From Chitinophagaceae bacterium IBVUCB2 (lineage in GTDB: Bacteria > Bacteroidota > Bacteroidia > Chitinophagales > Chitinophagaceae), in assembly GCA_002127295.1 (NCBI GenBank), contig NFUV01000001.1, positions 496,001 through 560,000 of the forward strand: a DNA stretch of 64,000 bases, given 5' to 3'. Numbering within the stretch: the first letter of the stretch is position 1; each line of letters begins with the position of its first letter. The notes below the pieces were generated by a model, which worked only from the letters and a program-made list of their open reading frames with translations, did not search any database and was not told where the DNA came from. Shown here piece by piece: positions 1-64,000 of the stretch. The position numbers were made by a program, and so were the translations under genes.

Positions 1-1163
1 CGACCTGCTTCTTTTTTATCAATAAGTACTTTAAATTCTTTGCCTACCTTTTCCTGGTTTAGTTCCAGTGAAATTTCCTGTTGCACTTCCATTATTTCCT
101 GGGCCCTTCTCTCCTTCTCTTCATTCGGTACATCATCTATTAAAGCAAAACCGCTGGTGCCTTCTTCATGCGAATAGGTGAAGATACCCATACGGTCAAA
201 ACGTTGACGCTGTAAGAAACCTTTCAACTCCTCTACATCATCTTCTGTCTCACCTGGAAATCCTGCTATTAACGTTGTCCGTAAACAAATACCCGGAACC
301 TTTTCACGGATAGCAGCTGTAAGATCTTCCATTTCTTCACGGGTAATCTGCCGCTTCATGGCTTTCAGCATATTGTTAGCTGCATGTTGCAATGGCATAT
401 CGAGATAATTACAGATATTTTCCCGTTGGCGCATTACATCTAAAATCTCCAATGGAAATTTTGATGGATAAGCATAATGTAAACGAATCCAAACCAACCC
501 TTCTATATCGGCCAGGCGATTCAATAAGTCCGGCAGCATTCGCTTTTTATAAATATCAAGGCCATAATATGTAAGTTCCTGTGCAATCAGCATTATTTCC
601 CTTACACCTTTTTTTACAAGACTTTCGGCTTCCTTCACTAACTCTTCTATCGGTCTGCTTACATGTTGGCCTCTCATTAAGGGAATGGCGCAAAAAGCAC
701 AGGTCCGGTTACAACCTTCAGAAATTTTGAGATAGGCATAATGCTGAGGAGTAGCCAGTAATCTTTCACCGATCAATTCCATTTTATAATCTGCCTCAAA
801 CTGTTTTAAAATGAGTGGCAATTCCATCGTACCGAAATACGCATCCACTTCAGGAATCTCTGCTTCCAGGTTATTTTTATATCGTTCACTTAAGCACCCT
901 GTCACATAAACTTTATCCAATTTTCCTCTTCGTTTCAATTCCACCTGGTCAAGAATGGTATTGATGCTTTCTTCTTTTGCCTTATCAATAAATCCGCAAG
1001 TATTCACCACTACTATATTGTGGTCAGATTTCTTATTCTCATGCACCACATCAATCTCATTGGCCAGCAACTGACCGCTCAGCACTTCACTGTCAACCAT
1101 GTTTTTGCTGCACCCAAGGGTGATGATGTTAACCTTATCTCTTTTAAGTGTTTTTGTTTTCAT
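1..1163 (-). CDS. rimO: Ribosomal protein S12 methylthiotransferase RimO (3' end cut by window)
   Basis: Radical-SAM enzyme that adds a methylthio group to an aspartate of ribosomal protein uS12. The ATG at 1163 opens a frame whose N-terminus reads VNIITLGCSKNMVDSE, the family's first conserved cysteine block, followed by VVNTCGFID. The radical-SAM triad CNRTCAFC is encoded with cysteine codons at 711-713, 699-701 and 690-692, followed by AIPLMRG. The frame is still open at base 1 in what looks like the TRAM RNA-binding domain, so about 387 residues are visible and some 50 are missing compared with the usual 430-440. It starts 24 bp after ftsY and is probably cotranscribed with it. Identification is firm; RimO is favoured over MiaB by the SKNMVDSE signature and the S12-type radical-SAM motif. 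Confidence 0.95.
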   Translation of the reverse strand, partial: MKTKTLKRDKVNIITLGCSKNMVDSEVLSGQLLANEIDVVHENKKSDHNIVVVNTCGFIDKAKEESINTILDQVELKRRGKLDKVYVTGCLSERYKNNLEAEIPEVDAYFGTMELPLILKQFEADYKMELIGERLLATPQHYAYLKISEGCNRTCAFCAIPLMRGQHVSRPIEELVKEAESLVKKGVREIMLIAQELTYYGLDIYKKRMLPDLLNRLADIEGLVWIRLHYAYPSKFPLEILDVMRQRENICNYLDMPLQHAANNMLKAMKRQITREEMEDLTAAIREKVPGICLRTTLIAGFPGETEDDVEELKGFLQRQRFDRMGIFTYSHEEGTSGFALIDDVPNEEKERRAQEIMEVQQEISLELNQEKVGKEFKVLIDKKEAG

Positions 1164-1187
1164 GCCACAATTCCGCCACTCGGCGCT

Positions 1188-2153
1188 TTATTTATTTTCT
1201 AAATTAAACAAGCTGTCTACAAACTCATGCTTATCGAAGACAAGCAGATCTTCCATTTTTTCACCCACCCCGATAAACTTCACCGGTATATTAAATTGAT
1301 TAGCGATGGCAAGTACCACACCACCTTTGGCAGTACCATCCAGCTTGGTTATGGCTAATGCTGAGACATCGGTAGTGGCCGTAAAATGCTTTGCTTGTTC
1401 TAATGCATTCTGACCGGTTGAGCCATCTAATACCAAAAGAACTTCATGAGGTGCATCAGGTATTGTCTTCTGAATCACTCTTTTAATTTTACCTAATTCA
1501 TCCATTAAATGAGCTTTATTATGTAAACGGCCCGCTGTATCGATCAATACTACATCGCTTTGTTTTGCAACAGCGCTTTGTACTGTATCAAAAGCAACAG
1601 CAGCCGGATCGCTTCCCATATCCTGCTTTACAATCGGAACCCCTACTCTTTCGCTCCAGATTGTAAGCTGATCTACTGCAGCAGCCCTAAAAGTATCGGC
1701 AGCACCCAGTAAAACACTCTTACCAGCCTTCTTAAAATTGTAAGCCAGCTTACCTATTGTAGTAGTTTTTCCAACACCGTTTACACCAACTACTAAAATT
1801 ATATAAGGCTTTGTCGGCAATTCTGTATCAAAAGCATAACTGTTTGATTCAGGAGCATCTACCAGCATTGATTCAATTTCTTCCTGTAGCATTTTATTGA
1901 GCTCAGATGAACCCATATACTTGTCTTTTGCTACTCTCTTTTCTATCCGCTCAATTATTTTTACAGTTGTTTCAATTCCCACATCTGCCCCAACCAATGC
2001 TTCTTCCAGATTGTCCAAGACCTCTTCATCCACGGTGCTTTTGCCGGCAATGGCCTTTGTAATTTTGGCCAGAAAGCCTTCCTTGGTTTTTTGCAAACCC
2101 TGGTCAAGGCTTTCCTTTTCTTTTTTACCGAACAGTTTATTGAAGAATCCCAT
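1188..2153 (-). CDS. ftsY: Signal recognition particle receptor FtsY
   Basis: SRP receptor GTPase that docks ribosome-nascent-chain-SRP complexes at the inner membrane. The 321-residue protein has an N-domain four-helix region, then the NG GTPase domain with G1 GVNGVGKTTTIGKLAY, the ADTFRAAA insertion-box motif, DTAGRLH and TKLDGTAKGG. The frame is open further upstream to an ATG at 2246, but I chose 2153 because MGFFNKLFGKKEKE is the usual Bacteroidota FtsY start, and the upstream residues are hydrophobic and unlike the family. It lies 120 bp after the DUF4295 gene and just before rimO, in the order commonly conserved in Bacteroidota. Confidence 0.96.
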   Translation of the reverse strand: MGFFNKLFGKKEKESLDQGLQKTKEGFLAKITKAIAGKSTVDEEVLDNLEEALVGADVGIETTVKIIERIEKRVAKDKYMGSSELNKMLQEEIESMLVDAPESNSYAFDTELPTKPYIILVVGVNGVGKTTTIGKLAYNFKKAGKSVLLGAADTFRAAAVDQLTIWSERVGVPIVKQDMGSDPAAVAFDTVQSAVAKQSDVVLIDTAGRLHNKAHLMDELGKIKRVIQKTIPDAPHEVLLVLDGSTGQNALEQAKHFTATTDVSALAITKLDGTAKGGVVLAIANQFNIPVKFIGVGEKMEDLLVFDKHEFVDSLFNLENK

Positions 2154-2249
2154 AATAATAAAAAATTGAATGTACGAAGTACGATTTCCCAGCACCACCA
2201 GAAATAAAAAAGCCATCAAACCAAAGGGCATGACAGCTAATATCATTAC

Positions 2250-2263
2250 TCCCCTTCAGGGGA
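2250..2263. repeat. Short GC-rich hairpin between DUF4295 gene and ftsY
   Basis: TCCCC-TTCA-GGGGA is a perfect 5-bp stem with a 4-base loop inside an otherwise AT-rich 120-bp spacer. No T-run follows on either strand, so it is not a convincing terminator. It may be an mRNA processing or stabilising hairpin, or a remnant of a palindromic element. Confidence 0.35.
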
Positions 2264-2273
2264 TAAGTTATAA

Positions 2274-2447
2274 TTACTTTTGAGCTAAGAATTCTTTCAC
2301 TTTGTCTTTGTGAATGATCTGCTCTTTAAAAGTATAAGCACCTGTTTTAGGACTGCGTACAGCCTTAATCACTTTTGTCCAGTTCTTTGCTTCGGCTGAT
2401 GCCTTAAGGTCTTTTACTTTTGCGTTCTTTGAAGCTGCTTTTGCCAT
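2274..2447 (-). CDS. DUF4295 family small basic protein (ribosome-associated)
   Basis: A 57-residue lysine/alanine-rich protein beginning MAKAASKNAKVKDLKASAEA and ending KDKVKEFLAQK. It matches DUF4295, a family confined to Bacteroidota and typically encoded directly after rpmG. As I recall, a structure of a Flavobacterium ribosome reported a lineage-specific large-subunit protein named bL38 that corresponds to this family; that link is from memory. The start codon lies 2 bp after the rpmG stop, so the two are probably translationally coupled. The spacing, basic composition and location all support a ribosomal role. Confidence 0.85.
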   Translation of the reverse strand: MAKAASKNAKVKDLKASAEAKNWTKVIKAVRSPKTGAYTFKEQIIHKDKVKEFLAQK

Positions 2448-2449
2448 GA

Positions 2450-2632
2450 TTACTTGATTTCTTTATGAACAGTTACTTTTTTCAAAATCGGGTTGAACTT
2501 TTTAAGTTCCAATCTCTCAGGATTGTTCTTTTTATTTTTTACAGTGATATAACGGCTGGTGCCGGGCTTACCACTTGTTTTGTGCTCGGTACATTCTAAA
2601 ATTACCTGTACACGACTTCCTTTCTTTGCCAT
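2450..2632 (-). CDS. rpmG: 50S ribosomal protein L33 (bL33)
   Basis: A 60-residue basic protein of the large ribosomal subunit near the E site. It carries the family pattern [18 protein letters not shown] and [12 protein letters not shown]. It has only one cysteine, so it is the zinc-free type of L33. It sits 21 bp after rpmB and 2 bp before the DUF4295 gene in a compact ribosomal-protein cluster. Confidence 0.97.
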
Positions 2633-2653
2633 GATTATTAAACTTTAAATTCT

Positions 2654-2890
2654 TTAGATTTTTTCGCCCTGAGCCCTTAGCTCTTTTACTACACTAAGAA
2701 GTCCATTCTTATTAATTGTACGAAGTGCAGTAGTTGATAATTTCAACGTAATCCACTTATCTTCTTCGGCAAGGTAAAAACGCTTCTTCTGTAAATTCGG
2801 CAGAAAACGACGCTTTGTTTTGATGTTCGAGTGAGAAACCTTGTTTCCACCTATCGGAACTTTACCTGTAACCTGACAAACTCTGGCCAT
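2654..2890 (-). CDS. rpmB: 50S ribosomal protein L28 (bL28)
   Basis: A 78-residue basic protein of the large subunit. [21 protein letters not shown] is the family N-terminus, followed by [14 protein letters not shown]. Length agrees with bacterial L28. It is the first gene of the rpmB-rpmG-DUF4295-ftsY-rimO run, with a TAnnTTTG-type promoter element 23 bp upstream. Confidence 0.97.
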
Positions 2891-3325
2891 AATTGATACT
2901 TTTTTCGGACGGCAAAGGTAAGGGAAAGAAATTGATAATTAAGAAGGATTAATGAAAATTTTAGGCGTAATCTAGTTGGCTTTTACCCACAGGCTGTGGA
3001 AACCGGTTTTTCCCTGAATTTCAGGGGTTAAAATACTGATTTGGACTCAATAACTGACCCATTCTCTTGCGTTGTATAGGTTTCGTACCTTTTTCCGTAT
3101 TTGTTTCTCATTCCGGAAGGATACAGCCGTTTCGACTAGAAGAAAAATGCTATACCTCGATAAACTCAGCAGAATTAGTGCAGATGAAGAATGGGATTCA
3201 ACAGTGACTCCATATTTTGTTACTGGTTACATCCTTCCTTCCCTCCTTTTGCCCAATTGCTTGTTTTCAAATAACTTCGCCACTCCAATTAAAAAATGAA
3301 CATTTAAAATCCCAAATCAACTTAT
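2891..3325. other. Divergent intergenic region rpmB / lpdA
   Basis: The 435 bp between two divergent genes hold the rpmB promoter element. A short open frame at 3072-3299 has no recognisable start context, no family resemblance and biased composition, and I do not accept it as a gene. No clear promoter for lpdA was found; TAGGTTTC near 3077 is a one-mismatch -7 candidate. Confidence 0.4.
2913..2920 (-). promoter_or_regulatory. Putative -7 element for rpmB operon
   Basis: TACCTTTG on the minus strand matches the Bacteroidota -7 consensus TAnnTTTG and lies 22 bp before the rpmB start codon. I see no clear TTTG element at the expected distance of about 19 bp further upstream, so only half of the promoter is supported. 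Confidence 0.5.
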
Positions 3326-4729
3326 ATGGCATACGACGTAGTAGTTCTCGGAAGCGGTCCTGGTGGTTATGTGGCGGCTATCCGTGCATCACAGCTCGGT
3401 TTTAAGACAGCAATAATTGAAAAAGAAAGTCTTGGTGGCATTTGCCTTAACTGGGGTTGTATCCCTACTAAAGCATTGCTGAAGAGTGCACAAGTAATGG
3501 AGGATATTAAACATGCCAGCGGCTATGGTATTGAAGCAACAGGTAAAGCGAATTTTGAAGCTGTAATAAAAAGGAGCCGTGGTGTTGCTGATAAAATGAG
3601 CAAAGGTGTTCAGTTCTTAATGAAAAAGAACAAGATTGATGTAGTGATGGGCTTTGGCAAACTGAAAGCAAAAGGACAAATAGAAGTTGCAGCAGCTGAT
3701 GGAAGCAAAAAAATAGTAGAAGGAAAACATATCATCATTGCAACAGGTGGACGCAGCCGTGAATTACCTGCATTAAAGCAAGACGGTAAAAAAATAATCG
3801 GCTATCGTGAAGCGATGAATTTACCAACGCAACCAAAATCTATCATCGTAGTGGGTAGCGGTGCTATTGGTGTAGAGTTTGGATATTTTTATAACAGCAT
3901 GGGAACAAAAGTTACCATTGTTGAATTTTTGCCAAGAATTGTTCCGGTGGAAGATGAAGAAATATCAAAAGAACTGGAAAAGAACTTTAAGAAAAGTGGT
4001 ATTGACATAATGGTGAACAGTGAAGTAATTTCTGTTGATACATCAGGAGCTGGTGTAAAAGCGAAAGTGAAAACTGCTGATGGTGAAAAAGTTTTGGAAG
4101 CTGATGTATTGCTAAGTGCTGTAGGTGTGGCTGCAAACATTGAAGGAATCGGTCTCGAAGAACTCGGTATTAAAACCGATAAAGGCCGTATCATGGTTGA
4201 TAAATACGGGCAAACAAATATCCCCGGCTTTTATGCAATCGGCGACTGTGCACCGGGCCAAGCACTTGCCCACGTCGCAAGTAAAGAAGCCATCATTACG
4301 GTTGAGAATATTGGCTATAACGAAAAGAAATACAATCACCAGCCGGAAGCATTGGATTATAATAATGTTCCTGGTTGTACTTATTGCTATCCTGAAATTG
4401 CATCTGTAGGTTATACAGAGAAACAAGCTAAAGAAGCTGGTTACGAAGTGAAGGTTGGTAAATTCCCATTAAGTGCAAGTGGAAAAGCCTCTGCTGCCGG
4501 ACATCCGGAAGGATTTGTAAAAGTGGTATTTGATGCAAAGTATGGGGAATGGCTGGGAACCCATATGATAGGTTATAATGTAACAGAGATCATTATAGAA
4601 ACAGTACTCGGAAGAAAATTAGAAACTACTTACCATGAAGTGCTAAACAGCATTCACCCGCATCCAACAATTAGTGAAAGTGTGAAGGATGCTATTGAAG
4701 TTGCATACGGCGAAGCAATACACTTATAA
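3326..4729 (+). CDS. lpdA: Dihydrolipoyl dehydrogenase (E3)
   Basis: FAD-dependent disulfide oxidoreductase that reoxidises the lipoyl groups of 2-oxoacid dehydrogenase complexes, reducing NAD+. The 467 residues carry the FAD-binding GSGPGG at about 9-14, the redox-active disulfide C40-LNWG-C45 followed by IPTKALL, the NAD-binding VVGSGAIGVEFG, a second FAD motif (YAIGDCAPG) and the C-terminal active-site HPHPTISE at 444-451. All catalytic residues are present and length matches the family. CLNWGC in place of the more common CLNVGC is a known variant. It is a single gene ended by a strong terminator; an E2 partner lies at 23913. Confidence 0.96.
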   Translation: MAYDVVVLGSGPGGYVAAIRASQLGFKTAIIEKESLGGICLNWGCIPTKALLKSAQVMEDIKHASGYGIEATGKANFEAVIKRSRGVADKMSKGVQFLMKKNKIDVVMGFGKLKAKGQIEVAAADGSKKIVEGKHIIIATGGRSRELPALKQDGKKIIGYREAMNLPTQPKSIIVVGSGAIGVEFGYFYNSMGTKVTIVEFLPRIVPVEDEEISKELEKNFKKSGIDIMVNSEVISVDTSGAGVKAKVKTADGEKVLEADVLLSAVGVAANIEGIGLEELGIKTDKGRIMVDKYGQTNIPGFYAIGDCAPGQALAHVASKEAIITVENIGYNEKKYNHQPEALDYNNVPGCTYCYPEIASVGYTEKQAKEAGYEVKVGKFPLSASGKASAAGHPEGFVKVVFDAKYGEWLGTHMIGYNVTEIIIETVLGRKLETTYHEVLNSIHPHPTISESVKDAIEVAYGEAIHL

Positions 4730-4749
4730 AAAAAATTAAACCTATTTAC

Positions 4750-4782
4750 AAGGATTACCTGGAAACTGGTAGTCCTTTTTTT
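4750..4782 (+). terminator. Rho-independent terminator after lpdA
   Basis: A 10-bp stem (AAGGATTACC with GGTAGTCCTT, one G-U pair) with an 8-base loop, followed by seven T. It sits 20 bp after the lpdA stop codon. Confidence 0.88.
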
Positions 4783-4866
4783 ATGCCCTTGAATTGATTA
4801 AAATCATTTTCCTCTAAGCAAGGCTGATCTTTTAGGTGTTTACTACTAAGCCAGTACGTAATTTAT

Positions 4867-4895
4867 CTTAATCACATAAAGTAGAAATGATTAAG
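4867..4895. promoter_or_regulatory. Inverted repeat upstream of surface-protein gene pair
   Basis: CTTAATCA and TGATTAAG form perfect 8-bp arms separated by 13 bases, 50 bp before the start codon at 4946. No T-run follows, so a protein-binding operator is more likely than a terminator, but chance is not excluded in AT-rich DNA. Confidence 0.3.
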
Positions 4896-4945
4896 AGTGA
4901 ATAATATGCTTTTTTAGCAACCGAATATCCAACTATCCGACCGCT

Positions 4946-6379
4946 ATGAAACCAATTCTATTCAAAGCTGCATGTCTTATCTCATTTACATGCTCATTTT
5001 TTTCCAATCAATCAATAGCTCAAAACGCCTTCCTGAATGAGGGATCTTCCATTCATCTTGAAAGCGCTGCCGCTATCTATATACAAGGAAATCTTGAAAA
5101 TAAAAATACCGGCAACTTTACCAACGCCGGAGTACTGCATATTTCCGGCAACCTCATACATAATGCATCCGTTAATCTGAATGCTGCCTCAACAGGTTTG
5201 TTTCGATTTAATGGAACCGGTAATCAAATTATAAGCGGAAACAATCAGCCTAACTTTTATAATCTTACAGTTGAAAAATCAGGGGGTGAGTGCCAGTTAC
5301 AAACAGGCATTACACTTAACAATCTGCTTACATTGACAAGTGGCAGTATGTTTCTTAATAATCAGCAAATAGATTTACTTACTACCGGTTCTCTTATTAA
5401 TGAGACTTCTACAAATAGGATATATGATATTACAACCGGCACTGGCACCATAAAAATTGTTAGAACACTAAATGCTCCGGTAGCAGTAAATCCAGGTAAT
5501 CTTGGTGCTATAATTACCTCTTTGCAAAATTTTGGAAGTACGACAATTATTCGGGGCCATAACGCCCAGTTTATTGTTTCCGCCAACAGCATTAACCGTC
5601 ATTATACAATCACACCAACTTTAAACAGCAGCCTGAACGCAACACTTCGTTTTACGTATTTTGATAACGAACTAAATGGTCAGACAGAAAGTGAACAAGT
5701 GCAGTGGCATTTGCCAAACGGCAGCTCCGTATGGAATAAAAGAGGAGGAACAGTCAATACAAGTTCAAACTATGTCGATCTCGCTGGCATTAGTTCATTT
5801 GATAGTAAGCAGTCGTTGATCAGCAATAACATTGTACCGCTTCCACTCCATTTGTTAGAATTTAAAGCAGAAAAAACAACAACGGGAAAAGTATTGCTGA
5901 CATGGAAAACAGCGGATGAGATAAATAGTAGTCATTTTGATATTGAAAGATCTCTTACTGGTTTAAGCTGGGAAAAAATTGGTATGGTGATCACAGTAGG
6001 GCAACCAGGTGCTATACAATCATATCAACTTACTGATTACTCACCCTCTGCTAACTATAATTACTATCGGCTGAAGCAAGTAGATATTGATAACAGATTC
6101 GAGTATTCTCCTGTCCGGTTAGTTATGTTTGATAATTCCACTACAATTAAAGTATATCCAACTCTTACAAAAGAACGAAGCCAGATATATGTAAGCGGTA
6201 TTTCACCGGAAAAAATTTTGGTGGAATTATATGACAGCAAAGGAAGTTTGTTACTTCAAACAAAGATGTATAGTAACTCATTTCTCCTACCTAAACTATC
6301 GCCAGGTATTTACCATCTTAAGTTGATTGAAATTAATAATCATAAAGCAGTAAATACTGCTCAACTTTTTATTCATTAA
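4946..6379 (+). CDS. Exported protein with T9SS type A sorting domain
   Basis: A 477-residue secreted protein. Residues 1-25 are a signal peptide ending SNQSIAQ. The middle is rich in Asn/Thr/Gly with spaced LxNxGxLxIxGNL-type strands (about 45-160), which suggests a beta-helix or repeated-strand fold. Residues about 290-385 (LLEFKAEKTTTGKVLLTWKT, then FDIERS) look like the fibronectin-like module common ahead of sorting domains. The last 75 residues (IKVYPTLTKERSQIYV, then SPGIYHLKL) form the T9SS type A sorting domain that directs export across the outer membrane and attachment to the surface. The ligand or function is unknown. It lies 18 bp before the next gene, so the two probably form an operon. 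Confidence 0.8.
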   Translation: MKPILFKAACLISFTCSFFSNQSIAQNAFLNEGSSIHLESAAAIYIQGNLENKNTGNFTNAGVLHISGNLIHNASVNLNAASTGLFRFNGTGNQIISGNNQPNFYNLTVEKSGGECQLQTGITLNNLLTLTSGSMFLNNQQIDLLTTGSLINETSTNRIYDITTGTGTIKIVRTLNAPVAVNPGNLGAIITSLQNFGSTTIIRGHNAQFIVSANSINRHYTITPTLNSSLNATLRFTYFDNELNGQTESEQVQWHLPNGSSVWNKRGGTVNTSSNYVDLAGISSFDSKQSLISNNIVPLPLHLLEFKAEKTTTGKVLLTWKTADEINSSHFDIERSLTGLSWEKIGMVITVGQPGAIQSYQLTDYSPSANYNYYRLKQVDIDNRFEYSPVRLVMFDNSTTIKVYPTLTKERSQIYVSGISPEKILVELYDSKGSLLLQTKMYSNSFLLPKLSPGIYHLKLIEINNHKAVNTAQLFIH

Positions 6380-6397
6380 AATCCCATATCCCCTATT

Positions 6398-7786
6398 ATG
6401 AAAAAAATTATTTCGCTATTGCTATTGTTTTTATGTTCCACTTTGGTACTTTTTTCGCAAAATAAGGTTGGCATTAATACAGCAACACCTGACTCTACAT
6501 TAACTGTTGCTGGTAGCACTAACGTTACTGCCAATCTAAAAGTTGGGAATAATCTGTCCTTACCCACCTACCCTATTACAAGGGATAATTCTGCAGCCAC
6601 ATTCCCTTCAAATATGTTATACACCGATGCGTTAGGAAACCTTTTATCGGCACCCAGTAAGCAAAGGGTAAATCATGTACTTGTAAAATCTGCAACAGAC
6701 TTTCCTGCAGCTTCCGGGGGCATTATAACCCTTACATCAGGTACATTATATGAAGTAAACGGAACGATTGTATTAACTGATAAGATCAATTTAAACGGCT
6801 GTTACCTGATAGGTCGTGATGCAAATAATGATAAATTAATTTATACACCCGGTAGTGGTGAATTATTTACCGGTACAAAAGGAGGAACGATCAGATCACT
6901 GACACTTGTGGCGAACACGACGGGATCTAAATTATTTAATCTTGATATGACTGTTACAGAAAACCTGATTGTTAGAGATGCTATCATTGCCAGTTGCAAA
7001 AACGTAGGTTTGGTAAAAGGAGGATATATTACATTCTTCAGTGTTATTAACTATGCAGGCAATTCAAATGGTATCACATACCAGGATAATGCAAACTTGT
7101 TGCTTGATAACACAGCATGGTTCCCAACAAACTCCGGAACTTTTGAAAAACTTACTGGCACTTTCGATATAATTGAAAAACTGGGCGGTTTTAGCCAGCC
7201 TATGCTGGCAACAGCTGGAGTAGCGGTAGATGTTACTGGAATCACCACTATCAATGAGGGAGCAACTCTAAAAAATACAGCCTTCATGGGAACGGGAACA
7301 AGAATCAACGGCACATTTTCAAAAAAATGGGAAGTTGAATCGCCGGGAATAGCCACAGAAAAAGATGATGTATCTACGGGTAATCTTTACCTCTCTTCAA
7401 TTGTTAATACTATTTTTTCGGGTGTAGATGTTCCGACAAAAGTTCTGGGAACCACTGTTGCTGCAAGTTTATTCCGTGTTACCTCTCCATCTAATAACCG
7501 CCTCACTTATGATGGAACCAAATCAAAGCGGTTCCAGGTAATTGCATCCCTCAGCGTAACAGCGCAAGCAGCTAATAAATATTTTTCCTTCTATGTGGTA
7601 AAGAATGGTGTTATTCTTCCTGAGTCAAAACAAGCTATGCGTTTGTCTTCAGGGGTTGACAAAGGATCTGTTACACTTTCCTGTACAATCTTACTCAATG
7701 CTAATGATTACATAGAAATATGGGCTGAAAACAATTCCGACAATTCCTATGTTACCCTGGAGACACTTAACCTTGCGATTAAATAA
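6398..7786 (+). CDS. Exported protein of unknown function, phage-fibre-like organisation
   Basis: A 462-residue protein with a signal peptide (MKKIISLLLLFLCSTLVLFSQ) followed by KVGINTATPDSTLTVAG, a start that recurs in many Bacteroidota surface proteins. The middle has Thr/Gly/Asn-rich strands suggesting a beta-helix (GGTIRSLTLVANTTGSKLFN). The last 85 residues (FQVIASLSVTAQAANKYFSFYV to VTLETLNLAI) resemble the compact beta-sandwich tips of phage tail or C1q-like proteins; this is a judgement of pattern, not a search result. No T9SS domain is visible, unlike its partner upstream. Probably a cell-surface or secreted fibre protein; function unknown. Confidence 0.65.
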   Translation: MKKIISLLLLFLCSTLVLFSQNKVGINTATPDSTLTVAGSTNVTANLKVGNNLSLPTYPITRDNSAATFPSNMLYTDALGNLLSAPSKQRVNHVLVKSATDFPAASGGIITLTSGTLYEVNGTIVLTDKINLNGCYLIGRDANNDKLIYTPGSGELFTGTKGGTIRSLTLVANTTGSKLFNLDMTVTENLIVRDAIIASCKNVGLVKGGYITFFSVINYAGNSNGITYQDNANLLLDNTAWFPTNSGTFEKLTGTFDIIEKLGGFSQPMLATAGVAVDVTGITTINEGATLKNTAFMGTGTRINGTFSKKWEVESPGIATEKDDVSTGNLYLSSIVNTIFSGVDVPTKVLGTTVAASLFRVTSPSNNRLTYDGTKSKRFQVIASLSVTAQAANKYFSFYVVKNGVILPESKQAMRLSSGVDKGSVTLSCTILLNANDYIEIWAENNSDNSYVTLETLNLAIK

Positions 7787-7808
7787 TAGGACTATGCAAT
7801 CATATATA

Positions 7809-7836
7809 AAAAAGCCCCTGTTTCAAGGGGCTTTTT
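7809..7836. terminator. Bidirectional terminator between convergent genes
   Basis: Perfect 10-bp inverted repeat AAAAAGCCCC / GGGGCTTTTT with an 8-base loop, giving a T-run on either strand. It sits between the surface-protein gene ending at 7786 and the metalloprotease gene ending at 7867 on the other strand. Confidence 0.9.
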
Positions 7837-7866
7837 GCTTGCCATATCCTAATCTTGGTTGCGACC

Positions 7867-9087
7867 TTATAGCTTAATAAATTTCTGTTTAATAGACTCC
7901 CCATCTTCTTTTTTCGTTGCAAGGAAATACATACCCGGTTGCAACCCGCTAATATTAATTGGTTGAACTTTGGCTGTAATTAGCACTGTCATAACTGTTT
8001 GGCCACTTAGGTTCATTATAAAAATAGTTTTACCAACCCACCTGCTATCATATGACAAATCAAGTGTTATACTGTTAGTGGCTGGATTCGGAAATAGGTT
8101 TGGCTTTAACCAGGTCGGCATTTCATCGGGCAATGGTGATTCAAAGATCAATGGCACATCTAATCCCCTTGATGATAAAAATGAATTACGAACAGCACCC
8201 GATGCAAACAAAGCCCTCATTCTTGTTTTCTGTCCTTGTGTAAAAAGATTTACACACTCATCGCTGGTAAAATCCATATAATTCATATACATATCCCCTG
8301 TTGTTGTATTACCACAGGTACGTCTTATTTCTGTGGGGCATCCTAATGTATAACTAGCTTGCTTCGGTGTATCAGCCACTCCATCATCACCACAATTGTC
8401 ATCTCCCCATAAATGCTTAAGATTTAACCAATGCCCTGCTTCATGTACAATTGTTTTAAATCCAGCACCAAAAGCCAAAGTGCTGATTACAATTCCATCT
8501 TTATCTGCTGGCCCTCCCATTACGCTGGCATAACCTGCATAACTTTCAAGATTGCAAACCCATATGTTCAAATAGCTTTTAGTATCCCAGGCATCAGCCC
8601 CGGTTTCGGCAGCCATTTTCATTTTGTCATCGGGTCCCCAAACTTTTACTGGGGTGTATTTTCTATTTACTCCAGTCGTAGATCTTTTGCGGGGATCAGA
8701 AGTAGCGAGATGAAACTCAATTTCAATATCGGCCGCTACTCCTTTAAAATGTGCCGGCGTATTAACTGAGTCTGCATTCCGGCGTCGAAAACTTTTATTT
8801 AATACATCCAGTTGAGCAGCCACCTGCAGGTCGGTTATTTTTTCTTCGGGAAAATGATAAAGATTATGAAATACTACCGGAATACGGATAATATTACTTT
8901 CCGTTACTATGGTATTTCCATTAGTAGTAATAAATTGATTTGTAAAATTCTCAATGTCCCTTAAATTTTGTGCTGAAATAGCATTATTATTTTCGCCAGT
9001 TTGTACCGGATGAAAACATTTGTTTTGTGCAGCCAGTTGCAAAGCTGACAATACTATATAAAAGATAGCTAGTGTGAACGCCTTCAT
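7867..9087 (-). CDS. Secreted M43 (pappalysin-type) zinc metalloprotease with T9SS sorting domain
   Basis: A 406-residue secreted peptidase. The start is taken as the ATG at 9087, giving a clean signal peptide MKAFTLAIFYIVLSALQLAAQ; an in-frame TTG lies three codons upstream. The zinc-binding metzincin motif HEAGHWLNLKH is at about 215-225, preceded by GIVISTLAFG and followed by the Met-turn region (MYMNYMDFTSDECVNLFT). The last 75 residues (PNLFPNPATNSITLDL, GMYFLATKK, QKFIKL) are a T9SS type A sorting domain. All catalytic residues are present. It probably degrades extracellular protein for nutrition; substrate unknown. It is transcribed alone. Confidence 0.9.
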   Translation of the reverse strand: MKAFTLAIFYIVLSALQLAAQNKCFHPVQTGENNNAISAQNLRDIENFTNQFITTNGNTIVTESNIIRIPVVFHNLYHFPEEKITDLQVAAQLDVLNKSFRRRNADSVNTPAHFKGVAADIEIEFHLATSDPRKRSTTGVNRKYTPVKVWGPDDKMKMAAETGADAWDTKSYLNIWVCNLESYAGYASVMGGPADKDGIVISTLAFGAGFKTIVHEAGHWLNLKHLWGDDNCGDDGVADTPKQASYTLGCPTEIRRTCGNTTTGDMYMNYMDFTSDECVNLFTQGQKTRMRALFASGAVRNSFLSSRGLDVPLIFESPLPDEMPTWLKPNLFPNPATNSITLDLSYDSRWVGKTIFIMNLSGQTVMTVLITAKVQPINISGLQPGMYFLATKKEDGESIKQKFIKL

Positions 9088-9352
9088 AGTTTCCAAATCA
9101 TTAAGGTTACGCTATGACAAAAAATATTGCCACGAGTCGTTCATGAGAAATTGGAAGTAATAAAGGATAGTTTGGAAATAATTAAAGGCGATTCAGGGAT
9201 GGGATTTTTGGGGGTAGTTATTTCTTCGGAGTATCAGAGATTCATCAAATATAATTCTTTTAATTTATTGTGCAACACCTATTTGTATCGTAATTTCCCT
9301 ATAATGATATACACTTATCATCAAATTAACAGCCATAACCACTGTGAGCACT

Positions 9353-9360
9353 TATTTTTG
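9353..9360 (+). promoter_or_regulatory. Putative -7 element for the glutaminyl cyclase gene
   Basis: TATTTTTG matches TAnnTTTG, 20 bp before the ATG at 9381. No clear -33 TTTG is visible at the expected distance. The rest of the 293-bp spacer between the divergent genes shows nothing I can assign; the short frame starting at 9127 is not convincing. Confidence 0.45.
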
Positions 9361-9380
9361 TACCAATACAATCTTTGTTC

Positions 9381-10169
9381 ATGAGAAAAATACTTGCTTT
9401 AGCTCTGATTATAAGCTTTGCCGCCTGTAAAAATAATGACGGGGAAGGCCCTGATAAACCGCAGCCGGATGCACCAAAGAGTATTAGCTATTCTATTATA
9501 AATACTTATCCGCATGATACATCTTCATATACGCAGGGATTAATAGTGTATAATGGGGAATTGTATGAAGGAACAGGTAACTATGGTTTTTCAAAACTTA
9601 GAAAGGTTGATTTGCTAACAGGAAAAGCTAAACAAGAGATCTCATTAGACTCCATGTATTTTGGCGAAGGAGTTACGATATTAAATGACACTGTATATCA
9701 ACTTACCTGGAGAGAAAAAGCAGTATTTGTTTATACGTTAAAAGATTTTAAGAAAGTAAAGCAATTTTCAATAGACACCGAAGGTTGGGGCATAACGAAT
9801 GATGGGAAAAATTTAATTGTAAGTACGGGAGGCAGTGACCTATATTATTATGAGCCTACAAATTTTAAATTACTAAAAACACAAACTGTAACGGAAGCAG
9901 GAAGTCCATCCTTTAACTTAAATGAGTTGGAGTATATTGATGGATTTGTGTATGCAAACCAATACCAGTATCCATATATTTTTAAGATCAATCCGGAAAC
10001 CGGGCAAATAGTTGCCAAGATCGATCTAAACAAAATGTGGGATCGGGTAAAAGCAATTGACCCGCATGTCGACGTACCAAACGGCATAGCCTATGACACT
10101 GCCAGCAAAAAAATCTATATCACGGGGAAGTTATGGCCAGAATTATATGAAGTGCAGTTTAGTCAATAA
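9381..10169 (+). CDS. Glutaminyl-peptide cyclotransferase, lipoprotein
   Basis: Enzyme of the plant/bacterial type glutamine cyclotransferase family (five-bladed beta-propeller), which converts N-terminal glutamine of peptides to pyroglutamate. The ATG at 9381 gives a 262-residue lipoprotein with signal MRKILALALIISFAAC and lipobox cysteine at about 16; a TTG two codons earlier is the only in-frame alternative. Family motifs include SYTQGLIVYNGELYEGTG, FGEGVTILNDTVYQLTW, GWGITNDG, LNELEYIDGFVYANQY and PNGIAYD. The precursor is anchored in the envelope, so it acts on periplasmic or surface substrates, possibly T9SS cargo with N-terminal Gln. Its 3' end overlaps the opposite-strand methyltransferase gene by 11 bp. 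Confidence 0.9.
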   Translation: MRKILALALIISFAACKNNDGEGPDKPQPDAPKSISYSIINTYPHDTSSYTQGLIVYNGELYEGTGNYGFSKLRKVDLLTGKAKQEISLDSMYFGEGVTILNDTVYQLTWREKAVFVYTLKDFKKVKQFSIDTEGWGITNDGKNLIVSTGGSDLYYYEPTNFKLLKTQTVTEAGSPSFNLNELEYIDGFVYANQYQYPYIFKINPETGQIVAKIDLNKMWDRVKAIDPHVDVPNGIAYDTASKKIYITGKLWPELYEVQFSQ

Positions 10170-11052
10170 TATAAATCACCGAACTGCATTTCTTCACATC
10201 ACCGAAAGCAATAAAATTGGAACGGAGCCCATTAAAGAAAGCAGCTATAAGATTTGTACTTCCATTTTTATACTTACTGCTCAGCATTGAAATATAAAAA
10301 CTATCATACCACATAGCTTTGTATTCTTTCACTTTCAATCCATGTTTTGCCATTAACTTTTGCATGGAAAGGGGTGAGAAATGATACAAGTGACGGGGTA
10401 CATCATACGCTGCCCAATATTCTCCATAAATAGTGGCGTCCGTTGATGTATAATTAGGTACTGCTATAAAAATCTTTCCATTTGGCTTAAGGAGTAATTT
10501 CAACTGTTGAACGTATGCATGCAGCTCATGCACATGTTCAAGCACATGCCATAATGTGATGGCATCAAAACTTCCTGCAGGTTGTTGATACAACTGCTTG
10601 ATATCTGACAATTCCAATCCGTATAGTTGTTTAGCTACTGCTTTAGCCCCGGCATCCGGTTCAAGGGCTGTTACCTGCCAGCCCTGTTGCTTCATTTCAT
10701 TGGCAAAAGCACCTGTCCCACTTCCAACATCTAATAGATTACCCCGGCTAAGCCCTGTTGTATTTATTATCAATTTTCTTTTTTGCAATAAAGTCTTTTT
10801 TCTTACCGACTGATATAACTGATTGATAAAGCCTTTGTCGGTATTGCTGTGCGAAATATAATTTTCAGATTTATAGTACGGTCCTATCGAATCTTCATCA
10901 GGTATATTTTGAGTAAACCGAAGAGTGCAGGATTGGCATTCCGCTATTTCAAATAATTCTGTTGAGACAGTATAATCTTTTGCTGAAAGTACTGGTTTCA
11001 GCTTGGTTGAATCGCAAACAGGACAAGTAGTATGATGTATAATAGTACTCAT
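10159..11052 (-). CDS. Class I SAM-dependent methyltransferase with N-terminal zinc ribbon
   Basis: A 297-residue methyltransferase. The N-terminus carries two CxxC pairs (CPVCDS at about 10 and CQSC at about 39) that look like a zinc ribbon, followed by the YYKSENYISHS segment common to this type. SAM-binding motif I is LLDVGSGTGAFA, with ALEPDAGA after it and LWHVLEHVHE as the post-motif. Such proteins often act on sugars or polyketides, but the substrate here cannot be read from sequence. Its 3' end overlaps the cyclase gene on the other strand, and it lies 36 bp after the HU-like gene in the same orientation, so it may be the tail of the envelope operon. Confidence 0.85.
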   Translation of the reverse strand: MSTIIHHTTCPVCDSTKLKPVLSAKDYTVSTELFEIAECQSCTLRFTQNIPDEDSIGPYYKSENYISHSNTDKGFINQLYQSVRKKTLLQKRKLIINTTGLSRGNLLDVGSGTGAFANEMKQQGWQVTALEPDAGAKAVAKQLYGLELSDIKQLYQQPAGSFDAITLWHVLEHVHELHAYVQQLKLLLKPNGKIFIAVPNYTSTDATIYGEYWAAYDVPRHLYHFSPLSMQKLMAKHGLKVKEYKAMWYDSFYISMLSSKYKNGSTNLIAAFFNGLRSNFIAFGDVKKCSSVIYIID

Positions 11053-11088
11053 GAAGCAGCCGCAAAGTAAATGGAAATGGTATAATTA

Positions 11089-11733
11089 TCAGGGAAGTAT
11101 TTTATAAGTTGGATTACTTACTGAAGGAGTAAGTTGTTGATTATTGGCCGTAGCTGAAACACTGATACCATTCTTTGAAAAATACCACCCGGTAAATACA
11201 ATGGACAGTAATCCTATTGCCAAAGCATAAGCCCACCAGTATGATTTGTTTACTTCAGGCTGTTTAAGGATTTCCACCATTTGGGCTGAAGTTTTTTGAT
11301 CTTCTCCCACCCTGATTGTGTGTTCAGCTTTTTCCCGGATTACTTTTTTGGCAGTTACGGGAGTTTCATACGCTACTGATGAGAGATAAGGAGAAAACTT
11401 TATCTCCCCTCCCAATCCTTTTGCTATTGCACCTACTCCATTCCAATTAATAGTGTCACCATTATCGATCTGCTTTTTTATATTAAAAACAAAATCATTG
11501 AACTTCAATACAGCATCTCTCTCACTAATATGGAAGATATTTCCCAGCCAACAAAAAAAACTGGTGGCCGGTGAAGCCGCAACAGCTTGTAAACTGATAG
11601 AATAAAGAGGCGCTGCAATCATTTTATTGGAAAAATCTAGCCGGGCAGGTGTCTTTTCCAATAAAAAAGTGCCGATGCCCGGCACTGGTAATTTGTAATG
11701 TTGTAATAAGTATTTATACAGCTCTGCGTACAT
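11089..11733 (-). CDS. Membrane protein with HU-like (CCDC81-type) N-terminal domain
   Basis: A 214-residue protein. The start at 11733 is chosen because it overlaps the upstream stop as TAATG; a longer frame upstream lies inside the preceding gene. The N-terminal 140 residues (MYAELYKYLLQHYKLPVPGIGTF, then LKFNDFVFNIKKQIDNGD) resemble the prokaryotic HU-CCDC81-like domains found in Bacteroidota envelope proteins, often ahead of a SPOR domain. A single transmembrane helix (YWWAYALAIGLLSIVFTGWYF) lies at about 165-186 with a short Ser/Thr/Gln tail outside. There is no SPOR domain here. Function unknown; translational coupling to the beta-barrel gene suggests a shared envelope role. Confidence 0.7.
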   Translation of the reverse strand: MYAELYKYLLQHYKLPVPGIGTFLLEKTPARLDFSNKMIAAPLYSISLQAVAASPATSFFCWLGNIFHISERDAVLKFNDFVFNIKKQIDNGDTINWNGVGAIAKGLGGEIKFSPYLSSVAYETPVTAKKVIREKAEHTIRVGEDQKTSAQMVEILKQPEVNKSYWWAYALAIGLLSIVFTGWYFSKNGISVSATANNQQLTPSVSNPTYKILP

Positions 11734-13403
11734 TATCGGGTCTTTTGGTCGAACGAAAATACGATTCCGCCGACAAAGTTGAACCCATAAACAGGATATT
11801 GACTCCAACGCTGATATTCTCTATTAAATACATTGTTGAACTGGGTCCATAGATTAAGATTTTTAGTGATCTTAAACTCAAGACCAGCACTTAAATCAAA
11901 TGCACCACCCAAACGACCGGGAGAGTTATCCCATTCTATATAATATGGGGCGGTCCACGCAAACAAATCTGTTTTTAGCCAAAGGTCTTTTATAATTTGC
12001 AGACGCATAGCAGCTTTTAATTCAAGTGGTAGTAATCCATATGCTTTTTCATTATCCTTCAATCCTGAGAACTGGTTAAATGAAACGCCGGTAATTAAAG
12101 AGAATTTTTCATGAATTGTAAACCCCAACTCCCCTCCAAAGTTTACCACTTTGATTTGTCGCTCATTCACCACATTAAATGATTTACCATCCCCGGCTGC
12201 CGATGTATCATTTATAAACAATGGCTGATTAGTCAACTTATTAAACGCCACTTTTGCAGCGTAGCTAAAATGGCTGCCTACTGAACCTTTAAATCCTGCA
12301 AATCTTTCTTCGATCCAGGTATTTTTGAAAGTAGTTGGCATCCACAACCATGGATTTTGTGAGGCTAAATATTGATAAGTGTTTTTCCGAATATATCCTG
12401 TCCACCCTGCCTGGAAAGTGAATCGTTCATCTTCAGTACTAATATCAGCCAGCACATTCGGAAACATTTTAAATGTTTTATTATCCCAGGATGGTCGAAT
12501 ACCAACTTGTGCATTAATATTAGAACCTTTAAATAAAACGGAAGGCGACAAATAATACATCGTATTATTAATAGCTGTCTTATTGTTTGGACTAAGGCGG
12601 GTGAGATCAAAAGTTACACCAAGCTTAACTGCAAATGACTTGCCTATCGTTTTCTCTAATGGCAAATTTAATACAGTGTTGCTTTCTGAATTTTTCAGGT
12701 AATCACTAAAAACATCAATCTTTATTTCCGGGGAATAAGTTAATCCAAACTCCGTCTTATTAATATTATGCATTGCAATCCGTGCTGAAATAGTTTGGAA
12801 GTTCACTTTTATTGAATCCATAGGAAAAGTAAGAGAAGTTGGCAAGTAGCCATACTTGTACATTTTCTCCTGTTTCATTCCAATCCGGGCATTCCACTCA
12901 AGATTATTACCTGATTTAAAAAAACCTGACAGGTCCACATTTGTATTAGAGAATTTTTGAAAATCTCTTTTTCCATCCGACCCAACATGCTTTGCATAAA
13001 TATTTAGCCCGGCGGTTTTACCATCCCCTAAAGAAATACCTGCTTGTATAAATGGTGTTCGTAAACTTCCAAAGCCAGCTTTAATATAACTGCTGTTGTC
13101 AAACCTGCCGGCTGTATCAATATCCATAGCCAGCGGCTTTAGAGAACCCGGCTGGTAAGCAAACAATAAATTCTGATTTGGAATATTATAGTTCAGTTTT
13201 GCTTTTGTGGTATCAGGAGCCGGAGGAGTAGCATTAAAATTAATTTTTGCAGCTTCCCTTAATACAGGTTTAAAGGTTGATACAATATCAATACCGCCTT
13301 TACCTGTTGTATCCTTTTGTGCATTCACCACGCCAACTGCAAGGATGCCGGAAAGAAAAAAAGAAAACTTATATAGGGACTGCTTGTTCATTATCATTTT
13401 CAT
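11733..13403 (-). CDS. Outer-membrane beta-barrel protein (TonB-receptor-like)
   Basis: A 556-residue exported protein with a signal peptide ending GVVNAQ. After a short periplasmic stretch (DIVSTFKPVLREAAKINFNAT) comes a long series of amphipathic strands with alternating aromatic residues, such as GFGSLRTPFIQAGISLGDG and FAGFKGSVGSHFSYAAKVAF. It ends in a strand GFNFVGGIVFSFDQKTR, as outer-membrane barrels do. No plug domain or TonB box is seen, so it is not a full receptor. The stop shares a base with the next start (TAATG), and the start is 4 bp after the TPR gene, so the three are one operon. Ligand unknown. Confidence 0.75.
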   Translation of the reverse strand: MKMIMNKQSLYKFSFFLSGILAVGVVNAQKDTTGKGGIDIVSTFKPVLREAAKINFNATPPAPDTTKAKLNYNIPNQNLLFAYQPGSLKPLAMDIDTAGRFDNSSYIKAGFGSLRTPFIQAGISLGDGKTAGLNIYAKHVGSDGKRDFQKFSNTNVDLSGFFKSGNNLEWNARIGMKQEKMYKYGYLPTSLTFPMDSIKVNFQTISARIAMHNINKTEFGLTYSPEIKIDVFSDYLKNSESNTVLNLPLEKTIGKSFAVKLGVTFDLTRLSPNNKTAINNTMYYLSPSVLFKGSNINAQVGIRPSWDNKTFKMFPNVLADISTEDERFTFQAGWTGYIRKNTYQYLASQNPWLWMPTTFKNTWIEERFAGFKGSVGSHFSYAAKVAFNKLTNQPLFINDTSAAGDGKSFNVVNERQIKVVNFGGELGFTIHEKFSLITGVSFNQFSGLKDNEKAYGLLPLELKAAMRLQIIKDLWLKTDLFAWTAPYYIEWDNSPGRLGGAFDLSAGLEFKITKNLNLWTQFNNVFNREYQRWSQYPVYGFNFVGGIVFSFDQKTR

Positions 13404-13407
13404 TTTA

Positions 13408-16400
13408 TCAATTATTAACCTTGCTTGATTTACCTTCTTCTTCTATCACTATATTCAACTTAGCCTGTGCTTCGCTTTTCAACTCAGCATTTAATGTATT
13501 ATCAACAATGCTCTGGAAAGTAGCTTTGGCATTGAAATAATCCTTTTGTTTGAGATAAACATCACCGAGCAGGATATAAGCTTTGGTTACCCAATAATCA
13601 TAGGAGCCCGATTTATTGATCGTTTCGAATGCTGCTTTTTCTGCATCGGCGAGTTTGTTAATCTGGAAAAGAGAGTTTGCAATTTCATACCGGGCTTCGG
13701 CTGCCAGTGCTGCTTTATTTAACTGCACTACTAATTTGTAGTTAGTGATGGCCAGGTCATACTGCCTATCCACCTGGTAAGATTTTGCAATAGCCATATT
13801 CGCAAGAGATTTATCATCCCCACTGCTTCCTTTAGCTGCTGTAAGTTCTTTTGCATTCTCCACCGCTTCTTTCCATTTCTGTAATTGATACTGGCTACGC
13901 AACAACCCTCTCATGGCTTCCAGTTTGTTTTCCTGGCTGGCTGTGATCTGTTTCAGTTGAGCAAAATATGTTTCAGCTTTTGCATAATTTTTTAATTCAA
14001 AGAAATTAATTCTTGCCCCGGTTAGTACGGCCCTTTCTGCATACTTATTGGGAGCATTAGCAGCTACGGCATCATAACCAATCATCGCATTCGCCCAGTC
14101 TTTTCTTGCATTATATATTTCGGCCCGGTTAAAATTTGCGTCTAAAGCATATACACCGTCAGGGAATCTTTGCAGGTAATTATTGAAGCCAGCCAATGCT
14201 GCATTCATATTCTGATCGTCATATTGTTTTTCTGCAGCAGCGTATGTTAAAGAATCCTCCGTGCTAACACTAAGTGGACGACCAACCTGGCGCATAAATA
14301 CCGCATACTCATCTGGCTTACCGTCTTCAATGTAAATTGTTTTTACATTATCTATTGCATCTTCTGCTTCCGGGGAACTTGGATATTTATCTATCAGCTC
14401 CTGGAATGTTTTTAATGCCTGTGCGTTATTATTAAGATTATAATAAGATGTACCGACTTTAAGATAGGCCTGGGGAACAAGACTAGCATTACCACTTGTC
14501 TTGATTACATTATTCAGATATGGAATTGCTTCGGCAAACTTCTCATCACTCATATATGTATTTGCCACTTCCATGTTCGCATCGGTAACCAATGATGAAG
14601 TTGGAAATTTGCGCATCATTGTATTCATCAAGGCAATCTTATCTTTCGGGCTGTTTACTCCTGCCAGCATTGCATTTTGGAATGTTGCATAATCTTCTGC
14701 CGGCCATGAAAGCTTGATAACATTATCATACATTGTTTTTGCTTTCGAATAATTTTTCAGCATGAAATAATTATCCGCAGTACGGATATAAGCATCTTGC
14801 GAAAAGGCATCTGTATTTAATGCAGGAGCTTTTGCTAACGGCTCAAAGAAGCTAAGTGATACGGGATAATTTTCTTTACGTAAGTAAGAATAGCCAAGGT
14901 TATAACGGGCATTGGTAATATTTGTTTCTCCACTGGCTGGTGCACCATTATCAATATAAGCATGATAATATTTAATAGCTGTGTCCAGTTTATTATTCCG
15001 GTAACCAATTTCACCTTTCCAGAAATAAGTTAATGGCAGAACTGTTCTATTGTAAGGATCATCCAGTACTTTATCCAATAAGGCATCAGCTTCACCCAGC
15101 CTTCCATCATTTACCATCTCCGTAGCTCGGCCATATAAAATTCTCGGATAAAGTCGTTTGGCATTTTCTGAGGGCTTACTTAAACTTTCCAATAATGATT
15201 GTGCATCCCGGTAATTATTGGTATTCGCCAATACATCAACCAATAGTTCCTTTGCTTCTGTATTGTAAGTTGAATTTGGATAATCCGTCAGAAAACTGCT
15301 TAGGCTATTCAAAGCCTCATCCTGGTAACCCAGCTCATAAGAAAGTTTAGCGTATTGGTATTTAGAAATTTCCTTTTGCGCTGCATTACTGCTATTAGAT
15401 GAACAAAAGAGGAATGCATTTCTTGCATTTGCTTTTTGTCCTGTTTTTAAATAAGCATCACCCAGCAGATACATAGCATGCTGGCTTAGTGAATCATCCT
15501 TGCCACTTAATTGCTTAAATCCTTCAATGGCCTTGGTTAATTGATTAGCCTGGTAATAAGAATAAGAAAGCTCATACAAGTCTTCTCTTCTTACTTTTTT
15601 TGAACGGCTAACATAATCTTCGAGGTAAGGCAAGGCTTTTGCATATTCCTTTTTTTCAAAGTAGGCATGGCCGATCAATTGTTTCAACTCCAAATCATAG
15701 TACTGTGAGCTGCTACCTGATTGTAATTTTTGTTGTATGTAAGTGATAGCCTCATCCTTCTTTCCCTGTATGTAATATATCTGAGCGATATAATATGGAA
15801 CAACTGTACCATAATTCTTTTCGTTCTCAACAATTTTAAAGCTTTGCAATGCCTCATTGTATTGCCCATCTCTGAACGCCAAAAAACCATAGTAATAATT
15901 TGCATCCATATAATTGGGATCATCCTTAATGGTGCGGATACTATTAAATAAAGGCTTGGCTTGTGCAAAGTTTTGCAGGTTGAAATAAGAATAGCCGAGA
16001 TGAAATTTCATATCAGCAATTTCCCTGTTGCTTAAATTTTCAATTGCCGTTTGCTCGTATCGTTGAACTGCTTCCGCAAAACGTTCAGTCCGGAATAAGA
16101 ATTCTCCTAAATGAAAATTCATCATCTGGGTTCTTGCTGTGTTTTTTTCAATATCAATATACTCCTGGGCTTCATCTTCTGCCCTTCCTTCATTTTGTTT
16201 TAAGGCACAAACTATGGCGTAATAATTTATTTCCTGTACAGTAATAGCACTGTTTACCTTGTCGGTTTCCCGTACTGCCTGTTTCAATTCTTTGAAAAGC
16301 GGATATGCAAGGCTATATTGTTCTTTTTGAAAATATTCCTTCGCTTCCTTGAAAGTAGCTTCGGGATCAGAATAGTAACGGGTTTGTTGTGCAAATACAG

Positions 16401-16446
16401 AAATGGAAAGGAAAATGGCTAGTGCTAATAAACTTTGATTCTTCAT
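13408..16446 (-). CDS. Large exported tetratricopeptide-repeat protein
   Basis: A 1012-residue protein with a signal peptide (MKNQSLLALAIFLSISVFAQ). Nearly the whole length is TPR units, recognisable as repeated pairs such as FAEAVQRYEQTAI, FNLQNFAQAKPLFNSIRTIK, YSKAKTMYDNVIKL and FAEAIPYLNNVIK. There are perhaps 20 or more. No catalytic domain is seen. It probably acts in the periplasm or at the inner face of the outer membrane as a scaffold; co-expression with a beta-barrel protein and an HU-like membrane protein suggests an envelope assembly or surface-export role, which is inference. Confidence 0.82.
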   Translation of the reverse strand: MKNQSLLALAIFLSISVFAQQTRYYSDPEATFKEAKEYFQKEQYSLAYPLFKELKQAVRETDKVNSAITVQEINYYAIVCALKQNEGRAEDEAQEYIDIEKNTARTQMMNFHLGEFLFRTERFAEAVQRYEQTAIENLSNREIADMKFHLGYSYFNLQNFAQAKPLFNSIRTIKDDPNYMDANYYYGFLAFRDGQYNEALQSFKIVENEKNYGTVVPYYIAQIYYIQGKKDEAITYIQQKLQSGSSSQYYDLELKQLIGHAYFEKKEYAKALPYLEDYVSRSKKVRREDLYELSYSYYQANQLTKAIEGFKQLSGKDDSLSQHAMYLLGDAYLKTGQKANARNAFLFCSSNSSNAAQKEISKYQYAKLSYELGYQDEALNSLSSFLTDYPNSTYNTEAKELLVDVLANTNNYRDAQSLLESLSKPSENAKRLYPRILYGRATEMVNDGRLGEADALLDKVLDDPYNRTVLPLTYFWKGEIGYRNNKLDTAIKYYHAYIDNGAPASGETNITNARYNLGYSYLRKENYPVSLSFFEPLAKAPALNTDAFSQDAYIRTADNYFMLKNYSKAKTMYDNVIKLSWPAEDYATFQNAMLAGVNSPKDKIALMNTMMRKFPTSSLVTDANMEVANTYMSDEKFAEAIPYLNNVIKTSGNASLVPQAYLKVGTSYYNLNNNAQALKTFQELIDKYPSSPEAEDAIDNVKTIYIEDGKPDEYAVFMRQVGRPLSVSTEDSLTYAAAEKQYDDQNMNAALAGFNNYLQRFPDGVYALDANFNRAEIYNARKDWANAMIGYDAVAANAPNKYAERAVLTGARINFFELKNYAKAETYFAQLKQITASQENKLEAMRGLLRSQYQLQKWKEAVENAKELTAAKGSSGDDKSLANMAIAKSYQVDRQYDLAITNYKLVVQLNKAALAAEARYEIANSLFQINKLADAEKAAFETINKSGSYDYWVTKAYILLGDVYLKQKDYFNAKATFQSIVDNTLNAELKSEAQAKLNIVIEEEGKSSKVNN

Positions 16447-16471
16447 GTGGGATGTCCTTTAAAACCGGTGG

Positions 16472-16488
16472 TCCCGTTTGTTACGGGA
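16472..16488. repeat. Small hairpin in the leader of the TPR operon
   Basis: TCCCGT-TTGTT-ACGGGA is a perfect 6-bp inverted repeat 26 bp upstream of the TPR gene start. No T-run follows. It may be an mRNA leader structure or an operator. Confidence 0.3.
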
Positions 16489-16659
16489 TAATTCCTAACG
16501 TTGCGAATATTCAAATTATTTCAGGTCAGACCAAACATCATTCCAAACAGGTGTGGATAAGTGGTGAAGCAGTAAATGTTTTAACATTTCGTTCATTCTT
16601 ATTACTAAAAACAGCAATAAAATTTCTTTTAGTAATATTGCGTCAGCAAAATCAACCCC

Positions 16660-17067
16660 ATGAAAAAACTATTCAGTACAAGATACTCTGACAACTCCAT
16701 TTCATTTGCACTATTACTGTTCCGCCTCTCTTTGGGAGGTCTCATGATATCGCATGGATTTAAGAAGTTGATGAACTTTGCAGCCAAATCGGCCACCTTT
16801 GCTGATCCGTTTGGTATCGGTGGTCCTGCATCTATGAGTTTAACAATTTTTGCAGAATTCTTTTGCGCCATTTTTATTGTGATTGGGTTAATGACAAGAT
16901 TAGCTTGCATTCCGCTCATTATAGCAATGTCTGTTGCCCTGTTTTTATCGCATGATGGAAAGATATTTACCGAAGGTGAAATGGCAGGTCTGTACCTATT
17001 GGGCTATATAGCCTTATTTTTTACCGGACCGGGCAAAATCAGCATGGACAGGCTGATAGGAAAATAA
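16660..17067 (+). CDS. DoxX family membrane protein
   Basis: A 135-residue inner-membrane protein with four predicted helices. The family pattern is visible: LLLFRLSLGGLMISHGFKKL near the N-terminus, FAEFFCAIFIVIGLMTRLA, then the HDGKIF loop and YLLGYIALFFTGPGKISMDRL. DoxX-type proteins have been linked to quinone-related redox or oxidative-stress functions, but no catalytic role can be inferred here. It is followed after 16 bp by a thioesterase gene and then by an S2P-type protease gene, forming a probable operon. Confidence 0.88.
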   Translation: MKKLFSTRYSDNSISFALLLFRLSLGGLMISHGFKKLMNFAAKSATFADPFGIGGPASMSLTIFAEFFCAIFIVIGLMTRLACIPLIIAMSVALFLSHDGKIFTEGEMAGLYLLGYIALFFTGPGKISMDRLIGK

Positions 17068-17083
17068 TAGTTATTTTCATTTC

Positions 17084-17494
17084 ATGTTCGCAACCGAAAC
17101 ACAAATACGGGTACGTTACGCAGAAACAGACCAGATGGGTGTTGTTTATCACAGCAATTACTTCCCTTACTTTGAAGCAGCAAGGGCCGAGTCAATCCGG
17201 CAATTAGGATTTACATATGCCGATATGGAAAAAATGGGTGTGATTATGCCCGTGGTAGATGTGCATTGCCGCTACCTTCGTCCTGCATTGTACGATGATC
17301 TGCTAACGATCAAAACAATGTTGAAAGAGTTGCCGGTCCATCATAAAATAGAATTTCATCATGAAGTGTATAATGAGAAAAAAGAATTGCTGGCGGTTGG
17401 CAAACTCATACTGTATTTTATGGAATCAAAAACGATGAAAAAAACTGTCATGCCCCCGGAATTGCTGGAAAAGTTTCAATCCTACTTTAGCTAA
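17084..17494 (+). CDS. Acyl-CoA thioesterase, hot-dog fold (YbgC/FadM type)
   Basis: A 136-residue single hot-dog-domain enzyme expected to hydrolyse acyl-CoA thioesters. The 4-hydroxybenzoyl-CoA-thioesterase signature is clear: RVRYAETDQMGVVYHSNYFPYFEAAR, with the catalytic aspartate in ETDQMG. HCRYLRPALYDDLLTIKT follows as in the YbgC family. Length is typical. In proteobacteria YbgC is tied to the Tol-Pal system; no tol genes are present here, so the acyl substrate and role remain open. Confidence 0.9.
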   Translation: MFATETQIRVRYAETDQMGVVYHSNYFPYFEAARAESIRQLGFTYADMEKMGVIMPVVDVHCRYLRPALYDDLLTIKTMLKELPVHHKIEFHHEVYNEKKELLAVGKLILYFMESKTMKKTVMPPELLEKFQSYFS

Positions 17495-17503
17495 TTTTAT
17501 ATA

Positions 17504-18514
17504 ATGGAGAATTCAGATGAGCCTTTGCAGGAAATGAATAGTGCGGAACAAACTCTTGTATCAGAAGAAACGCTTATTTATCCTCCCAAATTTGAAAAAG
17601 AAGACAAAACTACCAATATCTGGCTGCGTTCTTTTGCAAGCCTGACTGCATACCTTTTACTTGGATATTATATTTTCCCCAGCTACAAAATGCTGTTGTT
17701 GATTACAGCAATTGTAATGATCCATGAACTGGGACATTTTTTTGCCATGAAATTTTTCCGGTACAATGAGTTAGGCATATTCTTTATTCCGCTGCTGGGG
17801 GCTTATGTTTCCGGCACAAAAAGAGAAGTTTCACAACAACAGTCAGCTATCATTTTATTAGCAGGCCCTTTGCCAGGCATTATCATTGGGGGTATTTTAT
17901 ATCTTGTTGACCAAAATAGTTCCGGGCATTATCTATTTGATATATCATATTCAAGAATAGGAATGCTGTTTGTCATTCTCAATCTTATTAATCTTTTTCC
18001 TATTTACCCATTGGATGGAGGGCAATTATTAAACCGGGTATTTTTGGATGAGGAAAGTGCATGGAGTAAAGTCTTTATTTTTTTATCAGCCGGCTTTTTA
18101 TGCTTCCTGGCAATTAAAATTCCTTTTTACCTTTTATTGATCTTTCCTGCAATGATGTTGATGCGTTTTTTTGGAGATAAGAAAATAACGAATATCGAAA
18201 AACGTATTGAAGACGAACAAATAAATACCGATCTGGAATATGATGAATTGCCTGATAAGGATTATTGGCGAATAAGAAATATTATAATTGAAGAACATAC
18301 TTCTTTTAAAGAAGTTCCAAAAGCTCCCCCCTTTGAATATGATGCCAAAGAGGAAAGGATTATGACCACTGTTCAAAGTTTACTGCACCGCCACCTGATA
18401 CAGGATGTTTCTGTTGCAGGCAAAATCCTCATCTTTCTTATCTGGGCTGCGGGCATTGCTTCTCCCTGGTTATTAAACATGGATATGAGTTTCTTTAATC
18501 GATTTGGCTTCTGA
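17504..18514 (+). CDS. Site-2-protease-like membrane metallopeptidase (M50)
   Basis: A 336-residue intramembrane metalloprotease. The zinc-binding HELGH is at about 74-78 within a transmembrane helix, and the second metal ligand lies in FPIYPLDGGQLLNR at about 165-176, as in M50 enzymes. Five or six membrane helices are visible, and a hydrophilic stretch (about 225-295) separates the catalytic core from a last C-terminal helix. No PDZ domain is seen, unlike RseP at the window end. The substrate is unknown. It starts 9 bp after the thioesterase stop. Confidence 0.87.
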   Translation: MENSDEPLQEMNSAEQTLVSEETLIYPPKFEKEDKTTNIWLRSFASLTAYLLLGYYIFPSYKMLLLITAIVMIHELGHFFAMKFFRYNELGIFFIPLLGAYVSGTKREVSQQQSAIILLAGPLPGIIIGGILYLVDQNSSGHYLFDISYSRIGMLFVILNLINLFPIYPLDGGQLLNRVFLDEESAWSKVFIFLSAGFLCFLAIKIPFYLLLIFPAMMLMRFFGDKKITNIEKRIEDEQINTDLEYDELPDKDYWRIRNIIIEEHTSFKEVPKAPPFEYDAKEERIMTTVQSLLHRHLIQDVSVAGKILIFLIWAAGIASPWLLNMDMSFFNRFGF

Positions 18515-18590
18515 TTATTTCCAAAAAATTACGGCAGCTATTCTTTGATGACGAAGATTAGATTTATCTTACCAGTATAAACCATTTATC

Positions 18591-19166
18591 ATGAAAAAAT
18601 ATTTATTACCTGCATTACTAATCATTCTTATAAGTTGTAAATCCGGCGACAAAAAAGATGTAACTGTTGCCACAACTGATACTATTGATGCAAACATAGA
18701 TACAGCTACCCCGCCTTCCAATCCTCCCCCGGGCAGCGGCAAAATTGATATTGAAACATTCGGCGATATAAAAATTGGCCAGCCGCATGAAAAAACGATT
18801 GAAGCCCTGGGAGAACCAGATAATAAATCCGCAGCGGTGGAATGGGGCGCCGACGGGTTAATGCACCAGGACTGGACTTATACGGCAAAGGGGCTAATAT
18901 TAAATATGAGCTATGCCAAAGGAATTTCGGATGGCACCAAATATATTTCCTCCATCACTGCTAATGATAAATGTACATTTAAAACAAGAGCTAATATGGG
19001 TATTGGCAGTAGCTATACCGAAGTACAGGAAGCATATAAAAGAGATATTGATGCAAGTGCGACTGATAAGGAGCAAATTACTGTTGGCTCCATTTACGGC
19101 GGTATTATTTTCACTTTTAAGAATGAAAAAGTATCGGGTATTTTCCTTGGTGCAGCAGCTGAATAA
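18591..19166 (+). CDS. Lipoprotein of unknown function
   Basis: A 191-residue lipoprotein with signal MKKYLLPALLIILISC and the lipobox cysteine at residue 16. A Thr/Pro-rich linker (about 22-55) precedes a globular part. The segment FGDIKIGQPHEKTIEALGEPD followed by a tryptophan- and tyrosine-containing strand resembles the BamE/SmpA-like fold pattern, in which a small domain begins with GxxxxEVxxxLGxPD; this is tentative. It lies at the end of the DoxX-thioesterase-S2P run after a 76-bp gap, and is convergent with the next gene. Confidence 0.65.
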   Translation: MKKYLLPALLIILISCKSGDKKDVTVATTDTIDANIDTATPPSNPPPGSGKIDIETFGDIKIGQPHEKTIEALGEPDNKSAAVEWGADGLMHQDWTYTAKGLILNMSYAKGISDGTKYISSITANDKCTFKTRANMGIGSSYTEVQEAYKRDIDASATDKEQITVGSIYGGIIFTFKNEKVSGIFLGAAAE

Positions 19167-19168
19167 AT

Positions 19169-19600
19169 CTAAACCCGGTTATAATCTGCCCGCCAGTTTT
19201 GTATAGCCTGTTTAATTTGCTTTTGAGATAGTTTTTCTGTGACTGCTCTTCTTGCCAATGCAGGCATTTCTTCATCGCTGGCAAAACGAAGGGCAATGAT
19301 CTGGCTTAATCTTATTTCTTTATCAAAGGGCTTACCGGTAAGAAGATAATGCCGGAAATTTTCTTCAGCACGGATTGCTCTATCCTGTGCTTTTAAGGCA
19401 AATACTCTGGCATACCAAAAGATGCCAATTAATGCTAAAGCACCAACGATCATTATCATTGCAGCATGTGCTACTACTTTATCATGTGCATGTATGTAAG
19501 TGATGATACTGCCAATAAGAAAGCCCAATATTAATATTGCAGTTACGCCATGGTAGCCTGCTACGAGTCTCGTGTGATTTTTTAAATTTTGTGCTGCCAT
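19169..19600 (-). CDS. DUF6526 family membrane protein
   Basis: A 143-residue protein with two transmembrane helices (about 14-35 and 43-66) in the N-terminal half and a charged cytoplasmic C-terminal half (EENFRHYLLTGKPFDKEIRLSQIIALRF). The start NLKNHTRLVAGYHG and the motif RFASDEEMPALARRAV fit DUF6526, common in Bacteroidota and of unknown function. It ends 2 bp from the convergent lipoprotein gene. Confidence 0.8.
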   Translation of the reverse strand: MAAQNLKNHTRLVAGYHGVTAILILGFLIGSIITYIHAHDKVVAHAAMIMIVGALALIGIFWYARVFALKAQDRAIRAEENFRHYLLTGKPFDKEIRLSQIIALRFASDEEMPALARRAVTEKLSQKQIKQAIQNWRADYNRV

Positions 19601-19755
19601 AAAAACATTTTAATGATCTCAAAGATATTGGTTTACAATAACCTTTCTAAAAAAGTTGCCAAAAATGCACCCCAGAATGGCTGCGGTTGCAAAATTCAAT
19701 TTTTAAAAAAAGGGCCATAGTCATAGCTTTATTAAACCGGCTTAAAATTGTTTTT

Positions 19756-20556
19756 ATGAAACACCTTATCTTAATTTCAACTTTACTGGCTATTCTTTTT
19801 ACTGGCTGTAAAAAAACAACTGTTGATGAAACAACCGGGGCCAATCCAACTACTTTTGTTTCTGCTACCAATGAAACCGACACGGTCACTTACACTCCTT
19901 TTGACGGTAAATATATTACGTCATCGAAATACATATTAATCGACGCTTCGAGAGACGGTGGTGTGTGGTGGTTCCCACAGACTGGTGCGTTTTCTGCTGT
20001 TGCTCATCACCAGGGCAAAGCTCTTGCTGACTATCTAAGAAGCATTGGATACAAAGTGCATGAATTACCCCGCGGAGCTGCCATTACAACAGAGCTTTTA
20101 AATAAATATTCCTACATAATCCGGGCAGGTGGTTTTGGACATTACACCACCAATGAAATAGCTGCCTACGAATCCTTTCTAAGCAGATCATCTTCGCTGT
20201 TGTTGTTGCAAGATCATTTGGCTAATTTCCCCAATGATCCTTTATCAGCCCGGTTAGGAATTAATTTTGAGGGAGTAGTGTCAGGAACTATTAACTCATT
20301 TCAACCGCATAGTATTACGGAGGGTGTAACTTCATTCAATTATTTGGTTGGTTCCGTAATTAAAAATCCAGATCCATCCAAAATGACAATTCTTGGATCT
20401 CTTTCTTCAACTAATAATGGCACAACTTCTTTGATGGGTGCAATGGGCATATTAATACACCCAACTTCCCGGATATTTTTTATTGGTGACATAAATGGAT
20501 TTGAAGCCGTGCAACAACCTTTTACTTCAAACCTGGTAAAATGGTTGTTCAGTTAA
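19756..20556 (+). CDS. Lipoprotein with class I glutamine-amidotransferase-like fold
   Basis: A 266-residue lipoprotein; the ATG at 19756 is chosen because it gives MKHLILISTLLAILFTGCKK, while a longer frame adds 23 basic residues ahead of the signal. The body begins YILIDASRDGGVWWFPQ and has alternating strands and helices (GKALADYLRSIGYKVHELPR, YSYIIRAGGFGHYTTNEIAAYE, LLLLQDHLANFPNDP). This order resembles amidotransferase-like domains used in ThuA or DUF4350 proteins. No catalytic cysteine is evident, so a binding role is possible. Function unknown. Confidence 0.62.
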   Translation: MKHLILISTLLAILFTGCKKTTVDETTGANPTTFVSATNETDTVTYTPFDGKYITSSKYILIDASRDGGVWWFPQTGAFSAVAHHQGKALADYLRSIGYKVHELPRGAAITTELLNKYSYIIRAGGFGHYTTNEIAAYESFLSRSSSLLLLQDHLANFPNDPLSARLGINFEGVVSGTINSFQPHSITEGVTSFNYLVGSVIKNPDPSKMTILGSLSSTNNGTTSLMGAMGILIHPTSRIFFIGDINGFEAVQQPFTSNLVKWLFS

Positions 20557-20560
20557 CAGC

Positions 20561-21982
20561 CTACTTCAATTCATTAAGTACAGTATACATTTTGTTCACC
20601 GCCGCGGAAGTTTTGCCGTTGTAATTATTCACCAGGAAAGAAAAGATATACTCTCTCCCATCTTTTGCTTTATGGTAGCCACAGAAACCTTTTACATCAC
20701 TGATGGTACCGCTTTTCATTACCATTCCGTTGTAAAGTGGCAGCGAGTTATAGAAATATTGAAACCAATCTTTTGTTTTGGCATATTTTAAAATTTCTAC
20801 CTGTGCATGGGTGGTTACCCGGTTGAGAGGCGACAACCCCGAACCATCTGCCATATTCAGTTCATCCGGATCCAATCCTTTTTCTTTCCAGAATTTTTTG
20901 ACGATGGCTACACCGCTGTCTGTTGAACCAAATCCTTGCTTTTCGTAAGCGAATGTTTTTATTAATGCTTCGCCATAGAGGTTGACACTTTTTTTATTAA
21001 ACCAGTAGATGATGGAATCAAGGGAGGGGGAATAGTGGGTGTAGATATCTTTGTAATCAGTTCTTAATTTTATGACATTACCATTTAAAACACTAGTGTA
21101 TTGCTGTTTATTGAAGCCAAAGCTAATCCGATGATTTATTAATAATGATGCAAAAAGCTCTCCAGAAAACTGAGAAACTGGGTAAGGAATTGTTGCGGAA
21201 ATAGGAAATCGTTTTTCATTAGCCGGTATTGTTCCTCTGACTATAATTCCAGTCAATCCTATTGGTAAATATGCGTAAGCATTATCACCTGTACCTTTTG
21301 CAGCTGATTTTACTTCAGAAAAAACTGAAAAATTTTCTAATGTAGGATTTGTTTTAACCACCTTAACGGAGTCACCTATGCTACTACCAGACTCTAATAG
21401 TATTTCAAACTGATTTTCTCTCCAATTTAATGCTGATGCGCCAGCACCATAATAATTACCTACATCTTGCCAAATCCATCCGTTCGGGATATTTTGATCT
21501 TCGAAGTGAAGTATTCCATAATCGTAAGAATTCTTTATAAAATCGATATTTAATTTTATTAGCGATTGTGAGAAGTTTTTAAATATAGTATCGGGTTTAG
21601 TTGTAGCCCATCTCCAACTACCAAAAGTTGGGTCGCAGTTTCCTATTAACACTAAATTTCCATCAATTGAACCATTTTCAATTTTTCCGGTATATCCTAA
21701 CTCCGTTTTATAGCGATAATCCTTTCCCAACAACTCAAAAGCCGTAACACTCGTAATAATTTTTTGTGTAGATGCAGGAGCTAATCCAATTTGTGAATTC
21801 TTATCAAACACCACCTCTCCTGTTTTAGCATCTATCACATACAATGAGCTGATGGCATGTTTTAATTGACTATCGGCTTCAAATTGCTGAAATGCTTTTT
21901 GTAAACGTTGCGAAACAGTTTGGGCAATGGTCGAGCTAACCAATAACAAACAACCCCCAACCAATAACAAAACTTTTTTCAT
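20561..21982 (-). CDS. dacB: D-alanyl-D-alanine carboxypeptidase/endopeptidase, PBP4 type (S13)
   Basis: Periplasmic low-molecular-weight penicillin-binding protein that trims or cleaves peptidoglycan cross-links. The 473-residue protein has a signal peptide to about residue 20. The catalytic SxxK is S71-T-Q-K74 in APASTQKIITSVTAFELLG; the SxN box is in the ADGSGLSPLNRVT stretch; and the KTG-equivalent is KSG in VMKSGTISDVKGFCGY. Length and the large insert between SxxK and SxN match S13 peptidases. The promoter region is shared with the divergent cinA. Confidence 0.93.
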   Translation of the reverse strand: MKKVLLLVGGCLLLVSSTIAQTVSQRLQKAFQQFEADSQLKHAISSLYVIDAKTGEVVFDKNSQIGLAPASTQKIITSVTAFELLGKDYRYKTELGYTGKIENGSIDGNLVLIGNCDPTFGSWRWATTKPDTIFKNFSQSLIKLNIDFIKNSYDYGILHFEDQNIPNGWIWQDVGNYYGAGASALNWRENQFEILLESGSSIGDSVKVVKTNPTLENFSVFSEVKSAAKGTGDNAYAYLPIGLTGIIVRGTIPANEKRFPISATIPYPVSQFSGELFASLLINHRISFGFNKQQYTSVLNGNVIKLRTDYKDIYTHYSPSLDSIIYWFNKKSVNLYGEALIKTFAYEKQGFGSTDSGVAIVKKFWKEKGLDPDELNMADGSGLSPLNRVTTHAQVEILKYAKTKDWFQYFYNSLPLYNGMVMKSGTISDVKGFCGYHKAKDGREYIFSFLVNNYNGKTSAAVNKMYTVLNELK

Positions 21983-21995
21983 AGTTCAGTGGTTA

Positions 21996-22003
21996 TAACT
22001 TTG
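21996..22003 (+). promoter_or_regulatory. Putative -7 element for cinA
   Basis: TAACTTTG matches TAnnTTTG, 38 bp before the cinA start codon and inside the 59-bp divergent spacer with dacB. No TTTG is visible at the expected -33 position. Confidence 0.45.
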
Positions 22004-22041
22004 CCGTCAAATTACTTCTTTTCGTTCTAATCATATCTTAA

Positions 22042-23772
22042 ATGAGTACGAATTCTGTCAACGCCTCCATCATCACCATCGGCGATGAATTATTGATCGG
22101 CCAAACTATCGATACCAACTCTGCTTTTATTGCACAAGAGTTGAATAAGATCGGTGTATGGGTTCGCCGTCGTGTTGCGGTAGGTGATGTGTATGATGAT
22201 ATCTGGGATGCATTGGACGAAGAAGGAAAACAATCTGACATAATTATTATCACAGGCGGACTTGGGCCAACTGCAGATGATATTACCAAACCGCTTCTCT
22301 GTAACTACTTTGGTGGCAAATTGGTGCTGGATGAAAAAGTATTAGCTCATGTAAAATATTTATTTGAACAAGTTTTTCGTCGCCCGGGGGCTTTGCTGGA
22401 AAGAAATATTAAACAAGCTGAAGTGCCGGATGTTTGTACAGTGTTGCATAATGCGAGGGGCACGGCGCCAGGGATGATGTTCAGCCCCCCCGCCCCCCGA
22501 AGGGGGGATTTAAAACCCAAAAACTCAAATAAACATTTAGCTTATTCAAGAGCAGATGCCTTAAGCTATGGATTACTAAAAGACTTTGTAAAGAATCATC
22601 GACAAAACCCAACTGAAGCGGAAAGAGCTTTATGGGAGATTGTAAGAGGGAATAAAATGGCTGGTTTCAAATTCAGAAGGCAGCATATAATTTCAAATTA
22701 CATTGCGGATTTTATCTGTCTTTCAGAAAAACTAATTATTGAAGTAGATGGCTTACATCATCAATTACCAGAAAATAAAATTAATGATGAAGAAAGAACT
22801 AAAGAATTAAACAAATATGGATTTGATGTTCTTCGCTTTACAAATTCACAAATACTAAATGATACTGATGATGTAATTAACACAATTGTTCTTCGATTGG
22901 AAGAGGGAAATACAAAACAATCGGAAACCCAGATCCCCCTTTCGGGGAGCGGGGGGGCTTTGTTTTTTGCACTCCCCGGCGTTCCCCACGAAATGAAAGG
23001 CCTTATAAAAGATGAAGTAATTCCTAGATTATTAAAAGAGTTCGATATGCCAGCAATCATTCACCGAACTGCTTTTACAGCCGGAACCGGTGAATCAATT
23101 CTTGCAGAATTATTATTAGATTTCGAACAAAAATTACCTTCACATATTAAACTGGCTTACCTGCCAAATTATGGAATGGTAAAACTTCGGCTTACCGCAC
23201 AAGGAAACAACAAAGGCGACGTAGAAAAAGAACTATTTCCCTATTTTGAAAAATTGCAAGAATTGGTGAAAGAATGTTTAGTAACCAATGAAGATGAAGG
23301 ACTGGAAATAGTCGTTGGGAAATTATTAAAGTCAAAAAATAAAACAATGGGTACCGCCGAAAGTTGTACCGGCGGATATATTGCACATTTAATTACTGCT
23401 GTTCCTGGTTCTTCGGGCTATTATAAAGGCAGTGTGGTGAGCTATGCAAATGAAGTAAAAGAAAATGTGCTGGGAGTTCAAAAAGAAACCTTGAAAACTG
23501 TTGGTGCGGTAAGTGAACAAACCGTAAAAGAAATGGTAAGCGGTGCTATAAAAAGGTTGAATGTTGATTTTGCCCTGGCAACCTCCGGCATTATGGGGCC
23601 GGATGGTGGAAGTGAAGAAAAGCCTGTGGGTACCGTTTGGCTGGCAGTGGGCAATCATCAAAAAATTGAAACCCTACAACTGAATCTACGTTTCGACCGG
23701 CAGCGAAATATTGGTATGACAGCTGCCAATGCCCTTAATTTTCTGCGCAAATTTATCATTGCTAACGGTTGA
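22042..23772 (+). CDS. cinA: CinA nucleotide-related amidase, interrupted in frame by a DUF559 nuclease domain
   Basis: CinA proteins combine an N-terminal MoCF-like domain with pyrophosphatase activity and a C-terminal nicotinamide-mononucleotide deamidase. This 576-residue frame has both: IITIGDELLIGQTIDTNSAFIA and ITGGLGPTADDITK, then TMGTAESCTGGYIAHLITAVPGSSG and ATSGIMGPDGGSEEKPVGTVW. Residues 148-306 (22483-22959) are foreign: they join the conserved ARGTAPGMMF to LFFALPGVPHEMKG. Without these 159 residues the protein is 417 residues long, which is normal. The inserted segment carries a DUF559 nuclease domain and ends in inverted repeats. Whether the interrupted CinA is active, cleaved or non-functional cannot be told from sequence. 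Confidence 0.93.
   Translation: MSTNSVNASIITIGDELLIGQTIDTNSAFIAQELNKIGVWVRRRVAVGDVYDDIWDALDEEGKQSDIIIITGGLGPTADDITKPLLCNYFGGKLVLDEKVLAHVKYLFEQVFRRPGALLERNIKQAEVPDVCTVLHNARGTAPGMMFSPPAPRRGDLKPKNSNKHLAYSRADALSYGLLKDFVKNHRQNPTEAERALWEIVRGNKMAGFKFRRQHIISNYIADFICLSEKLIIEVDGLHHQLPENKINDEERTKELNKYGFDVLRFTNSQILNDTDDVINTIVLRLEEGNTKQSETQIPLSGSGGALFFALPGVPHEMKGLIKDEVIPRLLKEFDMPAIIHRTAFTAGTGESILAELLLDFEQKLPSHIKLAYLPNYGMVKLRLTAQGNNKGDVEKELFPYFEKLQELVKECLVTNEDEGLEIVVGKLLKSKNKTMGTAESCTGGYIAHLITAVPGSSGYYKGSVVSYANEVKENVLGVQKETLKTVGAVSEQTVKEMVSGAIKRLNVDFALATSGIMGPDGGSEEKPVGTVWLAVGNHQKIETLQLNLRFDRQRNIGMTAANALNFLRKFIIANG
22483..22509 (+). repeat. Left terminal inverted repeat of the cinA insertion
   Basis: 27 bp reading AG, seven C, G, six C, GAA, six G, AT. 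It matches the reverse complement of 22933-22959 at 25 positions. Within it, six C and six G (22493-22498 and 22502-22507) fold on themselves around GAA. Confidence 0.9.
22933..22959 (-). repeat. Right terminal inverted repeat of the cinA insertion
   Basis: 27 bp whose reverse complement equals the left repeat except for one C-to-T and one G-to-A difference. Its own CCCC-TTTC-GGGG core can also form a hairpin. Confidence 0.9.
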
Positions 23773-23828
23773 TAGCCTTTTATAACCAAATCATTACCTT
23801 TGGCCGGTTAAAAATTGCTTGTCTTTCC

Positions 23829-23877
23829 TGCCGATATGTGTTACTGTAGCTGAAGTGTGCGACGCAAGGGACGATGA
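23829..23877 (+). repeat. Dispersed intergenic repeat, copy A
   Basis: A stretch containing GAAGTGTGCGACGCAA and ACGATG, preceded by TGCCGATA. It lies between cinA and the E2 gene. Copies B (25380-25421, reverse) and C (32329-32377) share the GTGCGACGCA core and flanking bases. Confidence 0.65.
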
Positions 23878-23912
23878 GATATATTCTGTCGCTGATAAAC
23901 AAATAAAATATT

Positions 23913-25274
23913 ATGGCTGTTGTTGATCTAATAATGCCGAAACTAGGCGAAAGCATCATGGAAGCAACCGTTTTGAAATGGTTCAAGCAACCCGGTGACG
24001 AAGTAAAAATGGATGAAACCATACTTGAAATTGCTACTGATAAAGTGGACAGCGAAGTGCCCAGTACCGCCGCTGGTGTGATAGAAGAAATTTTATTTAA
24101 CGTAAATGATGTGGTTCCAATTGGAACTGTGATCGCTAAAATAAGAACTTCAGCTACAAGTGACGAACACCGGGTTGTAAGTAATACTCCCCCTACCCCT
24201 GTTGCAGAGAAAGTAGAAGATGCAGTGGTGGTTGAAGCACCACAACCAACTGCTTTCGCAAAACCTGCAGCAGACAAGCAATCTTCAAACGGTTCCCGCT
24301 TCTATTCCCCGCTTGTATTGAATATTGCGGCCAGCGAAGGAGTGAGCATGACTGAGTTGGAAAATATTCCGGGTACAGGAAATGAAGGAAGGGTTTCGAA
24401 AAAAGATATTTTGCAGTATGTGAGTGAAAGAAAGTCGGGAGTTCGGAGCCAGGATTCGGGAGCCAGCCGTAAGGATATGGTAATTCCTGTTTCAAGAGTT
24501 GAACCGCAACAACAAACAAATAACACTTCGTCAGGTGCTGGGCAACAACTAACAACTTATAGCGGAAATGTTGAGATAATTGAAATGGATCGTATGCGCA
24601 AGCTGATTGCAGACCATATGGTTCGCAGCAAGCATACCAGCCCGCATGTTACCAGTTTTACCGAAGCAGATGTAACCAACCTTGTACAATGGAGAGATAA
24701 AGTGAAAAAAGAATTTGAAAAAAGGGAGAATACAAAAATCACCTTCACTCCATTGTTCATAGAAGCAATTGTTCGTTGCATTAAAAGATTTCCTTTGATC
24801 AATAGTTCGCTGGATGGCTATAACATCATTGTGAAAAAAGATATTAATATCGGAATGGCTACGGCCCTCCCAAGTGGCAACCTTATCGTTCCTGTTATTA
24901 AAAATGCGGACCAGTTAAATTTGGTGGGACTTACCAGGCAAGTAAATGGATTAGCCGATGCTGCCCGCAACGGTAAACTAAAAGCCGACGATACGACAGG
25001 CGGCACTTTCACTTTAACGAATGTTGGGACTTTTGGCAGCCTTATGGGAACACCTATCATTAACCAACCGCAAGTTGCAATTATGGCTGTAGGTGCAATT
25101 AAAAAACGTCCGGTGGTTATTGAAACACCAGCCGGGGATAGTATTGCTATCCGCCACATGATGTACCTGAGCATGAGTTACGATCATCGTATAGTGGATG
25201 GAAGTCTTGGCGCTACTTTTTTAACGGCTGTTGCAAAAGAGTTGGAAAACTTTAAAAGCGATAGAGAGTATTAA
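23913..25274 (+). CDS. 2-oxoacid dehydrogenase E2, dihydrolipoamide acyltransferase
   Basis: Core subunit of a 2-oxoacid dehydrogenase complex that moves an acyl group from lipoamide to CoA. The 453-residue protein has an N-terminal lipoyl domain with target lysine K44 in ATDKVDSEVPS, an E3-binding domain at about 131-170 (SPLVLNIAASEGVSMTELEN, GRVSKKDILQYV), and the catalytic domain ending in SYDHRIVDG with catalytic His at about 425. The single lipoyl domain and sequence style suggest the branched-chain or 2-oxoglutarate type, not pyruvate, but this is not decided. The linker at about 175-190 contains a heptamer repeat. E1 is not in the window; E3 is at 3326. It is followed by a strong terminator. 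Confidence 0.92.
   Translation: MAVVDLIMPKLGESIMEATVLKWFKQPGDEVKMDETILEIATDKVDSEVPSTAAGVIEEILFNVNDVVPIGTVIAKIRTSATSDEHRVVSNTPPTPVAEKVEDAVVVEAPQPTAFAKPAADKQSSNGSRFYSPLVLNIAASEGVSMTELENIPGTGNEGRVSKKDILQYVSERKSGVRSQDSGASRKDMVIPVSRVEPQQQTNNTSSGAGQQLTTYSGNVEIIEMDRMRKLIADHMVRSKHTSPHVTSFTEADVTNLVQWRDKVKKEFEKRENTKITFTPLFIEAIVRCIKRFPLINSSLDGYNIIVKKDINIGMATALPSGNLIVPVIKNADQLNLVGLTRQVNGLADAARNGKLKADDTTGGTFTLTNVGTFGSLMGTPIINQPQVAIMAVGAIKKRPVVIETPAGDSIAIRHMMYLSMSYDHRIVDGSLGATFLTAVAKELENFKSDREY
24434..24468 (+). repeat. In-frame heptanucleotide repeat in the E2 linker
   Basis: Five imperfect 7-base units: GTCGGGA, GTTCGGA, GCCAGGA, TTCGGGA, GCCAGCC. They encode part of the SGVRSQDSGASR stretch between the E3-binding and catalytic domains. 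Gain or loss of one unit would shift frame; three units would be in frame. Confidence 0.6.
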
Positions 25275-25327
25275 CCGCTGATTAAAGGATTAATTTGATT
25301 AACGCTGAATGGTTATCTTATAATATT

Positions 25328-25358
25328 AATCGTACAAGAGATTGTACGATTTTTTTTT
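25328..25358 (+). terminator. Rho-independent terminator after the E2 gene
   Basis: Perfect 10-bp stem AATCGTACAA / TTGTACGATT with a GAGA loop and a T-run, 54 bp after the stop codon. Confidence 0.92.
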
Positions 25359-25379
25359 ACCATCGTCCATATCTCTGGG

Positions 25380-25421
25380 CATCGTCTGTTGCGTCGCACA
25401 CTTCAACTGCAGTAAAACGGA
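25380..25421 (-). repeat. Dispersed intergenic repeat, copy B
   Basis: On the minus strand it contains TTGAAGTGTGCGACGCAA followed by CAGACGATGC, almost identical to copy A over the core and upstream TTACTG[CT]AG. It lies between the E2 terminator and the histidine phosphatase gene. Confidence 0.6.
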
Positions 25422-25494
25422 TGAGCATTTGCGAATACTCTATATTCTTTCGACTTTGCCCGTTTGCGACTTTGCGAGAAAAAATTATCGGCAA

Positions 25495-26004
25495 TTATTC
25501 AGTAGGTACCCCGTAAGTCCTCCCTTTGAAAATATACTTACTGCCCTTTCTTTTTATTTCATAAAGATTATCATAGTCAGTATCCTTTAAATCGCCGGGA
25601 ACAACGGTGGAGCCGGTAAGCATATTAGCAATATCATCAATCGTATTAGAATGGCCAACTACCAAGACATCCCCTTTCTTTATTGATTTCAGCATTTGGA
25701 TAAATGCAGCTGCCGAATCTTTATGGGGACTATAAAATTGTGTTTGCACTTTATCTAAATACTCATCCAATGGTTTTGCCGTGCCGGAAGTACGCTTATA
25801 TTTTGTCGAAAAAATATACTTGATGTTTTTACTTTTTAGTTCTTCTTTCAAAGCAAGAGCTCTTTCGTTTCCTGCATCGCTTAACTCTACGTCGCTGCTC
25901 ATATTGGCGGCGGCTACTGCCTTTTCGCCATGGCGAACAATATAGATGGTATTTCCACAAGAACTAATAAAAAACAACCCTATTGCGAATAATAAATATC
26001 TCAT
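25495..26004 (-). CDS. Histidine phosphatase (SixA/phosphoglycerate mutase-like) lipoprotein
   Basis: A 169-residue protein; the ATG at 26004 is used because it gives a clean lipoprotein signal MRYLLFAIGLFFISSC with lipobox cysteine at 16 (an upstream in-frame TTG is less likely). The catalytic RHG is in IYIVRHGEKA, immediately after the signal, with the second histidine in VLVVGHSNTID. ELSDAGNERALALKEEL is the helix after the active site. The histidine phosphatase superfamily includes SixA and many enzymes of unknown substrate; an envelope-anchored form suggests a periplasmic phosphoester substrate, but this is inferred. Confidence 0.85.
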   Translation of the reverse strand: MRYLLFAIGLFFISSCGNTIYIVRHGEKAVAAANMSSDVELSDAGNERALALKEELKSKNIKYIFSTKYKRTSGTAKPLDEYLDKVQTQFYSPHKDSAAAFIQMLKSIKKGDVLVVGHSNTIDDIANMLTGSTVVPGDLKDTDYDNLYEIKRKGSKYIFKGRTYGVPTE

Positions 26005-26094
26005 AAATAAATTCTTTAACAATCTAAAATTAAACTACTCTTTCATTCTTTGCGTCTTTTTTGTAAATTAGTTATACTAAACCCAGATAACACT

Positions 26095-26811
26095 ATGAAA
26101 TCATTATCAGAAACCTGGTTCGCAGAGGGCCGTATTGATTTTGAATTAAAGAAATACACCCTCCTCGCTTACCTGCAGGAAGTAAACAAATACTTCACCG
26201 AAAACAAGTTGTACCCGCAACTGGCCGACATGATCTTCCACTATAACAACATTGTGGCCTTCCGGGAGAACAAAAAATACCTGCAAGAACATTTTCCGAA
26301 AAAAATGACTGGTCTACAGATGGAGAAATTGCAATTGCTTTACCAGCAAATGATAGAAGATGATGAACTGATGCAGGAATTGGAAGACATTATTCATTAT
26401 GCTGCCGGCAAAATGAAAACAACCATTCAGAATGCCACTGGTATTTATGAATTTGTGGAGGGGCAAATTGAGATAACTCCCGTTGGTATTATTCCATTGG
26501 ACATACAGGAAGGTTATTTCTTTTTAAGCAGCGGTAACACTAAAGAAACCGGAGTGTACCATTACCGTCTCTCCATATTTGAAAAACATGATGAAAAATA
26601 TCGTAGTATCAGAACATTATTTATCGACAACTGGCAACGAAGTATTTCTCATAGTTACGAAAACATAAAGTCTGAATTAATAAAACATTGGAAAGACCTT
26701 CCGAATCCGGCAGTTTATGCTATTGAAACCGGTTTAGATTTCCCGGTGGATGAAACCTTATTGCCGGTGGCCAAGAGAACTTTGGTAAAGTTTATTTCTG
26801 CCGCCGCTTAA
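26095..26811 (+). CDS. Conserved protein of unknown function
   Basis: A 238-residue protein without signal peptide or membrane helix. The ATG at 26095 is preferred to a frame-open codon at 26050, because MKSLSETWFAEGRIDFELKKYTLLAYLQ is a soluble, well-formed start. It is mostly helical in the N-terminal half (FTENKLYPQLADMIFHYNNIV, LQMEKLQLLYQQMIEDDELM) and has beta-rich character in the second half (TPVGIIPLDIQEGYFFLSSG). I do not recognise a family. The only nearby gene on the same strand is the E2; a long terminator follows. Confidence 0.75.
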   Translation: MKSLSETWFAEGRIDFELKKYTLLAYLQEVNKYFTENKLYPQLADMIFHYNNIVAFRENKKYLQEHFPKKMTGLQMEKLQLLYQQMIEDDELMQELEDIIHYAAGKMKTTIQNATGIYEFVEGQIEITPVGIIPLDIQEGYFFLSSGNTKETGVYHYRLSIFEKHDEKYRSIRTLFIDNWQRSISHSYENIKSELIKHWKDLPNPAVYAIETGLDFPVDETLLPVAKRTLVKFISAAA

Positions 26812-26813
26812 TA

Positions 26814-26848
26814 AAAGGATGCCACGGTTTTCAACCGTGGCATCCTTT
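26814..26848. terminator. Long perfect hairpin between convergent genes
   Basis: 16-bp perfect stem AAAGGATGCCACGGTT / AACCGTGGCATCCTTT with a TTC loop, directly after one stop codon and 26 bp from the convergent peptidase stop. The T-run is only three bases on each side, so termination strength is uncertain, but location and stem length make a bidirectional terminator likely. Confidence 0.75.
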
Positions 26849-26874
26849 AGATATTTGCTTACAAATTAATTACA

Positions 26875-29841
26875 TCATTCAACTATTTCTAACCCCCAAT
26901 CTTTTCCTTTCTTAACGGCAGGCACACCTTCAGTGATCCATTTTGCGGGTTTTTCGCCTTTTAATAGCCAATCAAAGAATTGCTGCTCCCGTATCTGAAT
27001 ATCTTTTTTATTCTTTCTTTCTACCAGGTTATGTGCTTCCCCATTGTAGTTAAGCATCCACACTTTTTTATTCAATCTGCGCATAGCAGTAAATAACTCA
27101 ATTCCCTGGTACCAGGGAACTGCACCATCGGCATCATTAGCCATGATCACCATTGGCGTTTTTATTTTCGGAACATGAAACAGTGGTGAGTTCAGGATAT
27201 ACAAGTTTTGTTTCTCCCACAGTGTTGCGCCAATACGACTTTGTGTTTTTTCATACTGGAACTGGCGATTGATACCACCTTCCCAACGGATACCACCATA
27301 AGCACTCGTCATATTTGCAACTGGCGCACCAGACCATGCGGCTTTGAACATATCCGTCATTGTAACTAATTGAGCAACCTGTATACCACCCCAGCTTTGC
27401 CCCTGGATACCGATGTTGGCACCATCAATCCATTTATTTTTCGCTATTAAATCTTTTGCCGCACTCACCACATAATCATAAGCACTCTTGGCAGGATAGC
27501 CAATAGTATAATGAATATCCGGGGAGAATACTACATAACCACGACTTACAAAGAAGGAAACATTCAAGCGGCTGCCGGTAGGAGTTGGTGGGATATAACC
27601 ATGTAATGTTTCTGAATGCGTTTCATAGAAGTACATGATCATCGGGTATTTTTTAGTCGGGTCAAAGTTTTCCGGCTTGTACAAGATACCTTCTGACATT
27701 TTTCCATTAAAAGCTTTCCATTTGTATAACTCTGCAGTACCCCAGTTGTATTCTTTCTGCTGGGGATTGGTAGCATAAAGTTTTGTTTCACCAGACAGGT
27801 CACTACTTACGAATAACTCTGGAGAAACTTCATAACTCTCTTTGGTATAAATATATTTTTCAGCTGCTGTTGCTTTTATCGGGTTACCAAGCGATGCTTT
27901 AACTTTCGATAGTTGAACAGGAAGCATTTTAGTTAATAACTTATAGCTGGCAAATCCATCTTCCTTTCCAGTTTCTGTAAATGTTTGCAACAATAAGGTT
28001 TGACCGGGTTTCACAAATCGTTCTTCCCTGTCGGTTGAAACATAGCGATACCTGGTTTTAGTTTTACGGCCCTGTCCGCCTGTTATTAACAACGGACTCA
28101 TCTTCCCTTTAGGATCTACCTGCCATATATCATATCGGTCATAAACAAATATTGCATCATCATTTTCCTGCCATCTCATTACCCCGTGAGGAGAAGGATC
28201 GCTTGGTGAATCATGATCTTCATCATACAATGGGAATTTTATTTTGGCCGTAATGTTTCTTGCAGAATCTCCATCCCAGGCAAAATAATTTCTCGCTTTA
28301 CTATCGTACCACATTATATATTTTCCAGCAGGAGAAATCATTTGTGGCGCAATAAATCCAGTCATATCTTTTTTCACCAGTTTTGTAGTTCCATCATTTA
28401 GGTTAATTGCATAGATGTCTTTTTTGGTATTTCCAGTCCATTGGCTTTCTACTCTTTTTCCAAAATCCGTTACTCCCACAAACTGATCACCATCACCTTC
28501 GTTTGTCTGATAAATCGTTGGCAATTGCTCAGTTGCCAATTGTTTCAGTGTTTTATTGTCAAATTGGTAAACGGCCAGGTAATTGGTTTGCAGATCTCGT
28601 TGTAAGCGGCTTAACTGTGCTGTTTGTAAATAATCATCATTGTAATGCCATACATCCACTTTCACAAGGTCAATATCAATTAACGTAGTATCTTTTGGTG
28701 GTTGTATAGGTGCCGTTCCAAAAAACAATCTTTTACCGGATTTACTGAAACTGATATTTCCAAATTCACTTACCGTCATTCCTAATTGCATTCCAACAGA
28801 ATTTTTATCGGCTAGCATAGTTGCACTGTCCATTCCTGATGTATAATACCAGAGCTTATAGAACTTCTGCAATTCTTTTGTTTTGGCATCTCTTTCCGCC
28901 ACATAAGCTACTTGTGCACCATCTTCCGAAAAAGTGAAGTTCTTAAAATCATTTCCACCTTTGCTTAATACAATCGTTTTACCTTCTTTTAAATCGAAAA
29001 GTGATACTAATTGCTTGCTTAATGAATCTTTAGGATTTTTGGCTTGTTCAATAATTAATTTCTGCCCTTTTTTACTGAAATTATATTCCAATACATTGGT
29101 AAATATTTTTTCTTTACCATCCATAAGATTACGAACTACGAGATCTGTTCCCGCATCAACAGGAGCGGCAGGCGTTTCGTCCCCTTCTGCATCCTGGTTT
29201 AAGTTATTAAGAGCAATTACAGATTGGATCAATATACCTTCATCATCACTCTCATCTTTATTCTTCTTTTTCTTTTCAGGCATTGTGGCAATTACTTGTT
29301 TTAAAGAGTCAATTACTTTTCCAAGACTATCAGCAATTCGCTTATCTATATTGTCTGGCTTTTTAGGCGCTTCCTTTTTTTCAATTGCTTTTTCCAAATG
29401 ATAGGCTACCCAACCCGCTTCCTTCTCTGGCACTTTATAGGTTTTAACTCTTGGCAGTTTCCAAACACTGTCTTTACCCAACTCCACTATCGCAAAGGAA
29501 TCTTTGGGCATATCATCCGGCCTTTTCTTTTTAATACGGGCATCTCTTGAATCTTTGAATAAAGGTTTGATACGAAAAACAGCATAGCGGCTGTCTTCAG
29601 TTATCACTGCATTATAACCACGGGCAATTATTTTTTTATACCCGGCATCTGATGATTGGATGACCAGTTCATTATCACCTTCCTGCGGATTGATAGAATA
29701 TACCACCCATTTACCATCATTGCTTATCATTCGTTCACCGATGCTTTGCCAGCTATCGTACACCGAATGATCCAATGGTTTTTTTTGTGCAAATACTACT
29801 GTTGCAAAAAGCAATAGGGAAATACTAAAGAGGAGCCTCAT
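26875..29841 (-). CDS. S9 family peptidase (prolyl oligopeptidase type), exported
   Basis: Serine peptidase that cleaves short peptides, often after proline or small residues. ATG at 29841 gives a 988-residue precursor with a signal peptide (MRLLFSISLLLFATVVFAQ); the open frame upstream of it is not family-like. The C-terminal hydrolase domain has the nucleophile motif GQSWGGIQ, the acidic residue in MANDADGAVPW and the histidine in NGEAHNL. The N-terminal part has propeller-like repeats. Between about residues 165 and 240 lies a lysine- and acid-rich insert (EKKEAPKKPDNIDKRIADSL, PEKKKKNKDESDDEG) that likely forms a coiled coil and is longer than in common S9 enzymes. Confidence 0.88.
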   Translation of the reverse strand: MRLLFSISLLLFATVVFAQKKPLDHSVYDSWQSIGERMISNDGKWVVYSINPQEGDNELVIQSSDAGYKKIIARGYNAVITEDSRYAVFRIKPLFKDSRDARIKKKRPDDMPKDSFAIVELGKDSVWKLPRVKTYKVPEKEAGWVAYHLEKAIEKKEAPKKPDNIDKRIADSLGKVIDSLKQVIATMPEKKKKNKDESDDEGILIQSVIALNNLNQDAEGDETPAAPVDAGTDLVVRNLMDGKEKIFTNVLEYNFSKKGQKLIIEQAKNPKDSLSKQLVSLFDLKEGKTIVLSKGGNDFKNFTFSEDGAQVAYVAERDAKTKELQKFYKLWYYTSGMDSATMLADKNSVGMQLGMTVSEFGNISFSKSGKRLFFGTAPIQPPKDTTLIDIDLVKVDVWHYNDDYLQTAQLSRLQRDLQTNYLAVYQFDNKTLKQLATEQLPTIYQTNEGDGDQFVGVTDFGKRVESQWTGNTKKDIYAINLNDGTTKLVKKDMTGFIAPQMISPAGKYIMWYDSKARNYFAWDGDSARNITAKIKFPLYDEDHDSPSDPSPHGVMRWQENDDAIFVYDRYDIWQVDPKGKMSPLLITGGQGRKTKTRYRYVSTDREERFVKPGQTLLLQTFTETGKEDGFASYKLLTKMLPVQLSKVKASLGNPIKATAAEKYIYTKESYEVSPELFVSSDLSGETKLYATNPQQKEYNWGTAELYKWKAFNGKMSEGILYKPENFDPTKKYPMIMYFYETHSETLHGYIPPTPTGSRLNVSFFVSRGYVVFSPDIHYTIGYPAKSAYDYVVSAAKDLIAKNKWIDGANIGIQGQSWGGIQVAQLVTMTDMFKAAWSGAPVANMTSAYGGIRWEGGINRQFQYEKTQSRIGATLWEKQNLYILNSPLFHVPKIKTPMVIMANDADGAVPWYQGIELFTAMRRLNKKVWMLNYNGEAHNLVERKNKKDIQIREQQFFDWLLKGEKPAKWITEGVPAVKKGKDWGLEIVE

Positions 29842-29887
29842 AAAAAATTGTTTTGAAGGCTCTAAAGATAATGGGGAATCAGGAATA

Positions 29888-30745
29888 TTATTGGGGCTTT
29901 TTACCAACGATAAGTCCGTACTGCCAAAGCCCTTTTTTCATACCCTTATATTGATAAAGACAGGCTTTGATATTCTTTTTTTGCATAGTTGTTGCCGGCT
30001 TGGAGAAATTGATTTTCTTCCATAGTAAATACAGGCTGGCTAAGTAATAAAAACGGTATAACCGGCGGGAAGAATGTGAAGCTTCTTTAGAAATATTACG
30101 ATAATTAATATTTGTAAAGCCTTCATTGCTCATGAAAGATTGAAATCGTTCGGGAGATTCTAAATAGTTAACCATCCATCCATCTATCCAGTTCCTAATT
30201 ATTGGGTTATCGTTATTCTCAAAAGCAGTTACAAATCCATCTGCAACAACCAACCGGCCTCCGGGTTTTAATAAGCGAAATGCTTCTTTTATAAATTGCT
30301 CTTTGCTATCAGCATAGCAAATACTTTCACAACCCCACACGACATCAAAGCTTGCATCAGGAAAATCCGTCATACAATAATTCATCACTTTAAAATTGAC
30401 CAGTTGGTGTACGCCTTTCTTTTCGGCATTGTTATGGGCTTGTTGTACTTGCCGTTCGCTGAGAGTAATGCCTGTTACTTTGCATCCAATTGTTGAAGCC
30501 ATAAAAATGCTGCTGCCTCCTACCCCGCAGCCCGCATCTAGTACATGGTCAGTTGATCTTATTGATGCTGCTTCTATCATTACTTCATTCATACGCAGCA
30601 ATGATTCAGGAAACGATCTTACTTTCTCATCCCAGTAGCCGTAATGAATCGCAAGACTGTTATTCAGATCCCAAGAATCCTTATACGCATTTTCCGTGTC
30701 CTTATAATACTGTATAATGTCCTGATGATAATCAGTCGGCTGCAT
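29888..30745 (-). CDS. SAM-dependent methyltransferase
   Basis: A 285-residue class I methyltransferase. SAM motif I is VLDAGCGVGGSSIFMA, followed by VTGITLSERQVQQAHNNA and the aspartate motif region SFDVVWGCESICYADSKE, then FRLLKPGGRLVVADGF. This arrangement resembles sterol, tocopherol and other small-molecule C-methyltransferases, but the substrate cannot be decided. It overlaps the upstream EamA gene by 14 bp, so translation is probably coupled. Confidence 0.83.
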   Translation of the reverse strand: MQPTDYHQDIIQYYKDTENAYKDSWDLNNSLAIHYGYWDEKVRSFPESLLRMNEVMIEAASIRSTDHVLDAGCGVGGSSIFMASTIGCKVTGITLSERQVQQAHNNAEKKGVHQLVNFKVMNYCMTDFPDASFDVVWGCESICYADSKEQFIKEAFRLLKPGGRLVVADGFVTAFENNDNPIIRNWIDGWMVNYLESPERFQSFMSNEGFTNINYRNISKEASHSSRRLYRFYYLASLYLLWKKINFSKPATTMQKKNIKACLYQYKGMKKGLWQYGLIVGKKPQ

Positions 30746-31625
30746 GTTGTATTAATTTTCGTTCTTCTCTTACCAGCAAAATAACATGAATGATCAATGC
30801 AATGGCAATAATAGCAAAGCCAATATAAAACCATTTGCTGAGTAGTTCATTTTCATTGTATACGGCAAATGCCAGCAAAATACCATAAACAGGTTCCAGG
30901 TTAAAAGTAAGATTGACAGTAAAAGCAGATAGCCTTTTCAATGCATAACCTGATAACTGGAATGCAATTACGGAGCAAAACCAGGAAAGCACCAGTAACC
31001 ATCCGAAATTTTCGAGGCTCGGTAAAAAATTGTCGGTAGGGAATTTTTGCAAATAAAAAGGAAGTAACACAGATAGTGTTAGTAAGCCGCCGGTTTGTTG
31101 CCAGGTAAGCATTGTTTCTACATTCATTCTTTTTAAAAATTCCCGGTTGTAAATAGGAAAAAGCGAAGCCAGTATGGCTGATATGATACCGATTATGATT
31201 CCCGTTTTATATTGCTCATCAAAATGAAAGATGATATAAATGCCGACAATTGTAATTATACCTAAGAACAATTCCATCCAGTTGATTCGCTTTTTTAATA
31301 TCAATGGTTCGAATAAGGCAGTAAAAAAACTTATGGATGAAAAACAAACCAGTGCCACCGAAACATTTGAATATTTAATAGAGCCATAGAAAGTAACCCA
31401 GTGCATTGCTGCAATAAAACCAACAGCACCAATTTTTAAAATATCAATGACAGGGATTTTTTTAAGCTTCTTCATTAATCCGAATAGAATCCACATGGTG
31501 GCAGCTGTCAATAAAAGCCGGTACCAAACGATCATGCCTTCGTTCAAAGTAATAAGTCGGCCTAATATGCCAGTAAAACCAGCTAGGAAAACAGCTATAT
31601 GAAGTTGGATGAAGGCTTTTTTCAT
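30732..31625 (-). CDS. EamA (DMT) family transporter
   Basis: A 297-residue inner-membrane protein with about ten transmembrane helices in two EamA repeats. Conserved pieces include the first-helix RLITLNEGMIVWYRLLL and, in the second repeat, LVLSWFCSVIAFQLSGYALKRLSAFTVNLTFNLEPVYGILLAF. The drug/metabolite transporter family exports small molecules; substrate unknown. Its start shares one base with the preceding stop (TAATG), and its end overlaps the methyltransferase gene, so a three-gene operon is likely. Confidence 0.88.
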   Translation of the reverse strand: MKKAFIQLHIAVFLAGFTGILGRLITLNEGMIVWYRLLLTAATMWILFGLMKKLKKIPVIDILKIGAVGFIAAMHWVTFYGSIKYSNVSVALVCFSSISFFTALFEPLILKKRINWMELFLGIITIVGIYIIFHFDEQYKTGIIIGIISAILASLFPIYNREFLKRMNVETMLTWQQTGGLLTLSVLLPFYLQKFPTDNFLPSLENFGWLLVLSWFCSVIAFQLSGYALKRLSAFTVNLTFNLEPVYGILLAFAVYNENELLSKWFYIGFAIIAIALIIHVILLVREERKLIQHAAD

Positions 31626-32227
31626 TAGTCAGTTCTGAATGTTTCTCCCGGATATGATAGAATTTTCGGGTCAGTGCCAAAAATTATATCTTTTGAAATA
31701 AAAAGTTTTCTTATTTTTTCTATTTTTTCGGTACAGTTGTCCCCCATCTTTATTTCTGCTGAACTTGCTTTGTAATTTTCGCAATGAAAACAGATAACTA
31801 TTGATTCTACTAGTTTTCCCAATTTATTATAAAATAGTATTGCATTCCTGGGAGTGAAGCATTGATTTGTTACACCATAATTAGGACGAGCCTTAAAGAA
31901 ATTGTTATATAGAATGTCAGTTAGTTTCCATATATCTTCCTTAGACAACCACTTTTCTTCTACAATGCTATCAGCAATCACACTATCTTTTCTGATAGCT
32001 ATTCCGTTCACATGATACCTGAATGAAACTAATTTAATACTATCACTTTCAGCAAAAGGATAGAATTCTTTTCGTTGAGAGGCAGAATAGATTTTTTTAT
32101 AAAAACAATCTAAATTTCCTTTAGGTTCAAATACATGATTAGTCTTTTGTGCAAACACAACCTGACTAAAAAACAACAATGCTAAAAATAGTATTGGCAT
32201 AGACTTTATAAAAATAGACAAAGGCAT
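31625..32227 (-). CDS. Exported protein of unknown function
   Basis: A 200-residue protein with a hydrophobic signal (MPILFLALLFFSQVVFAQ, starting either at the ATG at 32227 or at the internal Met ten codons on; the cleavage site is the same). The mature part has a motif-like CFHCENYKASSAEIK near residue 145 and an N-terminal NLDCFYKKIYSAS. I do not recognise a family. It is translationally coupled to the EamA gene by a TAATG overlap. Confidence 0.6.
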   Translation of the reverse strand: MPLSIFIKSMPILFLALLFFSQVVFAQKTNHVFEPKGNLDCFYKKIYSASQRKEFYPFAESDSIKLVSFRYHVNGIAIRKDSVIADSIVEEKWLSKEDIWKLTDILYNNFFKARPNYGVTNQCFTPRNAILFYNKLGKLVESIVICFHCENYKASSAEIKMGDNCTEKIEKIRKLFISKDIIFGTDPKILSYPGETFRTD

Positions 32228-32328
32228 TTATATATCCTTTAACAGGAGTAACTATTAAATAAAAGGGGAATAAGAAAAAGACATAACAAGCATAGTAAGT
32301 AATAAGACAAGTGGGATAGCTTGTAAAA

Positions 32329-32377
32329 TGCCGATAAGAATTACCGAACGATGAAGAGTGCGACGCAACGAAAGATG
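32329..32377 (+). repeat. Dispersed intergenic repeat, copy C
   Basis: A third copy, with TGCCGATA, then TTAC, then GAAGAGTGCGACGCAACG and AAGATG. It shares the GTGCGACGCAA core and upstream TGCCGATA with copy A. It lies between a glycosyltransferase gene and a secreted-protein gene. Confidence 0.6.
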
Positions 32378-32403
32378 CTAGTAGCAATAAGCCTGGTAAA
32401 AAA

Positions 32404-33201
32404 TTACTCCGCCACTACTTCATTTTGATGAAGAGCCTTAACCGAACCGGTTACGACTTTAGTTTTTTTTACCCTCTTTCTATAATTGGTAAACAGGCTG
32501 TGCCAACGGAGTTTGAGTACTCCGAGAATTCCTTCTTTTACAATGCCTTTATTCATTTTAGAAATGCCATAGGCCCTGTCCTGGAAAATGATAGGTACTT
32601 CTTTAATTTTAAAACCCAACTTCCAGGCAGCAAATTTCATTTCTATCTGGAAGGCATATCCTACAAATCTTATTTCATCGAGATTGATGGTCTCCAGTAC
32701 TTCTTTTTTGTAACAAACAAATCCTGCAGTCGGGTCTTGTACCGGCATCCAGGTAATCATTCTTGTATATAAAGAAGCGCCTTTCGATAAAGCGATCCTG
32801 TTCTTAGGCCAGTTTACTACACCCCCGCCATTTACATACCTGGAACCAATGGCCAGATCAGCACCTTCGTTTTTGCAGGCATTGTATAAACGGGGCAGAT
32901 CTTTAGGGTTGTGAGAAAAGTCTGCATCAATCTCAAATATAAAAGCATAGTCTCTTTCAATAGCCCACTTAAACCCATGAATGTAGGCCGTACCAAGACC
33001 GAGCTTACCAGTTCTTTCTTCAACAAATAATTGCCCGGCAAATTTAGGTTGCAGCTCTTTAACAATAGAAGCCGTACCATCAGGAGAACCATCATCAATC
33101 ACCAAAATATGAAAGCCCTCCCCAAGGTTGAAGATGGCATGGAGAATACTGCTGATATTCTCTTTTTCATTAAAAGTAGGTATGATGACTAATTTCTCCA
33201 A
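32404..33201 (-). CDS. Polyprenol monophosphomannose synthase (GT2, DPM1-like)
   Basis: Family 2 glycosyltransferase that moves mannose from GDP-mannose to polyprenyl phosphate. The 265 residues begin MEKLVIIPTFNEKENI, then ILVIDDGSPDGTASIV, followed by the metal-binding DxD-type motif FEIDADFSHNPKDLPRL. The acceptor region FVGYAFQIEMKFAAWK and ARG/LYS-rich KLRWHSLF fit the soluble short DPM1 form. Length matches. No membrane helix is seen. The mannosyl lipid would feed protein or polysaccharide mannosylation, which is inference. Confidence 0.9.
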   Translation of the reverse strand: MEKLVIIPTFNEKENISSILHAIFNLGEGFHILVIDDGSPDGTASIVKELQPKFAGQLFVEERTGKLGLGTAYIHGFKWAIERDYAFIFEIDADFSHNPKDLPRLYNACKNEGADLAIGSRYVNGGGVVNWPKNRIALSKGASLYTRMITWMPVQDPTAGFVCYKKEVLETINLDEIRFVGYAFQIEMKFAAWKLGFKIKEVPIIFQDRAYGISKMNKGIVKEGILGVLKLRWHSLFTNYRKRVKKTKVVTGSVKALHQNEVVAE

Positions 33202-33285
33202 TTGCGTACTAAAAGATTAGTAACGAATTTACAATAATAGGAAGAAGTAATCCTGTTAATTTTTTTCACAGGTTATTCGCAATGA

Positions 33286-34053
33286 TTAACTCTTTTTCAG
33301 GATTGTGCGGGTATAGATTTCAGTCAATTTTTGCTTGGTATGCTGCGGAAAATCACCTTTCATCATCCAGTCATAGTATTGAGGTTCCGACTTTAATATA
33401 TCTGCAACGGGGCGGCCTTTGAACTTGCCAAAATTGAAAACTTCTACGCCGTTTTCCATGATAAAGCGACGGGCAAAATCCACTATCTGGTCTTCACCAA
33501 TAACTTTAAGAATGGAATCAATGTTATTACCCAACTCAGGGTAACGTTCAATTTGCGACTCTAATATTTCATGTGTAGCAGATGCATCCACCTCGGCACT
33601 GTGTGCACCGTCAAGAACTTTGCCGCAATAGAATTTATATGCGGCTCCCAGTGTTCGTGGTTCCATTTTATGAAATATGTTTTGTACATCCAGCAGTTTA
33701 CGGTTCTTCATATCAAAATCGACCTGCGAACGCAAAAATTCTTCCATCAATAACGGTATGTCAAACCGGTTAGAATTATAACCTGCAAAATCGCAACCAT
33801 CAAGCATTTGCTTAATTTCCTGCGCTACTTGCTTAAATGTTGGAGCATCTTTTACCATCTCATCCGTTATGCCATGTATGTCGCTTGAAGTTTTTGGTAT
33901 TGGCATTCCGGGATTGATCAGTTTTCGCTTTACACTTTTTGTACCATCCGTCAGGATTTTAACAATAGCTATCTCTACGATTCTGTCTGTACCTAAATTA
34001 ACACCGGTAGTTTCCAGGTCAATAAAAGCGAGGGGTTTTTTAAGTTGCAACAT
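33286..34053 (-). CDS. 3'-5' exonuclease, DnaQ/RNase T-like, with ExoX-type C-terminal domain
   Basis: A 255-residue DEDD nuclease. Exo I is FIDLETTGVNLGTDRIVEIAI, exo II is GYNSNRFDIPLLMEEF and exo III is HSAEVDASATHEIL (HxAxxD); all catalytic residues are present, so 3'-5' exonuclease activity is expected. The C-terminal part (FNFGKFKGRPVADILKSEP, YYDWMMKGDFP) matches a small domain found after many ExoX-like enzymes. It may act as a proofreading subunit or in repair. A TTTG-N18-TAACTTTA promoter candidate precedes it. Confidence 0.88.
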   Translation of the reverse strand: MLQLKKPLAFIDLETTGVNLGTDRIVEIAIVKILTDGTKSVKRKLINPGMPIPKTSSDIHGITDEMVKDAPTFKQVAQEIKQMLDGCDFAGYNSNRFDIPLLMEEFLRSQVDFDMKNRKLLDVQNIFHKMEPRTLGAAYKFYCGKVLDGAHSAEVDASATHEILESQIERYPELGNNIDSILKVIGEDQIVDFARRFIMENGVEVFNFGKFKGRPVADILKSEPQYYDWMMKGDFPQHTKQKLTEIYTRTILKKS

Positions 34054-34089
34054 CAGGGAGTAATTTCTCTTATATTATATTATGGCCGG

Positions 34090-34119
34090 TAAAGTTAACA
34101 GTTTGCTATACTCAGCAAA
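34090..34119 (-). promoter_or_regulatory. Putative promoter of the DnaQ-like exonuclease gene
   Basis: On the minus strand: TTTG (34119-34116), 18 bases, then TAACTTTA (34097-34090), one mismatch from TAnnTTTG. It lies 37 bp upstream of the start codon. Confidence 0.45.
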
Positions 34120-34424
34120 ATCAAATTTTTATCGCTAAATATTTGTGCGCCAAAGATAACGGAGGATAAAGCAGCAGGATAAGTTATTAATTGTTTGATC
34201 TTTCTCGATGTCCCAGAGCATCGCTCTGCTACATACCTAATTCATGATTTGAAATTGCGTTATTCTGCGGGCAAGTATATTATACAGAAAATTTGTACTG
34301 CTTTGCCGTAATATTAGTTTTAAATCTGGTCTATATTCCTATATTATACTAAAACACCCTAAGTAAATACATTTATAACATTAAAACAGCGGCCTTTTTG
34401 CTATGCATAATGGCGCAAAAAAGC

Positions 34425-34432
34425 TACTTTTG
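34425..34432 (+). promoter_or_regulatory. Putative -7 element for the small lipoprotein gene
   Basis: TACTTTTG matches TAnnTTTG, 56 bp before the ATG at 34488. A TTTTTG lies 24 bases upstream, somewhat too far to be a normal -33 element. Confidence 0.45.
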
Positions 34433-34487
34433 CCTTCTTATAATAAAATTCAATTTTATACGTTTAACAGTCAAATATCCCCTTAAA

Positions 34488-34613
34488 ATGAAAAATAAGT
34501 TTTTTGTAGCCGTACTTCTTTTAGCCATTGTAGCAACGATAACATCTTGCTACTCATCCCGCAAATCGGGCTGCCCGACAAATGTAAACTCAAGCGGTAA
34601 ATTCAGGGGCTAA
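34488..34613 (+). CDS. Small lipoprotein, 41 residues
   Basis: The frame from the ATG at 34488 encodes a 41-residue lipoprotein: MKNKFFVAVLLLAIVATITSC as signal and lipobox, then a short mature tail YSSRKSGCPTNVNSSGKFRG. Tails of this shape, ending in RG with GCP, recur in Bacteroidota. A longer frame starting at 34398 is unlikely, because it adds unrelated hydrophobic residues before the signal. It is monocistronic, about 130 bp ahead of the histidine leader. Function unknown. Confidence 0.72.
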   Translation: MKNKFFVAVLLLAIVATITSCYSSRKSGCPTNVNSSGKFRG

Positions 34614-34706
34614 GGTAATTTTAGTAATCTCTTTCTTTTTATTCGATCGACTCAGTATTACTGAGCCAATATTTCATTATTACAAAGTAATAAATACTGC
34701 TATAAA

Positions 34707-34737
34707 TTGGCATAACTGTAAATAATTCCTATTTTTG
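34707..34737 (+). promoter_or_regulatory. Promoter of the histidine operon
   Basis: TTGG at 34707-34710, 19 bases, then TATTTTTG at 34730-34737, a full -7 match to TAnnTTTG and the expected spacing. Transcription should start near 34742, leaving only about four bases ahead of the leader-peptide ATG at 34746. Confidence 0.72.
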
Positions 34738-34745
34738 GCTTACCA

Positions 34746-34802
34746 ATGATAAAACACACACATAATCATCATCATTTCTTGCTCCCTACGAGTAGGCTGT
34801 GA
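34746..34802 (+). CDS. hisL: Histidine operon leader peptide HisL
   Basis: An 18-residue peptide reading MIKHTHNHHHFLLPTSRL followed by TGA. Five of residues 4-10 are histidine, including a run of three. It stands 79 bp ahead of hisG, directly upstream of a terminator whose left arm can pair with a segment (34791-34798) that overlaps the end of this ORF. When histidyl-tRNA is scarce the ribosome should stall on the His codons and leave that segment free. This is the arrangement of known his attenuators; I rate it as seen directly in the sequence. It is too short for routine gene callers. Confidence 0.87.
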   Translation: MIKHTHNHHHFLLPTSRL

Positions 34803-34825
34803 CGATATTATGCTTAAATCATAAT

Positions 34826-34855
34826 AAAGGGCTTACTAAACAGTAAGCCCTTTTT
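34826..34855 (+). terminator. Histidine operon attenuator terminator
   Basis: 12-bp perfect stem AAAGGGCTTACT / AGTAAGCCCTTT with an AAAC loop and a run of five T. The left arm (34830-34837) can alternatively pair with AGTAGGCT at 34791-34798 (8 bp, two G-U pairs), a competing antiterminator. It ends 26 bp before hisG. Confidence 0.87.
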
Positions 34856-34881
34856 ATTTGTAATACAATGAACAAACAATT

Positions 34882-35742
34882 ATGCAAGAAATATTAAGAA
34901 TAGCAGTTCAGAAGTCAGGCCGTCTTTATGAGGGCTCTATGAAATTGCTGAAAGAATGTGGAATTGAGATCAGCAATGGTAATAATCAGCTACGGGTAAC
35001 TGCGGCTAATTTTCCGGTAGAAGTTTTTTTCCTGCGGGATGATGATATTCCTGAATATGTACAGGATGCAGTAGCTGATATTGGCTTTGTAGGAGAAAAT
35101 GTGGTAACCGAATCGGACAAACAAACAGATATAATTGAAAAACTAGGTTTTGGAAAATGCCGGTTATCGATTGCGGTACCAAAGAATGGGAAGCTGCAAT
35201 CAGTAAGTGATTTGAATGGGAAGAAAATTGCCACAAGCTATCCATTCATCCTTTCTACTTTTTTAAAAGAAAGAAATATAACTGCTTCCATTCATGAAAT
35301 AAGTGGCTCGGTAGAAATAGCTCCTAAAATCGGATTAGCAGATGCTATTTGTGACCTGGTAAGCTCCGGTAGCACCCTTTTTACCAATGAGCTCAAAGAA
35401 ATTGAAGTTATACTTTCGTCGGAAGCAGTATTGATCAGCAACAAAGAATTAAGTGGAAATAAAAAGATCATTCTCGAAAGTCTTTTATTCCGCATCCGCT
35501 CCGTGAAAAAAGCAAGGAATAACAAATATGTGCTTTTGAATGCTCCCAATGACAAGCTTGATATGATCTGCAGTTTACTGCCCGGTATGAAAAGCCCGAC
35601 CATCCTTCCATTAGCAGAAGCCGGATGGAGTTCAGTTCATTCAGTAATCAACGAAAGCGATTTCTGGAATATGATCGAAAAATTAAAAGCAGCGGGTGCA
35701 CAAGGTATTTTAATTATTCCTATTGAAAAGATGATTATATGA
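34882..35742 (+). CDS. hisG: ATP phosphoribosyltransferase, long form
   Basis: First enzyme of histidine synthesis, joining ATP and PRPP; feedback-inhibited by histidine. The 286-residue length includes the C-terminal regulatory domain, so it is the HisZ-independent long form. Family sequence: LRIAVQKSGRLYEGSMKLLKECGI and FLRDDDIPEYVQDAVADIGFVGENVV, then SYPFILSTFLKE, and GLADAICDLVSSGSTL. A short frame starting at 34868 (out of frame, 9 codons) overlaps the hisG start. The stop overlaps the hisD start by 4 bp (ATGA). Confidence 0.97.
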   Translation: MQEILRIAVQKSGRLYEGSMKLLKECGIEISNGNNQLRVTAANFPVEVFFLRDDDIPEYVQDAVADIGFVGENVVTESDKQTDIIEKLGFGKCRLSIAVPKNGKLQSVSDLNGKKIATSYPFILSTFLKERNITASIHEISGSVEIAPKIGLADAICDLVSSGSTLFTNELKEIEVILSSEAVLISNKELSGNKKIILESLLFRIRSVKKARNNKYVLLNAPNDKLDMICSLLPGMKSPTILPLAEAGWSSVHSVINESDFWNMIEKLKAAGAQGILIIPIEKMII

Positions 35743-37016
35743 TGAAACTCTTTACATACCCTTCCAGGAAAAAATGGTATAAAATAATACAACGGCCTGT
35801 TGCTGATAACTCCTCCCTGGAAAAGAGTGTGACTAAGATTTTACAAAGAGTAAAAGCGAAAGGTGATAAAGCAATATTGAAATATACCCGTGAATTTGAT
35901 GCTGTGGAATTGAAATCGCTTATTGTTACCCCTGATGAAATCACTCAAGCTGAAAACTTAATTACTGACGAATTAAAAACTGCTATTAAGCAGGCAAAAA
36001 TTAATATTGAAAAATTTCACATTGCTCAAAAAGAAACGGTAAAGAAAATTGAAACCATGCCCGGTGTTGCTTGCTGGAGACAATCAATAGGTATTGAAAA
36101 AGTAGGGCTATATATTCCCGGTGGTTCTGCTCCCCTATTCTCAACTGTACTGATGCTGGCGGTGCCAGCAAAACTTGCGGGGTGTAAAGAAATTATTATT
36201 TGCAGTCCCCCTTCAAAAGATGGAACCATTAACCCCGCCATATTATATGCAGCTGCTATTTGTGGCATAACTACTATTTATAAAGCCGGCGGGGTGCAAG
36301 CTATCGCTGCTATGGCCTATGGAACAGAAACCATCCCCAAAGTTTTCAAAATATTCGGTCCGGGCAATCAGTATGTAACATTAGCAAAGCAAATAGTACA
36401 GCAACAATCCGTAGCCATAGATATGCCGGCGGGTCCATCGGAAGTATTGGTGATAGCTGATGAAACAGCTATACCAGAATATGTAGCTGCAGATCTCCTA
36501 TCCCAAGCAGAACATGGGCCCGATTCGCAGGTGATCTTAATTACTACCAGTGCTGCATTAGCGACTGCTACTGCCATAGCTATTGAAAAACAATTAAAGG
36601 ATTTACCAAGAAAAGAAATTGCAGAAAAAGCCCTGCATAACAGTAAAATTGTAATCGTGGCAACCATAAGGGAAGCTATTGAGTTGTCGAACGCATATGC
36701 GCCAGAACACCTTATACTTTCTTGCACAAATGCATTAGAACTGTCGAACCAGGTGATTGCTGCCGGGTCGGTATTCATTGGCAACTATTCGCCAGAGAGT
36801 GTGGGAGATTATGCAAGTGGTACTAATCATACACTGCCAACCAATGGATATGCTGCTATGTATAGCGGCGTTTCCTTGGATAGTTTTACCAAAAAAATTA
36901 CCTATCAACAATTAACAAAAGAAGGTTTATCAACAATCAGTAATACTGTAATGGCAATGGCAGAAGCAGAAGGTTTATCTGCACATAAAAATGCTGTTGC
37001 TATTCGTTTAAAATAA
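35739..37016 (+). CDS. hisD: Histidinol dehydrogenase
   Basis: Bifunctional NAD-dependent zinc enzyme that oxidises histidinol twice to histidine. The 425 residues include YIPGGSAPLFSTVLMLAVPAKLAGCKE, GVQAIAAMAYGTETIPKV, FGPGNQYVTLAKQIV and DMPAGPSEVLVIADE, with the zinc/catalytic YASGTNHTLPT and AEHGPDSQ. All known ligand motifs are present. The start is the ATG overlapping the hisG stop (an in-frame second ATG follows immediately). Confidence 0.97.
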   Translation: MMKLFTYPSRKKWYKIIQRPVADNSSLEKSVTKILQRVKAKGDKAILKYTREFDAVELKSLIVTPDEITQAENLITDELKTAIKQAKINIEKFHIAQKETVKKIETMPGVACWRQSIGIEKVGLYIPGGSAPLFSTVLMLAVPAKLAGCKEIIICSPPSKDGTINPAILYAAAICGITTIYKAGGVQAIAAMAYGTETIPKVFKIFGPGNQYVTLAKQIVQQQSVAIDMPAGPSEVLVIADETAIPEYVAADLLSQAEHGPDSQVILITTSAALATATAIAIEKQLKDLPRKEIAEKALHNSKIVIVATIREAIELSNAYAPEHLILSCTNALELSNQVIAAGSVFIGNYSPESVGDYASGTNHTLPTNGYAAMYSGVSLDSFTKKITYQQLTKEGLSTISNTVMAMAEAEGLSAHKNAVAIRLK

Positions 37017-37020
37017 TAAC

Positions 37021-38073
37021 ATGGAATTTAGTTTAGACAATTTAGTACGAGAGAATATAAAAAAGATGACAGCCTACTCATCTGCAAGGCATGAGTATAG
37101 CGGCACTGCCAGTATTTTTTTAGACGCAAACGAAAATTCATTTGGATCTCCTCTCACTGAAAATTACAATCGTTACCCAGATCCGTTGCAATTAAAATTG
37201 AAAGAGAAGATCAGCCGTATCAAAGGTGTTCCTTTTCAAAATATTTTCCTGGGAAATGGCAGCGATGAAGCCATTGACTTGTTATTCAGAATATTTTGCC
37301 AACCAGGAAAAGATAATGTTATCATCTTTCCCCCTACTTATGGTATGTATGAAGTATGTGCAGAAATGAATGATATAGCTGTCAAGAAAGCTCCTCTTAC
37401 AAGCGACTTTCAATTAGACCTGGCAACTATTGAAGGCACAATTGACGCCAATACAAAACTAATATTTGTTTGTTCTCCCAACAATCCAACAGGCAACAGT
37501 ATTAATAGAAATGATATTGAAGTATTGTTAAACAATTTTGATGGACTGGTGATAGTTGATGAAGCTTATATCAATTATGCCAAGCAAAAAACTCTTATAC
37601 CTGAACTAACAGAATATCCCAATCTTGTTATTCTGCAAACATTATCAAAAGCCTGGGGATTAGCAGGGCTCAGGCTGGGCATGGCGTTCGCCGGACAACC
37701 AATTATTGATTACCTGAATAAAGTGAAATATCCATATAATATTAATACGGCAACACAACAGTTGGCGATAGAAGCCTTGGGTAATATTTCCAGCGTAAAT
37801 AACTGGACAAAAACAACTGTAGAGCAAAAAGATTGGTTAAAGGAAGAACTATTGGAATTAACTTTTGTTGAAACGGTTTATCCATCGGATGCCAATTTTA
37901 TATTAGTGAGAATGAAAGACGCAAAAAAAATCTATTCTTATTTATCTGCAAAAGGCATTATTGTTCGTGACCGCTCCTCTGTGATATTATGTGAAAATAG
38001 TCTGCGTATTACAATAGGAACTCCGGAGGAAAATAAACAATTGATTGAGGCATTAAAAAATTATACTGGATGA
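37021..38073 (+). CDS. hisC: Histidinol-phosphate aminotransferase
   Basis: PLP-dependent fold-type I aminotransferase of 350 residues. [40 protein letters not shown], and [10 protein letters not shown] are typical; the PLP lysine is in [16 protein letters not shown] and the phosphate-binding arginine in [16 protein letters not shown]. It begins 4 bp after hisD and overlaps hisB by ATGA. Confidence 0.97.
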
Positions 38074-39209
38074 AAAAAATATTATTTATAGACAGGGATG
38101 GAACATTAATTAAAGAAGCCCCTCCTACTTACCAACTTGATTCATTTGATAAGCTGGAGTTCTACCCGGATATGTTTGGCTGGATGCAACGAATTGCCAA
38201 CGAACTTGATTTTGAATTGGTAATGGTGACCAACCAGGATGGAATGGGAACGGATTCTTTCCCGGAAAATACATTCTGGCCAGTTCAAAATTTTGTAATG
38301 AAAAGTTTGGTAAATGAAGGGATTAATTTCACCGAAGTCTTTATTGACAAAACATTTCCAAACGAGAATGCCCCTACCCGCAAACCCGGAACCGGGATGT
38401 TAAAGCAATACATTAATAATTCAGCGTACGATTTAGCTGGCTCATTTGTAATTGGAGACAGAATAACAGATGTTCAATTAGCAAAAAATTTGGGTTGTAA
38501 AGCAATCTGGATTAATAATGATGCAAATCTTGGAGTAGCAGAAATAAATGATAATGTAGTAGCCCTTCAGTCAACCATTGCACTTGAAACAATAGCATGG
38601 AAAGATATTTATGAATACCTCAAACTCGGCGAAAGAGTAATACAGCATGAACGGAATACCAATGAAACGAAAATCGCCATTCGAATTGACCTTGGTGGAA
38701 AAGGAAAATCACAAATAGACACCGGGTTAAATTTCTTCAACCACATGCTGGAGCAGCTAAGTCGCCACAGCGGTATTGATTTATCAATAAAAGTAAACGG
38801 TGATTTACAAATAGATGAGCATCATACTATAGAAGATACTGCTATTGCATTGGGTGAAGCATTATCCCTCGCACTGGGAAACAAGATTGGCATAGAACGC
38901 TATGGCTTCACACTGCCGATGGATGATTGCCTGGCACAAGTTGCTATTGATTTTGGCGGCAGAAGCTGGCTTGTATGGGAAACCGATTTTAAAAGAGAAA
39001 AAATCGGGGATATGCCAACCGAAATGTTTTATCATTTTTTCAAATCATTTTCAGATGCCGCCAAATGCAACCTGAACATAAAAGCCGAAGGCGACAATGA
39101 ACATCATAAAATAGAATCGATCTTTAAAGCTTTGGCGAAAGCTATTAAAAGTGCTATTAAAAGAGATGTGAATAATTTACAATTACCGAGTACAAAAGGG
39201 TTACTCTAA
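38070..39209 (+). CDS. hisB: Bifunctional histidinol-phosphatase / imidazoleglycerol-phosphate dehydratase
   Basis: A fused enzyme of 379 residues. The N-terminal HAD phosphatase has the nucleophile DxD in [12 protein letters not shown] (Asp 8 and 10), then [14 protein letters not shown], the zinc-site region and [12 protein letters not shown]. The C-terminal dehydratase has [34 protein letters not shown] and [15 protein letters not shown], with the manganese-binding histidines in DEHHT and EHHKIE. Start overlaps the hisC stop; hisH follows after 2 bp. Confidence 0.97.
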
Positions 39210-39211
39210 AG

Positions 39212-39805
39212 ATGAACACCGTAATAATAAAATACAACTCCGGCAACATACAATCTGTTCAATTCGCATTACAAAGAATTGGTGTCAACGCCGTGGTGAC
39301 TGATGATATGGAAAAAATAAAATCAGCTGATAAAGTAATATTTCCGGGTGTTGGCGAAGCCAGTTCGGCTATGAATTTTTTAAAAGAAAGGAAACTGAAC
39401 GAATTGATAATATCGTTGCAACAACCGGTGCTCGGCATCTGTCTTGGCATGCAGCTGCTATGCAAACATTCTGAAGAAAATGATACAGATTGCCTGGGGA
39501 TATTTGAAACTGTAATGGTTAAAAAATTTGATCCGACGGAAGCCAATTTAAAAATACCGCAAATTGGCTGGAACAATATCCACCATCTTCAATCTCCCTT
39601 ATTCAATCTTATTCCTGCTGACAGCTATTGTTATTTTGTGCATAGCTATTATGCGGAGAAGTCCCAGCATACCATTGCCACTACTGAATACGGAGTGACA
39701 TACAGTGCGGCTATCCAGAAAAATAATTTTTACGGTGTACAGTTTCATCCTGAAAAGAGTGCCGTCGTAGGTGAACAACTATTAAAAAATTTTTTAGCCA
39801 TATAA
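39212..39805 (+). CDS. hisH: Imidazole glycerol phosphate synthase, glutaminase subunit
   Basis: A class I amidotransferase of 197 residues that supplies ammonia to HisF. The nucleophile C77 is in LGICLGMQLL, and the His-Glu pair is in GVQFHPEKS at about 179-181. KYNSGNIQSVQFALQR and FPGVGEASSAMNFL also match the family. One base separates it from hisA. Confidence 0.97.
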   Translation: MNTVIIKYNSGNIQSVQFALQRIGVNAVVTDDMEKIKSADKVIFPGVGEASSAMNFLKERKLNELIISLQQPVLGICLGMQLLCKHSEENDTDCLGIFETVMVKKFDPTEANLKIPQIGWNNIHHLQSPLFNLIPADSYCYFVHSYYAEKSQHTIATTEYGVTYSAAIQKNNFYGVQFHPEKSAVVGEQLLKNFLAI

Positions 39806-39806
39806 T

Positions 39807-40523
39807 ATGACAATAATTCCTGCAATAGATATTATAGAAGGTAAATGTATACGGTTGACGAAAGGCGATTATAACCAAAAAACTATTTACAATGAAGACC
39901 CTGTAGAAGTAGCTCTTGAATTTGAAGATGCTGGTTTAAAGCGGCTTCATTTGGTTGACCTTGATGGAGCAAAAGCCGGTGATGTAAAGAATTGGAAGGT
40001 TTTAGAAAGAATTGCCAGTAAAACCAAGCTACAAATTGACTTTAGTGGTGGTATAAGTACACAAAAAAATCTGGAGATTACTTTTAGCTCCGGTGCTGAC
40101 TTTGCTGCAATTGGAAGTATTGCTGTTAAGGATGAATTTACTTTCACAGGTTGGCTCCTGGCATTTGGCCCGGAACGATTCATTATTGGTGCTGATGTAA
40201 AGGATGAAAAAATCGTTATTAAAGGCTGGACAGAAACGACCTCATTGACAGTGTTTGAAATGATTGATAAATACAAGACAAAAGGAGTAAAACAGTTCTT
40301 TTGCACCGATGTAAATAAAGATGGATTGTTGCAAGGGCCTTCTCTTTCGCTTTATAAAAAGATCATGAACGAACATCCTTCTATTGATCTGATTGCCAGT
40401 GGTGGAGTTTCAACTACTAAAGAATTAGAAGAATTGAGGGAAGCTGGCTGCAAGGGAGCCATTATTGGAAAAGCATTATATGAAAAAAGAATTCTTTTAT
40501 CTGAGCTGAAGAAATTTTTATAG
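39807..40523 (+). CDS. hisA: ProFAR isomerase (phosphoribosylformimino-aminoimidazole carboxamide ribotide isomerase)
   Basis: A (beta/alpha)8 isomerase of 238 residues. Catalytic Asp 8 is in [54 protein letters not shown] and [15 protein letters not shown] are the family's loop motifs. HisF follows after 2 bp. Confidence 0.97.
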
Positions 40524-40525
40524 CT

Positions 40526-41281
40526 ATGCTTACAAAACGGATTATACCATGTCTTGATATTAAAGATGGCAGAACTGTAAAGGGCACTAACTTTATAGAG
40601 TTGCGTGATGCTGGCGACCCGGTTGAATTAGCCATGCGATATTGTGAAGAAGGAGCTGACGAATTGGTATTTCTTGACATTACTGCTACTACGGAAAAAA
40701 GAAAAACCCTGGCAAACCTTGTAAGAGAAATTGCCACACATATAAACATACCTTTTACGGTGGGCGGCGGTATCAATACTGTTGAAGATGTAAGCATATT
40801 GCTAGAAAATGGGGCGGATAAAATTTCGATCAATACGTCAGCTGTAAAAAAGCCGGGTTTAATAAATGAACTAGCCAAGAATTTCGGCAGCCAGTGCATA
40901 GTTGTAGCCATCGACACAAAAAAAATAGATAGTAATTGGAAAGTTGTAACACATGGTGGCCGTAACGCCACTTCACTTCTTACTGTCGATTGGGCAAAAG
41001 AGATCACTCAACGTGGTGCAGGTGAAATTCTTTTAACTTCTATGGAAAACGATGGAACCAAAGCCGGCTTTGCTATTGATATTACAAAAGATGTGTCGAA
41101 AAGTGTTGCAGTTCCGGTTATTGCTTCCGGTGGTGCAGGAAATATGAAGCACTTTGCTGAAATTTTTCAACAAGCGAATGCAGATGCAGCACTTGCAGCA
41201 AGTATTTTTCATTTTAAAGAGATTGCTATTCCTGATTTAAAACGATATTTAAGCTCTCAACAAATTCCGGTTCGGGTATGA
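40526..41281 (+). CDS. hisF: Imidazole glycerol phosphate synthase, cyclase subunit
   Basis: A (beta/alpha)8 synthase of 251 residues that works with HisH. Catalytic Asp 11 is in [52 protein letters not shown] and [17 protein letters not shown] are family motifs. Its stop overlaps the start of the small membrane gene (ATGA). Confidence 0.97.
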
Positions 41282-41445
41282 TATTTATCGTATTCATATC
41301 AATTGCTATTTCGTATTTCTTTATACGGTATTTCGAAAATCGCAGGAAACAAAGAAATGCAGATCGACGGGAAAAACGACAGGAAGCATATAACAATTTG
41401 CTCAACACAATAAAAGAAAATTCCTTAGAGGATAATAAAAACTAA
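41278..41445 (+). CDS. Small membrane protein encoded between hisF and hisIE
   Basis: A 55-residue frame that overlaps the hisF stop by 4 bp (ATGA) and ends 4 bp before hisIE. It has one hydrophobic helix at about 1-18 ([19 protein letters not shown]), followed by a highly charged tail ([29 protein letters not shown]). It is not a known histidine enzyme. The overlap and lack of any gap on either side make a real coupled gene likely. It may tether or help assemble a protein at the membrane; function unknown. Confidence 0.68.
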
Positions 41446-41449
41446 TAAG

Positions 41450-42043
41450 ATGAAACCTGATTTTGCAAAATACAGTGACGGACTTATTCCAGCAATTATC
41501 CAAGATAGTAATAGCCAAAAAGTATTAATGCTTGGCTTTATGAATGAAGAAGCTTTAACTAAAACAAAATCCGAAGGCAGAGTTACTTTCTTTAGCAGAA
41601 GTAAACAACGCTTATGGACAAAAGGTGAATCTTCGGGCAATTATCTAACTGTTAAAGAAATCATGGAAGACTGCGATAGTGATACTTTATTAATAAAAGT
41701 TGATCCTACCGGATCTGTATGCCACACCGGAGCTGATACTTGCTTTAAAGAGGATAATTCATCTTTTAGTTTAGACAAACTGGAACAAATCATAGCTGAT
41801 AGAAAGAATAACGCTTCAGACACCTCTTATACTTCTTCATTATTTACTAAAGGCATCAATAAAATTGCACAGAAAGTAGGCGAGGAAGCTGTAGAACTTG
41901 TTATTGAAAGTAAGGACGATGATAAAGAAAAGTTTTTAGGCGAGGCTGCTGACTTACTTTTTCATTACCTTATTTTGCTACAGGCAAAAGGATTCGGATT
42001 AAGGGATGTAAAGCAGGTACTGGCTGCAAGACACAAAAACTAA
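41450..42043 (+). CDS. hisI: Bifunctional phosphoribosyl-AMP cyclohydrolase / phosphoribosyl-ATP pyrophosphatase
   Basis: A HisIE fusion of 197 residues covering steps 2 and 3. The N-terminal cyclohydrolase has MLGFMNEEALTKTKSEGRVTFFSRSK, LWTKGESSGNYL, and the metal site region CDSDTLLIKVDPTG and CHTGADTCF. The C-terminal pyrophosphatase has KIAQKVGEEAVELVIESK and AADLLFHYLILLQ. It is the last gene of the operon, ending 10 bp from the convergent kinase gene. Confidence 0.96.
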   Translation: MKPDFAKYSDGLIPAIIQDSNSQKVLMLGFMNEEALTKTKSEGRVTFFSRSKQRLWTKGESSGNYLTVKEIMEDCDSDTLLIKVDPTGSVCHTGADTCFKEDNSSFSLDKLEQIIADRKNNASDTSYTSSLFTKGINKIAQKVGEEAVELVIESKDDDKEKFLGEAADLLFHYLILLQAKGFGLRDVKQVLAARHKN

Positions 42044-42053
42044 TACGTAATAA

Positions 42054-44258
42054 TTATAGCGTCGGTATTGTAACAAATAGAGTACATCCTTTTCCTGGTT
42101 CTGTCTGTACATCTGTTTCTCCGTTGTAAAAATTTACTCTCTCGTAAATATTTGACAGTCCAATACCTCTATGTGTTTGTTTGGGACAGAATCCAATTCC
42201 ATCATCTTTAATAATAAGATGAGTATCTCCTTCTTTGTTCTGTAACAGAATATCTACTTTTTTAGCCTTGCTATGCTTAAGAATATTTTTCAGTTGCTCC
42301 TGCACAATTCTCAACAATGTAACTTTTTTCCCCTGGGAAAGCAGTTCGTTTTCGTAATCGTAGACAAACTTTATTTTAACATCTGTAGCCAGATGAATAT
42401 CATCCATCAATGATTCAATGCTTTCAACAAGACTTTTTCCCGTAAGTTGTGGCAACACCAGTTCTTTTGACAATTTCCGGATCTCTTCAATAGCCAAAAT
42501 AATATAATCTACTGTCTTCTTCTTCGTTGCCTTTTCTTCCTTGCCAATAGGCTTCATCATATCAACAAACAACTTTGCGGTTGATAATATTTGGTTGACA
42601 TTATCATGAAGCTCATGTCCAATTCGGGTACGTTCTTTTTCCTGTGCCCTGATGATTGTTTCTGAAATTTCCTTTTGACGTTCTAATTTTTCCGTCATCA
42701 ACTCCCCTTCCAGTTGCTTAAGAATAGTAACATCATGCAGAGAACCAATCATTTTAACAGGCAACCCGTTTTCATAAACGATATAGCCTTTATCCCGCAT
42801 ATGCTTGTAGGTTCCGTCAGCACATTTGAAAAGATACTCCTCTTCCCATGATTGCTGTTTGTTATCCGTACTTTCTTTTACTTTATCACTAACTCTATTA
42901 CGGTCATCGGGGTGGATACGACGCAGCCACCACGATAGTCCTTTCGGAGCATCCATGTTGTAACCAATCATGTCCATTAATGCATCATTACGAAATATTT
43001 GTCCCGTTTGCATATCCCATTCCCAAATAGCATCCGAAGTAGCCCTGGTTAATAACAACAACCTGTCATTAGACTGCCGTAATCTTTTTTCTATTTCGTA
43101 CTTATCAGTCAGGTTAATTGCATACCCACCTAATAACCGCTTGCCTTTAGCACTATCAATTTCAAAAAGACTGATATGAAAAACAAGGTTCGTCCCATCT
43201 GCCAGTTCAGCTCTCTCAATATGCTCTGCAGGTTTGCCAGTTCGCAATACCTCAACATGCTTTGCATACATATTAGCTGCAATAGAGCCGGGCACCAGGT
43301 CTGTTATTTTTTTATTTAAAGCATCCGCTTCTTTCAAATTAAAATATTGCAGAAAGGTATGGCTTGCAAAAACCAGGTGTTCATCTTCATCTACCACCCA
43401 TGCAAGGTTAGGCGTCTGCTTCATAAATGCTTTAAACAAAGCATCCCTTTCTTTTAACTGACTGGAAAGTAATCTCTCCTTCGTTATATCAATAATATTT
43501 GTAACTACTGAAAAAACAGTTAGAGATATTTCATCAAATAAAGGCTGTGAGCTAAAGTGCAGCCACCTGCTTTCTCCATTGCGAAGACGAACCACTAATA
43601 CTTCTGACTCGGGTTGTCCTGTTCTTAATGCCCGCATGAAAGGGGTATCTATAAACAAAACTGTATTGTTAGCCTCGTTGGTTATTTGCCAAGTTAAGTT
43701 CCATAGACTTTCAATATCAGTCAGCTGGTACAAACGTTCAAGGGTAGTATTAAATATTTCAGCAGCCCGTTGGTTAACGGCTATCAACTCACCGTTTGTA
43801 TCCTGGAAAAGGACACCTGCACTCAACCCTTCAACAATTAGCTGATAATTTTTTTCGCCTAACTGGTTATACTGGCTGAGTCTTTTATCGTCGAGAATTT
43901 TATGACCTACACACAAGAACATATTAGAACCTTCCTGATCGATAGTAGAACTGATCTGCCATTTTGTAGGGTGATAATAACCGTTCTTTAAATAAAGCTC
44001 CATGGAGCTGGCCGTATTATTTTCCGCTGCGTCTTTGATAGCGGATTTAAAATCTTTGACATTAACCGGGTGTAGAAAATCAAAAAAGTTGACCCCTTTA
44101 GTTTTAAGATTTTCCAGGTGAAGAGTTCTCACCATATTTGCATTGGCACTAATTATTTTGCCATCTTCACTGATAAGAGAAAGAAGAAGTTCCCGACCTT
44201 GTTCACTTTCACTGATTATTTTCTTTAATGTAGACCACTTCGCTTTCATTTTCACCAT
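42054..44258 (-). CDS. PAS-domain sensor histidine kinase (HisKA_3 type)
   Basis: A 734-residue kinase. It has about four PAS domains: near residues 10-120, then NYQLIVEGLSAGVLFQDTNG, KAFMKQTPNLAWVVDEDEH and LLTRATSDAIWEWDM. The phosphoacceptor is H551 in TRIGHELHDNVNQILSTAKL. The ATPase part ends in HRGIGLSNIYERVNF and EPGKGCTLFVTIP. No transmembrane helix is visible, so it is probably soluble and reads an intracellular signal through PAS. It lies 20 bp after a stand-alone receiver gene that is its likely partner. Confidence 0.88.
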   Translation of the reverse strand: MVKMKAKWSTLKKIISESEQGRELLLSLISEDGKIISANANMVRTLHLENLKTKGVNFFDFLHPVNVKDFKSAIKDAAENNTASSMELYLKNGYYHPTKWQISSTIDQEGSNMFLCVGHKILDDKRLSQYNQLGEKNYQLIVEGLSAGVLFQDTNGELIAVNQRAAEIFNTTLERLYQLTDIESLWNLTWQITNEANNTVLFIDTPFMRALRTGQPESEVLVVRLRNGESRWLHFSSQPLFDEISLTVFSVVTNIIDITKERLLSSQLKERDALFKAFMKQTPNLAWVVDEDEHLVFASHTFLQYFNLKEADALNKKITDLVPGSIAANMYAKHVEVLRTGKPAEHIERAELADGTNLVFHISLFEIDSAKGKRLLGGYAINLTDKYEIEKRLRQSNDRLLLLTRATSDAIWEWDMQTGQIFRNDALMDMIGYNMDAPKGLSWWLRRIHPDDRNRVSDKVKESTDNKQQSWEEEYLFKCADGTYKHMRDKGYIVYENGLPVKMIGSLHDVTILKQLEGELMTEKLERQKEISETIIRAQEKERTRIGHELHDNVNQILSTAKLFVDMMKPIGKEEKATKKKTVDYIILAIEEIRKLSKELVLPQLTGKSLVESIESLMDDIHLATDVKIKFVYDYENELLSQGKKVTLLRIVQEQLKNILKHSKAKKVDILLQNKEGDTHLIIKDDGIGFCPKQTHRGIGLSNIYERVNFYNGETDVQTEPGKGCTLFVTIPTL

Positions 44259-44278
44259 AATATTTTATTTCTTTTGAA

Positions 44279-44656
44279 TTAGTTTGCAACAGCACTTTCT
44301 CGAATAATAGAGGGTACTTTTCCAAAATCATTGGATTTATCAATAAAGTGTTTAGCACCTAAATCAAAACATTGCTGACGATAATATTCATCGAAATGGT
44401 TAGTAATCATGATAACCTCGCACTGGTAATTTTTCTCTCTTATATGTTTTAGTATCTCTATGCCATTTTTACCGGGCAAATTTATATCCAGGAGAACTAC
44501 ATCGGGATTTTCTAAATTAAGCTGTATTTTGGCTTCTTCAAAATCGGTAGCAACTACGGTGTGGCTTATATTGGCCTCTTCTTCCAATAAGCTGATCATA
44601 CGATCAACAAAATTCAGGTTATCATCAACAATTAATATCACCTTGCCTTTTTTCAT
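44279..44656 (-). CDS. Response regulator, receiver domain only
   Basis: A 125-residue single REC domain. The acidic pocket is VDDN at about 10-13, the phosphoacceptor Asp is in DVVLLDINLPGKNG at about 56, and the switch lysine is in KHFIDKS. There is no output domain, so it probably relays phosphate or modulates the adjacent kinase. It is 20 bp ahead of the kinase gene and 107 bp after the NarL-type regulator. Confidence 0.9.
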   Translation of the reverse strand: MKKGKVILIVDDNLNFVDRMISLLEEEANISHTVVATDFEEAKIQLNLENPDVVLLDINLPGKNGIEILKHIREKNYQCEVIMITNHFDEYYRQQCFDLGAKHFIDKSNDFGKVPSIIRESAVAN

Positions 44657-44723
44657 GAGGTTATTTACTCTACAAAGAAAGCCTCAATACAATGTATTAA
44701 CTGTACGGGAAAACATATTAATA

Positions 44724-44743
44724 ATGTAGTTATGATACTACAT
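44724..44743. promoter_or_regulatory. Inverted repeat upstream of the single-receiver gene
   Basis: ATGTAGT-TATGAT-ACTACAT, perfect 7-bp arms with 6-base spacer, 68 bp ahead of the receiver start and 20 bp after the NarL-type regulator's stop. The following minus-strand bases are not a T-run. An operator or a weak terminator are both possible. Confidence 0.35.
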
Positions 44744-44763
44744 CTTACAAAGAAGTACTTGAC

Positions 44764-45393
44764 CTATATCAAGCTGTTTTCAATAGCATAACGGGTTAGC
44801 TCTGCATTGTTCCGCATATTCATTTTTTCCATAATGCGGGAGCGGTAAGTACTAACGGTTGTTGCACTAAGAGAGAGTTGGGTTGCAATATCTGAGATTG
44901 ATTTTCCGGCTGCTATTAATTTAAATACATCGAACTCCCGATCTGATAATGATTCATGTAAAGGTAAATCGCTGGTAACGCCAAAAGAGTTGGCCAATTT
45001 ATCGGCAATTCCGGGAGTGATAAATTTTTTTCCGCTTATAACTGTTTCGATTGCACGAACAAGGTCATCATGTATTGTTTCTTTTCCCAGATAACCGGAG
45101 GCTCCGGCTTTTAATACCCGTATTGCATATTGTTCTTCCGGATACATGCTCATAATAAGTACGGGTAATTTAGGAAGCAATTGTTTAAGCTGTTGTAATG
45201 CATCAAGACCGCTTCTTCCCGGCATGTTCATATCACATATAATAACATCCCAGGATTCTTTCATGGCCTGTGCAATTAACGACTCTGCATCTCCTGCTTC
45301 TCCTATAGTAATAAAAGGATACTGCTCCGTCAGGATTTGTTTAAGCCCTCTTCTAACAATAGCATGATCATCAGCAATAAGTATCCTTATCAT
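44764..45393 (-). CDS. Response regulator, NarL/FixJ type
   Basis: A 209-residue two-domain regulator. Receiver: ADDHAIVRRG at the N-terminus, phosphoacceptor Asp in VIICDMNMPGRSG, lysine in GYLGKE. The LuxR-type helix-turn-helix is LSDREFDVFKLIAAGKSISDIATQLSLSATTVSTYRSRIMEKM. The start overlaps the kinase stop (ATGA), so it is coupled to the giant kinase and is its likely partner. Confidence 0.92.
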   Translation of the reverse strand: MIRILIADDHAIVRRGLKQILTEQYPFITIGEAGDAESLIAQAMKESWDVIICDMNMPGRSGLDALQQLKQLLPKLPVLIMSMYPEEQYAIRVLKAGASGYLGKETIHDDLVRAIETVISGKKFITPGIADKLANSFGVTSDLPLHESLSDREFDVFKLIAAGKSISDIATQLSLSATTVSTYRSRIMEKMNMRNNAELTRYAIENSLI

Positions 45394-48300
45394 AAAGATT
45401 GTTTTTTGGTATTGAAGGGGATTTTTACCCTAATTGTTGTGCCTTTTCCCGGTTCACTTATTGTTTCAAAAACACCTCCCATCATAAGTGCTCTTTCATT
45501 CATTCCCAGTATACCCAATTTTTTTGTGCCTGTTGTTGCAAATTTATCAAATCCTTTTCCATTGTCCGATACAGATAACATAATAGCATCCCTATCTTGC
45601 TTTAAATTAACCACCACTTCTTTTGCTTCTGAATGCCGGGCCACATTGGTTAAAGATTCCTGGAAAATTCTAAACAACCCGGTTTTAATATCCTCTGCTA
45701 AATCCATTGTCGAGACATCACTTGTAAAAATGGTTTTTATATCTGATCGTTTTTCAAACTCTTCCAGTTGCCACTCCATGGCAGCTACTATTCCCAAATC
45801 ATCAAGGAGGCTTGGCCGAAGATCTGAAGCAATTCTTCTTACTGTTCTTACGGTTCCGTCCAGCATTTCCAAGAGATCTTTTATTTTTTGTTTTACAGGT
45901 TCGGATGCTTCGGTTCCTATCTTTTTGTTAAGCCAGGATACATCCATTTTTAAAACCGTCAGGTGTTGACCAAGTTCATCATGAATTTCACGGGCAATAT
46001 GGGTTCTTTCTTCTTCCCTGATGTTGTTTAAGTGGCCGGCTAATTCCCTCAACTGATCTGAAGTCCTTTTTATCTCTTCTTCGTTTTTTATTTTTTCTGT
46101 AACATCCACTGCTACTACCAGCCTGCCGGGCATATTATTATACAAAATATCATGAGAATTTATTTCTACATCTATAAGTACTCCATCCTTCCGTTTATGC
46201 TTCCAAATTCCTGTTCTCCGAATACCTGGTTGATATTTTCTTGATTCAGATACAAATCGTTCAGCATCCATATCGGGTCGCATACTAAGCAAGTCTAACT
46301 TCATAAACTCATCTTTCGAATATCCATAATGAAGTATGGCTGCTTCATTAACATCAAGGACCTGATAAGTGTTAATTTCATATACCCACATTGGCAATGG
46401 ACTATTTCTAAAAAGCAGCCTGTATTTTTGTTCGCTTTCTTTAAGTTCATTTTGAGCTTCTTTCAAAGCAGAAACATCAATACCGGTACCAATTAACGAC
46501 CGCTTATTATCAATTTCTAAGCGGGACGCTTTAAAATAATAAGGCCTTCGGTTTCCATCTTTAAAAACAAAATCTGCTTCTGCATCACCCTCTCCTTCAT
46601 TAAATACGTTTTCAATCCGCTCCTCCATATAAGCAATTTCTTCGCCTTCAAAAAAATTAATGGGGTGCATTTTCGCAATTTCGTTTGCCGAAAAACCTGA
46701 AACCACTTCAAACTGCTTATTCCATCTCAGGAATCGGCGATTTTCATCATACCAATAAAAAATACCAGGTAAACTATCAATCAGCTTATCCGATAAGTCT
46801 CTTTCTATTTGTATTTTTCTTTGCGCATCGATCCGGTCTGTCAGATCTCTTATTACAGACAAAAAACGTCCATCTGGTAATTGTTGTGAACGTACTTCGG
46901 TCTGCACTTCTGTACCATCCTTTCTCTTCATCATTCTTTGCTTTACGGTAGAGGCACCGCCGCTTAGCACATCGTAACGTACAGGGCTACCTGACAACTC
47001 CTCCGGAGTAAGAATTTGAGATAATGACATTTTTACCAACTCCTCTTTGGAGTATCCAAGCAATTCTACTGCACCGCTATTTACATCCAAAACTTTTCCC
47101 TGAGCATCATAAAGTGCAATTGCATCAACAGCCTGCTCCACTAATGTGCGGTATTTTTCTTCGTTTAGCTTAATTGTTTCCTCCGCTTTTTTCCGGTCTG
47201 TTATATCTCTTATAAATGCGCAAAAGAATTCTCCATCCCCCTGCCTCACCGGAGTAATACTTAATTCAACCGGAAACTCTTTTCCCTCTTTATGTAATGC
47301 AGTTATTTCTACTAATTTATTAAGGATTGGAGCTTCCCCGGTTTTAAGATAACGCTTCATCCCCTGTTTATGCCGTTCCCTGTACTGTACGGGAATTATG
47401 GTTTCCTCCAGTGTATTGCCTATTACTTCTGTTTCGTTCCAGCCAAAGATCTTTTCGGCCTGTGGTGTCCAGAAAATGATAATACCATTTGCATCTATAC
47501 AAACTATTGCATCCAGTGCAGAATTCATTATTAACCTGCGGGTTTCTTCTGCAGTTCTGATTTGTTCTTCCGATTTTTTTCGTTCTGTTATGTCTATAAT
47601 ACTTCCACGAATCAGCTTTTTTTCTTTTGATGGTAGTAATGCAAGCCAAACTTCGCATGGAATTAGTTTTCCTTCGGCATCCCGGTGTATCCATTCAAAC
47701 GAAATTTTTTCTCCGCTGATAGCCTGGTTGATTTTATCAATTGCCATATTCACGGATGATATTCCGCCTGGTTGATATTCCGGGCTTACTTCTGCAGGAC
47801 CCACTTCGAGTAACTGTTCTTTCGACATTTTAAAAAGGCGTGTAGCACTTTCACTTACACTACTAAACTTTTGTGTGTCCATGTCCAGTACAACCAATGC
47901 TTCCGGCGCATTTTCCACCAGGGTGCGATAAAGATGGTCACTTTCCCGAATTTTTTCTTCAGCAGCTTTCTTTGCAGAAATATCTTTTGTAGAAATATAA
48001 ACACCTATTACCTCCCCGCTTTCATCTTTTACCGGCATATAGTTAACTAATACCCATGGAGGAAATTCTTCCATGTGAATATTTAGTTCATACTCTACCT
48101 TTTCACCTAAAAAAGCTTTGCGCAAACTTGCCCGTATCGGTTCATCTTTTTCATCTGGTATCAGTTCCAGGATATTTACACCAACTGTTACTGGCTTCCC
48201 CCATGCCTTTTCAAGATTGTACTGCGCCACTTTATTTATCAAAGTAACCCGGCAATCCCTGTCTAATACATAAAAACTTTCTGCCGCTCCTGATAAAACA

Positions 48301-51278
48301 TACTGCATATTTTTTTCAGAATTCTTTAATGCTTCTGTTGTCAATTTTCTTTCCGTAACATCATCTATCGTTCCTATATACCCGGTTATTTCTTCATTAT
48401 TATTATAGAGTGGCACTGCGTTACCGCTAACCCAGCGAATACTTCCATCTTTATGCACAAGGCGATATTCAGACATTGACACAACACCTTCGCCAGATTT
48501 TTTTTGCCATGTACTTTTTAATTCGCTTACATCGTCAGCATGTACCGCATTAATCCACCCATCCCCTAACGCCTCTTCAAATCTCATTCCGGTGAAGCCT
48601 AACCATGTTTCATTAACATAAGTAGTTTTTCCTGCAATATCCGTTTGAAATATTCCTACAGGTGCATTTTCAGTAAGAGTCCGGAAGCGAAGTTCATTAT
48701 TGATAAGTTTTTCTTCTGCTCTTTTTCTTTCAGTTATATCACGGCCAAATGCAATTATTTTACCGCCATCCAATAACCTGGCCGTTACTTCAACATCGAG
48801 CAGAGAGCCATCTTTTCTCTTTAATTGTCTATTGATCCTTATTGACTGTCCGGCTAATAGTTCAGCATATTTATCAGGATTTTCAACAATATTGCCGGTT
48901 AAAAAATCCTGTAACCGCAGAGCCGTAAACTCCTGGTAAGTATATCCCATCATTACAGCAGCACTATTATTAAAACTATGCACTGTTCCATCAACACTGT
49001 AAATAAGTATCGCATCACTTGCCTGCTCAATTAGTGAACGGTACCGTTCTTCACTTGCCCTTAATTCTTCTTCAGCCAGGTATATTTCGGTTACATCAAC
49101 CATTGACCCAATCATCCTGTAAGCCTTCCCATCTTTATCCCGTATGATATGCCCCCTGTCAAGAAAATTCAAATAAGTGCCGTCTGCTTTAGAATACCTG
49201 TATTCATCCCGCCATATAAGTTCATCTCCTGCAAAAGTCTTTTTTAATTTTTCTTGTACCCTTATAAGATCGTCAGGATGTATGTTCTGATACCAATTAT
49301 CTATAAGTACTATTTCCTTTTTTTTGCTGAATCCCATCTTAGCATAATAACCATCATTCCACCAGAGACTATCAGAGGCAAGATCCCAGTCCCATACAAA
49401 ATCGCTGGTTGCTTTTGCAATAATCTGAAAGCGGGCATTTGACTTTACTACCTCTTCTTCAGTTTTTTTCTTTTCGCTGATATCTCTTATAAATACAAGC
49501 AACCGGCCATCACTTAATAATCTTGCATTAACTTCCACCTGAACAGGATCTCCATACTTGTTCCTGATTAATCTTTCAGTAATTACATTCCTTCCTTCCT
49601 TTAATTCATCAAAATGAAAAGGGTGACGTTGAAGATCTTCCTTATCAACTATGTCAAAAATGGTAAGTTCCGAAAGCTCTTCTTTTGAATATTGAGAGAT
49701 TGTACAGGCGGCAGGGTTTGTGACAATAAATTTCCCGGATGTATCGGCTACAAAAATTCCATCTGTTGCCTGTTCTATTAGAGTTCGATATTTTTCTTCG
49801 CTTTGGTTCAATTCTTCTCTGGCAAGAAAAAGATCAGTTACGTCGGCCATCGACCCTATCATACGAATAGCTTTGCCGTTTTGATCCCGCATTACATATG
49901 ATCTGTCGTAAATATGCAGGTATGTACCGTCCGCCTTTTTAAACCTGTATTCATCACTCCAGGTTGTAACCGTAGTCCGTGTAAGTATATAGGCAATATG
50001 GTCCTGCACTCTTTTTTTGTCATCCGGGTGAAGATGGTCATCCCAAAAAGAGGAATTGGTTTGAGTTGTTTTGTAAGTAAATCCGAATTTATTATAAAAA
50101 TTATTATTCCACCATACACTCCCCCCTTCTCTTAGGTCTGCATCCCATACAACATCGTTAGTAGCACTGGCAATAATATTAAATCTTTCAAGAGCTTCTT
50201 TTAACTCAGCAGTTTTCTCGCTTACCTGGCTATTTAGCTTTTGATTAAATTCTGTAAGTAATTGTTCTGATAATTTTTTTTCTGTTATGTTCCTGTGAAC
50301 AATACTACAACCGGTTACATTTTTGTTTTTGTCCCGCAACAGGGTGTATGAAGCCTGAACATAAATGGATTGCCCGTTCTTTTTTACATACTCAAATTCT
50401 TCTGAGTAAAATCCGGAGTTGAGGAGATACTCTAGGATGCTTACCCTTCCTTCATCTGTTTTTTTGCTCTTCAAAAGCAAATGATATTTCTTTCCAATGG
50501 CTTCGTCGCTATTATAGCCATACATCTCTGAAGCACCTTTATTCCAGCTTTGAATAACAAAATTTACATCGGCCGATATAATAGCATCACCGGCCTGCTC
50601 CACCAAATCTGCCAGGTAAGAAATCCTTTTTTCATTTTTTTCTCTTTGCTTAAGATCATTAAAGATGCGATAGAAAAAAAAGGTTAGAAAAACAAGAAAT
50701 CCTGCTGCAAGTATTCCAAATAGTTTTGCGGTTTCTCCAGCAATAGTTCCCCGGTGTGCATTGGAAGCGTTTAATACCTGGCGGTCTTGAGTTTCATAGA
50801 ACAAAATTATCTTACGGATTTCATCCATGATCTCCATTCCTTTGCCGGATTGAATCCTCTGATAAGCAGACTCTGTGCCGTCTATGTTTACAACTTCAAT
50901 GGAACGGTTTACAAATAAAATTTTTTCTTTTACCAGTTCTAATAGCCGCACCATATCCTTTTTACGGTTTGGATAAACTGGATAAAGCTGTTTTATTGCA
51001 TTAGTATCAGTGCTTATTTTTTTAAGCCCTGTGTAATATGGTTCAAGAAATTGTTTGTTGCCGGAAATTATATATCCCCGCTGGCCGGTTTCAATATCCT
51101 GCATATCGTCCATGATACCTTCGAGAGCCCTTAATGATTGCAGCGTTCTATCTACTATCCGGGAGTCCTCGGTTGCTTTTTTCATATTACGGTAGCTATA
51201 CCATACAAAAAAAGAGATGACGAAAAGAGAGATTATAAGGGCGAAGAAAATGTTACGTCTTGTATAGAAATAACGCAT
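45390..51278 (-). CDS. Giant membrane sensor histidine kinase with CHASE3 and about twelve PAS domains
   Basis: A 1962-residue kinase; ATG 51278 is chosen over an upstream in-frame TTG because MRYFYTRRNIFFALIISLFV is a normal membrane start. Domains: TM1 (about 10-27), extracellular CHASE3 (about 30-165), TM2 (GILAAGFLVFLTFFFY), then about 12 PAS domains in a row (openings such as ISYLADLVEQAGDAIIS, FNIIASATNDVVWDAD, YRTLIEQATDGIFVAD, FQIIAKATSDFVWDWD, YRSLIEQASDAILIYS, FRTLTENAPVGIFQTD, MQYVLSGAAESFYVLD, YRTLVENAPEALVVLD, RRLIMNSALDAIVCID, YRTLVEQAVDAIALYD, SDKLIDSLPGIFYWYD, YRLLFRNSPLPMWVYE). HisKA_3 phosphoacceptor is H1766 in AREIHDELGQHL; ATPase ends EPGKGTTIRVKIPF. Several PAS pairs look like recent duplicates. 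Confidence 0.9.
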   Translation of the reverse strand: MRYFYTRRNIFFALIISLFVISFFVWYSYRNMKKATEDSRIVDRTLQSLRALEGIMDDMQDIETGQRGYIISGNKQFLEPYYTGLKKISTDTNAIKQLYPVYPNRKKDMVRLLELVKEKILFVNRSIEVVNIDGTESAYQRIQSGKGMEIMDEIRKIILFYETQDRQVLNASNAHRGTIAGETAKLFGILAAGFLVFLTFFFYRIFNDLKQREKNEKRISYLADLVEQAGDAIISADVNFVIQSWNKGASEMYGYNSDEAIGKKYHLLLKSKKTDEGRVSILEYLLNSGFYSEEFEYVKKNGQSIYVQASYTLLRDKNKNVTGCSIVHRNITEKKLSEQLLTEFNQKLNSQVSEKTAELKEALERFNIIASATNDVVWDADLREGGSVWWNNNFYNKFGFTYKTTQTNSSFWDDHLHPDDKKRVQDHIAYILTRTTVTTWSDEYRFKKADGTYLHIYDRSYVMRDQNGKAIRMIGSMADVTDLFLAREELNQSEEKYRTLIEQATDGIFVADTSGKFIVTNPAACTISQYSKEELSELTIFDIVDKEDLQRHPFHFDELKEGRNVITERLIRNKYGDPVQVEVNARLLSDGRLLVFIRDISEKKKTEEEVVKSNARFQIIAKATSDFVWDWDLASDSLWWNDGYYAKMGFSKKKEIVLIDNWYQNIHPDDLIRVQEKLKKTFAGDELIWRDEYRYSKADGTYLNFLDRGHIIRDKDGKAYRMIGSMVDVTEIYLAEEELRASEERYRSLIEQASDAILIYSVDGTVHSFNNSAAVMMGYTYQEFTALRLQDFLTGNIVENPDKYAELLAGQSIRINRQLKRKDGSLLDVEVTARLLDGGKIIAFGRDITERKRAEEKLINNELRFRTLTENAPVGIFQTDIAGKTTYVNETWLGFTGMRFEEALGDGWINAVHADDVSELKSTWQKKSGEGVVSMSEYRLVHKDGSIRWVSGNAVPLYNNNEEITGYIGTIDDVTERKLTTEALKNSEKNMQYVLSGAAESFYVLDRDCRVTLINKVAQYNLEKAWGKPVTVGVNILELIPDEKDEPIRASLRKAFLGEKVEYELNIHMEEFPPWVLVNYMPVKDESGEVIGVYISTKDISAKKAAEEKIRESDHLYRTLVENAPEALVVLDMDTQKFSSVSESATRLFKMSKEQLLEVGPAEVSPEYQPGGISSVNMAIDKINQAISGEKISFEWIHRDAEGKLIPCEVWLALLPSKEKKLIRGSIIDITERKKSEEQIRTAEETRRLIMNSALDAIVCIDANGIIIFWTPQAEKIFGWNETEVIGNTLEETIIPVQYRERHKQGMKRYLKTGEAPILNKLVEITALHKEGKEFPVELSITPVRQGDGEFFCAFIRDITDRKKAEETIKLNEEKYRTLVEQAVDAIALYDAQGKVLDVNSGAVELLGYSKEELVKMSLSQILTPEELSGSPVRYDVLSGGASTVKQRMMKRKDGTEVQTEVRSQQLPDGRFLSVIRDLTDRIDAQRKIQIERDLSDKLIDSLPGIFYWYDENRRFLRWNKQFEVVSGFSANEIAKMHPINFFEGEEIAYMEERIENVFNEGEGDAEADFVFKDGNRRPYYFKASRLEIDNKRSLIGTGIDVSALKEAQNELKESEQKYRLLFRNSPLPMWVYEINTYQVLDVNEAAILHYGYSKDEFMKLDLLSMRPDMDAERFVSESRKYQPGIRRTGIWKHKRKDGVLIDVEINSHDILYNNMPGRLVVAVDVTEKIKNEEEIKRTSDQLRELAGHLNNIREEERTHIAREIHDELGQHLTVLKMDVSWLNKKIGTEASEPVKQKIKDLLEMLDGTVRTVRRIASDLRPSLLDDLGIVAAMEWQLEEFEKRSDIKTIFTSDVSTMDLAEDIKTGLFRIFQESLTNVARHSEAKEVVVNLKQDRDAIMLSVSDNGKGFDKFATTGTKKLGILGMNERALMMGGVFETISEPGKGTTIRVKIPFNTKKQSL

Positions 51279-51337
51279 AATGTAGAACTGGGATTGGCAA
51301 CCAACAGTTGCATTAATCAATTATATCTGAAGAAATA

Positions 51338-51973
51338 TTATAAGCCATGAGAATTAATGAAATTTACCAGGGCGGCTGTATTTTTTAAATTCAGTTTTTT
51401 AAGTATGTTATAACGGTGCACCTCTACCGTTTTTAAGGATATATCCAGTCGTACCGCAATTTCTTTTGAAGATAGCCCCTCTTTTATAAGTTTAACAATA
51501 TCGAGCTCCCTCTTTGAAAGTAAGTTTAAATCCGTCTTTACTCCATCATCTTCAAGTTCTTGTTGGGCCAATATATTTTTTACTTCATTGCAGATATATT
51601 TTTTTCCCTCATTTACTTCTATTATTGCATCCATCAACTCATCTTTGGATGAGTTTTTAGTAACATAACCCATCGCACCCATTTGTAACATTTTGCGGGC
51701 ATAGGCAGGCATGGTATGCATTGATATACCAATTATTTTAGAACTGGGCGAAACCTTGCGAACAAGCTTTGTAGCATCGAATCCGTTTACCGGCGACATG
51801 TTGATATCCATCAACACAATTCTGGGTTTGAGTGTTTTTGCAATTTCCACAGCCTCATCTGCATTGCTGGTCTCACCTATCACTTCAAATCTGCTATCAC
51901 TATTAAGAATAAAAGACCACGACTCCCTGATAAGTTTGTGATCGTCAACAAGAAGTATGGTTATTTTATCCAT
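51338..51973 (-). CDS. Response regulator, NarL/FixJ type
   Basis: A 211-residue regulator with receiver (LLVDDHKLIRES, phosphoacceptor in IVLMDINMSPVNG, lysine in GYVTKNSS) and LuxR-type HTH (LLSKRELDIVKLIKEGLSSKEIAVRLDISLKTVEVHRYNIL). It is 59 bp ahead of the giant kinase and reads in the same direction, so it heads the cluster. It may be a second output for the kinase. Confidence 0.92.
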   Translation of the reverse strand: MDKITILLVDDHKLIRESWSFILNSDSRFEVIGETSNADEAVEIAKTLKPRIVLMDINMSPVNGFDATKLVRKVSPSSKIIGISMHTMPAYARKMLQMGAMGYVTKNSSKDELMDAIIEVNEGKKYICNEVKNILAQQELEDDGVKTDLNLLSKRELDIVKLIKEGLSSKEIAVRLDISLKTVEVHRYNILKKLNLKNTAALVNFINSHGL

Positions 51974-52194
51974 AAGTGGCTGGTGTTAAGTGAATAATGG
52001 TTAATATAAGATAGTTAAAAAAAACAATACTAGATACAAAAGAACAAACCACAAGAAATGATAATAACAAAGATTCGGTTTTAAGTAGATACCCTTATCC
52101 CGAAAGACTTGATTTTCATATACATTATCTCCCCAAAATATTTTATTCAAAAATTACAAGGAGTAATTAGAATCGTAAATAAATGACCATCTAT

Positions 52195-52232
52195 AAAAAA
52201 AGTGCCGGTCAATATAAAAAATTGACCGGCAC
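52195..52232 (-). terminator. Terminator of the SusCD operon
   Basis: 12-bp perfect stem GTGCCGGTCAAT / ATTGACCGGCAC with 7-base loop; on the minus strand it is followed by a run of seven T (A-run at 52195-52201 on plus). It sits 20 bp after the lipoprotein stop codon. Nothing else was seen in the 278-bp gap to the regulator at 51973. Confidence 0.9.
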
Positions 52233-52251
52233 CTAAACTAAAAAAGACTGC

Positions 52252-53130
52252 TTACCTCTTTTTTAGTTTAATAAGATATTTACCATAACTACCAATAGAA
52301 ACGGTATGATCGAGATATACACCAAAAGATTGTTCGCAAGGTGAGACTACATTATCGTTACTGGGTGATGTATTAACAGACATTATTCCATATGGATTCC
52401 AGGGGTAATCCCCATATGTTTGCTTTATTACTGATGTAACATTTGTTGCAGGATCAATTGTAACAATTATAAGTTGGTTATTAGTTGGTGCAAGATACCT
52501 GAATGACAAATGTGTGGCATCAATCTGTGTAACGGTGATCAAATCCCCAGGCAAATAATCTTGCCACTCATCTACTAATACTTCATAATTACCCGTTGTA
52601 TATAATGCTGCATTATATTGACAGATTGCAGAGAATCTAACAGCAGGGCTGAATCCGGGATGATCGGGTTGAAATGCTGCCGCATACCCAAGTCCTATTG
52701 CCGGAAAAGCTTCATATTTTTTACCAGATTGCGCATACACATCAGCTCCCACATCATAATTATCTCCTAATGCAATTGGCACCCCAAACAAGGTGGCTAT
52801 TTGTGCAGCTGTAATAGTTATTACAGAAGGAAAACTTGTTACACCAGCCTGAAAAACTTTCACATTGGTATTGTTGTTATTCTTACGAATTACAATATCA
52901 AACTTAGATGGTGGAATATCATTTGGAAAATATAAACTGACATTTATTTTTCCATTAAATGCGCCAAGATTAGTCATATCAATAGCAGCACTACCCGTTG
53001 CATCTTTTACAATTTTTGGAGCAGGCACCCTTTCCGGGTAAACGTCTTTTGGAATAAATCCGTCATTTCTTTCACAGCCTGTAAAGATGATAGCAGCAAG
53101 AAGAAAATGAAATATTATATACTTTTTCAT
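52252..53130 (-). CDS. Lipoprotein of unknown function in the SusCD operon
   Basis: A 292-residue lipoprotein with ATG at 53130, giving signal MKKYIIFHFLLAAIIFTGC; the open frame ahead of it is unlike a start. The mature part opens ERNDGFIPKDVYPERVPAPK and has beta-rich character (SYFPNDIPPSKFDIVIRKNN-like strands and LSFRYLAPTNNQLIIVTID). It is likely a surface ligand-binding protein that works with SusC/SusD; substrate unknown. 25 bp after the SusD gene. Confidence 0.68.
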   Translation of the reverse strand: MKKYIIFHFLLAAIIFTGCERNDGFIPKDVYPERVPAPKIVKDATGSAAIDMTNLGAFNGKINVSLYFPNDIPPSKFDIVIRKNNNNTNVKVFQAGVTSFPSVITITAAQIATLFGVPIALGDNYDVGADVYAQSGKKYEAFPAIGLGYAAAFQPDHPGFSPAVRFSAICQYNAALYTTGNYEVLVDEWQDYLPGDLITVTQIDATHLSFRYLAPTNNQLIIVTIDPATNVTSVIKQTYGDYPWNPYGIMSVNTSPSNDNVVSPCEQSFGVYLDHTVSIGSYGKYLIKLKKR

Positions 53131-53155
53131 ATTAATGATTTTATTTTTTAAATTT

Positions 53156-54841
53156 TTATGGCATCCAGAACACTTTATAAGTAGAAGGTGATTTCTGAGA
53201 TGGTGCTTTGCCATTCAGTTCTAATTCTATCTGGCTCCAGGGTAAAGAAACCGGGAAGTTATTTCCTAACTGTACGGGTACAGCGAGCTGCGGAATTACA
53301 GCTGGGTTGCCATTAACAGGAGGCTGTACTAATCCACCCGGTGCCATAGCAGGATTTCTTGGATCAAATAAAACAGGATAACCTGTTCTTCTATAATCAG
53401 TATACTGATCTACAGAAGAACCTACACTGGCAAGCCATTTCTGCGTCATTATATATTCTAATTTTTTTTCAGTACTTCCAGCATCATATAATGCAAGTAT
53501 GGCATTAATATAGTCCGTTTGTGGACCCAATGCGGGTACTGCCTGAACAGGTTTTACATAAGCAGTGATCACATAATCTACCTGTGCCATCGATGCCATC
53601 ATTGCAGCTCTAAATACTGCTCTCGCATCTCCGGGTACAACACCCGCATTTATTAATTCTGCTTCCAGGTATAATCTATCAGCATAGGTAATAAGCTTAT
53701 ATGGTGCGGCACCAGTTCCACTTGCATTGTTTGCTACTCCACCCAAGCCATCATCATACCGTCCACCAACAGGATAAATTCCAAACAGGCTAATAGCATT
53801 TTGCTGCGATCCATTTCTGTTCGGACCCACTGACCCAAAATATATACTTACAAAAGCTCCATCTCTGTACTCACTGGAATTAGGAGTTGTTCCGTTAGGT
53901 TTTATTTGATTATATATATAATAAGGAATCCGTGGATCTGTAATACCACTAAATATTGGATTGTATCCTTTCATGATCTCATAAAACCATGGACTTACAT
54001 GTTGTGTACGTTGTGTAGCGGTGTAATCGGCAAAGCCGGGATTGCGATCAGAAAGTAATGCTGTTCCAAAAGGCATTACAAAACTTTCGTTTACCGCATT
54101 TATTAAACTGGCCGGGTTAGACAATAACGCAGTAACCTGGGCTGTTACATTCTGCACCTTTCTCATTTGCGTATACAATTTCAGCTTCAATGTATTCGCA
54201 GCTTTTAACCATTTGATATTAGCATTCCCTACCGGGTTATATCCTCCATATATTACATCATCTGCGCCGGGCTTTGTAGGGTTTATTGCCGGATTGTTTA
54301 AATCAGCTATACCCGCATCTATCATTGATATAAGTTGAGGATAGATAGCAGCATCATCATCAAAAACAGGCTGCTTTACTCCTTCCTTAAACCGGTTAAA
54401 TTCTGAGAAAGGAACATCACCCCATACATCTACCATCTGGCTAAATGCATATGCTTTTAAAATTTTAGCGATGCCAACATATACATAACGATTCTCAATA
54501 GTACCCTGGTTTATTACAGCATCTAAATCGGTAATAGCAGCATGCAATATTGCCCACGAATTAACTATAACGCCATCGTTACCATTCATTCCATATTGAT
54601 CAGACTCTTCTCTGGTACTTTGCTGATGCATGTATACAGAAAGACCATCTGACAAACCTGTGCTGTAGTTTGTTGCTAAGGCAGTACCAATTTGCAACTC
54701 AGCAGATGTAAGCAAGGTGGAAACAGGAACTTTAGTGGGATCGTTAAGATTTTTGTTTACATCCAGAAATTTTTTGCACCCTACTACCGACAGCATAACT
54801 GCTGCTGTGAGTAGATGAAGGATTTTTTTATAGTGTACCAT
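53156..54841 (-). CDS. SusD/RagB-type nutrient-binding outer-membrane lipoprotein
   Basis: A 561-residue lipoprotein with signal LLTAAVMLSVVGC and lipobox Cys at 22. Motifs fit the SusD-like family 2 group: FLDVNKNLNDPTKVPVSTLL at the N-terminus, helix-rich TPR-like core with AKILKAYAFSQMVDVWGDVPFSE, and the C-terminal region with YTDYRRTGYPVLF. It forms the lid of the SusC pore. It lies 22 bp after susC. Substrate cannot be predicted; no glycoside hydrolase is nearby, so it may not be a polysaccharide locus. Confidence 0.92.
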   Translation of the reverse strand: MVHYKKILHLLTAAVMLSVVGCKKFLDVNKNLNDPTKVPVSTLLTSAELQIGTALATNYSTGLSDGLSVYMHQQSTREESDQYGMNGNDGVIVNSWAILHAAITDLDAVINQGTIENRYVYVGIAKILKAYAFSQMVDVWGDVPFSEFNRFKEGVKQPVFDDDAAIYPQLISMIDAGIADLNNPAINPTKPGADDVIYGGYNPVGNANIKWLKAANTLKLKLYTQMRKVQNVTAQVTALLSNPASLINAVNESFVMPFGTALLSDRNPGFADYTATQRTQHVSPWFYEIMKGYNPIFSGITDPRIPYYIYNQIKPNGTTPNSSEYRDGAFVSIYFGSVGPNRNGSQQNAISLFGIYPVGGRYDDGLGGVANNASGTGAAPYKLITYADRLYLEAELINAGVVPGDARAVFRAAMMASMAQVDYVITAYVKPVQAVPALGPQTDYINAILALYDAGSTEKKLEYIMTQKWLASVGSSVDQYTDYRRTGYPVLFDPRNPAMAPGGLVQPPVNGNPAVIPQLAVPVQLGNNFPVSLPWSQIELELNGKAPSQKSPSTYKVFWMP

Positions 54842-54863
54842 AACTTAAAGAGTTTGTGGTTAA

Positions 54864-57800
54864 TTAAAATGTTACATTAAGATTAAAGCCAAATCTTTTT
54901 GCAGTGGGTGCTGCATCTAATTCAATACCCTGTATTACTGATGAGCCATATGCACCAACTTCAGGATCAAAATTTACATACTTAGGAGTGTTAGGTGCAA
55001 GGAACCAAAGATTACGTCCGCTAAGAGATACTGATATGTCAGCGACTTTTAGCTTACTTACGAAATTTTTTGGCAAGCTATAACGCAGTGTTATTTCTCT
55101 TAGTCTGTAAACAGTACCATCAAACACATTAAACTCATCGGAAGAGTTAATACCAAAACCACCAACACCTGTTACACCGGTAAAGAATAAATCATTAGTG
55201 CTGATTCTTGTTTGATTTGGTACAGTTTTACCTCCTGATAAAATTGGCTGATGAGTATTTGGATTACCATAAACTCCGGGAATTGTCCATAATGCTTCCC
55301 TGTCTTCTGTATCTTTTGTTACACCCCTGCCTAATAAACTATAGATAGAGTTTGAATAGAAGTCGCCTCCTTTAGTCATATCAAATACCGCAGAAAGAGA
55401 GAAGCCTTTATATGATATAGAATTAGTGATACCCAATTTGAAGTCCGGATTCGGATCTCCTATCTCACCCTGATCTAGTGCTTCAATGATCCAACCTGTA
55501 GTAGGATCAATCAACAATTGACCATCAGCTGTACGATCTGCCACCTGTCCTCTTAAATAACCGAATGGTTTACCTGGCTCCAGCCATGCCGATACTCCAC
55601 CTGTAAATCCACCACCCAAACTTGTTCTTTCTAAACCATCTACTAGTTTTTCTACTATGTTTTTATTTTTGGTAAAAGCACCTCTTATTTCCCATGCAAA
55701 ATTTTTAGTAACTACAGGTCTGACTGTTAGGCCAATTTCAACCCCTTTGTTGCTTATCTCACCAATATTTGTATTAAAAGAAACATAGCCGGTAGATGTT
55801 GGTACGCTTACAGGAAAGATAAGGTCTGTCGTAGTTTTATCGTAAGCAGTAAAATCAAGATTTATTCTGCGTTTAAAGAAAGAAAGATCCAGCCCCACTT
55901 CTAACTCCTGCGTAAATTCAGGTGTCAGATCCGGATCAACAGTTAGTCCACTGTTAGGCAACCCACTAAGACTTGCATATGGAAGACCTAAGAAATTAAC
56001 AGTGCTCAATGTAAATACATCTTCTCCATTATGAGGAGGCGCATCATTACCTACCTTTGCCCAACCAGCTCTAATTTTACCATAGTCAAACCAATTTGAT
56101 CTTAACTTAAATGCATCGCTAAATACTAAGGAGGCTGAAACACCCGGGTAAAAATAACTGGCGTTTTTATATGGCAAAGTAGAAGTTCTGTCGTTTCTGC
56201 CCGATACGTTGATGAAGGCAAAGTTTTTATACCCTAAAGTTGCATCGCCAAAAAATCCAACTATTCTTCTTTTACTCCGGGTGTCGGCAGCAAAAGTTTT
56301 TTCAACGGTATTGGAAAGGTTGAATATACCAGGAACAATAAAATCACTTCCAATATCAGCTTGTCTTTTGGAATTTCGCTGGTTAATATCGTTACCAAGT
56401 TTAAAGTCGAGAGAAAAATCAGTTCCTATTTTAGGATTAAACACTAACACTAATGTTGATTGCAATTCTTGTGCTCTCAGGTTGTCCTTTATAAGTTGTC
56501 CTAACCCTGAAGCAGCTCTTGAAAATTCATCTGTCACCTCGTCCCTGTTTACATGGGTAGAATTAAGGCCTATATTGTAATTAACATTGATCCAGTTGTT
56601 GACTTTATAACCTAACCGGAGACCCAATACCATTCTTTCTTCGATAGTAGTTATTACATTATGATAAGCGGCCCATCTTGGATGATCGTAATTACCTGCT
56701 ATGAATGCTAATGGAACACCACCCAAATCCTGAGAAGGCAGACCAAATAGATCCCAGTTTCTTGCCATGTGCATTGTTCTGGCAAACTGGGAAGATGCAC
56801 CGGGAGTTTGATTATTACCAAAGAAACCTCCTTTTTGTTTTGACCTGGCATAACTCAAGTTTCCACCAACGGTAAATCCATTATGTTTTGTTTGACCGCC
56901 AACACTTACATTATTTCTTATATAGCTTGAATTTTCTACATAGCCGAGATGGTTAACGTTTGAAGCAGTTAAACCAAGTGATGTATTGGCATCTCCCCCA
57001 TTTACATTGATAGAGTTTTCATATAACATGCCAGTTCTAAAAGCATCTTTCACATTATTAGGGAACGCTTTATAGGCTGCATTATTATTAGGGAACATAT
57101 CTGGATATGCAGCGAGGTATGTAGCCCAGGCTGCAATTGAATCAATACCTGATGCACTTTTACGAAGAATGTTACCGTCCTGGTCATATACATTACCTAA
57201 ACCAAACTTCGCACCCCATGATCCGTTAGAACCAGTACGTGGGTCAAAGTTGGCACCAGAACCATATGTATTCTGATATTCCGGAAGGTTAGAAATTCGT
57301 TCAGCTGAAATACCTGATCTAAAATTTACATTAAATGGCTTTGCTCCTTTTTTCGCACTACCCGATTTTGTAGTTATAACTACCACACCTCTTGAGGCTC
57401 TTGAGCCATATAGCGAAGCAGCAGCAGCTCCTTTCAGAATACTAAAACTTTCAATATCATTAGGATCAAGATTTGCAAGACCACTACCATATGCTGTTCC
57501 GCCAGCTGTTTGGCTGGTTGTCGTTAACTGGTCATTACTATAAGGAATACCATCCACCACAATCAGAGGCTGTGTTTCTAAACCAAAAGAAGAGTTACCT
57601 CTTAATTGAATACGGGTTGCAGCACCCGGTGTTCCTTGTGATTGCCGAATGTCAACACCAGGTACTTTTCCTTGTAAACCTTTTAATAGATCAGGTTCGG
57701 ATTTTTGTAAAACAGAATTAGGGTCAACTTTTGTAACAGCATAACCTAATGCTTTTTCAGTCCGCCGGATACCTAATGCTGTTACCACAACTTCGGTTCC

Positions 57801-58097
57801 GGTAGTAACAATTCTTTTTACCGGAATTGAAATTGTACTATTATCTCCTACGGTAACTTCAGTTGTTTCTAAACCTGCACCGGAAATAACTATCACATCG
57901 CCATTTTTTGCCTGGATGCGAAACTGTCCATTATTATCTGCCGCCACACCTCCGCTTGTTCCTTTTATTCTTACAGATGCACCGGGCACAGTTGCGCCGG
58001 CTTCATCGGTCACCGTTCCGGTGATAGTCCGGGTTTGACCAAAGGCTAATGTTACAAAAAACATCAGCACTGTAAACAGGGATGCAATTTTTCTCAT
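54864..58097 (-). CDS. SusC/RagA-type TonB-dependent outer-membrane transporter
   Basis: A 1077-residue TonB-linked porin that imports nutrients with SusD as lid. Signal peptide to about 20, then a carboxypeptidase-regulatory-like domain (RTITGTVTDEAGATVPGASV), plug with LQGKVPGVDIRQSQGTPG and ATRIQLRGNSSFG, the conserved SFSILKGAAAASLYGSRASRGVVVITTKSG region, and a 22-stranded barrel ending in KRFGFNLNVTF. Typical length. An intrinsic terminator lies 152-183 bp upstream of its start (58249-58280), so its leader is probably regulated. Confidence 0.95.
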   Translation of the reverse strand: MRKIASLFTVLMFFVTLAFGQTRTITGTVTDEAGATVPGASVRIKGTSGGVAADNNGQFRIQAKNGDVIVISGAGLETTEVTVGDNSTISIPVKRIVTTGTEVVVTALGIRRTEKALGYAVTKVDPNSVLQKSEPDLLKGLQGKVPGVDIRQSQGTPGAATRIQLRGNSSFGLETQPLIVVDGIPYSNDQLTTTSQTAGGTAYGSGLANLDPNDIESFSILKGAAAASLYGSRASRGVVVITTKSGSAKKGAKPFNVNFRSGISAERISNLPEYQNTYGSGANFDPRTGSNGSWGAKFGLGNVYDQDGNILRKSASGIDSIAAWATYLAAYPDMFPNNNAAYKAFPNNVKDAFRTGMLYENSINVNGGDANTSLGLTASNVNHLGYVENSSYIRNNVSVGGQTKHNGFTVGGNLSYARSKQKGGFFGNNQTPGASSQFARTMHMARNWDLFGLPSQDLGGVPLAFIAGNYDHPRWAAYHNVITTIEERMVLGLRLGYKVNNWINVNYNIGLNSTHVNRDEVTDEFSRAASGLGQLIKDNLRAQELQSTLVLVFNPKIGTDFSLDFKLGNDINQRNSKRQADIGSDFIVPGIFNLSNTVEKTFAADTRSKRRIVGFFGDATLGYKNFAFINVSGRNDRTSTLPYKNASYFYPGVSASLVFSDAFKLRSNWFDYGKIRAGWAKVGNDAPPHNGEDVFTLSTVNFLGLPYASLSGLPNSGLTVDPDLTPEFTQELEVGLDLSFFKRRINLDFTAYDKTTTDLIFPVSVPTSTGYVSFNTNIGEISNKGVEIGLTVRPVVTKNFAWEIRGAFTKNKNIVEKLVDGLERTSLGGGFTGGVSAWLEPGKPFGYLRGQVADRTADGQLLIDPTTGWIIEALDQGEIGDPNPDFKLGITNSISYKGFSLSAVFDMTKGGDFYSNSIYSLLGRGVTKDTEDREALWTIPGVYGNPNTHQPILSGGKTVPNQTRISTNDLFFTGVTGVGGFGINSSDEFNVFDGTVYRLREITLRYSLPKNFVSKLKVADISVSLSGRNLWFLAPNTPKYVNFDPEVGAYGSSVIQGIELDAAPTAKRFGFNLNVTF

Positions 58098-58225
58098 AAA
58101 AGAGTTTTAAGATTTAAGAAAGAGTTAAAAACCAAAGACCATCATGCACCCGATAATGCTTCGGCAAACGCTGTGTATAATCACTAAACAGAAAAATAAA
58201 TACCTGAATCACTACAAAAGAAGTT

Positions 58226-58303
58226 CTAACGCATTTGGAATATGCTATAAAAAAAAGAGCAGGTAGTAGAAACCACCTGCGTTGTGTAATTAACGTTACA
58301 CAT
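58226..58303 (-). CDS. Candidate short leader ORF overlapping the susC-leader terminator
   Basis: 25 codons from ATG at 58303: MCNVNYTTQVVSTTCSFFYS and five more residues, then TAG at 58226. Codons 9-15 lie on the terminator stem. It is Thr/Val/Ser-rich. A ribosome moving through it would cover the stem, so translation could favour read-through into susC. There is no independent evidence that it is translated. Confidence 0.4.
   Translation of the reverse strand: MCNVNYTTQVVSTTCSFFYSIFQMR
58249..58280 (-). terminator. Intrinsic terminator in the susC leader
   Basis: On the minus strand, GCAGGTGGT / ACTACCTGC (8 of 9 pairs) with a 4-base loop, then TC and eight T. It lies 152 bp before susC and is directed toward susC, so it would stop transcription from an upstream promoter unless overridden; it could also end a small RNA. 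Confidence 0.7.
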
Positions 58304-58932
58304 GAGAAAACTTATGAAGAATAATTTTGAAGCAGCTATTAAATGTAAAGTAACAGATTAAAAAAATCAGATAACAAATACCGACAAGTGTAAATTCACC
58401 AAAGCGAAATAATCAATGATGAAATTTTTTGTACTTAATCACAAAGTATTACAAACGTTTAAGGTGGCGATTTATTCCTTTTCGGTTGCTAATAAGATAA
58501 TAGAATTTATTTAGTCTACTACATCTACATACTACTCATCCCTGATAATTACTGGTGGTAAGTATAATTGTCCGCTCGTCACTAATCGTAGTATAAACTC
58601 CTGCTAAATTCAATATTCCCGGAAACGAAAAAAGAAACTATGAAACCGCAAACAATCAAACTAAAAATGAACATTCGTTTTTATTAAAAGAAAAAATTGT
58701 TGCGTCTTTTTGCTGACATCTCTACTGTTACTTACTTAAATAATTACAAAATCATTAAAACAGTGAAAATATTTTAAACCAAAATATTCGTGTTTTATAA
58801 CGTTCAACATCGGCTTGATACCGCTTATCATTAAGTCTGATCTTTAAGCAGCATTAGAATATTTCTGCATCTCTATACTATTGAGACTGTTACTATAACA
58901 GCTGCAATAAATCAAAAGAAGAATCGATTTAT

Positions 58933-60009
58933 ATGTATTATATCATGAACCAAAGCCTTCCTGACCAACGCAGAATTAAAAACACTACCTATTTCAAAAA
59001 TGAATGGGTGTTCCGGCTTATTGCCACACCTTTCTTTGCTTTTTTTGTTCCAAATATTACCCCACTGATTTATCCGCAGCATGAAAACATTTCTGATCTT
59101 ATAATAAGCTATGCATTCTTTGCTATGATCGTTCATTTACTGTGGACCGGCAATCGCTGGATCGTTTTCAATTTGAGAAAAAACAATCAATGGATGAGGA
59201 AACCGATCATTAAATCTGTTTCAATGCTGCTCATCCATCTCACCTTTTCTTTCTTTTTGTCTTTACTGCTTCATTACATGTGGAACTCATTAATCGCCCC
59301 GCACCCTGTGCCATTTGAAAATATTTTGATGGCGTCTTTTATTGCTGCCATACTATCAATACTAATTGCAACTCTTTATGAAATTGTATTATTAACAAGA
59401 GAAAGAAGATGGGACCAGTTAACTACAGAGAAACTCAGCAACGCAAAAGTACAGGCCGAATTAAATACACTTAAAAGCCAGATTGATCCGCATTTTATTT
59501 TTAACTCTTTAAATACTTTGTCCGCCTTGATCAGTGACAACAAGGATAAAGCCCTACTCTTTAATGAAAGTTTAGCTAAAGTGTACCAGTATATTCTTGC
59601 CAACAGAAGTAACAATCTTGTAACAGTTAAAGAAGAACTCAATTTTATAAAAGACTACTTTTTCCTACTTAAAATTCGCTTTGAGGACTCTCTTCATATC
59701 AGTATGAATGTTGAACAATCTGATCTAAACCGATATTATCTCCCCACCATTGCCATCCAAACAGCTATTGAAAATGCTATTAAGCATAACCAATTTTCAA
59801 GCACCCTGCCGTTATGGATTTCAATTGATTTAACTAATGATTACGCCATTATTGCAAATAATAAGCGGCCTGTAAAATACAAGGCTCCTTCTTCTGGTTT
59901 AGGACTTATTAATCTCGACAACCGGTATAAGTTAGTATTAAACAAGTCAATCCATATTGATGAAACAAATGACGATTTCACCCTATACTTACCCATCATA
60001 AAAAAATAG
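58933..60009 (+). CDS. LytS-type membrane sensor histidine kinase
   Basis: A 358-residue kinase with about four transmembrane helices in the first 155 residues (FRLIATPFFAFFVPNIT, LIISYAFFAMIVHLLW, SVSMLLIHLTFSFFLSLLL, ILMASFIAAILSILIAT). The phosphoacceptor is in LKSQIDPHFIFNSLNTLSALI, the His-kinase (PF06580) motif, followed by a degenerate ATPase ending SGLGLINLDNRYKL. The ATG at 58933 or the one four codons later (58945) may be used. It ends 6 bp before a LytTR regulator gene, its obvious partner, and is divergent from the SusCD operon, which it may control. Confidence 0.9.
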   Translation: MYYIMNQSLPDQRRIKNTTYFKNEWVFRLIATPFFAFFVPNITPLIYPQHENISDLIISYAFFAMIVHLLWTGNRWIVFNLRKNNQWMRKPIIKSVSMLLIHLTFSFFLSLLLHYMWNSLIAPHPVPFENILMASFIAAILSILIATLYEIVLLTRERRWDQLTTEKLSNAKVQAELNTLKSQIDPHFIFNSLNTLSALISDNKDKALLFNESLAKVYQYILANRSNNLVTVKEELNFIKDYFFLLKIRFEDSLHISMNVEQSDLNRYYLPTIAIQTAIENAIKHNQFSSTLPLWISIDLTNDYAIIANNKRPVKYKAPSSGLGLINLDNRYKLVLNKSIHIDETNDDFTLYLPIIKK

Positions 60010-60015
60010 CCTGCC

Positions 60016-60774
60016 ATGATTAAAGCCATAATTATAGAAGACGAAAAACCCGCCGCAGCCAATCTTGCCAAAAAAATTTCGCAGGCAGATAGTAGTGTTG
60101 TGGTTGAAGCTACTCTTTCAACTATTGAAGAAAGTGTGCAATGGCTATCCAGTCATTCATTGCCAGAACTTATTTTTCTCGACATCCATCTCTCCGACGG
60201 ATTATCATTCAACATCTTTAAGGAAATAAAAATAACCAGCCCGGTAATTTTTACCACTACATATGACAGTTATTTGCTGGAAGCATTTGAATTGAACAGT
60301 ATAGATTATTTATTAAAGCCCATCGAAACATCCAGGCTATATGATGCGTTAGAAAAATTCAGAAATACTAAGAATTATTATTCTGAAAATATTTACAAAC
60401 TAATTCAGAAAGTAGATAACAGCAACCATTCAAAATACAGGCTTATAGCCCGTAAAGGTTTGGAACATGTGCCCTTAAAATTGGATGATATCGCATTATT
60501 CTACACGGAGAACCGGCTTACATTTTTAATTGACCGGGACGGGAAAAAATATATTGCTGATAATAATTTATCGGCATTAGAGCAAGACCTTGACAAATCA
60601 AAATTCTACCGGGCAAACAGGCAATACATAATCAACATTGATTTTATTAAAGGATATAAAACAGCCGAGAAAGTAAAAATTTCTGTAGAGATGGCGGTTG
60701 ACACCATTAAATCTCCCGTCATGATAAGCCAGGATAGTGCTGCGGATTTCCGGGAATGGATAACGCAGGTGTAA
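60016..60774 (+). CDS. LytTR-type response regulator
   Basis: A 252-residue two-domain regulator. Receiver: IIIEDEKPAAANL, phosphoacceptor in LIFLDIHLSDG, SIDYLLKPIE with the conserved lysine. The LytTR DNA-binding domain occupies about 140-250: KYRLIARKGLEHVPLKLDDIALFYTENR, then RANRQYIINIDFIKGYK. It likely binds direct repeats ahead of target genes; with the neighbouring LytS-type kinase it forms a two-component pair. Confidence 0.93.
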   Translation: MIKAIIIEDEKPAAANLAKKISQADSSVVVEATLSTIEESVQWLSSHSLPELIFLDIHLSDGLSFNIFKEIKITSPVIFTTTYDSYLLEAFELNSIDYLLKPIETSRLYDALEKFRNTKNYYSENIYKLIQKVDNSNHSKYRLIARKGLEHVPLKLDDIALFYTENRLTFLIDRDGKKYIADNNLSALEQDLDKSKFYRANRQYIINIDFIKGYKTAEKVKISVEMAVDTIKSPVMISQDSAADFREWITQV

Positions 60775-60784
60775 GGATAAATAT

Positions 60785-60823
60785 AAAGGGCAATTCAATT
60801 GTTGCATATTGAATTGCCCTTTT
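60785..60823. terminator. Bidirectional terminator between the LytTR gene and ssrA
   Basis: 15-bp perfect stem AAAGGGCAATTCAAT / ATTGAATTGCCCTTT with 8-base loop, T-run on the plus side, and an A/T-rich tail on the minus side. It serves the regulator and probably the tmRNA transcript. Confidence 0.9.
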
Positions 60824-60827
60824 ATTG

Positions 60828-61195
60828 TGGAGGCGACCGGAGTCGAACCGGTGTCCAAACATATTCGCCGAAAGCCTTCTACATGTTTATTCAATTTTGT
60901 TTTGTCGGGAATTAACTGGAAAAAGACAACCGATTAATTCCTTAGCTGAATAGTCTTAGGCAACTGGCACAGCCTGCAGTTGCAGCAACTTGTTTTGTTT
61001 TTAAGTCGGCGGCGGGGCGTGGTAACAAGCCAACCTGCCCGGCGGCCCTAATGACTACTTAATCACTGATTAGGCAGCCATGGCATACTGAGTATTGCCA
61101 TTTGAGTTTTTCGTATTCAGATTAAACTGCTAATTACGCAACGCAGTACATGCTTATACTCTCAAAGATCTATGCTGTCAAAACCAAACGCCCCC
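60828..61195 (-). ncRNA. ssrA: Transfer-messenger RNA (tmRNA)
   Basis: Rescues stalled ribosomes and tags nascent proteins. On the minus strand the 5' end is GGGGGCG TTTGG TTTTGACAGC, the usual tRNA-like start, and the 3' end TTGGACACC GGTTCGACTCCGG TCGCCTCC closes the T-arm and acceptor. The acceptor 7-bp pairing (GGGGGCG / CGCCTCC, one G-U) is seen. CCA is not encoded: the next bases are ACAA. The tag ORF 61099-61070 reads GNTQYAMAA and TAA, with GGC as the probable resume codon; YAMAA endings are typical of this phylum. Pseudoknot regions were not folded by hand. Confidence 0.95.
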
Positions 61196-61328
61196 ATTCA
61201 GTGAGCTTTATTAAAATCAGCCTGTAAAAATACTACTATTTAAAATTATAGCCGCCACCGAATCAAAACATTTATTTTTTTCGTTAAAAAACTAACACTT
61301 TTAACAAATAAAGTAGCTTTATCCCATT

Positions 61329-63125
61329 ATGGAGAATAACCGGGAAGCATTTTACCACCAACGGATAGGAGAACTAAAAGATGCAAAGACAAAACAACTC
61401 AGCCGGAAGAACCAATTGGCATGGTTTCGCTTTTTTGCTGTTATAGCCGCTTTTGCCAGTGCCTGGTTTCTTTGGCCATATGGCATATTACCAGGGCTAT
61501 CCTCTTTCATCGCATTTATCGGGCTTTTCATTTATTTTTTAAAACAAGACATCAACAACAATGAAGCAATAGAAAATACAGAGAGATTAATTGCTATAAA
61601 CGAATCGGAATTGCAGGTTCTTGATCACTACTTTTTGCATTTACCAGATGGCAGCAATCACCAGGCAGTAATCCATCCTTACACCAATGACCTCGATATT
61701 TTTGGCAGAGCATCACTTTATCAATATATCAACAGAACTACTTCGCAACAAGGTAATGCTCTGATTGCCGACTGGTTGATGCAACCGGCTTCTGTAATTA
61801 TTATTCAAGAAAGACAGGAAGCCACAAAAGAATTAGCAACGAAAACCAATTGGCGGCATCAGCTACAAGCACACGGAGTTGCTGAACCAATTACCGTCGC
61901 TACAGAACAAAAAATTGGCAACTGGCTTAAAGAAGAAAATAAATTCATTCATAAAACAGGCTGGAAAATTTTACGGATTCTTTTACCTGCTATAAGTCTT
62001 ACAGTTCTTGGCCTATTCCTTACAAGTGTAATTGAAGCTAACCGTTTTTTGCCCGCTGCTATCCTTTTGATGATCATAGCTTTCAGCATTTCAAAACTGG
62101 TACTGCCTGCCCATTATAAACTGAGTAAGATCGCACCGGAACTGGAAACATTATACAATAGCATTGCCTGGATTGAACAACATGATTTTAATAATCCTTA
62201 TTTAGTTCGCTTACAAAAAATCTTCGACCAGCCAGAAGAAAAAGCTTCACATAAAATAAAAGGTCTTACTCAAATATTAGAAAGGTTGGATTTACGGTTG
62301 AATTTTATTGTATTCATTCCTTTAAACACTTTTCTTTTCTGGGATTTACAACAGGTTTTTGCTTTAGAAAAATGGAAAGATAACAATAAACAAAAAATTG
62401 ACCACTGGTTTGCGGGTCTTGCTGAAATGGAAGCTATTTCTACTCTCAGCAATCTCACCTTCAATCATCCTGCATGGACCTTTCCCGTTATTAGTAATGA
62501 AGATGCAGTTTTTGAAAGTATTGAACTAGGACATCCGTTAATTCCTGCAGATAAAAGAGTGAGCAATTCATTTTCTACAAAAGGGGTTAATCAATTAAAT
62601 CTTGTTACTGGCTCTAACATGGCGGGAAAAAGTACTTTTCTACGCAGCATCGGTGTAAATATGGTACTGGCAATGATGGGCGCCCCGGTTTGTGCGAATA
62701 GCCTCACCCTATCTCCCATGAAAGTAATGAGCAGTATGCGGATAAGTGATAACCTGGAAGAAAGCACTTCTACTTTTTATGCAGAATTAAAGAAGCTAAA
62801 AGAAATTATTGAAGCCGTAAACAGAAATGAAAAAGTATTCTTACTGCTGGATGAAATATTGAGAGGCACCAATTCAGCCGACAGGCATATTGGCTCCAAA
62901 TCACTCATCAAGCAATTAATTCATCACAACGCTGCAGGAGTACTGGCTACACATGATTTAGAGTTAGCGAAATTAGCGACAGAATATCCTGCTAATATTC
63001 AGAACTACCATTTTGATGTGCAGGTAGCCAACGATGAATTGTATTTCGACTACAAATTAAAAAGAGGTATCTGTCAAAGCATGAACGCCTCTATATTGAT
63101 GAAGAAGATTGGAATAGAATTATAA
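61329..63125 (+). CDS. MutS-family ATPase with membrane helices
   Basis: A 598-residue protein with the ATPase core of MutS. Walker A is VTGSNMAGKSTFLRSIG at about 428-436, then LSPMKVMSSMRISDNLEESTSTFYAEL, and Walker B is VFLLLDEILRGTNSADR with the dimer helix THDLELAKLA. Two strongly hydrophobic segments flank the N-terminal part (about 28-72: FFAVIAAFASAWFLW and LSSFIAFIGLFIYF; about 212-262: LRILLPAISLTVLGLFL and FLPAAILLMIIAFSI), so it appears anchored in the membrane. There is no mismatch-recognition domain (no FxE seen). Such short MutS-like proteins occur in Bacteroidota and their function is not known to me. Confidence 0.8.
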   Translation: MENNREAFYHQRIGELKDAKTKQLSRKNQLAWFRFFAVIAAFASAWFLWPYGILPGLSSFIAFIGLFIYFLKQDINNNEAIENTERLIAINESELQVLDHYFLHLPDGSNHQAVIHPYTNDLDIFGRASLYQYINRTTSQQGNALIADWLMQPASVIIIQERQEATKELATKTNWRHQLQAHGVAEPITVATEQKIGNWLKEENKFIHKTGWKILRILLPAISLTVLGLFLTSVIEANRFLPAAILLMIIAFSISKLVLPAHYKLSKIAPELETLYNSIAWIEQHDFNNPYLVRLQKIFDQPEEKASHKIKGLTQILERLDLRLNFIVFIPLNTFLFWDLQQVFALEKWKDNNKQKIDHWFAGLAEMEAISTLSNLTFNHPAWTFPVISNEDAVFESIELGHPLIPADKRVSNSFSTKGVNQLNLVTGSNMAGKSTFLRSIGVNMVLAMMGAPVCANSLTLSPMKVMSSMRISDNLEESTSTFYAELKKLKEIIEAVNRNEKVFLLLDEILRGTNSADRHIGSKSLIKQLIHHNAAGVLATHDLELAKLATEYPANIQNYHFDVQVANDELYFDYKLKRGICQSMNASILMKKIGIEL

Positions 63126-63149
63126 GTAAAAACTTAAAGCTTCAAACTA

Positions 63150-64000
63150 TTACTTCCCCCAACCAAACCAATCATTACCATTTGCATACAACATCAAAGC
63201 AATAAGAATTACAAAGCCTGCAATTTGTGCATACTCCATAAACTTATCGCTAGGCTTTCTGCCGGTGATCATTTCCCAAAGGGTAAACATTACATGGCCG
63301 CCATCCAAACCTGGAATCGGGAGTATATTCATGAATGCAAGAATTACAGATAACATCGCTGTTAATCTCCAGAAAGATTCCCAATCCCAAACTGGTGAGA
63401 ATATAGAGCCCATTGATTTAAACCCTCCCACTGCTTTATAGCCTTCTGTTTTTGGATTTACGATTGCTTTGAACTGCGTCACATAATCATTCAGTTCCGT
63501 AAAAGTCATCTTAACACCTGCAGGAAAAGCAGGGAAGAAATTATACTTCGTTACTTCATATTTCAACCAGCCAAGACTATCTAATTGCTGCATCGAACCA
63601 TAAGGATTAAAACCTATCTGTCCTTCTTCATTTATTTTAGAAACAAAACTGGTATCTCTTCCCTCTCTATTCACCGTTATTAAAACGTCCTTGTTCTTTT
63701 TTGTTTCCAGGATACTTGTCAACTCATCAAAATAACCAAACCGTACCGAATCAATGCCCACTATTAAATCATTCTTGCGAAGGCCAGCTTTATATGCTCT
63801 TGAAGTATCATTTACATTCAATACCATTGCAGGATAACGGGGCTCAATAAATCCGCTTCTTTTTTTGTTCTTATTATCTATTAACTGCCCGATAAATCGT
63901 TCAGACAATGTAAGCTCCATAGGCTTGCCATCTCTTTCAATCTGCACTACGGATCCAGTAATCAATTTCTTCTTGAAACGGGTTAGATCGTAGACCTCTT
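63150..64000 (-). CDS. rseP: RseP-type site-2 protease (5' end cut by window)
   Basis: Intramembrane metalloprotease that cleaves anti-sigma factors or signal peptides. The visible 283 residues are the C-terminal part: PDZ domain (SRAYKAGLRKNDLIVGIDSV and related), the catalytic second metal site in NILPIPGLDGGHVMFTLWEMITGRKPS, and a last membrane helix. HEFGH lies outside the window. The frame is open through 64000 without a stop, so the real start is off the window. Partial, but identity is firm. Confidence 0.92.
   Translation of the reverse strand, partial: EVYDLTRFKKKLITGSVVQIERDGKPMELTLSERFIGQLIDNKNKKRSGFIEPRYPAMVLNVNDTSRAYKAGLRKNDLIVGIDSVRFGYFDELTSILETKKNKDVLITVNREGRDTSFVSKINEEGQIGFNPYGSMQQLDSLGWLKYEVTKYNFFPAFPAGVKMTFTELNDYVTQFKAIVNPKTEGYKAVGGFKSMGSIFSPVWDWESFWRLTAMLSVILAFMNILPIPGLDGGHVMFTLWEMITGRKPSDKFMEYAQIAGFVILIALMLYANGNDWFGWGK

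Follow-up and report, generated by a model that had tools for sequence, protein, structure and literature searches.

The usual view is that homing endonucleases can occupy conserved genes only within a self-splicing shelter, and that RAYT transposases move paired repeats (REP/REPIN) to new places. A palindromic element of the Rickettsia type is not known to carry a gene of its own. Palindromic repeats within open reading frames, including tRNA synthetase and uvrA genes, are described as Rickettsia palindromic elements and intragenic REPs in the available part of one account (PMC3733652). As to the DUF559 domain, the accessible portion of a second paper mentions a DUF559 gene of the EDxHD family among intein-containing genes (PMC9403480), and excerpts of a third present VsrA of Caulobacter as studied in methylation-linked DNA damage (PMC12907096). 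No account of in-frame DUF559 units with palindromic ends was found in searches of an open-access library.

Such a unit lies within cinA in the window, by which we mean the whole 64-kb stretch of DNA that was analysed (Table 1). The original prediction of a 477-bp unit with 27-nt inverted ends (25 of 27 positions matching), placed in frame at codon borders, was confirmed. Indeed, the arms are 93% complementary with a spacing of 423 nt, the borders at 441 and 918 nt from the cinA ATG are both codon borders, and the frame stays open across the whole unit. Its DUF559 domain, predicted to be apparently intact and Vsr-like, is recovered by Pfam at 119.3 bits between the CinA domains, namely MoCF_biosynth (residues 10-123), CinA_KH (342-410) and CinA (421-571); between the element ends, Pfam gives only DUF559 and a weak MTES_1575 REase model. 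Upon removal of the unit CinA has 417 residues, the normal length that had been claimed, and falls within the range of alleles lacking it, which includes 416 (G021) and 422 (G141). The exact hairpin CCCCC-(2-6)-GGGGG occurs in the 64-kb window in the left arm only, as two overlapping matches, compared with a mean of 0.05 in shuffled sequences, one of 100 of which also reached two. Folded alone, the RNA of 501 nt has a minimum free energy of -137.1 kcal/mol (z -5.05) and pairs the two element ends.

Table 1. Features of the cinA locus and of the unit within it (positions in the window)
Feature	Position	Strand	Remarks
cinA with in-frame unit	22042..23772	+	576 aa; MoCF_biosynth, CinA_KH and CinA flank DUF559 in a single frame
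Whole element, 477 bp	22483..22959	+	inverted arms; missing from empty cinA alleles
Left end: C-rich head and hairpin CCCCCC-GAA-GGGGGG	22483..22509	+	translated SPPAPRRGD
Right end, mirror of the left end	22933..22959	+	translated IPLSGSGGA
DUF559 nuclease domain, residues 180-286	22579..22899	+	Pfam, E 9.2e-35; model fold
Conserved Glu194 of the DUF559 domain	22621..22623	+	alignment of copies
Conserved Asp223 (DF motif)	22708..22710	+	alignment of copies
E234-x-D236-G-x-x-H240 motif, putative metal-binding centre	22741..22761	+	alignment of copies
Transcript stem joining both ends, about 28 bp	22471..22971	+	RNA folding prediction

The genome of the window (G000) holds two further related loci. 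One is another pair of these inverted hairpins, spanning 191 bp without DUF559 (C2:963633-963823; L009 1634-1824); one arm directly follows the stop of a prfC-like gene and the other is read in frame close to the beginning of a GNAT-like gene, both genes named by reading. Moreover, a free-standing DUF559 gene of 127 aa without clear paired ends (C2:1243621-1243944; L002 1501-1824) is followed downstream by broken C-rich repeats.

Comparison of cinA alleles indicates that the position is variably occupied. Once 7 of 59 loci with an unreadable junction are set aside, nine of the 52 readable alleles are full, three retain only a hairpin stump and 40 are empty, the stump class having been set by motifs picked after inspecting the alleles and one allele with a 24-residue linker and no hairpin (L219) being counted as empty. 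The whole unit is present in cinA of 6 of the 35 genomes of the genus (the window's genome, G125, G147, G138, G148 and G131) and of 4 of the 117 in the family draw, where G012 adds a fifth at a contig edge; besides that of the window, the 29 family cinA loci comprise three full, two stump, 22 empty and two with an unreadable junction. In G117 both cinA contigs (L206, L207) terminate inside C-rich element ends; such elements may break short-read assemblies and so be undercounted. The stump alleles (G120, G074, G100) keep the hairpin alone, in frame and at the same cinA position. Given the 40 empty alleles, and since a well-supported fork of the CinA tree joins the closely related G125 (full) and G141 (empty) as sisters, the domain is not an ancestral fusion shared by all relatives. 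Along that tree (insert removed, 52 rows), full or stump versus empty requires nine changes against a shuffled mean of 11.0 (29 of 500 shuffles as low), and the full label seven against 8.4 (49 of 500), so the labels show hardly more clustering than they do after shuffling.

The junctions and flanks of these alleles are informative on how the unit arrives. The insertion is not a clean one: where an exemplary empty junction reads F-K-R-D-G-K-V-F-I-S-L, about 2-5 codons are missing from full alleles (junctions read by eye). The target stretch is thus, going beyond the original prediction, partly replaced as far as these junctions can be read, and the part concerned (F-K-R-D-G-K-V-F in the empty allele) looks like a beta-turn. 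Neither a target duplication at the cinA junctions nor a common target sequence was found. In the flanks, pairs of full alleles are more alike than pairs of a full and an empty one, the excess being calculated as a residual that accounts for phylogeny only via regression on distant identity. Within 60 nt of the junction, none of 2000 label permutations reached this excess when third positions were used, and 8 did so when all sites were used. At 30 nt the counts were 4 and 42 of 2000, and at 90 nt 0 and 71 of 2000, respectively; 37 of 53 rows were kept, nine of them full, and the 16 dropped for alignment shifts included one full allele. In parallel, the pair G125 and G141, chosen post hoc, is identical at 93 of 120 sites near the junction versus 533 of 600 elsewhere (p 0.0016). 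Homing co-converts flanks, as stated in the available part of PMC3943268, and the flanks shared among full alleles are the co-conversion-like pattern that such a process would leave; plain allele exchange would leave it likewise.

The interrupted proteins appear to work with the nuclease in place, without any sign of splicing in their sequences. In particular, an interrupted leucine-tRNA ligase (LeuRS) is the sole LeuRS, counting matches above cut-off, in all 10 genomes tested (94-100% complete), and since it is the only one found, its product must function either while still containing the unit or once the unit has been taken out in a way that leaves no known signature. Outside these 10 genomes, G012 (72% complete) has two LeuRS-like loci with units (L154 and L164). 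The insertion stretch in LeuRS is variable in length even among relatives without the unit there. In G110 (C65, L035), one of the 10 genomes tested, the unit-bearing LeuRS is split further downstream into frames of 810 and 279 aa, through either a real break or a sequencing error, and three LeuRS of the genus (L297, L299, L303) carry elsewhere short insert peptides that look hairpin-coded from their protein letters. A removal of the unit before the protein works, by intein-like splicing, as an RNA intron or by ribosome bypassing across the end-joining stem, would suit the stable RNA stem formed by the element ends and the need for host proteins to remain functional. However, a Pfam scan of the cinA product (E up to 0.001) detected no intein domain, and the right border is not intein-like, as the unit ends in Ala, with Leu next and no Asn. 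Similarly, no group I or II intron family of Rfam was matched at E up to 1 (22300-23100), the frame is open through the unit in embedded copies (true by selection of these copies), and cinA retains in-frame hairpin stumps, thus making removal very improbable.

The unit belongs to a broad family. A total of 171 distinct DUF559 copies was collected, 110 of which are embedded, i.e., have at least 90 aa of frame on both sides, a proportion that is not a natural rate as the set is biased towards embedded copies: one source search was queried with embedded domains and its best 80 of 555 were kept, and others favoured long frames. At least three of the 110 contain runs of N. A less biased rate is 43 of 150 among the matches listed (best first), in frames of at least 300 aa, from 296 Bacteroidota genomes, with frame lengths transcribed by hand. 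DUF559 is found at E<=0.001 in 60 of 117 Chitinophagaceae genomes, with many copies in frames of 500-1400 aa, and 126 of the 296 genomes of the phylum-wide draw have a match at 1e-15.

Across these copies the nuclease domain is well preserved, the six putative active-site positions being retained in 109-110 of the 110 embedded ones. The equivalent of Glu194 is E in 110/110 embedded and 60/61 other copies (one gap), that of Asp223 is D in 171/171, and E234, D236 and H240, part of the E-x-D-G-x-x-H motif that we take to be the metal-binding centre, are kept in 109/110, 110/110 and 110/110 embedded copies, respectively, and each in 61/61 others. The modelled domain folds like 3hrl, I-Bth0305I (3r3p) and Vsr; 3hrl, the closest structure, is not a known homing enzyme. 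PADLOC adds an HEase match at 2.6e-4 (18.8 bits). By its conserved acidic residues and predicted fold, the domain qualifies as a putative nuclease of the PD-(D/E)XK/Vsr-like type, and by its likeness to 3r3p and the HEase match, with 3hrl closer, it would belong to a known homing family. Purifying selection on the domain is about as strong as on the host protein, according to a rough dN/dS in which pS is near saturation and 7 of the 8 copies entered were motif-found.

The hosts of the 110 embedded copies form 23 groups, and an NCBIfam scan of 20 representatives placed 14 above the curated cut-off and three below, leaving three unnamed. Those above are MetH, the leucine-, methionine- and isoleucine-tRNA ligases, chorismate synthase AroC, adenine deaminase, UvrA, RecG, an ABC-F protein, PaaZ, urocanate hydratase, HsdR, an RdgB-type pyrophosphatase and IspG; the best matches under the cut-off are IcmF and two aminotransferases. 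With CinA added, at least 15 host families can be named. Both MetH and LeuRS have several sites of interruption, and two copies occur together in one LeuRS (L015). In several genomes, HsdR-like proteins (L010, L246, L251, L260; only L010 was included in the NCBIfam scan) have the unit immediately before the motif GVIWHTQGSGKSLSM. Beyond the usual range, contigs titled Ignavibacterium (L090, L115) carry the unit in MetH, and the closest relative of their domains in the set is that of a Chitinophagaceae MetH (L021; 66-69% identity), while a contig titled Nitrotoga (L117), perhaps misbinned, encodes a Flavobacterium-like MetH with the unit. The purifying selection, together with the presence of DNA repair or restriction proteins among the hosts (UvrA, RecG, HsdR), could indicate a domain accreted for the benefit of the host, e.g., a repair nuclease on CinA, UvrA or RecG. 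We give this reading hardly any credence, as many hosts are unrelated to DNA (tRNA ligases, MetH, chorismate synthase, IspG), presence varies between close relatives, and neither the end repeats nor the stumps without nuclease fit with it.

The ends of the unit were evaluated by comparing the best inverted repeat from 300 bp upstream to 300 bp downstream of each copy with 40 dinucleotide shuffles. All shuffles were exceeded in 87 of 121 embedded copies (80/110 and 7/11 in the two sets) and in 58 of 79 others (45/61 and 13/18), compared with 7 of 187 control windows shifted outwards by 500 bp, about a quarter of DUF559 copies being without clear ends. Typically, an end consists of a C-rich head, a short spacer (e.g., TAA) and a hairpin, and the opposite end mirrors this order, with variants such as GCCCCCC-TAAAT-CCCCC.. 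and GCCTCACCCC-TAA-CCCCTCTCC... Copies in genes and between genes are bounded by ends of the same architecture. The expectation that the same repeats would occur at other DUF559 sites is thus borne out for the hairpin architecture, which bounds most copies, but not for the letters, which vary among copies, in some cases (L044, L209) even within a single copy from end to end, and do not all follow C7-G-C6-GAA-G6. Nor is a unit length divisible by three a general rule: among 80 embedded copies with clear repeats, tip-to-tip length was 0, 1 or 2 modulo 3 in 25, 27 and 28 copies, with tips found by alignment and fuzzy. The hairpin ends and the DUF559 domain do fit the earlier description of a palindromic element with its own nuclease. 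The hairpin ends would probably serve as signals for recombination or nicking, and their lack of stops in usable frames would make the unit tolerable.

Similar repeats also exist apart from any gene. In G325 a short gene-less repeat pair, searched with an 88-bp query that is palindromic and so matches both strands, gave 41 matches at about 20 places, and a stand-alone DUF559 gene sits between two copies of the pair; apart from the enzyme, a REPIN and its gene are arranged in this way. The repeat heads are GCC(T/C).. or GAACC.. in the copies looked at, with no GTAG/CGTC tag. Transposition may be considered as the main route, with the nuclease recognising the hairpin ends and moving both the unit and shorter REP/REPIN-like pairs, as proposed for RAYT transposases, and with site sharing reflecting the few places that tolerate insertion. 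In line with it are the resemblance of the ends to paired inverted REPs, the arrangement in G325, the at least 15 named host families and the CP1 domains of LeuRS, which look separately acquired. Conversely, jumps look rare, since the 16 pairs of embedded copies that share a genome, among the genomes available, show only 39-59% identity (one pair with the same site label) and the nearest relative lies at the same site for 68 of 96 embedded copies from sites with at least two members (shuffled mean 12.8, maximum 27). The flank sequence common to full cinA alleles and the lack of target duplication at their junctions also argue against transposition as the main route, which we consider unlikely, though the most serious of the alternatives.

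Domains and hosts were also compared site by site. In each of the eight site groups the mean identity among domains is lower than that among their hosts. Nevertheless, at the B12-linker site of MetH 63 of 496 pairs have domains more than 3 points more alike than their hosts (e.g., L087 and L095, domain 0.71 versus host 0.57), which suggests horizontal arrival; the same excess is seen in 7 of 28 pairs at the second MetH site and 3 of 36 in cinA, and in none at LeuRS CP1 (0/119), MetRS (0/15), IleRS (0/15), LeuRS-C (0/10) and IcmF (0/10). At LeuRS CP1 mean identity is 0.50 for the domain versus 0.70 for the host, which suggests that different lineages entered this site. The five of eight site groups without any such pair would suit a passive passenger, spread by ordinary recombination of host alleles or by descent with the nuclease not driving, as would the flank sharing and patchiness that plain allele exchange also predicts. 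Yet a passenger should decay, whereas the nuclease residues are kept in nearly all copies under host-like purifying selection, and the stumps show that loss is possible; we thus hold passive spread to be improbable.

All in all, a non-splicing, in-frame, homing-type mobile element with REP-like ends is the explanation that we favour as probable. Its mobility and in-frame residence are well supported, and the original reading of a small in-frame mobile element is supported; beyond that reading, the nuclease looks akin to homing endonucleases and its spread looks to occur mainly within a site, with shared flanks. The unit would comprise a Vsr/EDxHD-like nuclease domain, linkers and two inverted, hairpin-forming REP-like ends, and the host gene would be translated straight through, giving a protein in which the nuclease forms an added domain within a turn or linker that tolerates it. 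The nuclease would cut an allele without the unit, and repair off the occupied allele would copy the unit with tens of bases of flank; the flank sharing is statistical, and its causation by the nuclease is presumed, as are nuclease-driven homing itself and any action of the nuclease on the hairpins. Rare jumps, as the host range suggests, would seed new genes, and later loss of the nuclease would leave an in-frame hairpin stump, the three cinA stumps presumably descending from full units. Site fidelity and flank sharing lead us to place homing ahead of REP-type transposition, in favour of which the ends and the host range speak, and both may be true on different time scales. Against homing, ordinary homologous allele exchange would carry flanks too, and plain descent would also yield nearest neighbours at the same site.

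As to its significance, a homing-related nuclease is found here inside tRNA ligases, methionine synthase, chorismate synthase and CinA, none of which shows a sign of splicing. This would account for part of the scattered DUF559 annotation in Bacteroidota, supply a candidate mobiliser for their REP-like palindromes and offer a natural record of the sites in essential proteins that tolerate insertion of a whole domain. We tentatively raise, at somewhat less than even confidence, a class of selfish elements that homes into conserved protein genes without splicing and, through its REP-like ends, also serves as mobiliser of a Bacteroidota REP/REPIN system, in the role of a RAYT. If true, the nuclease would be permanently carried as a translated domain of essential enzymes.

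The unit can finally be set against the systems that it resembles. Like homing endonuclease elements, it has full and empty alleles at one cinA position, and its nuclease recalls the EDxHD/Vsr-like homing endonucleases (I-Bth0305I, PDB 3r3p), but here the frame runs through, the ends are palindromic and there is no surrounding intron or intein. With inteins bearing a homing endonuclease it shares an in-frame, nuclease-bearing insert, here without splicing domain or splice residues, and with VsrA of Caulobacter a Vsr-like DUF559 domain, although the gene of VsrA is free-standing in the part of that report available (PMC12907096). The elements of Rickettsia are likewise in-frame palindromic repeats in coding genes, yet they encode tens of residues and the accessible text describes no nuclease for them (PMC3733652), whereas the cinA unit encodes one. 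With REP/REPIN and RAYT the likeness lies in paired inverted hairpin repeats around a short nuclease gene and in gene-less copies elsewhere, while the enzyme is DUF559 of the PD-(D/E)XK type instead of an HUH tyrosine transposase, the GTAG/CGTC tag is missing and the gene often lies within another gene. Collectively, the unit fails the defining tests of intein, intron and RAYT, and seems to work like a homing element while being built like a REPIN.
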